Source: Clostridiales bacterium (GTDB lineage: Bacteria; Bacillota; Clostridia; Lachnospirales; Lachnospiraceae). Taken from it: 43,180 nucleotides of DNA. The stretch lies in assembly GCA_012839085.1 (NCBI GenBank), contig DUNZ01000087.1:1-43180 (forward strand), written 5' to 3'. The notes beneath the pieces were generated by a model that ran no database searches, had not been told where the DNA came from, and worked only from the letters and a program-made list of their open reading frames with translations. Made by a program: the position numbers and the translations under genes. This document shows positions 1-43,180 of this stretch, in pieces; position 1 is the first letter of the stretch; every line of letters starts with the position of its first letter.

Positions 1-2
1 AT

Positions 3-1619
3 TGGTATGATATCGAAGGCCAACCTTTTGGCGTGGCTTCATTTTTTAATGTTATTGTTTTTGAAGATGCAAATAATATAGTAGATACAAAAGGAGCCAT
101 GGCTGTAGGAGGAAATTTTGTTAGTCCCCGTGGCTTATCTTTAGCTTTTGGAAATGATAATAATCTGCAAGGGACAGGTTACAGCCCTAATTTTGTTCGT
201 TTCTTGGTAGGTGGAGATGTTGCCATGCAAGGTCCTTTGGTAGTGGTTGGCCATGTGGTTGTTGGTGGCAACTTTCGTGCAGCAGGTGGTAGCACCTATT
301 TGATTGGTACGGATGGAAGCCCTGAGCAAGAAGAAGAATTGATGGAACTGTATTATTCTGCCCGAGGAAGTCAGTACTGGAAACCTACGAATCGAGGGAC
401 TCATTATTTGATTCCTAGTTATGATGTACCAAGGTATATTCCTGCTAGTAGGATTGGAGCAGATGTGGCCAGGTTTTTTGCTGAAGCTAGAGAGAGCATA
501 GAAAACTACCACGCTTGTATTACAAATTTAGAACCCAATGGTACGGTACAAGAGTCGTTCCATGAATGGGTATTACGGGGTAATGATCCCAATCAAAATG
601 TATTTGTACTGGATGTAAGACCCAATGGTTTATTAAACAAGGGTATTCGGACAGAAATACCGCAAGGAAGTTTAGCAATCATTATTTTGCGTACAGGAAA
701 CAATGCACATCTACAGTATGGACTTTTGGGAGAAGAAGCGAAAGCTAGAAATACCCTTTATGTTTTTGAGGATGCTAGGAATATTTACATGGAAGTGCCA
801 GCAGATATTTGGGGAAGCATATTGGCTCCACAGGCTATGTTCCATGCTCATCAGACAGGTGGTCATGTAAGTGGAAATGCAGCCTTGCGTTCCTTTGCAG
901 TCAATGCTAGAAGCGGATTTGAGTTTCATCAATTCCAATTTGTTGGTGGGATAGAGTGCCCTATATTAGAAATGCCAATAGAAGAAATGCCGGTAGAAGA
1001 AATGCCAGAAATAATTGAGGCACCAGCTCCTAGCCCAGAATGTCCCCCTTGTCCAGAGCCTGAACCTTGTCCGGCACCAGAACCTTGTCCAGAGTGTCCC
1101 CCTTGTCCGATGCCGGAACCTTGCCCAGAGTGTCCACCCTGTCCTATGCCGGAACCTTGCCCAGAGTGCCCACCCTGTCCGATGCCGGAACCTTGCCCGG
1201 AATGTGCACCTTGTCCTGAGTGTCCACCTTGTCCCCAGTGTCCACCCTGCCCACAAGCAGAGCACACAATTGAATATCAACCCTTTCCAATTCCAGTTCC
1301 GGTACAAATCCCATGTCCAGAGCCAGAACCCTGTGAAGTTTGCAAAATAAAACCAGGGCTTATCTTTGGATGTATCTGGGGTTGTTCCTGCTGTTGCAAT
1401 CACAAATGGATTGTAAAATTATATCGGATGTGTGGCGAAGGTAAAACTCTCCTATATAATGAAACGGTAGGAAATTGTGGATGCTTTAGCTTCCAGGTGG
1501 ATTATGATGATTGCTATTTGTTATCTGTCTGCCCCTCTAGTAAAGATAGAAGGCGTTCTGCTTGCAAGCCTATGATGACTTTAAAGAATGTTGGGGTATC
1601 TAACTTAATGATAGAGTAG
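3..1619 (+). CDS. Choice-of-anchor-A-type surface protein with Cys/Pro repeats, 5' truncated
   Basis: The frame is open to the window edge (it reads WYDIEGQPFG before the first possible GTG at 33), so the true start lies upstream. The N-terminal ~300 residues resemble the choice-of-anchor A / collagen-binding adhesin domain: FNVIVFEDANN, then AVGGNF, VGGDV and VVVGGNF beta-repeat strands. About nt 1036-1258 encode a low-complexity tail of PEPCPECPPCPM-type units with roughly nineteen cysteines; three near-identical 36-nt units begin at 1110, 1146 and 1182. The last ~95 residues hold a Cys cluster (CSCCC) and a small beta-sandwich-like segment (WIVKLYRMCGEG, CFSFQVDYDDCY), like a carboxypeptidase-regulatory or CNA-B fold with added cysteines. 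No sortase motif or C-terminal anchor is visible. A secreted, disulphide-rich cell- or spore-surface role is inference. The fold call is moderate and the function is unknown. Confidence 0.6.
   Translation, partial: WYDIEGQPFGVASFFNVIVFEDANNIVDTKGAMAVGGNFVSPRGLSLAFGNDNNLQGTGYSPNFVRFLVGGDVAMQGPLVVVGHVVVGGNFRAAGGSTYLIGTDGSPEQEEELMELYYSARGSQYWKPTNRGTHYLIPSYDVPRYIPASRIGADVARFFAEARESIENYHACITNLEPNGTVQESFHEWVLRGNDPNQNVFVLDVRPNGLLNKGIRTEIPQGSLAIIILRTGNNAHLQYGLLGEEAKARNTLYVFEDARNIYMEVPADIWGSILAPQAMFHAHQTGGHVSGNAALRSFAVNARSGFEFHQFQFVGGIECPILEMPIEEMPVEEMPEIIEAPAPSPECPPCPEPEPCPAPEPCPECPPCPMPEPCPECPPCPMPEPCPECPPCPMPEPCPECAPCPECPPCPQCPPCPQAEHTIEYQPFPIPVPVQIPCPEPEPCEVCKIKPGLIFGCIWGCSCCCNHKWIVKLYRMCGEGKTLLYNETVGNCGCFSFQVDYDDCYLLSVCPSSKDRRRSACKPMMTLKNVGVSNLMIE
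1110..1217 (+). repeat. 36-bp tandem coding repeats (Cys/Pro-rich)
   Basis: Three copies start with ATGCCGGAACCTTGCCC at 1110, 1146 and 1182, exactly 36 bp apart, each encoding a 12-residue MPEPCPECPPCP unit. Degenerate flanking units extend the block to about 1036-1258. Near-identity at DNA level suggests recent unit duplication or slippage. Confidence 0.8.
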
Positions 1620-1673
1620 ATGAAAATGAAAGCGGTGTATCTTACTCTAAGCAATGAAGAATAGGATAGAGAA

Positions 1674-1702
1674 TTGATAAAATTAGGAAATTATTATATA
1701 AT
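1674..1702 (+). promoter_or_regulatory. Sigma-A-type promoter for the DJ-1/PfpI gene
   Basis: TTGATA at 1674-1679, a 17-nt spacer and a perfect TATAAT at 1697-1702. This lies 41 nt before the ATG at 1744, so the gene is transcribed on its own rather than by read-through from the surface-protein gene. Confidence 0.7.
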
Positions 1703-1743
1703 AACATATGATAATTAAAATAAAGTACAAAAGGGTGAAGTGA

Positions 1744-2307
1744 ATGAATAAGGTATATATTTTTCTAGCAGATGGTTTTGAAGAGATTGAAGGATTAACT
1801 GTAGTAGATCTACTTCGGAGAGTAGATATTGATATTAGCATGGTATCAATCACAGGAAAATTAGAGGTAAAAGGCTCCCATGGAATTATCGTTATGGCAG
1901 AGCAATTATTTGAAGATGTCAATTTTGATGATGCTGACATGTTGATATTACCTGGTGGAATGCCAGGAACGACAACCCTGATGGAGCATGAAGGTCTAGA
2001 TATTCTCTTGAGAGATTTTAATGCTAAGAAGAAAGCTCTTGCTGCTATTTGTGCGGCACCAAGTGTTTTTGGAATGAAAGGAATATTAGAAGGGAAAAAT
2101 GCAACCTGTTATCCTGGCTTTGAAGGCAAGCTGAAAGGTGCATATCCAAAGGATAGCAATGTTGTAGAGGATCAGAACATTATTACTTCCAGAGGCATGG
2201 GTACAGCCATTGATTTTTCCCTATCCTTGGTGAAATATTTTAAAGGCCAAGAAGCAGCTAAAAAATTGGCAGAAGAAATTCAGTATAAACATTATGAAAC
2301 ATTGTAA
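1744..2307 (+). CDS. DJ-1/PfpI family protein
   Basis: This 187-residue cytoplasmic protein matches the DJ-1/ThiJ/PfpI fold. The N-terminal MNKVYIFLADGFEEIE carries the conserved Glu (about residue 14), LILPGGMPG forms the oxyanion-side loop, and AAICAAPS places the nucleophilic Cys at residue 103. The length is typical of the DJ-1 clade. Members act as glyoxalase/deglycase-like or stress-response proteins; which activity applies here cannot be read from sequence. The SD AGGGTG lies just before the ATG. A sigma-A promoter lies upstream and the downstream symporter gene is convergent, so the gene appears monocistronic. Confidence 0.88.
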   Translation: MNKVYIFLADGFEEIEGLTVVDLLRRVDIDISMVSITGKLEVKGSHGIIVMAEQLFEDVNFDDADMLILPGGMPGTTTLMEHEGLDILLRDFNAKKKALAAICAAPSVFGMKGILEGKNATCYPGFEGKLKGAYPKDSNVVEDQNIITSRGMGTAIDFSLSLVKYFKGQEAAKKLAEEIQYKHYETL

Positions 2308-2322
2308 TTAATGAGTGATGAA

Positions 2323-2367
2323 AGACTATTCTAAACAAGACTATTCTGAATTAGTCTATTCTAAAGG
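2323..2367. repeat. Three 15-bp tandem repeats between convergent genes
   Basis: Units of the type AGACTATTCTAAACA begin near 2323, 2338 and 2353 (core ACTATTCT at 2325 and 2340, TCTATTCT at 2355). The third unit overlaps the 3' end of the symporter gene. AGACTA/TAGTCT can form a short 6-bp hairpin at about 2339-2356, which may act as a weak two-way terminator. Confidence 0.5.
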
Positions 2368-3681
2368 GGTGTAAGGAAGTATTTCTTTACGCAAATAAAA
2401 CAAGCAAACGATATTAGGAAATGCCATTAGGGCATTAACAAAATCGGTCAGCTCCCATACAAGATCTAGGGACATGATGGAGCCGACAAAAATCATAAGA
2501 ATATAACAGAGGCGGTAGGTATTTATTCCGGATTTTCCGAATAGATATTCTACCGCTTTTTCTCCAAAATAGGACCAACCAATTAAGGTTGCGATAGCAA
2601 ATGCAATTAATGAGATACCAAGCATTCTGCTTCCTAGAGGGATGGAGTTAAATGCAGCAGTTGTTAGTTCAGCAAAAGAATATCCTTCTGCTGATCCAGG
2701 ATTCTTCAAAAGGTTGGTGACAATCACTAGGCCAGTAATGGCACACATAACTACGGTATCCCAGAAAGTGGAGCTCATGGATATTAGAGCCTGTCTTTGG
2801 GGATGAGAGGTTTTGGCACCGGCAGCAGCGATGGCAGCAGAACCCAAACCGGCTTCATTGGTAAAGAGTCCTCTGGCAATTCCATATCTAGTAGCAGTTC
2901 GAATGGTACTACCGATAAAACCACCAGTAACAGCAGCAGGTAATTTCGATGGTATAAAAGCTGATTTTATAATAAAACTAATAGCAGGGTAAATATATTT
3001 ATAATTTAAAACTAATAAGATAAGGCATCCTGCCAGATAGAAAAAACCCATAGCGGGAACTAATTTACTGCATATATTTCCGATTGATTTGATACCACCA
3101 ACAATGACCAAGCCAACAGTGATAGCAACAACAATACCTACAGCGTATTCTGGCAGTCCCCATAAAGTATTAGCGGTTTCTGTGACCGCCCTAGCCTGGG
3201 TGGAACAACCTACGCCATAGGAAGCAATCAGGGTAGAAAAGGCAAAAAATACAGCCAACCATTTTTTCTTTAAACCATATTCCATAGCATACATAGGACC
3301 ACCAATATAGGTACCGTCTTCTGTCTTTTTTCGATATCGAATTCCAATAAAGCATTCGGCATATGTAGTTGCCATTCCAAGGACACCAGTAAGCCAACAC
3401 CAAAAGATGGCACCTGGTCCTCCATAAGCCACGGCTGTAGAAATGCCCACGATATTTCCGGTACCAAGGGTAGCAGCTAAGGTGGCTGAAAGAGTTGCAA
3501 AACCACTTACATCCCCTACCGCATTATCTTTTGTATCAGGGGTTACGGAAAGTTTGATTGCTTTGCCGATATGTTTTTGAACCCCTTTTAAATGAATGGT
3601 AAAATAAATATGACTACCAAAGAGGATTATGGGCAATGGTATTCCCCAAATAAAATTATTGATTCCTTTTAATAGATGCAA
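2356..3681 (-). CDS. Alanine/glycine:cation symporter (AGCS family)
   Basis: This 441-residue polytopic membrane protein belongs to the AGCS family, which imports alanine or glycine with Na+ or H+. Family signatures include the N-terminal region ending in GFATLSATLAATLGTGNIVG (substrate/ion site), GPGAIFWCWLTGVLGMATTY, and FTNEAGLGSAAIA in the middle. About ten to eleven hydrophobic segments are present. The start is a TTG at 3681: GGAG lies 5 nt upstream on the minus strand and no closer ATG fits. A candidate promoter lies 50 nt upstream. The gene is convergent with the DJ-1 gene and divergent from the SASP gene. The exact amino acid is not determinable. Confidence 0.92.
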   Translation of the reverse strand: MHLLKGINNFIWGIPLPIILFGSHIYFTIHLKGVQKHIGKAIKLSVTPDTKDNAVGDVSGFATLSATLAATLGTGNIVGISTAVAYGGPGAIFWCWLTGVLGMATTYAECFIGIRYRKKTEDGTYIGGPMYAMEYGLKKKWLAVFFAFSTLIASYGVGCSTQARAVTETANTLWGLPEYAVGIVVAITVGLVIVGGIKSIGNICSKLVPAMGFFYLAGCLILLVLNYKYIYPAISFIIKSAFIPSKLPAAVTGGFIGSTIRTATRYGIARGLFTNEAGLGSAAIAAAGAKTSHPQRQALISMSSTFWDTVVMCAITGLVIVTNLLKNPGSAEGYSFAELTTAAFNSIPLGSRMLGISLIAFAIATLIGWSYFGEKAVEYLFGKSGINTYRLCYILMIFVGSIMSLDLVWELTDFVNALMAFPNIVCLFYLRKEILPYTPLE

Positions 3682-3731
3682 GATTACTCCAGCCTTTCCA
3701 AGCCTTGCTTTATATATATATATGTCATGGT

Positions 3732-3760
3732 TGTATAAAGTAGTATTCCATGAGGGACAA
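3732..3760 (-). promoter_or_regulatory. Candidate promoter for the AGCS symporter
   Basis: On the minus strand, TTGTCC (3760-3755), a 17-nt spacer and TATACA (3737-3732). Each hexamer matches 4/6 of consensus. It is followed by a run of TA dinucleotides and the TTG start 50 nt away. Confidence 0.45.
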
Positions 3761-3943
3761 TGAAAATTAGAAGCTTTGGATTGTAGTAAAAGGTAATCTT
3801 ATAACTCTTTTTATCGAATATTTCTGCTAATTAGATAGATTTAAAAAAAGATATAAATTTATTTGTCGTATAATCAAAACTTTGGTTGATAAAACAATAA
3901 TTACCATAATAATTGATACCAGTCCAGTAAATAATAAGATTAC

Positions 3944-4024
3944 AAGCAGCACAAACAAAATCACGCGCGGCGAACATACGTAAAACCGCTGAACCTACAC
4001 AGTTGATTTTGTAATTGACTGCTT
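3944..4024 (+). promoter_or_regulatory. Large imperfect inverted repeat in the SASP 5' region
   Basis: ACAAAATCA (3955-3963) is perfectly complementary to TGATTTTGT (4004-4012), and outside it AAGCAG (3944-3949) pairs with CTGCTT (4019-4024). An inner GCGG/CCGC pair sits in an unusually GC-rich loop. The direct repeat TTGATACCAG flanks the structure (3913-3922 and 4024-4033). The rest of 3761-4055 is A+T-rich with no gene; I could not identify a convincing sigma-G promoter in it. Confidence 0.5.
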
Positions 4025-4055
4025 TGATACCAGAAAAGACGGAGGTGAAAAAATA

Positions 4056-4283
4056 ATGGCAAACAATAATAGTGGATCTAACAGAGTAGAAGTACCTCAA
4101 GCTAGAGAAGCACTTAACCGTTTCAAAATGGAAGTTGCTAATGAATTAGGTGTTCCGTTAAAACAAGGATACAACGGTGACTTAACAAGTAGACAAAATG
4201 GTTCCGTTGGTGGAGAAATGGTTAGACGTATGATTAGAAGTCAGGAACAGCAAATGGCTGGTTCTGGTGGACAACAACAATAA
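4056..4283 (+). CDS. Small acid-soluble spore protein, alpha/beta type
   Basis: This 75-residue protein is a classic alpha/beta SASP, which coats and protects DNA in the dormant forespore. The diagnostic blocks are ALNRFKMEVANELGV (containing the germination-protease cleavage region around FKMEVA) and the GDLTSRQNGSVGGEMVRRMI block that contacts DNA. It has a Gln/Gly-rich C-terminus. The SD GGAGGTG lies 8 nt before the ATG. A terminator follows directly, so the gene is a single unit. Expression would be expected under sigma-G in the forespore (family knowledge), but the promoter is not evident by eye. This gene is direct evidence that the organism makes endospores. Confidence 0.96.
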   Translation: MANNNSGSNRVEVPQAREALNRFKMEVANELGVPLKQGYNGDLTSRQNGSVGGEMVRRMIRSQEQQMAGSGGQQQ

Positions 4284-4293
4284 TGATAATATG

Positions 4294-4328
4294 AAAGCAT
4301 CACCGGGGAAAACCTGGTGATGCTTTTT
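4294..4328 (+). terminator. Rho-independent terminator after the SASP gene
   Basis: The stem AAAGCATCACC (4294-4304) pairs with GGTGATGCTTT (4316-4326), followed by a T run. The reverse complement has a weaker T tail but could help stop the convergent CotH gene transcript. Confidence 0.85.
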
Positions 4329-4343
4329 AAGGTATCCTTACGA

Positions 4344-6389
4344 TTATTTATCCCTATAAACCCAATCTACATAGTCCAGCATAGGTTGAATGTATCTGGC
4401 TCTTTCTTGTAAAAAATCTTTGATGCATTGATAACTAGCATAAGGCCCATAAATACTATTATCTGCACTACCAGACCCGGGATATCGTTCAAAAAACTGA
4501 TCATAAAGGGGACCATAGGTGTTCTTAAAAACATCTAGAGCAGCTAGGGCTCTTTCTTTGCGAAATTGCTTTTGGCTTAAGGACAATAAGGTTTCTGAAA
4601 AATCGTCTCTAAAGTTTTCATTGGTCATTAAATATGCGTAAATTAAAACGGCTGGATTATTGGTATCCATATCCAATAGTCCCAAAGGTTTATAATTATC
4701 CTCCTTTATGGTATTGGTTCTGGCATCGCTCGCACCACTGACACCACCGAATTCAACATCATAAATACAGAAGCGCCATCTGCCATCTCCATAAGGATTG
4801 TAAGGATCCTTTCTTGTTGTTCTCCACAAAGACCAATTCTTCCCTGGCCAATCCCATTTATTATTAATCCATATTTGTATGGCAAAATAATCTCTAGCGG
4901 ATTCTATGTCAACCAGTTTAGCGAACTCTTCATAATCATCATCATTACTTAAATCCTTATGTTGATGAAAGAATTCCAGTAAATCATAAAAATAATAACT
5001 CTCATCGGTTACCCCATCTGGAAGTTTCCCTTCATCAAGCTTATAGCCTAAGGCTAGGGCTTCCGCATCTCCTTTATATAAAACCACATCATCCTTATTG
5101 ACGCCATGGGTGAATTCAAAATATTCCTGTGAATAGTCTTCTTGGAGAACGTATAAACCCCAATACTCTCCATTAAGATAAACAATGCAGGGTCTAGAAC
5201 TTTGAGTTTCGCAGGCGAGATCTTTCACTAAAGACTGCCAATAGGTATCGCTAAACTTTGTTGTAAATGCAGTGTTTCCACCATTTCGTAGTACTAGGGT
5301 TTTAAATCTTGTTATTGTATAGCCCCTATCATCTTTTAATTCTTCACCAAAGAAAGGATAATTAAAATTCTTATTTCCATAATCCTTCCTAGCAAATAAT
5401 CGGAAGCCTTTTTGTAGATCTGAACGAGAATAATTACCCTGAATTCGGATGCCACAGTCTTGTTGCAGTCCTAAGCTAGTCGTACTTCCATCGCTTTCAA
5501 AGAAATCAATATGTGCATTTCTTTCCCACTGCCTACCTTTTTGTTTATAATTGGCATCCAGTTGTCTGGAGGTTTCTGGATCCAGTCTTTTTCCTGTGGA
5601 AAGATAAGCTTCTAGGGCATTTTCATAGATATTGCCTTTTACATAAATACCATACTCAGGATCGAACAGATCATCCTGGTTCATGCTAATGGACATAATA
5701 GCCAGCTTGCTTCCAGAGGCCTGACAGCTTTCTTGAATGCCTTTAATATGCTCTGTCATAGCCCCGACAAAATAGGTATTGGTAACCACCTCAGTATAAA
5801 GCCCATCTTTGTCCTCAGCAACGGCTCTGATAAGGGTACATTTGTCCACAGCATTCTTGGAAGGGGTACTACTGATAGAATTAATAAAGCCATCCCTAGT
5901 TTTGTTCACATTCACATTTGCCGCATCATAGAGAAAGGGATCCATTGCAGATATAGTATTTTCATCATTCTTCCGATCTATAATTGGGATGGGAGATTGA
6001 TATACTATTCGGCTAGAGCTAGTGATGGGATTACTTCCGTCGGTAGTGTAATAAATGATGGAATCTTCGGTACAACTTAGCTCCAGTGAAAAAGCATCAT
6101 TATATACACCGCTGATTTGCGAGAATTTTAATGTAAGTGGAGATTTCTCCATTGGTATAGTTTCTTCGGGTTTTTCATTATTTTCTTCTGCCAGATATTT
6201 GGAGTCATGGGGGTTACCATGGGTATCGATATCCCCTCGATTGGAATTCTCAGCGTTTTGATCAGGTTCAAGGAAATGATCCTTTTCCTTTGGGTTTACA
6301 TTTTTATCACATCCACTTAGAAAAGTGGAACCTAATCCTAGTCCCATGATTAGTATGAAAAGATATCGATGCTTAATTTTTAATTTCAT
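4344..6389 (-). CDS. CotH-kinase-domain lipoprotein with chitobiase-type domain
   Basis: A 681-residue lipoprotein. The signal peptide ends in the lipobox LSGC (Cys27), followed by an Asp/Glu/Asn-rich linker. Residues ~90-165 resemble the chitobiase/hexosaminidase C-terminal module (IIYYTTDGSNPITSSS). Residues ~225-590 are a CotH-type kinase domain: GIRIQGNYSRSDLQKGFRLFARK, FKTLVLRNGG, YLNGEYWGLYVLQED and the acidic YDVEFGG motif. CotH proteins are atypical kinases, in Bacillus acting on spore-coat proteins; here the lipoprotein signal points outside the membrane. I prefer the ATG at 6389: GGAGG sits 5 nt upstream, inside the codons following a second ATG at 6401 that has no SD of its own. 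A related VTC/DUF4956 pair lies at 21.7-23.2 kb. Confidence 0.88.
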   Translation of the reverse strand: MKLKIKHRYLFILIMGLGLGSTFLSGCDKNVNPKEKDHFLEPDQNAENSNRGDIDTHGNPHDSKYLAEENNEKPEETIPMEKSPLTLKFSQISGVYNDAFSLELSCTEDSIIYYTTDGSNPITSSSRIVYQSPIPIIDRKNDENTISAMDPFLYDAANVNVNKTRDGFINSISSTPSKNAVDKCTLIRAVAEDKDGLYTEVVTNTYFVGAMTEHIKGIQESCQASGSKLAIMSISMNQDDLFDPEYGIYVKGNIYENALEAYLSTGKRLDPETSRQLDANYKQKGRQWERNAHIDFFESDGSTTSLGLQQDCGIRIQGNYSRSDLQKGFRLFARKDYGNKNFNYPFFGEELKDDRGYTITRFKTLVLRNGGNTAFTTKFSDTYWQSLVKDLACETQSSRPCIVYLNGEYWGLYVLQEDYSQEYFEFTHGVNKDDVVLYKGDAEALALGYKLDEGKLPDGVTDESYYFYDLLEFFHQHKDLSNDDDYEEFAKLVDIESARDYFAIQIWINNKWDWPGKNWSLWRTTRKDPYNPYGDGRWRFCIYDVEFGGVSGASDARTNTIKEDNYKPLGLLDMDTNNPAVLIYAYLMTNENFRDDFSETLLSLSQKQFRKERALAALDVFKNTYGPLYDQFFERYPGSGSADNSIYGPYASYQCIKDFLQERARYIQPMLDYVDWVYRDK

Positions 6390-6441
6390 TCCATCCTCCA
6401 TTTCAAAAGATACATACTTTGTCTTTGGTTTTCTATTCTTA

Positions 6442-6469
6442 ATTATATAGTAGTTATCTCATATGAAAA
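6442..6469 (-). promoter_or_regulatory. Possible promoter for the CotH lipoprotein gene
   Basis: On the minus strand, TATAAT at 6447-6442 lies 53 nt before the preferred start, with a poor -35 (TTTTCA, 16-nt spacer). The call rests mainly on the perfect -10. Confidence 0.35.
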
Positions 6470-6555
6470 ACTATCATTTATGGATATATTTTCATGTAAA
6501 ATTAAGTCATTCTATATAAAAAATAATTTTTTACTTTTCAATACCATTTTTACTG

Positions 6556-6564
6556 TGTTAAAAT
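6556..6564 (+). promoter_or_regulatory. Possible extended -10 promoter for glmM
   Basis: TGTTAAAAT fits the TGN-TATAAT extended -10 pattern; the -35 region (TTTCAA, 17-nt spacer) is weak. The implied leader of about 160 nt is long, so a nearer promoter may have been missed. Confidence 0.3.
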
Positions 6565-6729
6565 GATATACGAGAAAAAGATTGTTAATTATGTATATAC
6601 ATATAAAAATCGTATTTGTTGTGTCAAAATAAGCCAAATATTAATAATTTAAATTATATTGGTATTTGCGATGTGAAAAACGATAATCGTAAGTGCTAAA
6701 CAAGATCATCATGAAAGGACTTTGAGAGA

Positions 6730-8079
6730 ATGGGAAAATATTTTGGTACAGATGGATTTCGTGGGGAGGCCAATGTTAACCTGACGGTAACTCATGCCTA
6801 TAAGGTAGGAAGGTTTTTAGGTCACTACTATGGAAAAGATCATAAAGCAAGAATTGTTATCGGTAAGGATACCAGGAGATCTAGTTATATGTTTGAATAT
6901 TCCTTGGTTGCTGGTTTGACTGCCAGTGGAGCTGATGCATACCTGTTACATGTAACCCCGACCCCCAGTGTTTCCTATGTGGTTCGTAGTGAGGGATTTG
7001 ATTGTGGTATAATGATTTCTGCTAGCCATAATCCTTATTATGATAATGGAATTAAAATAATTAATGGGAATGGACATAAATTAGAGGCGGAAATTGAGAA
7101 TCTCATTGAGGAGTATATTGATTGCGAGGAAGATAACCTACCCTTGGCAAAAAGAGAAGATATTGGTAGAACAGTAGATTACTCCATGGGAAGAAATCGC
7201 TATATCGGATATCTGATATCCTTAGCCACCAGATCATTTAAAGATAAAAGGGTCGGTCTTGATTTGGCTAATGGAGCAGCCAGTAGCGTTGCAAAAGGGG
7301 TATTTGATGCTTTGGGTGCTAAAACTTATGTCATTAACGGCGAACCCAATGGTGTCAATATTAATGATAATTGTGGATCGACTCATATGGAACATCTACA
7401 AAAGTTTGTTGTGGAAAATAATCTGGATGTAGGATTTGCATATGATGGTGACGCAGACAGATGTTTGGCCGTTGATAATAAAGGTAATATTATAGATGGA
7501 GATCACATTTTATACGTATGTGGTGTTTATATGAAGGAAAAAAATGACCTTGCAAATAACACAATTGTTACAACCATTATGTCCAATATGGGCTTATATC
7601 AAGCCTTGGAACGCAAGGGTATCAAATATGAAAAAACCACAGTAGGAGATAAATATGTATATGAAAATATGATGGCCAATGGTCATTCCATTGGTGGTGA
7701 ACAATCAGGCCATATTATTTTCAGTAAGCATGCGACAACCGGGGATGGTATTCTTACATCCTTGAAATTGATGGAAGTTATGCTAGAAAGTAAAGCGAAA
7801 CTTTCCGAATTACACAAAGACCTAATTATCTTTCCACAGTTACTGAAAAATGTTAAAGTAAAAGATAAAAAAGCTGCAAGAAATGATGCTGCTGTTATTG
7901 AGGCTATAGCTAAAGTAGAGAAGGAACTGGGTACGGATGGTAGGGTTCTTGTTCGTGAAAGTGGTACAGAGCCTGTAATAAGGGTTATGGTAGAGGCGAA
8001 GACAGAAGAACTGTGTAAGGCTAAGGTAGATTACATCGTTCAGATATTAAAAAATGAAGGCCATGTGATTATTGATTAA
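6730..8079 (+). CDS. glmM: Phosphoglucosamine mutase
   Basis: The 449-residue length is typical for GlmM, which converts glucosamine-6-phosphate to glucosamine-1-phosphate for UDP-GlcNAc and peptidoglycan synthesis in the cytoplasm. Visible signatures are the N-terminal GKYFGTDGFRGEAN, the phosphoserine active-site loop ISASHNP (Ser99), the metal-binding DGDADRC (about residue 240), the sugar-binding GEQSGH, and the C-terminal phosphate-binding RESGTEPVIRVM. All four alpha-phosphohexomutase regions are intact. The SD is weak (AGGACTTTGAGAG before the ATG). The gene appears isolated, with trigger factor about 300 nt downstream behind its own promoter. Confidence 0.96.
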   Translation: MGKYFGTDGFRGEANVNLTVTHAYKVGRFLGHYYGKDHKARIVIGKDTRRSSYMFEYSLVAGLTASGADAYLLHVTPTPSVSYVVRSEGFDCGIMISASHNPYYDNGIKIINGNGHKLEAEIENLIEEYIDCEEDNLPLAKREDIGRTVDYSMGRNRYIGYLISLATRSFKDKRVGLDLANGAASSVAKGVFDALGAKTYVINGEPNGVNINDNCGSTHMEHLQKFVVENNLDVGFAYDGDADRCLAVDNKGNIIDGDHILYVCGVYMKEKNDLANNTIVTTIMSNMGLYQALERKGIKYEKTTVGDKYVYENMMANGHSIGGEQSGHIIFSKHATTGDGILTSLKLMEVMLESKAKLSELHKDLIIFPQLLKNVKVKDKKAARNDAAVIEAIAKVEKELGTDGRVLVRESGTEPVIRVMVEAKTEELCKAKVDYIVQILKNEGHVIID

Positions 8080-8171
8080 TAAAATTTAGGGAATACTTTA
8101 ATCTGGAATGAAATAGTAATGAATTGTTAGAATCGGCAGAAAAATTAAATATAGTATTTACAGAAATGCTA

Positions 8172-8180
8172 TGTTATAAT
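8172..8180 (+). promoter_or_regulatory. Extended -10 promoter for tig
   Basis: TGTTATAAT is a perfect extended -10; no good -35 is present at 17-18 nt. It predicts a transcript start near 8187 and a leader of about 200 nt before the tig ATG at 8386. Confidence 0.55.
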
Positions 8181-8186
8181 ATACTA

Positions 8187-8385
8187 ATGTCAAAATGTCT
8201 GTAAAAAGCAGAAATTATGTACTTTTTAGAAATGGATGTATAGGATGGAATTAATTGGCTAACAGTAAAGTACATAGAGATAAAGGGAGGAAAATGCCCC
8301 CCAATAGAAATAGGGGAGACAATTCTTCCCCATAAAAACAGGGAGGAAAATTCCCTCCCCCAAAAAAACAGGAGGAAATTACAAT
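8187..8385 (+). promoter_or_regulatory. Structured tig leader with alternating G-rich/C-rich blocks
   Basis: The leader opens with a 9-bp inverted repeat (ATGTACTTT 8217-8225, AAAGTACAT 8267-8275). Then come alternating blocks: GGGAGG (8285-8290), CCCCCC (8297-8302), GGGG (8313-8316), CTTCCCC (8325-8331), GGGAGG (8341-8346), CCCTCCCCC (8353-8361) and the tig SD AGGAGG (8370-8375). Pairing 1-2, 3-4, 5-6 leaves the SD free. Pairing 2-3, 4-5, 6-SD buries it: AATTCCCTCC (8349-8358) against GGAGGAAATT (8371-8380) pairs at 9 of 10 positions. The pairings are seen directly; a regulatory role is inference. Confidence 0.55.
8294..8335 (+). CDS. Possible 13-codon leader peptide upstream of tig
   Basis: ATG at 8294 opens a frame ending at TAA 8333-8335 and encodes MPPNRNRGDNSSP. 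GGGAGG (8285-8290) lies only 3 nt upstream, close but usable as an SD. The frame begins with two consecutive CCC proline codons and ends Ser-Pro-stop, both contexts that can slow ribosomes. It spans hairpins 1 and 2 of the leader. The tig ATG is 50 nt beyond the stop. It could equally be a chance ORF within a structural element. Confidence 0.35.
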   Translation: MPPNRNRGDNSSP

Positions 8386-9684
8386 ATGAGTTTACAAGTT
8401 GAAAAGTTAGAAAAAAACATGGCAAAGCTTACCATAGAGGCTAGTGCTGAGGAATTTGAACAAGCAATTCAAAAAGCTTATCTTAAAAATAGGAATAGGA
8501 TTAATGTTCAGGGATTTCGTAGAGGTAAGGCACCTCTTGCAATTATTGAGAAAATGTATGGTCCTAGTATTTTTTATGAAGATGCTGCCAATGAAATTAT
8601 TCCAGAAGCTTACGAGAAGGCAGCCAATGAAAGTGGTCTAGATATCGTATCCAGACCTGAAATTGATGTAATTCAGATTGAAAAAGGCAAACCTTTTATT
8701 TTTACAGCGGAAGTAGCATTAAAACCGGAGGTAACTTTAGGTCAGTACAAGGGAATCGAAATTGAAAAGAAAGAAGTTACCGTTACGGATGACGAACTAA
8801 TGGCTAAGATCAATGAGGAAAGAGAAAAAAATTCTAGAATGGTTACCATTGATGACAGACCAGTTCAAGATGGTGATATTACCGTAATTGATTTTGAAGG
8901 TTTTGTTGACGGTGTGGCATTTGAAGGAGGAAAAGGTGAAGACTATTCCTTGACAATTGGTTCTCACAGCTTTATTGATACCTTCGAAGAGCAATTAATT
9001 GGTAAATCAATTGGTGAAGAAGTAGAAGTGAATGTGACTTTCCCAGAAGAGTATCATGCTAAGGACTTAGCTGGTAAACCTGCACTATTTAAAGTTACAA
9101 TAAAAGAAATTAAGGTAAAAGAACTTCCAGAGTTGGATGATGATTTTGCACAGGATGTATCTGAATTTGATACTTTAGATGAATACAAGGAAAGTGTTAA
9201 GGCTACAATTAAATCTAATAAGGAAAAAGAAGTAAAAATTGCTAAAGAAAATGAAGTAGTAGATAAAATCATTGAAAATGCCCAAATGGATATTCCAGAG
9301 CCTATGTTAGATTTACAGACAAGACAAATGGCAGATGATTTTGCTCAGAGAATGCAATATCAAGGGCTTTCCATAGAGCAATATTTCCAATTCACTGGTA
9401 TGGATGCTAAGAAGTTCTTAGATAACTTAAGACCTCAAGCTTTAAAACGTATCCAGAGTAGACTAGTATTAGAAGCAGTAGCTAAGGCTGAAAATATCGA
9501 GGTTTCAGAAGAAGAATTGGATAAAGAACTATCCAATATGGCAGAACAGTATAAAATGGAACTGGATAAACTGAAAGAAGTTATTGGAGAAAATGAAAAA
9601 GAGCAGATGAAAGCGGATATTGCTGTACAAAAGGCAGTTGACCTAGTAGTAGAGCAAGCTGTTGAAGTTGAGCCAGCAAAATAA
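8386..9684 (+). CDS. tig: Trigger factor (ribosome-bound chaperone and prolyl isomerase)
   Basis: The 432-residue length is standard. Domains: the ribosome-binding N-terminal region with the signature GFRRGKAP near residue 44 (docks on L23 at the exit tunnel), a central FKBP-type prolyl isomerase domain (about 150-240, DGDITVIDFEGFVDG and FPEEYHAKDLAGKPALFKV), and a helical C-terminal chaperone domain. It folds nascent chains in the cytoplasm. The SD AGGAGG lies 10 nt before the ATG, at the end of an unusual structured leader. clpP and clpX follow, as in many Firmicutes. Confidence 0.97.
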   Translation: MSLQVEKLEKNMAKLTIEASAEEFEQAIQKAYLKNRNRINVQGFRRGKAPLAIIEKMYGPSIFYEDAANEIIPEAYEKAANESGLDIVSRPEIDVIQIEKGKPFIFTAEVALKPEVTLGQYKGIEIEKKEVTVTDDELMAKINEEREKNSRMVTIDDRPVQDGDITVIDFEGFVDGVAFEGGKGEDYSLTIGSHSFIDTFEEQLIGKSIGEEVEVNVTFPEEYHAKDLAGKPALFKVTIKEIKVKELPELDDDFAQDVSEFDTLDEYKESVKATIKSNKEKEVKIAKENEVVDKIIENAQMDIPEPMLDLQTRQMADDFAQRMQYQGLSIEQYFQFTGMDAKKFLDNLRPQALKRIQSRLVLEAVAKAENIEVSEEELDKELSNMAEQYKMELDKLKEVIGENEKEQMKADIAVQKAVDLVVEQAVEVEPAK

Positions 9685-9781
9685 GTTTAGGAGATTTTCC
9701 TAGGAGATATAGGATTATTTAATAATTATGGAATTACCGGCTTTAAGAGAACATTTATTGTTATAAAAAGGAGGGTTTCAT

Positions 9782-10363
9782 ATGAGTTTAGTACCTTATG
9801 TTATTGAACAGACTAGTCGTGGAGAGAGAAGCTACGATATTTATTCTAGATTATTAAAAGAAAGAATCATTTTTCTTGGAGAAGAAGTTAATGATACAAC
9901 AGCAAGCTTAATCGTTGCCCAATTGTTGTTCTTAGAATCAGAAGATCCAGGAAAGGATATCAATTTCTATATTAATAGTCCTGGTGGGTCTGTAACAGCA
10001 GGAATGGCAATCTATGATACGATGAACTACATTAAATGTGATGTATCAACCATTTGTATCGGCCTAGCTGCCAGCATGGGAGCATTCTTATTGGCAGGTG
10101 GTACAAAGGGAAAACGTTTTGCACTTCCTAATTCTGAAATTATGATTCATCAGCCTTCTGGTGGAGCCAGAGGTCAAGCAACGGACATTAAAATTGTTGC
10201 TGATAATATTATAAGAATTAGAAGAAGATTAAATGAAATCTTATCAAAGAATACAGGTAAACCCCTAGAAGTAATCGAAGTAGATACAGAAAGGGACTTT
10301 TATATGAGTGCTGATGAGGCAAAGGATTACGGCATCATCGATGGCATACTGGAAAGAAGATAA
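9782..10363 (+). CDS. clpP: ATP-dependent Clp protease proteolytic subunit
   Basis: The 193-residue serine protease subunit forms the tetradecameric ClpP barrel that degrades substrates fed by ClpX or other Clp ATPases. The catalytic triad is visible: Ser98 in GLAASMGAF, His123 in MIHQPSGG and Asp172 in [11 protein letters not shown]. The glycine-rich SPGGSVTAG loop is also present. A strong SD (AGGAGG, 7 nt) precedes the ATG. The 97-nt gap after tig has no clear terminator, and clpX starts 46 nt after the stop, so tig-clpP-clpX may be at least partly co-transcribed. Confidence 0.97.
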
Positions 10364-10409
10364 TCAAAGGTATGCTTTGCACTACACAGAGAATGAGGTG
10401 AAAGATTTA

Positions 10410-11705
10410 GTGGCAGGAAAAGTTGAAGACAGAAAACAACTTAGATGTTCCTTTTGTAATAAAACACAGGATCAGGTTCGTAAACTAATTGCAGGTCCTG
10501 GAGTATATATATGTGATGAATGCATTGAAATCTGCAGTGAAATCATCGAAGAGGAATTTGAGGGCGATTCTGTTATAGATTCAGACATAAATCTTCTGAA
10601 ACCGGTTGAAATTAAAAATTTCCTGGATCAGCATGTTGTTGGCCAGGATGAAGCAAAGAAAGTATTAGCAGTTTCCGTATACAACCATTATAAGAGAGTA
10701 TTGGCAGATAAAGATTTAGATGTTGAACTTCAAAAGAGCAATATCCTAATGATTGGTCCTACAGGTTCCGGTAAAACTTATCTTGCCCAAACCCTTGCAA
10801 AGCTGTTAAATGTTCCATTTGCAATAGCTGATGCTACAGCATTGACAGAAGCAGGTTATGTCGGTGAGGATGTTGAAAATATCCTATTAAAATTAATCCA
10901 GGCAGCAGATTTTGATATAGAACGTGCGGAATATGGCATAATCTATGTGGATGAAATCGATAAAATCACAAGGAAGTCAGAGAATACCTCCATTACAAGA
11001 GATGTATCTGGAGAAGGAGTACAGCAGGCACTCCTAAAGATTTTGGAGGGTACAGTAGCTTCCGTGCCCCCACAGGGTGGAAGAAAACATCCTCATCAGG
11101 AGTTTATCCAAATTGATACAACGAACATATTATTTATCTGTGGTGGTGCCTTTGATGGACTGGAAAAGATTATTGAATCCAGAATTGGACAGAAATCCAT
11201 TGGATTTAATGCTCAGATTCATGAGAAGAATAAAACCAATGTAGGTGAAATCTTGCGTCAGACCATGCCTCAGGATCTTGTAAAATTCGGAATGATTCCA
11301 GAATTCGTTGGACGTGTTCCGGTTTGCGTAGCTTTGGATATGTTGGATGAAAAAGCATTGGTAAAAATTCTAACGGAACCCAAAAATGCAATTACCAAAC
11401 AGTATAAGAAGCTGTTTGAATTAGATGGTGTAGAATTAGAGTTTGAGCCAGACGCTATAGAAGAAATAGCGAAACAATCTTTTGAACGTAAGATTGGAGC
11501 TAGAGGACTACGAGCGATTATGGAAGCAGTAATGATGGATTCTATGTATACGATTCCTTCGGACACTAAAGCTGTAAAATGCATCATCACAAAGAATGCA
11601 GTATTAGGCGAAGAAAAACCTCAAATAATATTCTCAGATGAAAATGTTACTAGAAAGCCAATTGTAAAACGTTCATCAAAAAAAAGCAAAGGTGAAATCG
11701 CTTAG
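10410..11705 (+). CDS. clpX: Clp protease ATP-binding subunit ClpX
   Basis: An AAA+ unfoldase that recognises substrates and feeds ClpP. The start is a GTG at 10410 ([10 protein letters not shown]), with GAGGTG 9 nt upstream. The frame stays open further 5', but that stretch lies inside clpP and lacks an SD. This gives 431 residues, near the family norm. Features: C4 zinc-binding domain (Cys13, 16, 35, 38), Walker A GPTGSGKT, Walker B IIYVDEID, the RKH pore loop in GRKHPHQEF, and the ClpP-docking loop with IGF (KSIGFN). All key residues are intact. In relatives lon usually follows clpX; here it does not. Confidence 0.97.
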
Positions 11706-11723
11706 GACATTTCATAGTAATAC

Positions 11724-11785
11724 AAGCTTCTAGTGATCGATTGGATCGCTGGTAAGTCCAGAAGATTAGATAAGGAAAGAAGCTT
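11724..11785 (+). promoter_or_regulatory. Possible antiterminator helix between clpX and engB
   Basis: AAGCTTCT (11724-11731) is perfectly complementary to AGAAGCTT (11778-11785). The latter overlaps the 5' arm of the downstream terminator, so the two helices are mutually exclusive. Between them AGTGATC/GATCGCT forms a 7-bp hairpin with one G-U pair. No T-box signature was seen. Confidence 0.35.
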
Positions 11786-11820
11786 TCCGTTAGAATGTTT
11801 ATTCTGATGGAAAGCTTTTT
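11780..11820 (+). terminator. Strong terminator between clpX and engB
   Basis: AAGCTTTCC-G-TTAGAAT (11780-11796) pairs with ATTCTGA-T-GGAAAGCTT, about 17 bp with G-U pairs and a 4-nt loop, followed by a T run. It separates clpX from engB or attenuates read-through. Confidence 0.88.
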
Positions 11821-11874
11821 AAACGATAGAAGTAAATCATCTTAAATAAAACACAAAAATCAGGAGGGGAAACC

Positions 11875-12462
11875 ATGATTATTAAACATGTAGAATTGGA
11901 GACAGTTTGTGGAATTACCAGTGTATTGCCGGTAAATGACAAGCCAGAGATTGCATTTGCAGGAAAGTCCAATGTGGGTAAATCCTCACTGATCAATGCT
12001 TTAATGAATCGAAAATCCTTGGCTCGTACATCATCCCAACCGGGTAAAACCCAGACAATTAATTTCTATAATATTAATGACCTACTATATTTTGTTGACT
12101 TGCCAGGTTACGGTTATGCGAAAGTATCGATATCGATCAAGGAAAAATGGGGAAAGATGATAGAAAAATATTTGAAAACATCAAAACAGTTAAAAGCTGT
12201 TTTCCTCTTGGTGGATATCCGGCATAAACCATCTGAAAATGACAAAAATATGTATGATTGGATTGTCTACCATGGATTCCAACCAATCATTATAGCTACC
12301 AAATTGGATAAAATTAAACGAAGTCAAAAGGACAAGCATATAAAAATGATTCGGGATGAATTGAATGTAGTACCGGGCACAAAAATATTCCCATTTTCCG
12401 CCACAACCAAGCAGGGTAGGGATGAAATATGGGAATCTATTGTGGAAATATGTGATTTATAA
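11875..12462 (+). CDS. engB: Ribosome biogenesis GTP-binding protein EngB/YsxC
   Basis: This 195-residue GTPase assists late 50S subunit assembly. Motifs: G1 AGKSNVGKSS (residues 29-38), G2 region with TSSQPGKTQTINF, G3 VDLPGYGYAKV, G4 ATKLDK, and a G5-like FSATTKQG. It is a single-domain TrmE-Era-EngA-EngB protein of normal length. The SD GGAGGGGAAACC precedes the ATG. The stop TAA forms the second half of a TTATAA palindrome that is also the end of the convergent DUF4364 gene, so the two genes overlap by 6 bp. Confidence 0.96.
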   Translation: MIIKHVELETVCGITSVLPVNDKPEIAFAGKSNVGKSSLINALMNRKSLARTSSQPGKTQTINFYNINDLLYFVDLPGYGYAKVSISIKEKWGKMIEKYLKTSKQLKAVFLLVDIRHKPSENDKNMYDWIVYHGFQPIIIATKLDKIKRSQKDKHIKMIRDELNVVPGTKIFPFSATTKQGRDEIWESIVEICDL

Positions 12463-12984
12463 TTTGTCATCCAGTAAGGATGCCATTAAATAAGAATAAA
12501 TATCAGAGCTTTTTTCCTTCCAATTGTTACACATTAGGGAGGCTTCGTCCTCAGTAGGTACAATGAGATTGAGTTCAATAATAGGGGTATCTTGTTCAAT
12601 TACTTTCATATGAACAGAGTATTCCCCTTTTTTTATTTGGAAGTACTGAGCCGGGGTAGAAACTTCTTGCTGCAAGTCGTATTTATTTTCCTGTAAATAC
12701 AAGTCGATATCCTCTTTTATACCTGCCGATATCATATTATCAAAAAATAGCAAGGTCTCTTTTCCGCTTTCTGTTATTCGATATAAAGAACTATTGCGAA
12801 TGGTTTTTACAGCAATGAAGGAATCATCAATAAGTTCCGATATTGCCTGTTGTATATTGAAATAATTTGTATATTCCTTCTCCAAGATAAATGAAGTTAA
12901 TTGAGCATTGGTCAAGGGAAACTTGACCTTATTTAACATATATAAAATCATTAACTTATATAACATGAAGGTATCGGACTGCAT
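12457..12984 (-). CDS. DUF4364 family winged-helix protein
   Basis: This 175-residue protein matches my recollection of DUF4364, common in Clostridia. The N-terminal ~75 residues look like a winged-helix domain (LMILYMLNKVKFPLTNAQLTSF, then IQQAISELIDDSFI and a wing YRITESGKETL), similar to PadR-like regulators. The C-terminal half is a beta-rich domain of unknown function. A DNA-binding regulatory role is inference. SD AAGGAGG is 6 nt before the ATG. It is the last gene of a minus-strand cluster after malic enzyme and the radical SAM gene, with a 51-nt gap. The end overlaps engB tail to tail. Confidence 0.82.
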   Translation of the reverse strand: MQSDTFMLYKLMILYMLNKVKFPLTNAQLTSFILEKEYTNYFNIQQAISELIDDSFIAVKTIRNSSLYRITESGKETLLFFDNMISAGIKEDIDLYLQENKYDLQQEVSTPAQYFQIKKGEYSVHMKVIEQDTPIIELNLIVPTEDEASLMCNNWKEKSSDIYSYLMASLLDDKL

Positions 12985-13035
12985 AATATTCCTCCTTATC
13001 TGCTAGAATCAATTTGTTTCATTAGTTTCTTTATC

Positions 13036-13992
13036 CTAGGTAAAATCATATAATCGTCCCTGCCAGGTATCTAGCTCTTTCATCCTCTGATGAATTCGAT
13101 TTAAGACCATTTTTTTATGTCCACTCCATAGGGGAGCCAGTAATAATTTTTTTGGACCGTCTCCTGAAATGCGATGAATCACCATTTCCTTGGGTAAGTG
13201 CTCAAGACAGGCGATTACAAGATCCACATATTCTTCAAAGTCTAAGACATGATCTATTTTTCCTTCTTCATATAGAACTCCCAAATCAGTTCCCTTTAAT
13301 ATGTGTAAAAGTTGAAGCTTTATTCCTTGAACCTTCTGTTTTCCCAGATAGGAGATGGATTCTAGGATGTCTTTTTTGGATTCGCCAGGTAAACCAAGTA
13401 TGGTGTGTACGATTATGGTGATCTTTCTCTGGTGGAGATTTTTTACCGCCTCATCAAAGGTGGCTAGGGAATATCCACGGCGTATAAATTGAGCTGTTCT
13501 TTCATGGATGGTTTGGAGACCAAGCTCTATCCAAAGGGGTTTGATTTTATTTAAATCATCTAAAAGCTCAAGAACTTCCTTGCTCAGACAATCGGGTCTA
13601 GTTGCAATGGATAAAATTAGGATATCGGGATGATTTATGGCTTCCATGAAAATTTTCCTAAGATAATCGATAGAAGCATGAGTATTGGTGTAAGCTTGAA
13701 AATATGCAATATATTTTACTTCTTCATTCCTAGGAAGCTTAAGCTTGACCAGTTGTTTTGCTGCTTCAATCTGATCTGTTATAGAGCTATCTGGGGAGCT
13801 AGCAAAATCACCAGATCCACCACTACTGCAAAAAATACATCCCCTAGTATCAAGGGTACCATCTCGGTTTGGACAAGACATCCCTCCATTTAATGAAAGT
13901 TTATATACCTTATGTCCAAATAACCTTTTTAACTCGTAGTCTAAGGAGTGATACCGTTTTTGATTCCAAAAACATGGGTTATAATTAGGCAT
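13036..13992 (-). CDS. TIGR01212 family radical SAM protein (YhcC-like)
   Basis: This 318-residue protein belongs to the Elp3-like TIGR01212 family. The radical-SAM 4Fe-4S cluster ligands are in SCPNRDGTLDTRGCIFC, an unusual CX12CX2C spacing typical of this family. GGSGDFA follows, then AYFQAYTNTHA and the SAM-binding ATRPDC and LGLQT segments. The family has been linked to nucleic-acid or tRNA-type modification, but I do not know a settled reaction. SD AAGGAGG is 5 nt from the ATG. It starts only 9 nt after the malic enzyme stop, so co-transcription is likely. Confidence 0.9.
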   Translation of the reverse strand: MPNYNPCFWNQKRYHSLDYELKRLFGHKVYKLSLNGGMSCPNRDGTLDTRGCIFCSSGGSGDFASSPDSSITDQIEAAKQLVKLKLPRNEEVKYIAYFQAYTNTHASIDYLRKIFMEAINHPDILILSIATRPDCLSKEVLELLDDLNKIKPLWIELGLQTIHERTAQFIRRGYSLATFDEAVKNLHQRKITIIVHTILGLPGESKKDILESISYLGKQKVQGIKLQLLHILKGTDLGVLYEEGKIDHVLDFEEYVDLVIACLEHLPKEMVIHRISGDGPKKLLLAPLWSGHKKMVLNRIHQRMKELDTWQGRLYDFT

Positions 13993-14001
13993 AGTTCCTC
14001 C

Positions 14002-15162
14002 TTAGTTTCTATGGATGATATGTTCCTGTACGGCTTTGCTGACCATATCTACTACTCGCTGGTCAAAGGGCTGGGGTATAATATAGTCTTCATTTAACTG
14101 ATCTTCCTCTACCAAACCAGCTATGGCAATAGCGGCAGCCAGCTTCATTTCTTCCGTAATCGCCCTTGCTCGACCTTCTAAGGCACCTTTAAAGATTCCG
14201 GGAAAGGCCAGAACATTATTTACTTGGTTTGGAAAATCGGATCGACCAGTTGCAACCACTTTGGCACCTGCTTCTTTGGCTAGATTAGGCATAATTTCTG
14301 GAACAGGATTGGCCATGGCAAAAACAATAGAATTTTTGTTCATGGAGGCTACCATTTCCTTTGTTACAATATTAGGGGCAGATACTCCAATCAACATATC
14401 AGCACCTTTTAAGGCCTCTGCCAGGTTTCCCTTTCTTTGTTCGGGATTGGTTATTTGAAGGATTTTCTCCTGCATCCAATTAAGATTTTTACTGTCTTTG
14501 TATAAAATTCCATGAATATCACATAAGGTAATGTTTTTAAATCCATAAGAGTATAGTAGTTTAGTTATGGCTATTCCGGCAGCACCAGCACCATTAACTA
14601 CGATAGAGCAGTTTTCTTTGGATTTTTCGGTTACCTTAAGGGCATTAATGACCCCTGCTAAAACAACGATTGCGGTACCATGTTGATCGTCATGGAAAAC
14701 AGGTATATCTAGGAGTTCTTGCAATTTCTCTTCGATTTCAAAGCATTTGGGAGCACAGATATCTTCCAGATTAATACCACCAAAGGCAGGAGCAATATGA
14801 AGAATGGTTTGAATTATCTCCTCGGTATCTTGGGTATCAAGACAGATAGGAATAGCATTTACACCAGCGAATTCTTTAAAAAGGACAGCTTTTCCTTCCA
14901 TCACAGGCATTGCTCCATAGGGGCCAATATTACCCAAACCCAGCACAGCGCTTCCGTCGGAAATCACGGCTACCGTATTGGATTTCATGGTATAGCGATA
15001 GGCAGCCTTCTTATCCTTGGCAATCTCCATACAAGGTTGTGCAACCCCTGGAGTATAAGCGATGGCTAGATCTTCCCTGGAGGATACCTTACATTTTGAA
15101 ACAATTTCTAATTTGCCCTGCCATTCTTCGTGCATCTGAAGGGCTTTTTTATAAATATCCAT
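14002..15162 (-). CDS. NAD(P)-dependent malic enzyme (malate dehydrogenase, decarboxylating)
   Basis: A 386-residue short-form prokaryotic malic enzyme that decarboxylates malate to pyruvate. The N-terminal domain carries YTPGVAQPC (catalytic Tyr), GNIGPYGAMPVMEGKAVLFKEFAG (with catalytic Lys), and the metal-ligand segments GGINLEDICAPKCFEIE and PVFHDDQHGTA. The Rossmann domain has VVNGAGAAGIA; the C-terminal region has ATGRSDFPNQVNN. I chose the ATG at 15162: the alternative ATG 9 nt upstream has its purine-rich stretch directly abutting it, whereas AGGA is at a workable distance from 15162. It heads the minus-strand cluster. The cofactor cannot be decided by eye. Confidence 0.94.
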   Translation of the reverse strand: MDIYKKALQMHEEWQGKLEIVSKCKVSSREDLAIAYTPGVAQPCMEIAKDKKAAYRYTMKSNTVAVISDGSAVLGLGNIGPYGAMPVMEGKAVLFKEFAGVNAIPICLDTQDTEEIIQTILHIAPAFGGINLEDICAPKCFEIEEKLQELLDIPVFHDDQHGTAIVVLAGVINALKVTEKSKENCSIVVNGAGAAGIAITKLLYSYGFKNITLCDIHGILYKDSKNLNWMQEKILQITNPEQRKGNLAEALKGADMLIGVSAPNIVTKEMVASMNKNSIVFAMANPVPEIMPNLAKEAGAKVVATGRSDFPNQVNNVLAFPGIFKGALEGRARAITEEMKLAAAIAIAGLVEEDQLNEDYIIPQPFDQRVVDMVSKAVQEHIIHRN

Positions 15163-15335
15163 ATGAATCATCCTGTCTGTCTAGTTTATCTTAGTAATAT
15201 TGGAAACTTACTTTTTATAATGGAAAATAGTTCAAAATTAATCATAACACTAAGAAATATGTAAATCAAGTGGAAACAAAAGTGTGATTTCGTATGGAAT
15301 GAAAGAAAAACCTTTTCTTTCCGAATAGATTGGTG

Positions 15336-15341
15336 TATAAT
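15336..15341 (+). promoter_or_regulatory. Candidate -10 for rho
   Basis: A perfect TATAAT with a poor -35 (TTTTCT at 17 nt). It predicts a leader of about 115-120 nt before the rho ATG at 15466. Confidence 0.4.
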
Positions 15342-15362
15342 ATACTATGAATAAATGGATAG

Positions 15363-15430
15363 TCACTTATATTACATCCTTCTTCACATAATATTGTCTA
15401 TCACACATCTTTCGAACAATCCAATCCAAT
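15363..15430 (+). promoter_or_regulatory. C-rich, G-poor stretch in the rho leader (rut-like)
   Basis: By hand count these 68 nt hold about 19 C and only 2 G, with many YC dinucleotides and no evident hairpin. This is the composition expected of a Rho-loading (rut) site and lies between the rho promoter and its SD. Autoregulation by Rho is known in other bacteria; its operation here is inference. Confidence 0.45.
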
Positions 15431-15465
15431 TAGAATTTAATACTGAGGTAAAAGGAGCTGAATCA

Positions 15466-16992
15466 ATGGAAAGCAAATATGATTCTATGACGCTTGCCAA
15501 TCTAAGAGCATTGGCCAAGGAGAGAGGCATTAAAAACATAACTACTTACAAGAAAAGTCAATTAATTGAAGCAATTATAAAAGCAGATGCCGATTTTAAT
15601 AGTGAAGTGCAAGCAAGCACAGAAAAAGAGAAGGCAATGGAACAGTCTGAACCAGTGATCGAAGGGAATTCCGAGAGAGAGGAAGCATCCCCAGTTGTCA
15701 GGCATAGAGTTCTTAGACCAAGGCAGGCGAATCAAGGAGAGAATGATAAGCAAGTTCAGAATGAAAACATGGAACAGGCTCATGAGGAACAAAGTCAAGG
15801 TGAACAAAGTCAAAGAGAGGAACGTAAGCAGGCGGGTATACACAGTGATATCGAAGCGTTAGATAGTGGAGAGACAAAGGAAGGTATTTTAGAGGTATTG
15901 CCGGATGGTTATGGATTTATTCGTTGCGATAATTATCTACCTGGTGAAAATGATGTATATGTATCCCCTGCACAGATTCGAAGATTTAACTTAAAAACAG
16001 GCGATATTGTATCTGGAAACACAAGAATTAAAAGTCAGAATGAAAAATTCAGTGCATTGCTCTATGTTAAATCCGTCAATGGATTCCATCCAAACGAAGC
16101 ATCTAAACGTAAAAGATTCGAAGATCTAACTCCCATATTTCCTAATCATAGAATTCATCTGGAAACGCCAAGATCAGGTATAGCCATGCGTATGGTTGAT
16201 TTGATATCTCCCATTGGTAAGGGACAAAGGGGGATGATTGTTTCCCAACCAAAAACAGGAAAGACAACCCTTCTGAAACAGATTGCTAAGGCTATCACTA
16301 CGAATCACCCTGAAATGCATTTAATTATTTTGTTGATTGACGAAAGACCTGAGGAAGTAACTGATATCAAAGAATCCATAGAGGGTAAAAATGTTGAAGT
16401 AATCTACTCAACCTTTGATGAGCTTCCGGAAAATCATAAAAGGGTTTCGGAAATGGTCATTGAACGAGCAAAACGTCTTGTGGAGCATCGTCAGGATGTC
16501 ATTATTTTGTTGGATAGTATTACTAGGTTGGCAAGGGCATATAACTTGACCGTTCAACCCAGTGGTAGAACTCTTTCTGGTGGTCTTGATCCAGCAGCCC
16601 TCCATATGCCAAAGAAATTTTTCGGTGCTGCGCGAAATATGCGTGAAGGGGGCAGTCTAACAATTTTAGCGACTGCTTTAGTAGATACCGGTAGTAGAAT
16701 GGACGATGTGGTCTTTGAAGAATTTAAAGGAACAGGAAATATGGAACTTGTTCTAGATCGTAGTTTGTCAGAAAAGAGAATCTTTCCTGCCATTGACCTT
16801 CCGAGATCCAGTACAAGGAGAGAAGATTTGCTCCTAACCCAACCGGAATTAGAAGCTACTTTTTTAATGCGAAAGGCTTTGGGTGGCATGAAATCCGAGG
16901 AAGCATTGGAGAGAATCATTGACATTTTTCTTAAAACAAAGAACAATACTGAGTTCGTTGAAATCATAAAAAAGACTAAAATTGTCTTTTAA
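15466..16992 (+). CDS. rho: Transcription termination factor Rho
   Basis: A hexameric RNA-dependent ATPase that terminates transcription. The start is ATG 15466 ([10 protein letters not shown]), with AAGGAG 8 nt upstream; the frame extends 37 codons further but that part lacks an SD and overlaps the leader. Length is 508 residues, longer than E. coli Rho. Order: a SAP-like N-terminal helical domain ([22 protein letters not shown]), a polar Glu/Gln/Asn-rich insert of about 90 residues (roughly 45-135), the cold-shock-type RNA-binding domain ([14 protein letters not shown]), Walker [10 protein letters not shown] (about 263), LIDERPEEV and [12 protein letters not shown]. All catalytic elements are intact. 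Confidence 0.96.
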
Positions 16993-16995
16993 CTC

Positions 16996-17024
16996 TTGCA
17001 ATCATCATTAACCTATGTTATAAT
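16996..17024 (+). promoter_or_regulatory. Promoter for rpmE
   Basis: TTGCAA (16996-17001), a 17-nt spacer and TATAAT (17019-17024) with an extended TGT immediately before it. It begins right after the rho stop codon, and the leader to the rpmE ATG is about 70 nt. Confidence 0.7.
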
Positions 17025-17098
17025 TTAAAAGCTTTTTATAAGTATTGTTTATTATATGAAATATAATATGTACTAATTATTCATAAAGAGGTGAAATC

Positions 17099-17305
17099 AT
17101 GAAAGAAGGAATCCATCCACGTTATTATCAGGCAAAGGTTGAATGTAACTGTGGTAATACATTTGTAACAGGTTCTACTAAGGAAGATATTCACGTAGAA
17201 GTTTGTTCTAAGTGTCATTCGTTCTATACTGGCCAGCAGAAGACAGTTGCAGCCCGTGGAGCAATTGATAAGTTTAACCGCAGATATGGTTTAAATCAAA
17301 ACTAA
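17099..17305 (+). CDS. rpmE: 50S ribosomal protein L31, zinc-binding form
   Basis: A 68-residue L31 that bridges the ribosomal subunits. It keeps four zinc-ligand cysteines (CNC in ECNCGNTF and CSKC in EVCSKCHSF), so it is the C+ form rather than the zinc-independent paralogue made during zinc starvation. The conserved end GAIDKFNRRYGL is present. SD GAGGTGA is 6 nt from the ATG. It has its own promoter after rho and a terminator 25 nt after its stop. Confidence 0.97.
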   Translation: MKEGIHPRYYQAKVECNCGNTFVTGSTKEDIHVEVCSKCHSFYTGQQKTVAARGAIDKFNRRYGLNQN

Positions 17306-17329
17306 TAGATAATAAAACTATAAGCGTTA

Positions 17330-17366
17330 AAAATCGGGTTGAGGTTCACTTCCTCAGCCTATTTTT
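17330..17366 (+). terminator. Terminator after rpmE
   Basis: GGTTGAGG (17337-17344) pairs with CCTCAGCC (17352-17359), with one G-U pair, flanked by an A run and a TTTTT tail. Confidence 0.82.
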
Positions 17367-17419
17367 AAATAAAGAAACAAGTTATCATTGAATAAAAATG
17401 TTCTGCCAAAACAGCAGAC

Positions 17420-18634
17420 ATGGAAAGGTTTGGTGTCCAGATGAAACCTTCAGGTATAGGGGGAATGGCTGTTATTGAAGGCGTAATGATGAAAAATAAA
17501 GATCAATATGCCGTTGCAGTACGCAAGCCAAACAATGAAATTGTAGTTGAAAAGAATACGCATAAGGATTTTTCTGATAAGGTAAGACTATTTAAACTAC
17601 CTATTTTTAGAGGTATGCTTGCCTTTGTTGATTCTTTGCTTGTAGGAATCAAAGTAATTAACTTTTCTTCCAGTTTTATTGAAGAAGAGGAAGAGATTAC
17701 AAAAGAGAAGAAAAGTGGGAAATCCAAAGGAAAAAAGACTGAGGATAAGGATTTTGTAATAGAAGAAATATCCATTGCAGACAATGTAGAAGACACCAAT
17801 ACGGATACAAATCGGACAAAAGAAAAGGATGAGCTAAAAAAGACGGACAAGAGCGATGCCCTCTTAATGGTGGCAGCTGTTGTGCTATCCATAGGATTAT
17901 CAGTTACACTTTTTATGATTCTACCAGTACTCGTTTCTGGATTATTGTCAAATTTAATAAAAAATAAATTTGTAAACACCCTATTAGAAGGTGTCTTACG
18001 ATTAGTTATATTTATTGGTTATGTTTTTGCGGCATCCTTAATGCCTGAAATAAAACGAGTATTTATGTATCACGGAGCAGAACATAAGACAATTAATTGT
18101 CTGGAAAATGGATTTGAATTGACAGTAGAAAATGTGAAATGGCAATCGAAGCAACACAAACGTTGTGGTACCAGTTTCATGTTATTGGTAATGTTGATCA
18201 GTTTGGCTTTTTTCATGCTGATACCAACTCAGAATTTATGGTTACGAATCTTGTCTCGAGTTTTATTGGTTCCTGTAATCGCAGGGGTATCCTATGAGTT
18301 CATTCGTCTAGCAGGGAAAAGTGAAAGTAAACTGGTTCATATATTAAGTAAGCCTGGTTTATGGTTACAAGGTCTAACCACTAGAGAACCTGATGATGCT
18401 ATGATAGAGGTGGCTATACAATCTGTAGAAACCGTATTTGATTGGAAGAGTTTTTTAAATGATCAAGAAATGAAAGCCCCGGGACTTAAAGAGGAAAAAA
18501 TCAAGAAAAATTTCCGTGAAAAAGTTCATACTGAAAAGCAGCTAGGACATGCTACAATAGACCCTTCGGATGAGCCAGCGGATGAGGAAGATGACGACAT
18601 CTTAAAGGCTCTGGATAAGTATTTAGACATTTAG
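17420..18634 (+). CDS. DUF1385 family membrane protein (YqhQ-like)
   Basis: The N-terminal block SGIGGMAVIEGVMMKN and the later MYHGAEHKTINCLENG and QSKQHKRCGTSFML are DUF1385 signatures. Hydrophobic segments: about 150-172 (ALLMVAAVVLSIGLSVTLFMI), 190-205 and two after residue 245. A long acidic/Lys-rich loop (about 90-145: EEEEEITKEKKSGKSKGKK) and an acidic C-terminal tail are low-complexity. The function of the family is unknown to me, but its position between rpmE and prmC-prfA is strongly conserved in Clostridia. The start is uncertain: ATG 17420 has no SD, while an in-frame ATG at 17441 (MKPSGIGG) has AAAGG 12 nt upstream. Confidence 0.88.
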   Translation: MERFGVQMKPSGIGGMAVIEGVMMKNKDQYAVAVRKPNNEIVVEKNTHKDFSDKVRLFKLPIFRGMLAFVDSLLVGIKVINFSSSFIEEEEEITKEKKSGKSKGKKTEDKDFVIEEISIADNVEDTNTDTNRTKEKDELKKTDKSDALLMVAAVVLSIGLSVTLFMILPVLVSGLLSNLIKNKFVNTLLEGVLRLVIFIGYVFAASLMPEIKRVFMYHGAEHKTINCLENGFELTVENVKWQSKQHKRCGTSFMLLVMLISLAFFMLIPTQNLWLRILSRVLLVPVIAGVSYEFIRLAGKSESKLVHILSKPGLWLQGLTTREPDDAMIEVAIQSVETVFDWKSFLNDQEMKAPGLKEEKIKKNFREKVHTEKQLGHATIDPSDEPADEEDDDILKALDKYLDI

Positions 18635-18774
18635 AAGGCTCTTGAATTTTTGAAAATAGAAAATGAATGATAATTTATAAGAAAAATTATTAATATAGTA
18701 AGTAAATAGTTATGTTTTAATATCTTATAATAGTTACTGATGATTGAGTACTTGAATCGAAGCTAAGGAGTACA

Positions 18775-19608
18775 ATGAAAAGGTATAGGGAATTAATGAA
18801 TTCTGCCAAGAAAATATTAGAGCAGAACAAGATAGCAGATGCCGATGTGGATGCATGGTATCTGCTTGCCTATGTAACTGGGTTTGACAGGGTGAGTTAC
18901 TTGATGCATGCTGAGGAATTTGCTCCTGAGCCAGTTCAATTAAAGTATATGGATTATATACACAAAAGAGCGACTCATGTACCTCTTCAGCATATCACTG
19001 GAACCCAGGAATTTATGGGACTGGAATTTCATGTAACGGAAGATGTACTCATACCAAGACAGGACACAGAATGCTTGGTAGAAGAAGTACTGAAGGTGTG
19101 CAATAATAAGAGTGTACTGGATATGTGTACCGGATCAGGCTGCATTATTATCAGTCTAGCGAAACTAGGTAACTTAACAAAGGCAGTTGGGGTCGACATA
19201 TCGGATCCAGCCTTAAATATTGCAAAAAAAAATGCTCTTACACATGGGGTGGATGTCACATGGTTACAGAGTGATTTGTTTGAAAAAGTAGAAGGAAGCT
19301 TTGATATCATAGTATCCAATCCCCCTTATATCCCTACACAGATGATAGAGCAATTGATGCCTGAGGTGCAGTATCATGAACCTCGAACTGCCTTGGATGG
19401 TAGTGAGGATGGTTTGATATTTTATCGCAAAATCACCTGGGCCATGTTGAACCATCTAAACAAGGGAGGATACATTTTTTATGAAATTGGTCACGACCAG
19501 GGGAAGCAAGTTAGGGAGATTCTTTCGGGGGCGGGCTTGTGTGATATTAGAGTAATCAAGGATTTAAGCGGAAACGATAGGATTGTAGTTGGAAAAAGAC
19601 CTATTTAA
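18775..19608 (+). CDS. prmC: Peptide chain release factor N5-glutamine methyltransferase
   Basis: PrmC methylates the glutamine of the GGQ motif in release factors, using SAM. The 277 residues comprise an N-terminal helical release-factor-recognition domain and a Rossmann methyltransferase with [11 protein letters not shown] (SAM loop, ~115-123) and the catalytic NPPY (182-185). The start ATG at 18775 has AAGGAG 5 nt upstream. prfA, its substrate, starts 17 nt after the stop, so the enzyme and its target are co-expressed. A TATAAT at 18726-18731 is a possible promoter but lacks a good -35. Confidence 0.96.
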
Positions 19609-19625
19609 GATGGAGGAATCGATCA

Positions 19626-20702
19626 ATGTTTGATAAGTTAGAGGATCTGTTACTAAGGTATCAGGAAATAGAAAATGAATTAATGGATCCCAGTGTTGTA
19701 AATGATCAAAATCGTTATCGGAAGCTAATGAAAGAGCAATCTGACATTACCGATGTAGTTGAAAAATATAAAGAATACAAGAAGACTCAGACTACCATTG
19801 AGGATAGTCTAGCAATGCTGGAAGAGGAAAGTGACGAAGAAATTCGTGAGCTTGCCAAAGAAGAGTTAAATGAGAGCAAGCAAAAATTGGAAAAGATTGA
19901 AGAGGAATTAAAGATATTATTGCTTCCTAAGGATCCCAATGATGACAAGAACGTTATTGTTGAAATAAGAGGCGGTGCTGGTGGAGACGAAGCAGCCCTA
20001 TTTGCTGCCGAACTCTATCGTATGTATGTAATGTATGCAGAGCAAAATCGTTGGAAAGCCGAAATGATGAACGTAAATGAAAATGGAATCGGCGGTTTTA
20101 AAGAAGTTATTTTTATGATTAACGGAAAAGGCGCTTATTCGAAATTAAAATACGAAAGTGGTGTGCACCGGGTACAAAGAGTTCCCGTTACAGAATCAGG
20201 CGGAAGAATCCATACTTCAACGGCAACAGTGGCAATTATGCCTGAAGCAGAAGAAGTCGATGTGGAATTGGATATGAATGACTGTAAATTTGACGTATTC
20301 CGTGCTTCCGGAAATGGTGGACAATGTGTTAATACCACAGACTCTGCAGTTCGCCTAACCCATATTCCTACTGGGATTGTAGTATCCTGTCAGGATGAAA
20401 AATCTCAGCTAAAAAACAAGGAAAAGGCACTTAAGATTTTACGTTCCAGATTATATGAATTAGAAATGCAGAAAGCCCAAAGTGCGGAAGCAGCTGCAAG
20501 AAAAAGTCAAATCGGTACCGGTGATCGTTCAGAAAAAATTAGAACCTATAACTTCCCTCAAGGAAGAGTAACCGATCATAGAATTAAATTGACCCTACAC
20601 CAATTAGATGAGGTTATGAATGGTAATTTACATGAACTAATCGACAGTTTAATTGCCGCTGATCAAGCAGCAAAACTAGCAAATATGAATGAAGAAGTTT
20701 AA
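19626..20702 (+). CDS. prfA: Peptide chain release factor 1
   Basis: RF1 terminates translation at UAA and UAG. The 358 residues match family length. It carries the RF1-type stop-codon tripeptide P-V-T (187-189, in [16 protein letters not shown]2 would have SPF) and the hydrolytic GGQ at 231-233 in [10 protein letters not shown]. The Gln of GGQ is the target of PrmC, encoded just upstream. SD GGAGGAATCG is before the ATG. The SpoU methyltransferase gene follows, 67 nt after the stop. Confidence 0.97.
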
Positions 20703-20769
20703 AGGCCTGGTCGGCTACGACCAAGGCTTTTACGCTTGTAATCCATTTCTAGCAAAGAGGAATGATATC

Positions 20770-21588
20770 ATGAAAGAAAAAAGTATGCTAAGCAGCACAA
20801 GCAATCCTCAAATTAAAAACTTAGCATTACTACAGAAAAAAGCGAAGGCTAGGAAGGAGCAGGGTGTTTTTGTAATAGAAGGGGTAAAAATGTTTGAAGA
20901 AGCGAAAGCTTTAAACATTTTAAAAAAGGCTTATGCTTCAGAAAGTTTTTATCAGGAAATCCTTAAGGAAGAGCCGACCTATTTCCAAGGTTTTGATTAT
21001 GAAGTAGTATCGGATTCTTTATTTAAAGAGATTTCAGATACAAAAACCCCTCAAGGAATCATGGGGATTGTTCAAAATCCTACTTATTCCTTATCATCCA
21101 TGCTTCAAGCACCAAATCCATGCTTATTAATATTAGAGGACATTAGGGATCCCGGTAATTTGGGGACCATGATTCGAACGGCAGAAGGAGCTGGGATTAC
21201 AGGAATTATATTAAATCAATCCTGTGTCGATCTCTTTAATCCTAAGACAATTCGTTCTACCATGGGCTCTATTTTTCGGGTTCCTTTTTATCAAACAGAG
21301 AATCTTTCGGACTTATTGAAACAAGTAAAAAAACATGGAATTCCCATATATGCTGCCCACTTATCTGGGAAGGACTATGATACAGAAGATACTTTTAAAA
21401 ACAAATGTGCCATATTAATTGGAAATGAGGCCAATGGTTTAACCGATGAAACAGCATCTATGGCCGATGTTTTAGTACGAATACCCATGGCTGGCAAGGT
21501 GGAATCCTTGAATGCAGCCATAGCGGCAGCCATATTCATGTACGAAGCAGCAAGACAGAGAAGGAAAAATGAAAAGAATTCCAAATAA
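20770..21588 (+). CDS. TrmH/SpoU family RNA 2'-O-methyltransferase
   Basis: This 272-residue knotted (SPOUT) methyltransferase probably modifies rRNA or tRNA. The three SpoU motifs are clear: LEDIRDPGNLGTMIRTAEGAG, then LIGNEANGLTDE, then RIPMAGKVESLNAAIAAAIFMYE. The N-terminal ~95 residues look like the substrate-binding SpoU_sub_bind domain (KAKARKEQGVFVIEG). I chose ATG 20770, which has GAGGA 8 nt upstream; the longer frame begins inside prfA without an SD. It is likely co-transcribed with prmC and prfA. The target nucleotide cannot be told from sequence. Confidence 0.92.
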   Translation: MKEKSMLSSTSNPQIKNLALLQKKAKARKEQGVFVIEGVKMFEEAKALNILKKAYASESFYQEILKEEPTYFQGFDYEVVSDSLFKEISDTKTPQGIMGIVQNPTYSLSSMLQAPNPCLLILEDIRDPGNLGTMIRTAEGAGITGIILNQSCVDLFNPKTIRSTMGSIFRVPFYQTENLSDLLKQVKKHGIPIYAAHLSGKDYDTEDTFKNKCAILIGNEANGLTDETASMADVLVRIPMAGKVESLNAAIAAAIFMYEAARQRRKNEKNSK

Positions 21589-21610
21589 TATATCATATAA
21601 TATCGAAATA

Positions 21611-21619
21611 TGGTATACT
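21611..21619 (+). promoter_or_regulatory. Extended -10 promoter for the VTC/DUF4956 operon
   Basis: TGGTATACT is a TGN-TATACT extended -10, 93 nt before the TTG start. No good -35 is visible. A short AGTAAA/TTTACT hairpin lies in the leader. Confidence 0.4.
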
Positions 21620-21712
21620 GGATGTAGTTGCATTATTTTAGGCAGACTGAATTAGTAAATCGTTTACTTTAGAATTGTCGTTCTTGAGAATATTATAAAG
21701 GGGCTGCTGTAG

Positions 21713-22468
21713 TTGGCTATTGAAGTGTTTAACAGACATGAAAAAAAGTACTTAATATCCGATGCTATGTATCGAAAGATTACTCCGATTTTAGAAGAAT
21801 TTATGCATGTAGATGAACATAGTAGAAATGGGGATTTGTATACCATTTGTAATATTTATTATGATTCTCCTAACAATGATTTGATTCGTAAATCCATTGA
21901 AAAACCGGTATATAAGGAAAAAGTCAGACTCAGAAGTTATGGAGTAGTTAAGGAGAATGATCTTGTTTATCTTGAAATTAAAAAGAAATTCAAAGGATTT
22001 GTAAATAAAAGAAGAACCAAGATAAAGTTAAAAGATGCCTATCAATATATCAGAACCAAAGAAAAGCCAGCTCTTAAGTCTTATATGAATGGACAAGTGC
22101 TCAATGAGATTGATTATATTGTACAAAGGTATTCTTTAGAACCAGCTCTTTTTCTTTCTTATGATAGAATGGCCTTGTTTGGTAAGGATGACAGAAGTTT
22201 TCGAGTCACCTTTGATACCAATATTAGAACTAGGCGCTATGATATCGGATTGGATATTGGAAATTACGGAGAAGTACTTTTGGATCCCAAACTATGGATC
22301 ATGGAAGCCAAAGCAGAGCAAGCGGTACCCATATGGTTTGCTAAAATGTTGTCAGAACATAAGATCTACCCGACCAGCTATTCCAAATATGGAAATGAAT
22401 ATAAACAAATGATTTTGGAAGCTAGTAAACTTGAAAATATAACAAACGATAAATGTATCTATGCTTAG
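21713..22468 (+). CDS. VTC-domain polyphosphate polymerase-like protein
   Basis: This 251-residue protein matches the VTC (triphosphate-tunnel) polymerase domain related to yeast Vtc4, which makes polyphosphate. Tunnel motifs are visible: FNRHEKKYLI at the start, KVRLRSYG, VYLEIKKKFKG, FLSYDRMAL, ITFD-like VTFDTNIR, IMEAKAE and the terminal TSYSKYGNEY. Family-typical basic and acidic residues are present, so catalysis is plausible but the substrate is not proven. It begins at TTG 21713, with AAGGGG 9 nt upstream and no closer ATG. DUF4956 starts 10 nt after the stop, so the two form one operon ending at the terminator at 23221. Confidence 0.87.
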   Translation: MAIEVFNRHEKKYLISDAMYRKITPILEEFMHVDEHSRNGDLYTICNIYYDSPNNDLIRKSIEKPVYKEKVRLRSYGVVKENDLVYLEIKKKFKGFVNKRRTKIKLKDAYQYIRTKEKPALKSYMNGQVLNEIDYIVQRYSLEPALFLSYDRMALFGKDDRSFRVTFDTNIRTRRYDIGLDIGNYGEVLLDPKLWIMEAKAEQAVPIWFAKMLSEHKIYPTSYSKYGNEYKQMILEASKLENITNDKCIYA

Positions 22469-22478
22469 GAGGGCAATT

Positions 22479-23177
22479 ATGTTTGAAACAATTTTTAATA
22501 ATAATGCTGTTCCGGTGACGGATGTATCCATGGATATTAAGAGTACCTTGATTTGTATTATCGCATCCTTACTTTTAGGATTGGTAGTTAGCCTTGTATA
22601 CATACTAATAACAACCCATAAAGATCGTTCTCCCAACTTTATTTTAAGCTTGGTGATCTTACCAGCCTTAGTTTCGGTTGTTATTCTATTGGTAGGAAGC
22701 AATGTGGCACGAGCCTTTTCCATCGCTGGTGTATTTACTTTGATACGGTATCGAAGTTTACCTGGTGACTCCAAGGACATCTCCTTAGTATTTTTATCGA
22801 TGGCAATTGGACTTACAACAGGACTAGGCTATATTACCTTTGCAGCAATTATAACAATTATCTTTTGCTTGGTGATCTTATTGATTAAAAAAACAAATTT
22901 TGGCTTTACTAGGCAAGTGGAAAAAAGACTCAAGGTGGTTATACCAGAAGATATGAATTATCAAACCGCTTTTGACGATATCTTCGATAAATATCTTAAA
23001 AGAAGTGAAATTCAGAGGGTAAAGACAACCAATCTTGGAACATTGTATGAAATAACTTATCATATTATTATGAAAGATAATGTATCGGAAAAAGAATTCC
23101 TTGACGAATTAAGATGTAGAAATGGTAATCTAACAATTCAGTTGGGAATGATGGAACAACAAGTACAACAATTGTAA
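22479..23177 (+). CDS. DUF4956 family membrane protein
   Basis: This 232-residue protein fits DUF4956. About four hydrophobic segments lie in the first ~140 residues (TLICIIASLLLGLVVSLVYI, LSLVILPALVSVVILLVG and two more). They include the conserved loop ARAFSIAGVFTLIRYRSLPGDSKDI, and a cytosolic C-terminal domain follows. The start is ATG 22479, with AGGAGGG 5 nt upstream; an ATG 18 nt earlier overlaps the previous stop and has no SD of its own. In my recollection DUF4956 is a standing neighbour of VTC-domain and CotH-kinase proteins. Function is unknown; a membrane partner of the polymerase is inference. Confidence 0.85.
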   Translation: MFETIFNNNAVPVTDVSMDIKSTLICIIASLLLGLVVSLVYILITTHKDRSPNFILSLVILPALVSVVILLVGSNVARAFSIAGVFTLIRYRSLPGDSKDISLVFLSMAIGLTTGLGYITFAAIITIIFCLVILLIKKTNFGFTRQVEKRLKVVIPEDMNYQTAFDDIFDKYLKRSEIQRVKTTNLGTLYEITYHIIMKDNVSEKEFLDELRCRNGNLTIQLGMMEQQVQQL

Positions 23178-23220
23178 GCAATGTCTCTTCTATAGGTAAA
23201 TGATTGAAACACCTACATAT

Positions 23221-23275
23221 AATCCTCATGATGTTTTTGACTAGATTCAAAACCATTATGAGGATTTTCTTTTTC
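23221..23275 (+). terminator. Terminator after the VTC/DUF4956 operon
   Basis: AATCCTCATGATG (23221-23233) pairs with CATTATGAGGATT (23254-23266), 13 bp with one G-U pair, followed by TTTTCTTTTT. Confidence 0.9.
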
Positions 23276-23341
23276 TATCCCTTCATTTGATCATGAATGA
23301 AATAGAAACTTAGACATAGATTAAATTAGATTAAAAGATAA

Positions 23342-23370
23342 TTAGAATCCTTTTGTGGCTATTGTATAAT
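23342..23370 (+). promoter_or_regulatory. Promoter for nfeD-SPFH operon
   Basis: TTAGAA (weak -35), a 17-nt spacer and a perfect TATAAT at 23365-23370, 53 nt before the ATG. Confidence 0.45.
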
Positions 23371-23422
23371 TCGTGTAATTACAGTAAAATAATAGTAACC
23401 GATTAAGAAAGGGGAAATTACT

Positions 23423-23851
23423 ATGATGTATTCAATTTACTGGCTAATTGTTCTTGCGGTATTGATATTAATAGAGATTATTACATTGGGTTTGACTACC
23501 ATATGGTTCGCAGGGGGAGCCTTGGTTGCATTTATTGTATCATTATTTGTTGATAATATAATTTTAGAGATAATTTTATTCTTATTAGTATCCTTCGCAC
23601 TCTTATATTTTACAAGACCATTGGTAATAAAACATTTTAATCCCAAAAGAACCAAAACCAATTATCAGGGTGTTATTGGTAAAGAGGCTATGGTTACTAT
23701 AACGATAGACAATATGAATGCAACTGGCCAGGTGATTGTAGATGGGCAAGAGTGGTCTGCCAGATCCTTGGATGGAAATGTTATTGAAAAGGGTACCAAG
23801 GTAAAGGTAGAAGGTATATCAGGTGTTAAATTAATTGTAAGTATAATATAA
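23423..23851 (+). CDS. NfeD family membrane protein
   Basis: This 142-residue short-form NfeD protein has two N-terminal hydrophobic stretches (IYWLIVLAVLILIEIITLGLTTIW and IILEIILFLLVSFALLYF) and a C-terminal OB-fold-like beta-barrel (GVIGKEAMVTITID, GQVIVDGQEWSARS, GTKVKVEGISGVKLIV). NfeD partners SPFH proteins at membrane microdomains; the SPFH gene starts 14 nt after this stop. The SD GGGGAAATT is before the ATG. A second ATG directly follows the first and either could be used. Confidence 0.93.
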   Translation: MMYSIYWLIVLAVLILIEIITLGLTTIWFAGGALVAFIVSLFVDNIILEIILFLLVSFALLYFTRPLVIKHFNPKRTKTNYQGVIGKEAMVTITIDNMNATGQVIVDGQEWSARSLDGNVIEKGTKVKVEGISGVKLIVSII

Positions 23852-23865
23852 AGGAGGATTTATAA

Positions 23866-24795
23866 ATGGATACAGTAGCAATTATTCTTATTGTTTTTGG
23901 AATCTTAGTTTTACTTATTCTAGCTTCTTGTGTCAAAATCGTACCTCAAGCTCATGCTTACATAGTAGAGCGGCTAGGGGGATATCAGGCAACATGGGAT
24001 GTGGGTATCCATATGAAAGCACCACTTATTGATAAGGTGGCAAAGAAAGTGCTTTTAAAGGAACAAGTGGTAGATTTTCCGCCACAGCCAGTAATTACCA
24101 AGGATAATGTCACCATGAAGATCGATACAGTAGTTTTTTATCAAATTACAGATCCTAAGCTCTATACCTATGGAGTTGAAAACCCACTAATGGCAATTGA
24201 AAACTTAACTGCAACCACCTTAAGAAATATCATAGGTGATTTGGAGTTAGATGAAACTCTTACATCCAGAGAAATTATAAACACAAAAATGAGAGTATCC
24301 CTTGATGTGGCTACAGATCCATGGGGAATTAAAGTTAACCGAGTTGAACTTAAAAATATTATTCCTCCTGCAGCAATTCAAGATGCCATGGAAAAGCAGA
24401 TGAAGGCGGAACGGGAACGCAGAGAAGCCATCCTAATTGCAGAAGGGGAAAAACGTTCTGCCATCTTAGTAGCAGAAGGCAAAAAGGAATCTGCAATACT
24501 GGAAGCAGAGGGTGAGAAGCAAGCGGCAATCCTAAGGGCAGAAGCAAAGAAAGAAGCTACCATTAAGGAAGCAGAAGGTCAAGCAGAAGCAATTTTGGCT
24601 ATTCAGCAGGCCAATGCAGATGGAATTCGCTTCTTAAATGAAGCGGATCCCCAGAGTGCAGTAATTCAGTTAAAGAGTTTAGAAGCCTTTGCCAAGGCAG
24701 CGGATGGAAAAGCAACGAAAATTATTATCCCTTCTGAAATTCAAGGTCTTGCTGGTATGGTAAAATCTTTAACAGAAGTAGGAAAGGATGAATAG
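23866..24795 (+). CDS. SPFH/Band 7 (slipin/stomatin-like) protein
   Basis: This 309-residue protein has an N-terminal membrane anchor (IILIVFGILVLLILASCVKIV) followed by the SPFH domain (PQAHAYIVERLGGYQATWDVGIH, VDFPPQPVITKDNVTM, VFYQITDPKLYTYGVEN). A long Ala/Glu-rich coiled coil follows (about 170-260, repeated AEGEK units such as LIAEGEKRSAILVAEGKK). It is expected to oligomerise at the membrane with NfeD. The SD AAGGAGG is 8 nt from the ATG. The DNA of the coiled coil is itself semi-repetitive (GCAGAAGG words). A terminator follows. Confidence 0.95.
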   Translation: MDTVAIILIVFGILVLLILASCVKIVPQAHAYIVERLGGYQATWDVGIHMKAPLIDKVAKKVLLKEQVVDFPPQPVITKDNVTMKIDTVVFYQITDPKLYTYGVENPLMAIENLTATTLRNIIGDLELDETLTSREIINTKMRVSLDVATDPWGIKVNRVELKNIIPPAAIQDAMEKQMKAERERREAILIAEGEKRSAILVAEGKKESAILEAEGEKQAAILRAEAKKEATIKEAEGQAEAILAIQQANADGIRFLNEADPQSAVIQLKSLEAFAKAADGKATKIIIPSEIQGLAGMVKSLTEVGKDE

Positions 24796-24823
24796 GACTT
24801 TTAAGTATACGGAATAAGAGTAT

Positions 24824-24854
24824 GGAGTCTGTAGGTTTGCAGGCTCCTTTCTTT
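24824..24854 (+). terminator. Terminator after the SPFH gene
   Basis: GGAGTCTG (24824-24831) pairs with CAGGCTCC (24840-24847), one G-U pair, followed by TTTCTTT. Confidence 0.75.
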
Positions 24855-24903
24855 GTCCTTAAGAAATTATTAAGAATTTTACCGCTTGCTTATCGAAGAG
24901 TGA

Positions 24904-24912
24904 TGTTATATT
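24904..24912 (+). promoter_or_regulatory. Extended -10 promoter for the LtaS-like gene
   Basis: TGTTATATT (extended -10) overlaps a TATAAT at 24912-24917. TTGCTT at 24886 is at non-ideal spacing (15 or 20 nt). The leader is about 95 nt. Confidence 0.35.
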
Positions 24913-25014
24913 ATAATTCATAGTCAAGGATTACTTTATTTAACAAATATCATCGTACAAATTAGCGATTAGGGAACAAAGCATAAAAGATAGGAAGAAA
25001 GGCATGGTTGTTAT

Positions 25015-26859
25015 ATGAAGGACAGAATAAAAGAGTTACTAGCAAAACCATATTTTATCGCCATATTATTTGCATTTAAAATGATGGTATACTATTCTCT
25101 TATCGAAGTAAATAAAATGGAAGTTGTTTTAATAATATTGAGTCTCCTGGTGTGGGGGATAATTTTTGTCTGCTTTGGAGGCTCAACCCTAAAGCGTAAA
25201 AGAGGAATATTCCTAACGGTATATATTCTCTTTAGCTTACTGATGTTTGCAGATACCATGTATTACAATTACTATAATCAGACAGTTTCTATCCGGCAGC
25301 TATGGCAAGCAAAAAGTGTCACAGCAGTACCCAAAAGTTTTATTGCGACTTTGATACCGGCAAGTTTTCTCTTATTTATAGATATTCCATTTATCTATTA
25401 TAGCTTTAAAAAGATATCCATCCGCTTGTCTTATCCCTGTGGGAAGACAAGGAGACGGATTCGAATGGCTGTTTATAGTTTAACTGTAGTAATTATCCTG
25501 TTGATTGCCAATCCTCTAAACTCAGTAGCATTTGAACGGGTGAATAAGATGGAGTTTTTTACAAGCCATGTAAACGATATCTATGAAACCATCTCCAGCA
25601 ACCTAGCCCCGGAAACAATGGAGGAGGAAGAGATTCTCCAAGTCTTAGAAGAAGTTACGGTAACACCAGAAGCTCCTATGTATCGGGGAATCGGAAAGGA
25701 TAAAAACCTGATTGTGATACAATTAGAAGCATTTCAGGATTTTGTTATAGGAGCCGAGTATAATGGACAGGAGATTACACCAAATCTAAATCAGCTTCTT
25801 GAACAAGATACGCTATATTTTGACCAATTTTATTCGAATACTGGAAAAGGTAATACAGCGGACGCAGAATTTACTAGTTTAAATAGTATATATCCTTTAA
25901 TTGATGGTGAAATCTATCGATTGTATGAAGAGAATACTTTTAATGGCCTTCCATGGTTAATGCGGGAACTAGGATATTATGCCTTTGCTATTCATGGTTT
26001 TGAGGGTGATTTCTGGAATAGAGAGTATGCCTATCCAAATCAAGGATTTCAGGATTATCTTAGTATGGAGGATTTAGAACAGGATGACTTGATCGGGATG
26101 GGTATTTCCGATAAATCCATGTTCAGGCAACTGGTACCAGTGTTAGAAAGTCTAGAGAAACCCTTCTTTAGCTTTGTGATCACTCTTACCAACCATCATC
26201 CTTATGTGTTGGAAGAAGATTTATGTACCATTGAACTGTTAGAGGAAGATAAGGATACGAAATTTGGTGATTACCTGCAGACCATTCGATATACCGATGA
26301 AGCCATTGGACAATTAATAGAGGACTTAAAAAAGGCAGGATTGTATGAAAACACTGTAATTGCTCTTTATGGAGATCATCATGGCTTAAATTGTGGCATG
26401 GACGATGTCAATGAAAGTATGAGTCGCTATCTGGGTCGTACCTATGATTATGATGAAATGTTAAATGTTCCTATGATAATCCATGTCCCTGGTAGCGGTA
26501 TCAAAGATACCATTAGTGTTACTGGCGGACAGATTGATTTTATGCCCACCATAGCTAATATTATGGAGATTGATCTGGGAGATAACCGTTTTGTTCTCGG
26601 CCAGGATCTGGCAAATGCTCAAGAGGGTTTTGTAGCATTTACCACTTATCTTTTCGAAGGTTCCTTTGCGACCAATGATATTGTTTTTGAAATATCAAGA
26701 GAAGGGGTATTTGAAGGTAGTAGGGCCTGGAAGATCGGTACCAATGAGGAGGTAGATGCATCCCTTTATAAGGAAGAATATGAAAAGGCTTTATTATTAA
26801 AAAAGACCTCAGAGGAAATATTAAAACAAAATCTCCTAGAAAATTATATTGAACATTAA
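25015..26859 (+). CDS. LtaS-like phosphoglycerol transferase (sulfatase fold)
   Basis: This 614-residue membrane enzyme resembles lipoteichoic acid synthase. Five hydrophobic segments lie in the first ~170 residues, followed by an extracellular sulfatase-fold domain. Active-site elements: the metal-binding Glu in VIQLEAFQDF, the putative catalytic Thr in GKGNTADAEF, and the C-terminal metal site in ALYGDHHG. NHHPY and GGQIDFMPTIAN match the family. It probably transfers phosphoglycerol or a related group to surface polymer or glycan; the true acceptor is unknown. The SD is weak (AAAGG 12 nt upstream), suggesting low translation. A terminator-like hairpin follows. Confidence 0.88.
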   Translation: MKDRIKELLAKPYFIAILFAFKMMVYYSLIEVNKMEVVLIILSLLVWGIIFVCFGGSTLKRKRGIFLTVYILFSLLMFADTMYYNYYNQTVSIRQLWQAKSVTAVPKSFIATLIPASFLLFIDIPFIYYSFKKISIRLSYPCGKTRRRIRMAVYSLTVVIILLIANPLNSVAFERVNKMEFFTSHVNDIYETISSNLAPETMEEEEILQVLEEVTVTPEAPMYRGIGKDKNLIVIQLEAFQDFVIGAEYNGQEITPNLNQLLEQDTLYFDQFYSNTGKGNTADAEFTSLNSIYPLIDGEIYRLYEENTFNGLPWLMRELGYYAFAIHGFEGDFWNREYAYPNQGFQDYLSMEDLEQDDLIGMGISDKSMFRQLVPVLESLEKPFFSFVITLTNHHPYVLEEDLCTIELLEEDKDTKFGDYLQTIRYTDEAIGQLIEDLKKAGLYENTVIALYGDHHGLNCGMDDVNESMSRYLGRTYDYDEMLNVPMIIHVPGSGIKDTISVTGGQIDFMPTIANIMEIDLGDNRFVLGQDLANAQEGFVAFTTYLFEGSFATNDIVFEISREGVFEGSRAWKIGTNEEVDASLYKEEYEKALLLKKTSEEILKQNLLENYIEH

Positions 26860-26865
26860 AAAATT

Positions 26866-26903
26866 AGGCTGTTGTAGAACATCTTGTTTTGCAGCAGTCT
26901 TTA
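26866..26903 (+). terminator. Terminator-like hairpin after the LtaS-like gene
   Basis: AGGCTGTTGTA (26866-26876) pairs over 11 bp (three G-U) with TGCAGCAGTCT (26890-26900). The T tail is short. Confidence 0.6.
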
Positions 26904-26912
26904 TTGAATAAT

Positions 26913-27179
26913 AGGATGAATTCAATATTTAGGGTATAATTGATATATGTGAATAATAAATAACTAGAAACAATTGAATTCAGCGGAATTATAAATAACT
27001 AGATATCATTGAAATCAACGGGATAATCAACACTTAGAAATAATCGATATATGTGCCATAAAAATAGTTAGAAATAACTAAAAGCAGCGGGATTATAAAG
27101 AACTAGAAATCATTGAAATCAACGGGATAATCAATACTTAGAAATAATGGATGTAAGTAGAATAATATTTAGTTAGAAA
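26913..27179. repeat. ~104-bp tandem repeats upstream of the patatin gene
   Basis: Two full copies (CAGCGG at 26981 and 27085, AACTAG at 26997 and 27101, GAAATC at 27011 and 27115, all 104 bp apart) and a degenerate partial first copy (GATATATGTG at 26942, again at 27046) fill the intergenic region. The last copy ends at the patatin start region with AGTTAGAAA. A TATAAT at 26935-26940 lies in the first copy. No gene is present in these 335 nt. Confidence 0.8.
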
Positions 27180-27194
27180 ATGAATGGTGATACT

Positions 27195-28412
27195 ATGAAA
27201 AGAAGGAAATTCGACTTTAGTAAAGAATATGGTATTGTTCTAGAAGGTGGGGGAGCCAAGGGAGCCTACCAAATTGGGGTATGGAAGGCCTTATTGGAAT
27301 GTGGAGTTAAAATAAAGGGGATTGCTGGTGTATCCGTGGGGGCTTTAAATGGAGCACTTATGTGTATGGGTAATTTAGATAAAGCCATTGATATATGGAA
27401 AAATATTAGCTATTCCAAGATTATGAATGTGAACGATATGAATATGGAAAAAATAATGGGCAGAAGATTTAAGGAAATTAGCTTGCAAGAAATAAGAAGA
27501 CAGAGTATAAAGTTTATTTCTGAAGGTGGCTTTGATATTACACCCTTAAGGCAGTTAATTGAAGAGAATGTTGATGAGCAAGCAATCAAAGCATCCAATA
27601 TGGAGCTTATTCTAGGAACCTTTTCCTTAACCAATCTAAAGGAGATTGAAATTTCAGTAAATGAGATAGAAGAGGGAAATTTGAAAGATTATCTAATCGC
27701 CAGTGCCAGTTTTCCCCTCTTTAAAAACACCAAATTAAATGGGAAAAAATATCTGGACGGAGGTATTATCAATAATGTTCCCATTGATATGTTAATCAAC
27801 CGGGGATATAAAGATATTATTGTTGTAAGAATCTATGGGATTGGTTTGGAAAAGAAGGTTAAAATTCCTGAGGATGTGAATGTAACGGTTATAGCTCCAG
27901 GGAAATACCTATGCAATGTTTTGGAGTTTAATCCTAAGAAAGCTGCCAGAAATATCAATCTAGGATATTATGATGCCCTAAGGATGTTGAAATCCCTGGA
28001 TGGCCGTGACTATTATATCTCCGATCATCAAGTAAATGCTGATGGGGAATTTATAAATAATGAAGAAAAATACTTAGATGCCCTACTAAGAGTAGATGAG
28101 GAAAGGGTTGAAAACCTTCTTAACTTTTGTAACAAAGCAGCCTTGGCCTACGACTCACCCCTTCGAAACCTTACTGAAATCATATATCCTCATTTGGCAA
28201 ATCTTTTAGGCTTAGAAAAAAACTGGGATTACCGTGAATTATATTATGTTCTACTGGAGTATGCAGCTAAAAAGCTTCGCATACCCAGATTTAGAATATA
28301 TACTAGGGAACAATTTGCTCAAACAATTGAGCAAAAAATGCAAGCATGGATAGAGAAAGAAAATTTACCTAACACAATCATGGATTTGGTCTTGACAATT
28401 ATAAAAGAATAG
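27195..28412 (+). CDS. Patatin-like phospholipase
   Basis: This 405-residue acyl hydrolase uses the patatin Ser-Asp dyad. The oxyanion loop GGGAKGAYQIGV, the nucleophile elbow GVSVGALNG and the catalytic Asp in YLDGGIINNVPIDML are all intact. The C-terminal ~200 residues are not recognised. I prefer the ATG at 27195, with GGTGA 4 nt upstream; an in-frame ATG at 27180 lacks an SD and abuts the repeats. No signal peptide, so it is probably cytoplasmic or peripheral. Its transcription must start within or before the tandem repeats. Substrate is unknown. Confidence 0.9.
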   Translation: MKRRKFDFSKEYGIVLEGGGAKGAYQIGVWKALLECGVKIKGIAGVSVGALNGALMCMGNLDKAIDIWKNISYSKIMNVNDMNMEKIMGRRFKEISLQEIRRQSIKFISEGGFDITPLRQLIEENVDEQAIKASNMELILGTFSLTNLKEIEISVNEIEEGNLKDYLIASASFPLFKNTKLNGKKYLDGGIINNVPIDMLINRGYKDIIVVRIYGIGLEKKVKIPEDVNVTVIAPGKYLCNVLEFNPKKAARNINLGYYDALRMLKSLDGRDYYISDHQVNADGEFINNEEKYLDALLRVDEERVENLLNFCNKAALAYDSPLRNLTEIIYPHLANLLGLEKNWDYRELYYVLLEYAAKKLRIPRFRIYTREQFAQTIEQKMQAWIEKENLPNTIMDLVLTIIKE

Positions 28413-28513
28413 AATAATGTATAAATAAACACAAAACAGAATAAATATAAATACTTACTAAAATCTTTCAAAACAAAATTCAAGACAAATCTATAATGAT
28501 TGGGAGGGTTATT

Positions 28514-29452
28514 ATGAATTTAAAAGGTCGTAGTTTTTTAACTTTAAAAGATTATACAGCTGATGAGATTGAATATTTAATAGAGCTGGCAGAGGATTTA
28601 AAAAAGAAAAAGAAAGAAGGAATTACAGGTAATAGCTTAAAGGGAAAAAATATTGCCTTGATTTTTGAAAAACCATCCACAAGAACCCGCTGTTCTTTTA
28701 CCGTTGCTTGTGTTGATGAAGGTGGTCATCCAGAATATCTAGGTAAGGACGATATTCAATTGGGGCATAAAGAAAGTGTGGAAGATACCGCTAGAGTTCT
28801 TGGAAGGATGTTTGATGGAATTGAGTTTCGTGGCTATAAGCAAGAAACGGTTGAAAAACTTGCCAAATATTCTGGGGTTCCAGTTTGGAATGGCTTAACA
28901 GATACATACCATCCAACTCAAATTCTTGCTGACTTCTTGACTTTAAAAGAGCAGTTTGGTAAGCTAAAAGGGTTAAAAATGGTATATGTCGGTGATGGGC
29001 GAAATAATATGGCAAACAGCTTGATGATTGGTGCATCCAAGCTGGGAATTCATTTTACTATTCTAGCGCCCAAAGCCCTATGGCCTAGTGAAGAATTGAT
29101 AAAGGAATGTAGTCAATATGCAATAGAATCAAAAAGTCAGCTTCTTGTTTCGGATTCCCTAGAAGCTGTTGCTGGTGCTGATGCGATTTATACGGATGTT
29201 TGGTGTTCCATGGGTGAAGAGGATCTGGCAGCAGAGCGTATTGCACTTTTAAAACCATATCAGGTGAACGATGCCTTGATGGACTTATCCCAAAAGGAAC
29301 ATACCATTTTCCTACATTGTCTGCCTGCTGTCAAAGGCAATGAAGTGACTGAAGAAGTTTTTGAGCGGTTTGCTGATGTCATTTTTAATCAAGCAGAGAA
29401 TCGGATGCACACAATAAAAGCTATTATGGTTGCTACTTTGGGGAATAATTAA
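28514..29452 (+). CDS. argF: Ornithine carbamoyltransferase
   Basis: This 312-residue enzyme converts ornithine and carbamoyl phosphate to citrulline in arginine synthesis (or runs in reverse in the arginine deiminase pathway). The carbamoyl-phosphate loop is STRTR (55-59), followed by HPTQ (132-135), DVWCSMG (ornithine loop, ~227-233) and HCLPA (267-271). The start is ATG 28514, with GGGAGGG 5 nt upstream; the ATG 18 nt earlier has no SD. A TATAAT at 28492-28497 is very close to the SD and may not be the real promoter. No other arginine genes adjoin, so anabolic versus catabolic role is open. Confidence 0.94.
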
Positions 29453-29516
29453 AGATAGATTACAAGCAAGGAATCCAGTTACACAAATTGCAGAGAACAG
29501 ATAGGAGAAATAGTTA

Positions 29517-29846
29517 ATGTATCAGGATAGGGTAGTTTTATGCGCTAGCAGTGCCTATACAAAGAAATTCTGGTTCAATGAGGATTTTAAGACCTTACCA
29601 GAACCAATTCAGCAGGAATTGAAAATCATCTGTGTACTTTTTACAGAGGATGTTGGAGGAGTGCTTTCCTTGGAATATGAGGAAGATGGAACCTTGGTTT
29701 TAAAAGCAGCAGCAGATGAAGGGGATTATCTCTATGATGAAATTGGTAGTGTCTTAAAAATAAAGGAAATACAAAGGACGAAAGCAGAGTTATTGGAATC
29801 CTTGGAATTGTATTATAAGGTTTTTTTCCTGGATGGAAATGCTTAA
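29517..29846 (+). CDS. Small conserved protein, DUF6145-like
   Basis: This 109-residue soluble acidic protein resembles what I recall as DUF6145 in Lachnospiraceae, though I am not certain. Visible: VVLCASSAYTKKFWFNEDFKTLP, then LCVLFTEDVGG-type strands (ICVLFTEDVGGVLSLEYEEDG) and a C-terminal helix. No catalytic motif, membrane segment or zinc site is seen. SD AGGAG is before the ATG. It sits 27 nt before coaX and 64 nt after argF, on the same strand, so it is probably co-transcribed with coaX and dusB. Function is unknown. Confidence 0.75.
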   Translation: MYQDRVVLCASSAYTKKFWFNEDFKTLPEPIQQELKIICVLFTEDVGGVLSLEYEEDGTLVLKAAADEGDYLYDEIGSVLKIKEIQRTKAELLESLELYYKVFFLDGNA

Positions 29847-29873
29847 ATACCTAGATTGTAGTGGAGGTGGATT

Positions 29874-30650
29874 ATGTTACTGGTTATCGACATTGGAAAT
29901 ACAAATATCACACTGGGTGTTTTTGAGGATATCACACTAAAGACCTCATTTCGCATGACGACCCAGAAGACTCGAACCTCAGACGAATATGGTCTGCTTA
30001 TTTGTAATATACTAGAGATGAAAAAAATCAACAAAGAGGAAATTAAGGAAGTTACCATATCTAGTGTTGTTCCTAAAATCATGCATTCTTTTGTCTTGGC
30101 AATTGTAAATTGTTTGGGAATAAACCCATTAATTGTGGGAACAGGAACAAAAACTGGAATTAAGATAGTTACTGCAAATCCCAAGGAAATTGGAGCCGAT
30201 CGAGTTGTGGATGCAGTTGCCGCCTACGATATTTATGGTGGGCCTGTTTTAGTAATGGATTTTGGAACAGCCATTACTTATGATTTAATAACGGAAGATG
30301 GTGCTTTTATTGCAGGAGTTACCAGTCCAGGACTTCAAATATCAGCAAATGCATTATGGAATGATACGGCCAAACTTCCAGAGATTGAAATAATAAAGCC
30401 AAATTCCATTTTAGCTAAAGATACTGTGACCAGTATGCAAGCGGGCTTGGTTTATGGATGTATCGGGCAGACGGAGTACATTGTTAGAAAAATGATACAG
30501 GAAGCTGATATTAAAAACTGTAGAGTGGTTGCAACTGGGGGCTTGGGTAAGATTATAGCCGAAGCGACGGATGTGATTGAAGTCTATGATCCAAACCTTA
30601 CTCTAAAGGGGCTTAAGATTATTACAGATAAAAATAGATTCGGGAGATAA
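29874..30650 (+). CDS. coaX: Type III pantothenate kinase
   Basis: CoaX phosphorylates pantothenate in the first step of coenzyme A synthesis. The 258 residues are normal. ASKHA-fold signatures: [14 protein letters not shown] (phosphate 1), [25 protein letters not shown] (phosphate 2) and [10 protein letters not shown] (adenosine). The SD GGAGGTGG is before the ATG. dusB begins one base after the stop codon, indicating tight co-transcription. Confidence 0.96.
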
Positions 30651-30651
30651 T

Positions 30652-31632
30652 ATGGGTAAGAGGTTAAGCATTGGAAATGTAGAATTAAAAGGAAATATAT
30701 TTTTAGGACCTATGGCAGGAGTTAGTGACCTGCCTTTTCGTTTATTATGCAAGGAAAAAGGTGCTGATTTCGTTTATACCGAAATGGTAAGTGCAAAGGG
30801 GATTCAATATAAGAATAAGAATACGGAGAACTTATTATGCATAGCGGAGGAAGAAAGACCTGCAGCCCTACAATTGTTTGGTTCGGATCCTTTCATTCTG
30901 AGTGAAACTGCAAAACAAATTGAAGATAGAAACTTTGACATCCTTGATATTAATATGGGATGCCCTGTTCCCAAGGTAGTAAACTGCGGTGAGGGTTCCG
31001 CCTTAATGAAGAATCCCAAATTAATCGCCGACATTGTATCAAAAGTTTCAAAAGCAATACAAAAGCCAGTCACTGTAAAAATTAGAAAAGGTTTTGGAGA
31101 GGATTTAATCAATGCCGTAGAAGTGGCAAAGATAGCGGAGGCCAATGGTGCCGCTGCAGTAGCGGTTCATGGCAGAACAAGGGAGCAGTTTTACAGTGGA
31201 AAAGCCGATTGGGAGATTATTAGGAAGGTTAAGGAGGCGGTTCAAATTCCAGTCATCGGTAGTGGGGATGTCTTTCATCCAGAGGATGCTAAGAGGATGA
31301 TAGAGATGACTGGATGCGATGCTATTATGATAGCTAGAGGAGCCAGAGGGAACCCATGGATTTTTGAGCAGATAAAAACATATTTGGAACAAGGTATCTT
31401 ATTACCGAAACCAGATATGATAGAAGTAAAAGATATGATACTACGTCATGCTAAAATGATTGTGGAATATAAAGGTGAATATATTGGGCTTCGGGAAATG
31501 AGAAAGCATGTGGCTTGGTACACAACCGGCTATAAAGATAGTGCAAAATTAAGAAATAAGATTAGTGAAATCGAAAGTATGGAAGCCTTGGAAAAGTTAA
31601 TGGATGATTATATCCATAGTCTGAAAAAATAA
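30652..31632 (+). CDS. dusB: tRNA-dihydrouridine synthase
   Basis: This 326-residue FMN flavoenzyme reduces uridines in tRNA. It is DusB-type: FLGPMAGVSDLPFR (FMN binding), NMGCPVPKV with the catalytic Cys, VTVKIRKGF, VHGRTREQFYSG, VIGSGDVF and MIARGARGNPW. The SD GGGAGAT overlaps the end of coaX. In many relatives greA and lysS follow dusB; here a 156-nt gap with a promoter leads to asd instead. Confidence 0.95.
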   Translation: MGKRLSIGNVELKGNIFLGPMAGVSDLPFRLLCKEKGADFVYTEMVSAKGIQYKNKNTENLLCIAEEERPAALQLFGSDPFILSETAKQIEDRNFDILDINMGCPVPKVVNCGEGSALMKNPKLIADIVSKVSKAIQKPVTVKIRKGFGEDLINAVEVAKIAEANGAAAVAVHGRTREQFYSGKADWEIIRKVKEAVQIPVIGSGDVFHPEDAKRMIEMTGCDAIMIARGARGNPWIFEQIKTYLEQGILLPKPDMIEVKDMILRHAKMIVEYKGEYIGLREMRKHVAWYTTGYKDSAKLRNKISEIESMEALEKLMDDYIHSLKK

Positions 31633-31703
31633 ACAAACAATTTATCGAAAAGTAGATAATCATATAAAAATGTTACAAATATTATTATTTGCATAAATAA
31701 TCA

Positions 31704-31731
31704 TTGATTTTTCTGCAAAATGGTGTATAGT
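31704..31731 (+). promoter_or_regulatory. Promoter for asd
   Basis: TTGATT (31704-31709), a 16-nt spacer and TATAGT (31726-31731). The leader is only about 50 nt, too short for a lysine riboswitch. Confidence 0.5.
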
Positions 31732-31788
31732 ATATTTACTAGAAAGACACTTGTTTGTCACAGAGAAACAGAGACGGAGGGAAAGTGA

Positions 31789-32877
31789 ATGAATAAGTTA
31801 CGGGTTGGAATTCTTGGTGGTACTGGTATGGTTGGACAGAGATTTATATCCCTGCTGGAAAATCATCCTTGGTTTGAAGTGGTTACTGTAGCGGCTAGCC
31901 CTAGAAGCGAAGGGAAGACTTATGAAGAAGCGGTTGCTGGTCGTTGGAAAATGAGCACACCAATGCCTGAGAAGGTAAAAAAATTAATTGTTAAGAACGT
32001 AAATGATGTTGATGAAGTTAGCGAAACGGTAGATTTCGTTTTTAGTGCTGTAGATATGAGTAAAGAGGAAATCAAAGCAATCGAAGAAGCCTATGCTAAA
32101 ACAGGGACACCTGTAGTATCAAATAATAGTGCCCATCGTTGGACTCCTGATGTTCCCATGGTGGTGCCGGAAATTAATCCCCAGCATCTAAAGGTGATTG
32201 AGGATCAGAAAAAAAGATTGGGTACAGACAAAGGATTTATTGTAGTGAAACCAAATTGCTCCATTCAAAGCTATGCTCCGGCCTTGCATGCCTTAAAGGA
32301 GTATGGTCCTAAAGTGGTAGTAGCAACTACCTATCAAGCCATCTCTGGAGCCGGAAAGAATTTTTCTGATTGGCCAGAAATGGTTGATAATGTAATACCC
32401 TATATAGGGGGAGAAGAGGAAAAGAGCGAGCAGGAGCCATTACGTCTTTGGGGTAAGGTGGTAGATGGTCAAATCGTGAAGGCAGAAGGGCCAATCATTA
32501 CGACTCAGTGTATTCGTGTTCCTGTTTCAGATGGTCATACTGCAGCAGTGTTTGTAAGTTTTGAAAAGAAGCCATCCAAAGAAGAAATTATTAATGCTTG
32601 GAACAATTTCAAAGGACTTCCTCAGGAATTAGATTTACCCAGTGCACCGAAACAGTTTATGAAGTACTGTGAAGAGGAGAATCGTCCTCAAGCTAAACTA
32701 GACCGAGATTATGAGAATGGTATGGGAATCACCCTTGGTCGATTACGGGAAGATACTGTCTATGATTATAAATTTGTAGGGCTCTCTCATAATACAGTCC
32801 GTGGTGCAGCTGGTGGAGCAGTACTAATTGCTGAATTATTGAAAGCAGAGGGTTATATTACAAAAAAGGATCAATAG
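31789..32877 (+). CDS. asd: Aspartate-semialdehyde dehydrogenase
   Basis: This enzyme reduces aspartyl phosphate to the semialdehyde for lysine/diaminopimelate, threonine and methionine synthesis. The 362-residue protein has the NADP-binding GILGGTGMVGQRF, a substrate site SNNSAHRW, the catalytic Cys157 in KPNCSIQ, and the C-terminal GLSHNTVRGAAGG. The sequence style (SNNSAHR, KPNCSIQ) is the fungal/archaeal-type subfamily common in Clostridia rather than the E. coli type. The SD GGAGGGAAAGTG precedes the ATG. It appears monocistronic, with its own promoter and a strong terminator. Confidence 0.96.
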   Translation: MNKLRVGILGGTGMVGQRFISLLENHPWFEVVTVAASPRSEGKTYEEAVAGRWKMSTPMPEKVKKLIVKNVNDVDEVSETVDFVFSAVDMSKEEIKAIEEAYAKTGTPVVSNNSAHRWTPDVPMVVPEINPQHLKVIEDQKKRLGTDKGFIVVKPNCSIQSYAPALHALKEYGPKVVVATTYQAISGAGKNFSDWPEMVDNVIPYIGGEEEKSEQEPLRLWGKVVDGQIVKAEGPIITTQCIRVPVSDGHTAAVFVSFEKKPSKEEIINAWNNFKGLPQELDLPSAPKQFMKYCEEENRPQAKLDRDYENGMGITLGRLREDTVYDYKFVGLSHNTVRGAAGGAVLIAELLKAEGYITKKDQ

Positions 32878-32935
32878 ATTCGAGAACTATAGATACAATA
32901 AGATAGGATAATAGAGATATGCAATAAAATAAACA

Positions 32936-32980
32936 CCCCGATGGAGAAATAGAAAAGTTTCTCATCGGGGCATTCTTTTT
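32936..32980 (+). terminator. Terminator after asd, possibly bidirectional
   Basis: CCCCGATGGAGAAA pairs with TTTCTCATCGGGG (ending at 32970) with one bulged G, then CATTCTTTTT. On the other strand the hairpin also lies just past the end of the convergent minus-strand gene. Confidence 0.9.
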
Positions 32981-32990
32981 CATATTTAAA

Positions 32991-33695
32991 TTAAGGAAAC
33001 AATTGATATAAGAAACGGATAAAGTCTATGGTAATTTCTTTATGTTTTGCGTTTACAACAATTCCTAATACATAAGGCTCTGTACCATGAGCATTTTCTT
33101 TAAAAAACTCCGTATCTGTTAAGTAAATTCCATAAGCACTTTCTTGCTGATTATCCTCAGTACTGCATATATAAAACTTATCTGTCAGTGAGCTATATAA
33201 GTCGGTAGGTAATTGCTCGCTTAACTTATCAAAATACTCAGCATTGGCAAATTGTTTAAATTGTGATTCCGGTGCAATGATCACATCAATTTCTTTTGCG
33301 TGTACATGAGTCATCAAAACAGATTGCATATTGAGCGCATATTCATTATTGCCACTAAAATAAAAGGAATCATTAATATATATATTTTCCAGTTCTTTGG
33401 CTTGGATATGATTGGAAAATTCATTTTCTAATTCTTCTGCCTTATCCGGTAAAAATGGACTATCAACCACTGCTGCATAAAAGATGGTTTCAGGATCTGG
33501 AGTTACAATTTCATATATGGTATAAATGAATCCTGCTACAATAGCAACTATTATAAGAGCATGTACTTTATAATATTCCCACATATACTCAAACTTTTTT
33601 GACCATGGCAATTCACGGAGTTTTTCTTTTTCGGATTTTTCTTTTCTTGGCTGGTAAATTGCTGCATTATCATCAAGTCTAGTTTGCTTCGGCAT
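32991..33695 (-). CDS. Membrane-anchored protein of unknown function
   Basis: A 234-residue protein I do not recognise. A charged N-terminal tail of about 45 residues (KEKSEKEKLRELPWSKKFEYMWEYYK) precedes one hydrophobic segment (VHALIIVAIVAGFIYTIYEIV, about 46-66). The remaining ~165 residues are predicted outside the membrane. They start FYAAVVDSPFLPDKAEELENEF and include IDVIIAPESQFKQFA, reminiscent of the ligand-loop style of periplasmic binding-type domains, but this is only an impression. It is a type II (N-in) topology. The SD TGAGGT is 4 nt from the ATG. It is convergent with asd and divergent from the cellobiose phosphorylase gene. Confidence 0.75.
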   Translation of the reverse strand: MPKQTRLDDNAAIYQPRKEKSEKEKLRELPWSKKFEYMWEYYKVHALIIVAIVAGFIYTIYEIVTPDPETIFYAAVVDSPFLPDKAEELENEFSNHIQAKELENIYINDSFYFSGNNEYALNMQSVLMTHVHAKEIDVIIAPESQFKQFANAEYFDKLSEQLPTDLYSSLTDKFYICSTEDNQQESAYGIYLTDTEFFKENAHGTEPYVLGIVVNAKHKEITIDFIRFLYQLFP

Positions 33696-33991
33696 ATTAT
33701 TACCTCACTTTTGTTGGTATTTCCCTTGACCCGATTGTAATTTAATCGAGCATTATGTTAAATTAAGTTTAGCATAACTAACTACATAAAAAAAGAAAAT
33801 GTTTATTAAAAATGTATTAAAAAATCTTTGTAAGAAAATTTGAGATATATTTTGTGTTTGTCGAACAAAAGATACATGAAAGATATAAATATTACAGTAA
33901 TAATGCTAAATTAAATAAGTTGAAATGATTTAGTTGGTATACTATAATGAAAATATTGGGAGATACATATGAGCATAAGGAGGAAAGCAAG
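33696..33991. other. A+T-rich divergent intergenic region
   Basis: 296 nt without a gene. It holds the clear cellobiose phosphorylase promoter (33920-33948). I found no convincing CRE or operator palindrome and no clear -35/-10 pair for the minus-strand gene. Confidence 0.4.
33920..33948 (+). promoter_or_regulatory. Promoter for the cellobiose phosphorylase gene
   Basis: TTGAAA (33920-33925), a 17-nt spacer and a perfect TATAAT (33943-33948). The predicted transcript start is near 33955, which rules out the in-frame ATG at 33947 and supports ATG 33992. Confidence 0.78.
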
Positions 33992-36430
33992 ATGCAATAC
34001 GGGTATTTTGATGACACAAATAAAGAATATGTTATAACAACACCTACAACACCATATCCTTGGATTAATTATTTAGGATCACAGGAATTCTTTTCATTGA
34101 TATCTAACACAGCTGGGGGATATTCCTTTTATAAAGATGCTAGGTTAAGAAGAATAACAAGGTATCGTTATAATAATGTACCCTTGGATTTGGGTGGTGG
34201 TCGTTATTATTATATCAATGACAATGGTGATGTATGGTCACCGGGATGGGCACCAGTTAAGAAAGAATTGGACAAATATGAATGCCGTCATGGCATGGGT
34301 TACACAAAAATTATCGGTGAGCGATGTGGAATTGAGACCAGCATTACGTATTTTGTTCCCCTAAATACCAATGCTGAGATACATAAGGTTGTTGTAAAAA
34401 ACACATCGAATAAAGCAAGGCAGTTTAAATTATTTTCCTTTGTGGAGTGGTGTCTGTGGAATGCATTGGATGATATGACTAACTTCCAAAGGAACTATAA
34501 TACTGGTGAAGTAGAAATTAAAGGTTCAGTAATCTATCATAAGACAGAGTATAAGGAAAGACGGGATCACTACGCTTTCTTTTCCGTCAATTCACCAATT
34601 TGTGGATTTGATTCCGATCGGGAAAGTTTCTTAGGAACCTACAATGGTTTTGATAATCCTCAAGTTGTTTTTGCTGGTCAATCAAAGAACTCTGTTGCTG
34701 ACGGCTGGCATCCAGTAGCATCTCACTGTCTAGAAATCGATCTTGCTCCAGGAGAAGTGAAAGAATATATCTTCCTATTGGGATATGTCGAAAATGCTTT
34801 GGAAGAAAAATGGGAAAGTAAGAATGTAATCAATAAGAAAAAAGCGGAAGAGATGATAGACAGATTTTCTACAGTAGCCGCAGTAAATCAAGCTTTTGAT
34901 GAACTAGGTGAGTACTGGAATCAGCTTCTTTCTAAATATACTGTGACTTCCAAGGACGATAAACTCAATCGTATGGTAAATATTTGGAATCAATATCAAA
35001 ATATGGTCACCTTTAATCTATCAAGAAGTGCTTCATATTTTGAATCTGGAATAGGAAGAGGGATGGGCTTTAGAGATTCGAATCAAGATTTATTAGGTTT
35101 TGTCCATCAAGTACCAGATCGAGCTAGGGAGAGAATTCTAGATTTAGCTGCTACCCAGCTGGAGAATGGTGGTGCTTATCATCAATACCAACCTCTTACC
35201 AAAAAAGGTAACGATGAAATTGGCGGTAATTTTAACGATGATCCATTATGGCTAGTCTTAGCAGTGGTTTCCTATATTAAGGAAACAGGAGATTATTCCA
35301 TCTTAGATGAAATGACCCCTTACAATAACGATGAAACGAAGAGCCAACCATTAAGTGATCATATAAAACGTGCCATAGACCATGTTCTTAATAACCTAGG
35401 ACCTCATGGACTTCCTTTAATCGGTCGAGCAGATTGGAATGACTGTCTAAACTTAAATTGCTTCTCTATGGAGCCAGGAGAATCCTTCCAAACTACAACC
35501 AGTAAAGATGGTAAGGTAGCTGAATCCGTAATGATTGCAGGTATGTTCTGCTATATCGGTGAAGAGTATGTAAGGCTGATGAAAAAGGTTGGTAATCATC
35601 CTGAGGCAGAGCGCATAGCAAAAGAAGTAGAGAAAATGCGCGATGTCATAATGAAGGATGGATGGGATGGAGCTTGGTTTGTTCGTGCCTACGATGATTT
35701 TGGTAGAAAAATCGGAAGTCATGAGAATGAAGAAGGAAAGATTTTTATAGAATCCCAGGGACTTTGTATTATGGGTAAATGCGGTATCGAGGATGGTAAA
35801 GCTCGCATGGCTTTGGATGCAGTAGAGGAACGCCTTGGTACCAAGTATGGTTTGGTTCTTTTAAACCCTGCCTATACCAAGTATTATCTTGAGTATGGTG
35901 AAATCTCGACTTATCCTGCAGGTTATAAAGAAAATGCCGGTATATTCTGTCATAACAATGCTTGGATTATCATCGCAGAAGCATTGATAGGAAGAGGGGA
36001 TAAAGCATTTGACTACTATACTCGTATTGCCCCTGCCTATACTGAGGAATATTCAGAGATTCATAGGGTAGAACCTTATGTCTATTGCCAGATGATAGCC
36101 GGTAAGGATGCAAGACGCTTTGGGGAAGGAAAAAATTCCTGGCTAACAGGAACAGCTTCATGGAATTTTGTTGCAATTTCTCAATATATTCTAGGAATAA
36201 AGCCAGAGTATGACGGATTACAGGTAGACCCTTCCATACCAAAAGATTGGGATGGATTTACAGTGATCCGAGAATTCCGAGGTGATCGTTATCAAATCTC
36301 AGTAAAGAATCCGAATCATAAGTCTACAGGAGTTAAGAGATTGCTCGTTGATGGTAAGAAGATCGAAGGAAATATCATTCCATACTTTGGAGATAAAAAA
36401 CTTCACCAGGTAGAAGCTATATTGGAATAG
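33992..36430 (+). CDS. Cellobiose phosphorylase (GH94)
   Basis: This 812-residue cytoplasmic enzyme phosphorolyses cellobiose to glucose-1-phosphate and glucose, saving ATP in cellulose users. The length and sequence match GH94 cellobiose phosphorylases rather than the longer cellodextrin enzymes. The N-terminal beta-sandwich has [16 protein letters not shown] and [17 protein letters not shown]. The (alpha/alpha)6 barrel has [19 protein letters not shown] and [15 protein letters not shown], the latter (about 478-492) carrying the general-acid Asp, and later [16 protein letters not shown]. The start is ATG 33992 with AGGAGG 8 nt upstream. No cellobiose transporter adjoins it; the next gene is a CPBP protease. 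Confidence 0.95.
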
Positions 36431-36464
36431 CATAAAAGTTGGATTAGTCAAAGGAAGATAAGAA

Positions 36465-37259
36465 ATGAGACATAAACTGATGAAATTCTTCATGGGAGTC
36501 GTTCCGTTTTTTGCTGCTGAAGGGATACAAATGCTTGTTGTAATACTACTATCCTTTCTTTACGGTATACTTTCAGCATTCAATATAGTATCAAACAATC
36601 CTCAGGCAGCAGGAAATGCTTCTTACCTTTTTTCAGCAATAGCAATTCTTGTATGCGGAATTGTATTCTTCTTCTGGTATCGAAATTTACTTGGTAAAAA
36701 AGAAAAAAGAAGCTTTGATAGAGGAACTAGATTTAAGAGTATGGTCTTAATCTTCCTACTTGGACTAGGCTGCCAATTTGCGGTATCTGGTTTTATGAGT
36801 TTAATACAAACCTATTTTCAAGAAATATTTAAAAAATATGCCCATACAATGAAAAATTTAACGAGCGGAAATGATATTTTGGTATTCCTTCTCTTGATTT
36901 TACTGGCCCCAATTACGGAAGAATTAATTTTCCGCGGAGTGATTTTGCATAAGCTGAAAGAGGAAATACCATTTTTCGGTGCCAATATCTTGCAGGCAGT
37001 GCTCTTTGGAATTTATCATGGGAATATTGTCCAAGGGATTTATGCTACTGTACTCGGTCTCTTATTAGGCTATATGTATTACAAATATAGATCTATTTTG
37101 GCACCGATTTTTCTCCACATCATAATAAATGTTTCCTCTATTATCATAGTATTATTGCCGAATACTAGGAGTGTATATGAGATCTATCTAATTTGTGGAA
37201 TCCTATGTATTGCCTATTCCACTCAGGGGATACGGAAAATATCTATGGATAATTTTTAA
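36465..37259 (+). CDS. CPBP family intramembrane glutamic endopeptidase
   Basis: This 264-residue polytopic protein carries all three CPBP (Abi/CAAX-like) motifs: EELIFRG (Glu152, Glu153, Arg157), FGIYHGN (Phe181, His185) and FLHIIIN (His218, Asn222). About six to seven hydrophobic segments are seen. Homologues cleave prenylated substrates in eukaryotes or act in bacteriocin immunity and membrane proteolysis; the substrate here is unknown. The SD GGAAGATAAGAA is modest. It lies 34 nt after cellobiose phosphorylase, so read-through is likely, although a functional link is not obvious. Confidence 0.92.
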   Translation: MRHKLMKFFMGVVPFFAAEGIQMLVVILLSFLYGILSAFNIVSNNPQAAGNASYLFSAIAILVCGIVFFFWYRNLLGKKEKRSFDRGTRFKSMVLIFLLGLGCQFAVSGFMSLIQTYFQEIFKKYAHTMKNLTSGNDILVFLLLILLAPITEELIFRGVILHKLKEEIPFFGANILQAVLFGIYHGNIVQGIYATVLGLLLGYMYYKYRSILAPIFLHIIINVSSIIIVLLPNTRSVYEIYLICGILCIAYSTQGIRKISMDNF

Positions 37260-37267
37260 AATAACTA

Positions 37268-37296
37268 TTGCATTTTTGGAAAAAATATTATATTAT
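37268..37296 (+). promoter_or_regulatory. Promoter for the ECF S-component leader
   Basis: TTGCAT (37268-37273), a 17-nt spacer and TATTAT (37291-37296). It implies a 5' leader of about 400 nt before the ATG at 37706. Confidence 0.5.
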
Positions 37297-37349
37297 ATAA
37301 AACACAATTTTAAATGAGTATTCCTATTGATGCTAATTTCAGTAAAATC

Positions 37350-37538
37350 CTATTGCACTCATCTATGAGGCGGTAAGGATGGTTCTGGAAAGAAGCAAAG
37401 AATCAAAAGGGAATATGTGAACTGGAAAACCTGGAAATGAAGTCTTGACCCTGTCATGCGGCGAGAACGGAGAATAGGTTTATCTGTGTTTTATTTTGCG
37501 GGCTATTTTTATGCCTTATAAAAATTAGAATGCAATAG
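37350..37538 (+). promoter_or_regulatory. Structured leader, possible cobalamin-type riboswitch aptamer
   Basis: CTATTGCA (37350-37357) and TGCAATAG (37531-37538) form a perfect 8-bp closing helix around about 189 nt. Inside, GGTTCT (37381-37386) pairs with AGAATC, immediately followed by AAAAGGGAA and then GTGAA, which matches the P2-to-P3 core of cobalamin riboswitches (GGU stem, AAAAGGGAA, GUGAA). A later CCC can pair with GGG. The 3' conserved box is not a clean match (GGAGAATAGG rather than GGAGACCTGCC). A terminator follows at 37557. The structured nature is fairly clear; the ligand is a guess. Confidence 0.45.
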
Positions 37539-37556
37539 TAAACTTATGATATTTTG

Positions 37557-37600
37557 CCGCTTTGTGAAGGAGTTTTTCAACTTTTCATAAAGCGGTTTTT
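37557..37600 (+). terminator. Terminator in the leader of the ECF S-component gene
   Basis: CCGCTTTGTGAA (37557-37568) pairs with TTCATAAAGCGG (37584-37595), 12 bp with one G-U pair, then TTTTT. It lies 105 nt before the start codon and just after the closing helix of the structured leader, as expected for a riboswitch expression platform. An upstream GCGGC (37459-37463) could pair with GCCGC (37556-37560) and compete. Confidence 0.82.
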
Positions 37601-37705
37601 AAATGTCTTAGATAGTTTTATAGTGGTTCTTGTAGTATTGCGGGGGATTTTTGGAGATAATACTATCAGGTTTTCATATGCAAAAATTAAGAGGAGGCAT
37701 AAGTT

Positions 37706-38323
37706 ATGAAAACAAATACGAATAGTAGAACTTTAAAGATGGTTCAGTTAGCTCTGCTGATTGCAATTATTGTTTTAATGGCATTTACACCCATAGGATA
37801 TATTAAAACCTTTGGATTAGAAATAACATTAATTGTTGTTCCAGTAACTGTTGGTGCCATCGTTCTAGGTCCAGCAAGTGGAGCCGTATTAGGAGCGGTA
37901 TTTGGTATCACTAGTTTCATTCAATGTTTTGGCTGGAGTCCTTTTGGTGCAACCCTTCTTTCCATTAATCCTATCTATACATTTATCGTATGTTTTATAC
38001 CAAGAGTGCTTATGGGATGGTTGACGGGTCTTATATTTGTGGCCATAAGAAATAATAATCGTACAAAGAGAATTTCTTATCTTTTGGCTAGCCTAATCGG
38101 TCCATTATTAAATACTTTGTTTTTTATGACAGCACTGGTACTTTTTTTTTATCAGACAGATTATATTCAAGGGTTTGTAGAAATTCTAGGAACTAGCAAT
38201 GTATTTACCTTTGTGATTGCCTTTGTAGGTATCAATGGATTGATTGAAGCCTTAACCTGCTTTGTTTTGGCATCAGCAGTTTCCAAAGTTTTGGATTCTT
38301 TAGTAATGAAAGTTTCATCTTGA
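37706..38323 (+). CDS. ECF transporter S component (vitamin-type)
   Basis: This 205-residue integral membrane protein has about six hydrophobic segments. It fits the S (substrate-capture) subunits of energy-coupling-factor vitamin importers, which share an energising module encoded elsewhere. TLIVVPVTVGAIVLGPASGAVLGAVFGITSFIQCF and the NPIYTFIVCFIPRVLMGWLTG segment resemble pantothenate (PanT) or alpha-ribazole/corrinoid (CblT) type S components. I cannot decide the substrate from the protein. The riboswitch-like leader favours a corrinoid-related ligand if its reading is right. SD GAGGAGG is 8 nt from the ATG. The infC promoter overlaps its stop codon. Confidence 0.85.
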   Translation: MKTNTNSRTLKMVQLALLIAIIVLMAFTPIGYIKTFGLEITLIVVPVTVGAIVLGPASGAVLGAVFGITSFIQCFGWSPFGATLLSINPIYTFIVCFIPRVLMGWLTGLIFVAIRNNNRTKRISYLLASLIGPLLNTLFFMTALVLFFYQTDYIQGFVEILGTSNVFTFVIAFVGINGLIEALTCFVLASAVSKVLDSLVMKVSS

Positions 38324-38348
38324 CATATCTTATAACATATGATATATT
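38320..38348 (+). promoter_or_regulatory. Strong promoter for infC-rpmI-rplT
   Basis: A perfect TTGACA (38320-38325), a 17-nt spacer and TATATT (38343-38348). The -35 overlaps the TGA stop codon (38321-38323) of the ECF gene. Confidence 0.82.
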
Positions 38349-38354
38349 ATAAAG

Positions 38355-38535
38355 GCTGTAAGCGGAATTCGAGCTTACAAGAAAAAGAAGAGTATCCATC
38401 TCTCACCCATAGCGTGAATGCATTACATTTACTGTGACCGGGTCAATGCAAAATTTCATTATGATTTCTGTATGAATGAAATTGGTGTGTGATTGAATTA
38501 GTAGGTGGATAATCTTAATTATCCACCTTTTTATA
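38355..38535 (+). promoter_or_regulatory. infC operon leader (L20-leader-like attenuator)
   Basis: Successive hairpins are visible: TGTAAGC/GCTTACA (38357-38379), TGCATT/AATGCA (38419-38450), AATTTCATT/AATGAAATT (38452-38483) and a perfect terminator at 38503-38532. Location, size and a terminator before infC match the L20 leader of Firmicutes, in which free ribosomal protein L20 represses its own operon. Direct L20-binding features cannot be confirmed by eye. Confidence 0.65.
38503..38532 (+). terminator. Attenuator terminator upstream of infC
   Basis: AGGTGGATAAT (38503-38513), loop CTTA, ATTATCCACCT (38518-38528), a perfect 11-bp stem, then a T run. It lies 75 nt before the infC start. 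Confidence 0.9.
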
Positions 38536-38607
38536 TTATAATTTTTTATATTATAAATATAATAGAAACAATTAATGTAATGATTTAACCTATGGAGGTG
38601 CAGTACT

Positions 38608-39114
38608 ATTAGCGATTTAATGATTAATGAACAAATCAGGGACAAAGAAGTTCGCCTGATTGGTGAAAACGGAGAGCAGCTAGGGATAATGTCAGCAAAG
38701 GATGCGTTAAAACTTGCGAGAGAAGCAGAACTCGACCTTGTGAAAATCGCACCCACAGCAAAACCGCCGGTTTGTAAAATTATCGATTACGGTAAATTCA
38801 GGTACGAGCAGGCAAGAAGAGAAAAAGAAGCTAAGAAAAAGCAAAAGGTAACGGATGTTAAAGAAATTCGTTTATCACCGAATATTGATGATAATGACTT
38901 GAATACGAAGGCAAACCAAGCTAGAAAGTTTTTAACTAAAGGTGATAAGGTGAAAGTTGCTTTACGTTTTCGTGGTCGCGAGATGGCACATACAACATCA
39001 TCAAAGGTGATTTTAGATAACTTCTACTCAAAACTTGAAGATATCGCTGTAATAGACAAACCAGTGAAGCTCGAAGGACGAAATATGATTATGTTCTTAT
39101 CAGAAAAGCGTTAA
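38608..39114 (+). CDS. infC: Translation initiation factor IF-3 (AUU start)
   Basis: IF-3 prevents 50S joining and proofreads start codons. The 168 residues comprise the N-domain (MINEQIRDKEVRLIGENGEQLGIMS, KPPVCKIIDYGKFRYE), a Lys-rich linker (KEAKKKQKV) and the C-domain (EIRLSPNIDDNDL, FRGREMAH). The start is ATT at 38608: GGAGGTG (38594-38600) lies 7 nt upstream, whereas the first in-frame ATG (38620) would be 19 nt away. An AUU start on infC is a known autoregulatory device, because IF-3 rejects initiation at such codons. rpmI and rplT follow in the same operon. Confidence 0.96.
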   Translation: MSDLMINEQIRDKEVRLIGENGEQLGIMSAKDALKLAREAELDLVKIAPTAKPPVCKIIDYGKFRYEQARREKEAKKKQKVTDVKEIRLSPNIDDNDLNTKANQARKFLTKGDKVKVALRFRGREMAHTTSSKVILDNFYSKLEDIAVIDKPVKLEGRNMIMFLSEKR

Positions 39115-39199
39115 AATACTACAAACAGCAAAGGATGGATGCGTTATTATTTCAGCTCCAAATTGGCCAAGCTGTATCAATTATTAAGGAGGAAACATC

Positions 39200-39397
39200 A
39201 TGCCAAAATTAAAAACAAGCAGAGCAGCAGCTAAGCGCTTCAAAAAAACAGGTACTGGAAAATTAAAAAGAATGAAAGCTTATAAGAGCCATATCTTAAC
39301 AAAAAAATCCGCTAAGAGAAAAAGAAATCTAAGAAAAGCAACAATGACAGATCCAACTAATGTTAAGAACATGAAGAAAATCTTACCATATCTGTAA
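39200..39397 (+). CDS. rpmI: 50S ribosomal protein L35
   Basis: This 65-residue, highly basic protein has the L35 signature [38 protein letters not shown] and the terminal [17 protein letters not shown] is before the ATG. It is the middle gene of infC-rpmI-rplT, 85 nt after infC and 26 nt before rplT. Confidence 0.97.
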
Positions 39398-39423
39398 TGA
39401 TTGGTGATAAGGAGGAATAAAAA

Positions 39424-39780
39424 ATGGCAAGAGTTAAAGGCGGATTGAACGCTAAGAAAAAACATAATAAAGTATTAAAGCTAGCAAAAGGATACCGTGG
39501 AGCTAGATCAAAACAATATAGAATAGCAAAACAATCAGTAATGAGAGCATTAGCCACCTCATTTTCTGGTAGAAAAGAAAGAAAGAGACAGTTCAGAAGA
39601 TTGTGGATTGCTAGAATTAATGCAGCAGCAAGAATGAACGGATTGTCCTATAGCAAGTTCATGCATGGATTAAAATTAGCAAACATTGATATCAATAGAA
39701 AGATGCTATCTGAAATGGCAATCAATGATGCTGAGGGCTTCAGCGCTTTAGCGGAAATTGCAAAATCAAAATTAGCTTAA
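39424..39780 (+). CDS. rplT: 50S ribosomal protein L20
   Basis: This 118-residue basic protein, needed for early 50S assembly, has the long N-terminal helix ([31 protein letters not shown]) and the globular C-domain ([25 protein letters not shown]) that binds 23S rRNA and, in relatives, the operon leader. SD AAGGAGG is 6 nt from the ATG. It closes the operon before a perfect terminator. L20 is the expected repressor acting on the leader at 38355-38535. Confidence 0.97.
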
Positions 39781-39797
39781 TAAAAAAATAATAGAGT

Positions 39798-39835
39798 AAA
39801 ACCCCTTGGAAATAAAGTGTTTCCAAGGGGTTTTT
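39798..39835 (+). terminator. Terminator after rplT
   Basis: AAAACCCCTTGGAAA (39798-39812) pairs perfectly over 15 bp with TTTCCAAGGGGTTTT (39820-39834), 7-nt loop, T run. Confidence 0.95.
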
Positions 39836-39864
39836 GTAATTATTATGAATTAGACTAATATAAT
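39834..39864 (+). promoter_or_regulatory. Possible promoter for the first S8 protease gene
   Basis: TATAAT at 39859-39864 with TTGTAA (39834-39839, 19-nt spacer), the latter overlapping the rplT terminator tail. The spacing is long; a sporulation sigma factor could be used instead. Confidence 0.3.
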
Positions 39865-39893
39865 TAAATAAGTACGGATCAAGCGAGGATTCT

Positions 39894-41597
39894 ATGACAA
39901 GAGAGGAACGAGAAAGAATTATCAGTGAAGACTATGCGGATTTATTAGTAGTATATAGCGTAGATCAACAATTTTTTGAGCAGTTTACCGATGCAACCGT
40001 ACATATAATAAATAATATTTTAGCGATTGTTCACGTTCCTGTTTCCCAAATTACGGAGTCAGCAGTCTCGGAACTGGGATATTCTGTTATGCCATCATTA
40101 TATGGAATCATAAGTCAGGCCAGTCTAGAAGCATCCGGAATACAAAGAATTCGAAACATACCCAGTTTTGATCTAAGAGGCCAAGGGGTCTTGATTGGTA
40201 TTATAGATACAGGAGTGGATTATACCAATCCGATCTTTCAGTATGCAGATGGAACTACTAGGATTGTTTCGATCTGGGATCAGACCATAGTTAGTGAAGA
40301 TGATCCGGAAGGCTTCTTCTATGGAACGGAGTTTACTAGGGATCAAATTAATAGTGCCTTACAATCAGAAAATCCATTTGAATTGGTAGCTACCAAGGAT
40401 GAAATTGGTCATGGTACTATGATTGCAGGTATCGCAGCAGGTAATGAAGTTCCGGAAAGAGGATTTAGTGGAGTGGCACCGGATGCTGAATTCGTAGTGG
40501 TAAAATTAAAGCCAGCAAAAAAATATCTTAAGAATTTTTTTAGGATACCTTTGGATGCTTTGTGTTATCAAGAAAATGATATTTTGCAAGGGATAGTATA
40601 CTTACGAGATGTAGCGATTCGTTTGAATCGTCCCCTTGCCATATGTATCGCTCTGGGTACATCACAAGGTGCCCACGATGGAAGAGGAACCCTAAGTAAT
40701 TTTCTGTCCCTACAAGCAGAAACGATTGGAACAGCAGTCGTTATTGCCGCGGGTAACGAAGGAAATGCCAGAAGGCATTATCATGGAATTATTGATCAAA
40801 GAGTGGGTTATGATATCGTAGAATTATCCGTGGCAGAAAATGAAAATAATTTTTCTATGGAACTTTGGGGAAGCTCACCAGATATATTCTCCATTGATAT
40901 TTTGACGCCATCAGGAGAATATGTTCCAAGAATTGATGCCAGGTTAGATGAGACCTTTGAATTTTCTTTTATATTTGAAAGCACTCGGATCGTTGTGGAT
41001 TATCAAATGGTGGAATCCCAAAGTGGAGATCAATTAATCTTGGTTCGTTTTACCGATCCAGCTCCTGGAATCTGGCAGTTTCGTGTCTATGGTCGAGGGA
41101 ACTTATCCATGGAATTTGATATTTGGTTACCCATGGGGAATTTTATTTCTTCTGATACTTTTTTTATTCGATCAACCCCCTATACAACGATTTTATCTCT
41201 TGGCAATGCTCGAATACCCATTACTACAACGGCCTATAACATGGTAGATGATAGCCTTTATCTAGAAGCAAGCAGGGGGTTTACCAGGATTGATGTAATC
41301 AAACCAGAGATTGCAGCTCCGGGAGTGGAAATCTTAGCTCCATCACTGAATCATGACTTTGTTAGAGTAACAGGTACGAGTCCAGCAGCAGCCCATGTTA
41401 CTGGAGTCGCTGCAATGCTATTGGAATGGGGGATGGTCAGAGGAAATTATCCTTCCATGAACTCCTTGGATATGAAAGTCTTTATGACGAGAGGGGCAAG
41501 ACGTAATGTAAATATAGAATATCCCAACAGGGATTGGGGATATGGAATTTTAGACGTTTTCAATATATTTGAATCCATACGAGTTGGAATAAGATAA
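39894..41597 (+). CDS. S8 family subtilase, Csp-like
   Basis: A 567-residue subtilisin-like protease with no signal peptide. Residues 1-~90 look like a small prodomain (ADLLVVYSVDQQFF, AIVHVPVSQI). The triad is intact: Asp105 in IIDTGVDY, His173 in GHGTMIAGIAAGN and Ser496 in GTSPAAAHVTG, with the oxyanion Asn in AAGNEGNARRH. A jelly-roll-like insertion (about 300-460, MELWGSSPDIFSIDILTPSGEYVPR) splits the catalytic domain, as in clostridial Csp proteins that process germination hydrolases. SD GAGGA is before the ATG. A tandem paralogue begins 43 nt downstream. A germination role is inference. Confidence 0.9.
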   Translation: MTREERERIISEDYADLLVVYSVDQQFFEQFTDATVHIINNILAIVHVPVSQITESAVSELGYSVMPSLYGIISQASLEASGIQRIRNIPSFDLRGQGVLIGIIDTGVDYTNPIFQYADGTTRIVSIWDQTIVSEDDPEGFFYGTEFTRDQINSALQSENPFELVATKDEIGHGTMIAGIAAGNEVPERGFSGVAPDAEFVVVKLKPAKKYLKNFFRIPLDALCYQENDILQGIVYLRDVAIRLNRPLAICIALGTSQGAHDGRGTLSNFLSLQAETIGTAVVIAAGNEGNARRHYHGIIDQRVGYDIVELSVAENENNFSMELWGSSPDIFSIDILTPSGEYVPRIDARLDETFEFSFIFESTRIVVDYQMVESQSGDQLILVRFTDPAPGIWQFRVYGRGNLSMEFDIWLPMGNFISSDTFFIRSTPYTTILSLGNARIPITTTAYNMVDDSLYLEASRGFTRIDVIKPEIAAPGVEILAPSLNHDFVRVTGTSPAAAHVTGVAAMLLEWGMVRGNYPSMNSLDMKVFMTRGARRNVNIEYPNRDWGYGILDVFNIFESIRVGIR

Positions 41598-41639
41598 TGT
41601 ATGCTTCTTGATGCAAAGAATAAATTTGGGGAGGATTTT

Positions 41640-43180
41640 ATGACCTTAGAGGAAAGATATAAAATAACCAGCAATGATTATATGGATCTTTTTGTAATGT
41701 ATAATGGAAACTTATCGATTCTAGAAAAATATCAGAATTATACCCAACAGATTATGAATAATCGGTATGCAATTATATACGTTCCTGTTTCTGAAATGAC
41801 CATGAGTAGTATAGTTTCTTTTGGTTATGCTGCATTTCCTTCCTGCTATTCCTTAGCAAGCCAAAGAAGTTTGGAGGTGTCTGGAGTTGAACGATTAAGA
41901 CGCTTTACCAATTTTAATTTATATGGAGATGGAGTCTTAATCGGTATTGTTGATACAGGGATTGATTATACCAATCCCATATTCATACGGGAAGATGGAA
42001 CAAGTAAAATAGTTTCCATATGGGATCAAACCATAGATAGCGAGGATCAGTTCCCGGAAGGAACCTTTTATGGTACGGAGTATACGGCACGGCAGATGAA
42101 TCAAGCCTTAGCCAGTTCAAATCCCTTTGAAATAGTTCCCAGCAGGGATGAGAATGGCCATGGTACGGCTTTAGCGGGAATAGCAGCTGGTAATATTGTA
42201 CCGGATGCTAGATTTAGTGGCGTGGCTCCTGCTGCTGGTTTAGCCATAGTAAAATTAAAAGAAGCCAAACAAAATCTTCGTGATTTCTTTTTTATACCGG
42301 ATGGTGTACCTTGTTATCAAGAAAATGATATTATGTGGGGAGTGCGATATCTTGTATCTGTAGCAAGGAGGGAAAGGCGTCCCATGGTAATCTTAATTGG
42401 CTTATCTAGTTCACAAGGTGCCCATGATGGTATGGGACATTTAGGCTCCATGCTTTCAATATTTGGAGACCTACCCAGCATCACGGTCGTATTGGCAGCT
42501 GGTAATGAAGGAGGTTCCAGGAGACATTTTTTCTCCACCATAGATCCACAAGTTGGGAATATAACTGTGGAATTAAATGTAGGAGATAATGAAAATAGTT
42601 TTGCTATGGAACTTTGGGGGGAGACACCGAACTCTTATTCCGTTGATATCATATCTCCATCGGGGGAATTTGTTCCAAGAATTGGGGTGGGTCTACAGGC
42701 TACCAGGGAAATCTCCTTCCTTTTTGAAGACACGATTTTGTATTTAGATAGTAAATTGGTTGAAATTCAATCAGGACAACAATTAATCCTTTTCCGATTT
42801 AGAAACCCTGCCAGGGGAACTTGGCGTTTTCAGGTACATAGTCTTGGGGATTTAACGGGTTCCATTCATGTTTGGTTGCCTAGTGATAATTTTATTTCCA
42901 ATGGTACTTATTTTTTACATGCTACTCCATATACCACCATTACAAACCCTGGTAACAGTATAGTACCTATTACCATAACCGCATATAACCCTGATAGCAA
43001 TGTTTTATATGTAAATGCCAGCAGGGGATACTCAAGAATTAATACGATTAAGCCAGAGTTGGCAGCACCGGGAGTCAATATTTTAAGTCCCACCCTAGAT
43101 CATGGTTTTCAAAGAATTACTGGTACCAGTGCTGCGGCAGCTCATGCTGCTGGAATAGCTGCTATGATACTGGAGTGGGG
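41640..43180 (+). CDS. S8 family subtilase, Csp-like, tandem paralogue (3' truncated)
   Basis: The frame from ATG 41640 (SD GGGGAGGA) stays open to the window end, about 513 codons, so the C-terminus lies outside. It aligns with the preceding protease almost throughout (DTGIDYTNPIF, WDQTIDSEDQ, AMELWGETPNSYSVDIISPSGEFVPR). The triad is intact: Asp105, His174 in NGHGTALAG and Ser497 in GTSAAAAH, with oxyanion Asn in AAGNEGGSRRHF. No signal peptide is present. The two genes are 43 nt apart on one strand, so co-transcription and origin by tandem duplication are likely. More copies may follow downstream. Confidence 0.9.
   Translation, partial: MTLEERYKITSNDYMDLFVMYNGNLSILEKYQNYTQQIMNNRYAIIYVPVSEMTMSSIVSFGYAAFPSCYSLASQRSLEVSGVERLRRFTNFNLYGDGVLIGIVDTGIDYTNPIFIREDGTSKIVSIWDQTIDSEDQFPEGTFYGTEYTARQMNQALASSNPFEIVPSRDENGHGTALAGIAAGNIVPDARFSGVAPAAGLAIVKLKEAKQNLRDFFFIPDGVPCYQENDIMWGVRYLVSVARRERRPMVILIGLSSSQGAHDGMGHLGSMLSIFGDLPSITVVLAAGNEGGSRRHFFSTIDPQVGNITVELNVGDNENSFAMELWGETPNSYSVDIISPSGEFVPRIGVGLQATREISFLFEDTILYLDSKLVEIQSGQQLILFRFRNPARGTWRFQVHSLGDLTGSIHVWLPSDNFISNGTYFLHATPYTTITNPGNSIVPITITAYNPDSNVLYVNASRGYSRINTIKPELAAPGVNILSPTLDHGFQRITGTSAAAAHAAGIAAMILEW

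Follow-up and report, generated by a model that had tools for sequence, protein, structure and literature searches.

Does the trigger factor gene of this Lachnospiraceae bacterium possess an RNA switch of its own? In the window, i.e. the whole stretch of 43,180 nucleotides analysed here, tig (8386-9684, plus strand; E 6.6e-79 for its first 230 residues against NCBIfam TIGR00115) lies downstream of a glmM-like gene and is followed by clpP-, clpX- and ysxC-like genes, these names being read off the translations. According to the original prediction, seven alternating purine-rich and pyrimidine-rich blocks run up to the tig Shine-Dalgarno (SD) sequence and can pair in two registers, one of which buries the SD; this was taken to suggest translational control of tig, with temperature, ribosome position or a bound protein as possible triggers.

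Anatomy and folding of the tig leader

The seven blocks are indeed present on the plus strand, to which all features of the leader given here belong: block 1 (AGGGAGGAAA, 8284-8293), block 2 (TGCCCCCC, 8295-8302), block 3 (AGGGGAGA, 8312-8319), block 4 (AATTCTTCCCC, 8321-8331), block 5 (AGGGAGGAAA, 8340-8349), block 6 (ATTCCCTCCCCC, 8350-8361) and block 7, the tig SD itself (GGAGGAAATT, 8371-8380). As the alternation stems from tandem units running into the SD, the blocks are not independent coincidences. The array is composed of three imperfect 28-nt tandem units (8284-8380) located directly upstream of the SD and extending into it. Every unit combines a GGAGG-like arm (a) with a CCTCC-like arm (b) into a hairpin: unit 1 (8284-8302) consists of a1 AGGGAGG (8284-8290), a loop and b1 CCCCCC (8297-8302), unit 2 (8312-8331) of a2 AGGGGAG (8312-8318) and b2 TTCTTCCCC (8323-8331), and unit 3 (8340-8361) of a3 AGGGAGG (8340-8346), a loop and b3 CCCTCCCCC (8353-8361). 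All three were recognised as direct repeats (D1) with a spacing of 28 and 28 nt, the 41-nt copies being 71 and 73% identical to the first, and the hairpin of unit 3 (8341-8346/8354-8359) is also present in the minimum free energy (MFE) structure. The SD core GGAGG (8371-8375) is flanked by AAATT. Pairing of AATTCCCTCC (8349-8358) with the SD GGAGGAAATT holds at nine of ten positions, as predicted, with a sole C x A mismatch at 8353/8376. This candidate SD-closing helix (8349-8380) is backed by covariation at the level of the array family, as described below.

Upstream of the array, a likely promoter TTTACA-17-TATACT (8157-8185) agrees with the consensus at 10 of 12 positions in a scan, such matches being no commoner near tig than in shuffled sequence. 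Of 30 tig leaders from the genus, 22 contain a stretch resembling TATAATATACTA. Between promoter and array lies an older stem, a perfect 10-bp inverted repeat (TATGTACTTT / AAAGTACATA, 8216-8276), which a simple test for GTAC arms recovered in 14 of 30 tig leaders, arrays being present or absent, and of which variants were seen by eye in others. In many array-less tig leaders of the genus, the SD immediately follows the older stem TGTACTTT...AAAGTACA. The region 8192-8276 as a whole comprises a short hairpin downstream of the promoter (TGTCTGC..GCAGACA in some relatives) and a long stem ATGTACTTTT...AAAAGTACAT; the tig leader of genome G005 carries the stem variant TTTACATTTT...AAAATGTAAA, a coordinated change. 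This older structure matched no Rfam family at the gathering score. An Rfam search of window and leader likewise gave no match at the curated gathering score and sub-threshold matches only (lowest E 0.13), and a tRNA scan of the window found none.

Folding of 8281-8400 resulted in an MFE of −29.5 kcal/mol (z −1.90; 9/200 shuffles equally good) and folding of 8187-8420 in an MFE of −46.8 kcal/mol (z −2.17; 3/200 shuffles equally good), i.e. the fold of the tig leader beats shuffled sequences only moderately. In the dominant predicted fold, blocks 1-4 are paired with 2-3 nested inside, accompanied by the hairpin 5-6. This corresponds to neither of the two registers: hairpin 5-6 and a partial pairing of block 6 with the SD are recovered, whereas the remaining register pairs are minor in the ensemble. 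The tig SD is unpaired in the MFE structure of 8281-8400, and its first two G residues pair with 8360-8361 in that of 8187-8420. In the ensemble at 37°C, the SD core is fully open with a probability of 0.09-0.16, as block 6 pairs part of it; varying with the stretch folded, SD opening spans 0.09-0.18.

Distribution of the arrays

A regulator specific for tig was dropped as a candidate, since the window's genome carries a second array between a recF-like gene and gyrB (AGGAGGAGTAGTCCTTCT, AGGAGGAGAAGAGATCCTCCT and AGGAGGAGAAATCCTCCT, then the SD AGGAGGATT) and further arrays occur in sister species. The genus is of the Herbinix/Mobilitalea type within the Lachnospiraceae and includes MAGs named Herbinix. 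Genome G004, likewise a member, has the same tig leader as Mobilitalea sibirica DSM 26468 (loci L005 and L033), a strain with several copies of the element. The blocks before tig are conserved in relatives in that at least one hairpin unit was seen by eye in 11 of the 34 genomes of the genus (G000, the window's own, and G003, G005, G023, G025, G026, G029, G030, G031, G032 and G033).

A search pattern of GGAGG, loop, CCTCC, linker, GGAGG, spacer and an ATG that opens a frame of 60 codons or more, run over the collected loci, yielded 123 arrays, 120 of them in the genus, and 88 gene families of mixed function, contrary to a dedication to tig; a few of these arrays may be chance matches, and 68 of the 120 come from loci chosen by eye off pattern lists. 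The arrays consist of one to eight units, with a single unit in 47/120. They precede, among others, gyrB and, in sister species, carB, ilvC, leuB, recA, minD, flhA, radC, gatB, potD-like and cheW-like genes, lepA, gyrA, murF, glmS, acpP, pyrF, proA and others (30 of the 88 families were compared with NCBIfam by at most 230 first residues, most scores lying under the whole-protein cut-off). These genes form no coherent regulon, and no ligand domain was recognised in the array; both points count against the attenuator proposed below.

Inspection by eye revealed arrays in 14/30 gyrB leaders and 13/30 ilvC leaders. Where the upstream end is visible (e.g. in G022, G029 and G005), the ilvC array follows the end of an ilvN-like gene. 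The window's genome has an ilvC without array, the SD of which (GAGGAGGATTAA; G000:C75, L455) overlaps the end of the ilvN-like frame, unlike several relatives with several units before ilvC. The MAG G026 contains two gyrB copies (C100, L279, and C229, L475), one with an array and the other nearly without, possibly reflecting a mixed assembly. In a tree of Tig and GyrB from 26 genomes (midpoint root), all 12 genomes labelled by eye as having a gyrB array fall into one group of 14, which makes vertical inheritance with losses likely; single arrays occur outside this group too, e.g. in G008, G010, G014 and G015. In 59 of 119 arrays, the first unit is preceded, at a median distance of 19 nt, by the end of an open frame of 35 codons or more, some of these possibly being chance frames.

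Outside the genus, a strict version of the pattern gave scattered matches in 7/395 other genomes of the family and 18/397 of the phylum (8/397 and 19/398 including the window's own). Its yield within the genus is 33 out of 120 arrays, so that isolated arrays elsewhere may have escaped it. Matches in other genera were judged by the matched strings, L266 alone being read, and none of the unread ones looked array-like. G222, a genome from a different genus of the family with several matches, yielded a candidate array that proved on reading to lie inside a coding repeat and was rejected. One narrow pattern had no matches in viral contigs, and spread by viruses was dropped.

In G003, 400 kb sampled as 20 even pieces and comprising 237 starts included two starts with two or three purine-armed hairpins, neither of which resembled a tandem array, and the element is therefore sparse in this genome. 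Counts of an a-b-a pattern climb with genome size (rho 0.74, 34 genomes); the backward-pattern control for these counts is not independent, as arrays match the backward pattern too. In the largest genome, G023 (6.4 Mb; loci L365-L405), pattern matches are most numerous and two flank types prevail (AAT with ATT, AAG with CTT), as if two founder elements had spread. In G012, many alternating units of two kinds form a higher-order repeat before flhA. This array reaches contig ends on both sides (end of L425, start of L437), suggesting that short-read assemblies may break at arrays, whose number would then be underestimated.

REP and ERIC sequences and MITEs are dispersed intergenic palindromic units with many copies per genome and a patchy occurrence among species. 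The arrays share with them the palindromic units, the multiple copies per genome and the patchiness between species, but they are sense-oriented against SDs, often tandem, and the SD itself is matched to the repeat. In 20 further loci read, which were chosen from a list and include the two ends of one array, 19 cases lie on the sense strand at gene starts, and the varied intergenic sites in both orientations that characterise a mobile or dispersed repeat were not found.

Complementarity between the last hairpin and the SD flank

The five core pairs between the last CCTCC and the SD are fixed by the search pattern and thus uninformative, so that only flank pairs were considered, namely between the bases before the last CCTCC (x) and those after the SD core (y), with the bases after the GGAGG of the last unit (w) as competitor. 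Across the 120 arrays, x and y pair at positions 1-3 in 88, 86 and 78% of cases compared to 54, 59 and 68% after shuffling. At position 4 the values are 15% and 17%, i.e. the match stops sharply after position 3. The mean flank run between b and SD is 2.36 versus 1.15 in shuffles (0/5000 as high), and all three flank positions are matched in 77/120 arrays. Full matches also exceeded shuffles when one array per gene family was used (56/88; shuffle mean 21.7 and maximum 34 in 2000 shuffles), among loci not picked by eye (29/52 versus 12.0; 0/5000 shuffles) and in genome G032 alone (9/17 versus 1.8). Two flank types, ATT and CTT, account for 63 of the 77 full matches, and founder effects therefore inflate the counts. 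After removal of both types, 9/35 full matches compare with 1.6 in shuffles (0/2000 as high), position 3 alone being no longer significant (329/2000).

Two gap-free alignments, comprising 23 and 26 of the 120 arrays with linkers of 8 and 10 nt, respectively, have 97.3% and 95.2% of their cells paired, and both paired and two-sided cells lie above every shuffle. Their covariation scores are 0.229 and 0.169 versus 0.060 and 0.042 in shuffles (0/500 each), every slid partner scores lower, and two-sided changes occur at all three variable pairs in both alignments. Two weaker measures were not clearly above shuffles, namely the number of pairs with a two-sided change (36 and 150 of 500 shuffles) and that of pair types (95 and 9 of 500).

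Is this complementarity specific for the SD? Where w and y differ, x pairs with y rather than w in ratios of 23:3, 94:3 and 92:5 at positions 1-3. Because w2 and w3 belong to the local loop, internal repeats paired in the shifted register provide the fairer reference. Here, the flank run between an internal b arm and the following a arm is 0.74 (156 pairs) versus 2.37 between the last b arm and the SD (119 pairs), and internal b arms reach 1.99 against the SD. This flank complementarity to the b arms is hence a property of the SD and not of the internal a arms. For an internal b arm, the a arm of its own unit and that of the following unit are about equally good partners (11:14, 16:15 and 9:9 at flank positions 1-3), which lends no support to internal blocks designed for a register shift. 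When pairing was extended at the opposite end of the helix, before the SD and after CCTCC, the SD was not clearly preferred (18:11 at position 1, with the local partner favoured further out).

The SD flanks themselves are unusual, ATT following the core in 52/120 array genes versus 7/104 ordinary starts of one genome (G003). Moreover, orthologues carry different b/SD flank pairs: AAT/ATT (several) and ATT/AAT (G022) before gyrB, AAT/ATT and TAG/CTA before SulP genes, and AAT/ATT and CTT/AAG before nudix genes. Based on the extension found only towards the SD, the unusual SD flanks and the differing matched pairs in orthologues, we take the SD-closing helix to be selected.

A putative translation attenuator and its alternatives

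On balance, we give somewhat better than an even chance to the array acting as a repeated translation attenuator with two states: b pairs either with a, leaving the SD open, or with the SD, which is then closed. As the leader is transcribed, the two arms of every unit would pair locally and the SD would emerge free (ON). The SD and the three nucleotides downstream of it, by their complementarity to b and the 3′ part of the loop of its hairpin, could use the loop bases as a toehold for invasion, so that a is displaced and an 8-bp helix results (OFF). A 30S subunit capturing the SD first would hold it open. The ON and OFF states are expected to differ by a few kcal/mol, and base changes, perhaps also the repeat number, may tune the balance between them. 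Ribosome supply and transcription-translation coupling would be signals compatible with the unrelated nature of the genes. Judged from the sequences, the array probably adjusts protein output.

The predicted energies of the two states are nearly equal, E(b:SD) minus E(a:b) having a median of −1.7 kcal/mol (10th-90th percentile −4.7 to +1.3). The a:b core of the last unit, complementary by pattern in the 119 parsed arrays, is the predicted alternative that frees the SD. A covarying arm complementary to the SD, the hallmark of an SD-sequestering switch, exists in the array family and is imperfect in the window's tig. Burial of the SD by the shifted pairing gains support from the covariation over 120 arrays, whereas in tig itself the local hairpin a:b is favoured over pairing of block 6 with the SD by a predicted 3.3 kcal/mol. 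With this preference and the C x A mismatch, tig is the array gene that fits the attenuator least. Only one of the three strict tig arrays has a full flank match, and several tig arrays have none or a partial one.

Hiding of the SD is known leader by leader, usually tied to a ligand, temperature or a peptide. In RNA thermometers such as ROSE and fourU, the SD sits in a meltable helix. The arrays would resemble them in this respect, and their predicted opening rises with temperature as expected of any hairpin, the median over 120 arrays being 0.0006 at 25°C, 0.003 at 37°C and 0.05 at 60°C, temperatures that are not matched to growth. They differ by the lack of an Rfam match at the gathering score and by the competing local hairpin, for which we know of no counterpart in ROSE or fourU designs. 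The median opening of 0.003 in arrays compares with 0.017 after shuffling of the upstream sequence and 0.016 at G003 control starts, a set that may include false ones; given this weak contrast, equilibrium opening was dropped as proof. Nor does predicted opening decrease as units are added, which speaks against the attenuator.

A rather unlikely alternative is that the arrays are mostly neutral minisatellites, hairpin-prone repeats that expand at SDs by slippage and template switching, are tolerated as the hairpins close on themselves, and retain SD complementarity as a leftover of the element's origin. Consistent with this, repeats and linkers look homogenised by eye within arrays and different between arrays, up to eight units occur, a-b-a matches scale with genome size, gene functions are mixed, and predicted opening is independent of the number of units. 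However, palindrome correction should extend the pairing of b arms with the following a arms, which have similar linkers, as well, whereas only the pairing with the SD is extended (0.74 versus 2.37). The sharp end of the match after position 3, SD flanks unlike those of ordinary starts and the different matched pairs in orthologues also argue against neutrality.

Two further readings concern movement along the array. It is doubtful that the tandem SD/anti-SD units allow a single free SD-like arm to migrate by branch migration, with the repeat number, which seems to vary readily, and ribosomes on the upstream gene setting how often the true SD is free. If this were true, the arrays would be a genus-wide class of translation-control elements, serving as an evolvable, ligand-free tuning and relay device at tens of genes per genome. 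A serial relay, in which occupation or melting of the first unit, e.g. by a ribosome reaching the end of the upstream gene, shifts one unit after the other until the SD closes, appears improbable. The indifference of internal b arms between local and next a arms would suit such a relay, as would the upstream frames that end near the first unit, including the ilvN-like end before some ilvC arrays. Yet no covariation favours the internal shifted pairs, and the 47 arrays with a single unit need no relay.

We consider it very unlikely that the units are sites for a genus-specific RNA-binding protein or hairpins protecting the mRNA from decay, with the SD as a mere neighbour. The occurrence of many similar hairpins with A-rich loops within one genus would be in accordance with such a role, but the loops vary (AGAAAT, CCAAAG, TGAAAT, ATAATT, CAATG and others) while SD complementarity is kept.

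In erm-type attenuators, upstream hairpins swap partners and thereby free or hide the start region. A comparable partner change is proposed here, and the tig leader contains a possible 13-codon upstream ORF (MPPNRNRGDNSSP, 8294-8335) downstream of the SD-like arm a1, with an SD-like GGGAGG, an ATG at 8294 and a stop at 8333-8335. It covers blocks 2-4, and its translation might open or close the hairpins. Control by such a leader peptide is highly improbable even for tig, given that an ATG 3-9 nt after an upstream GGAGG is found in 7/120 arrays and is therefore not shared; as a general mechanism, a leader peptide was dropped for the same reason, in contrast to erm-type translational attenuators (PMC11264731, in excerpts). 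Termination of antisense transcription can practically be dismissed: the minus strand presents the units as G+C hairpins with T runs behind them, and 11 of 11 terminator-like sites in 6400-12500 (3.7 expected) lie on that strand, nine of them within the array, but this leaves both the SD-flank covariation and the constant place before SDs unexplained.

The two-state attenuator favoured here resembles the strand-exchange platforms of translational riboswitches, in which, according to excerpts of PMC10907184, two exclusive helices compete and a single-stranded toehold starts the exchange. As far as these excerpts go, the arrays differ in being tandem, in preceding many unrelated genes and in having no recognised aptamer, as judged from the absence of an Rfam match at the gathering score.

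SD hiding as such is thus of a known kind. To our knowledge, a genus-wide tandem array matched to SDs is a new variant, and no description of such arrays was found in open-licence PubMed Central papers. A simple element with no visible sensor precedes many core genes of one genus, and the SD flank is matched to it. If the attenuator reading is true, nature would provide matched variants, with one to eight units and several flank pairs, for measuring folding, and ribosome competition and the evolution of expression levels would also become directly measurable on these arrays.
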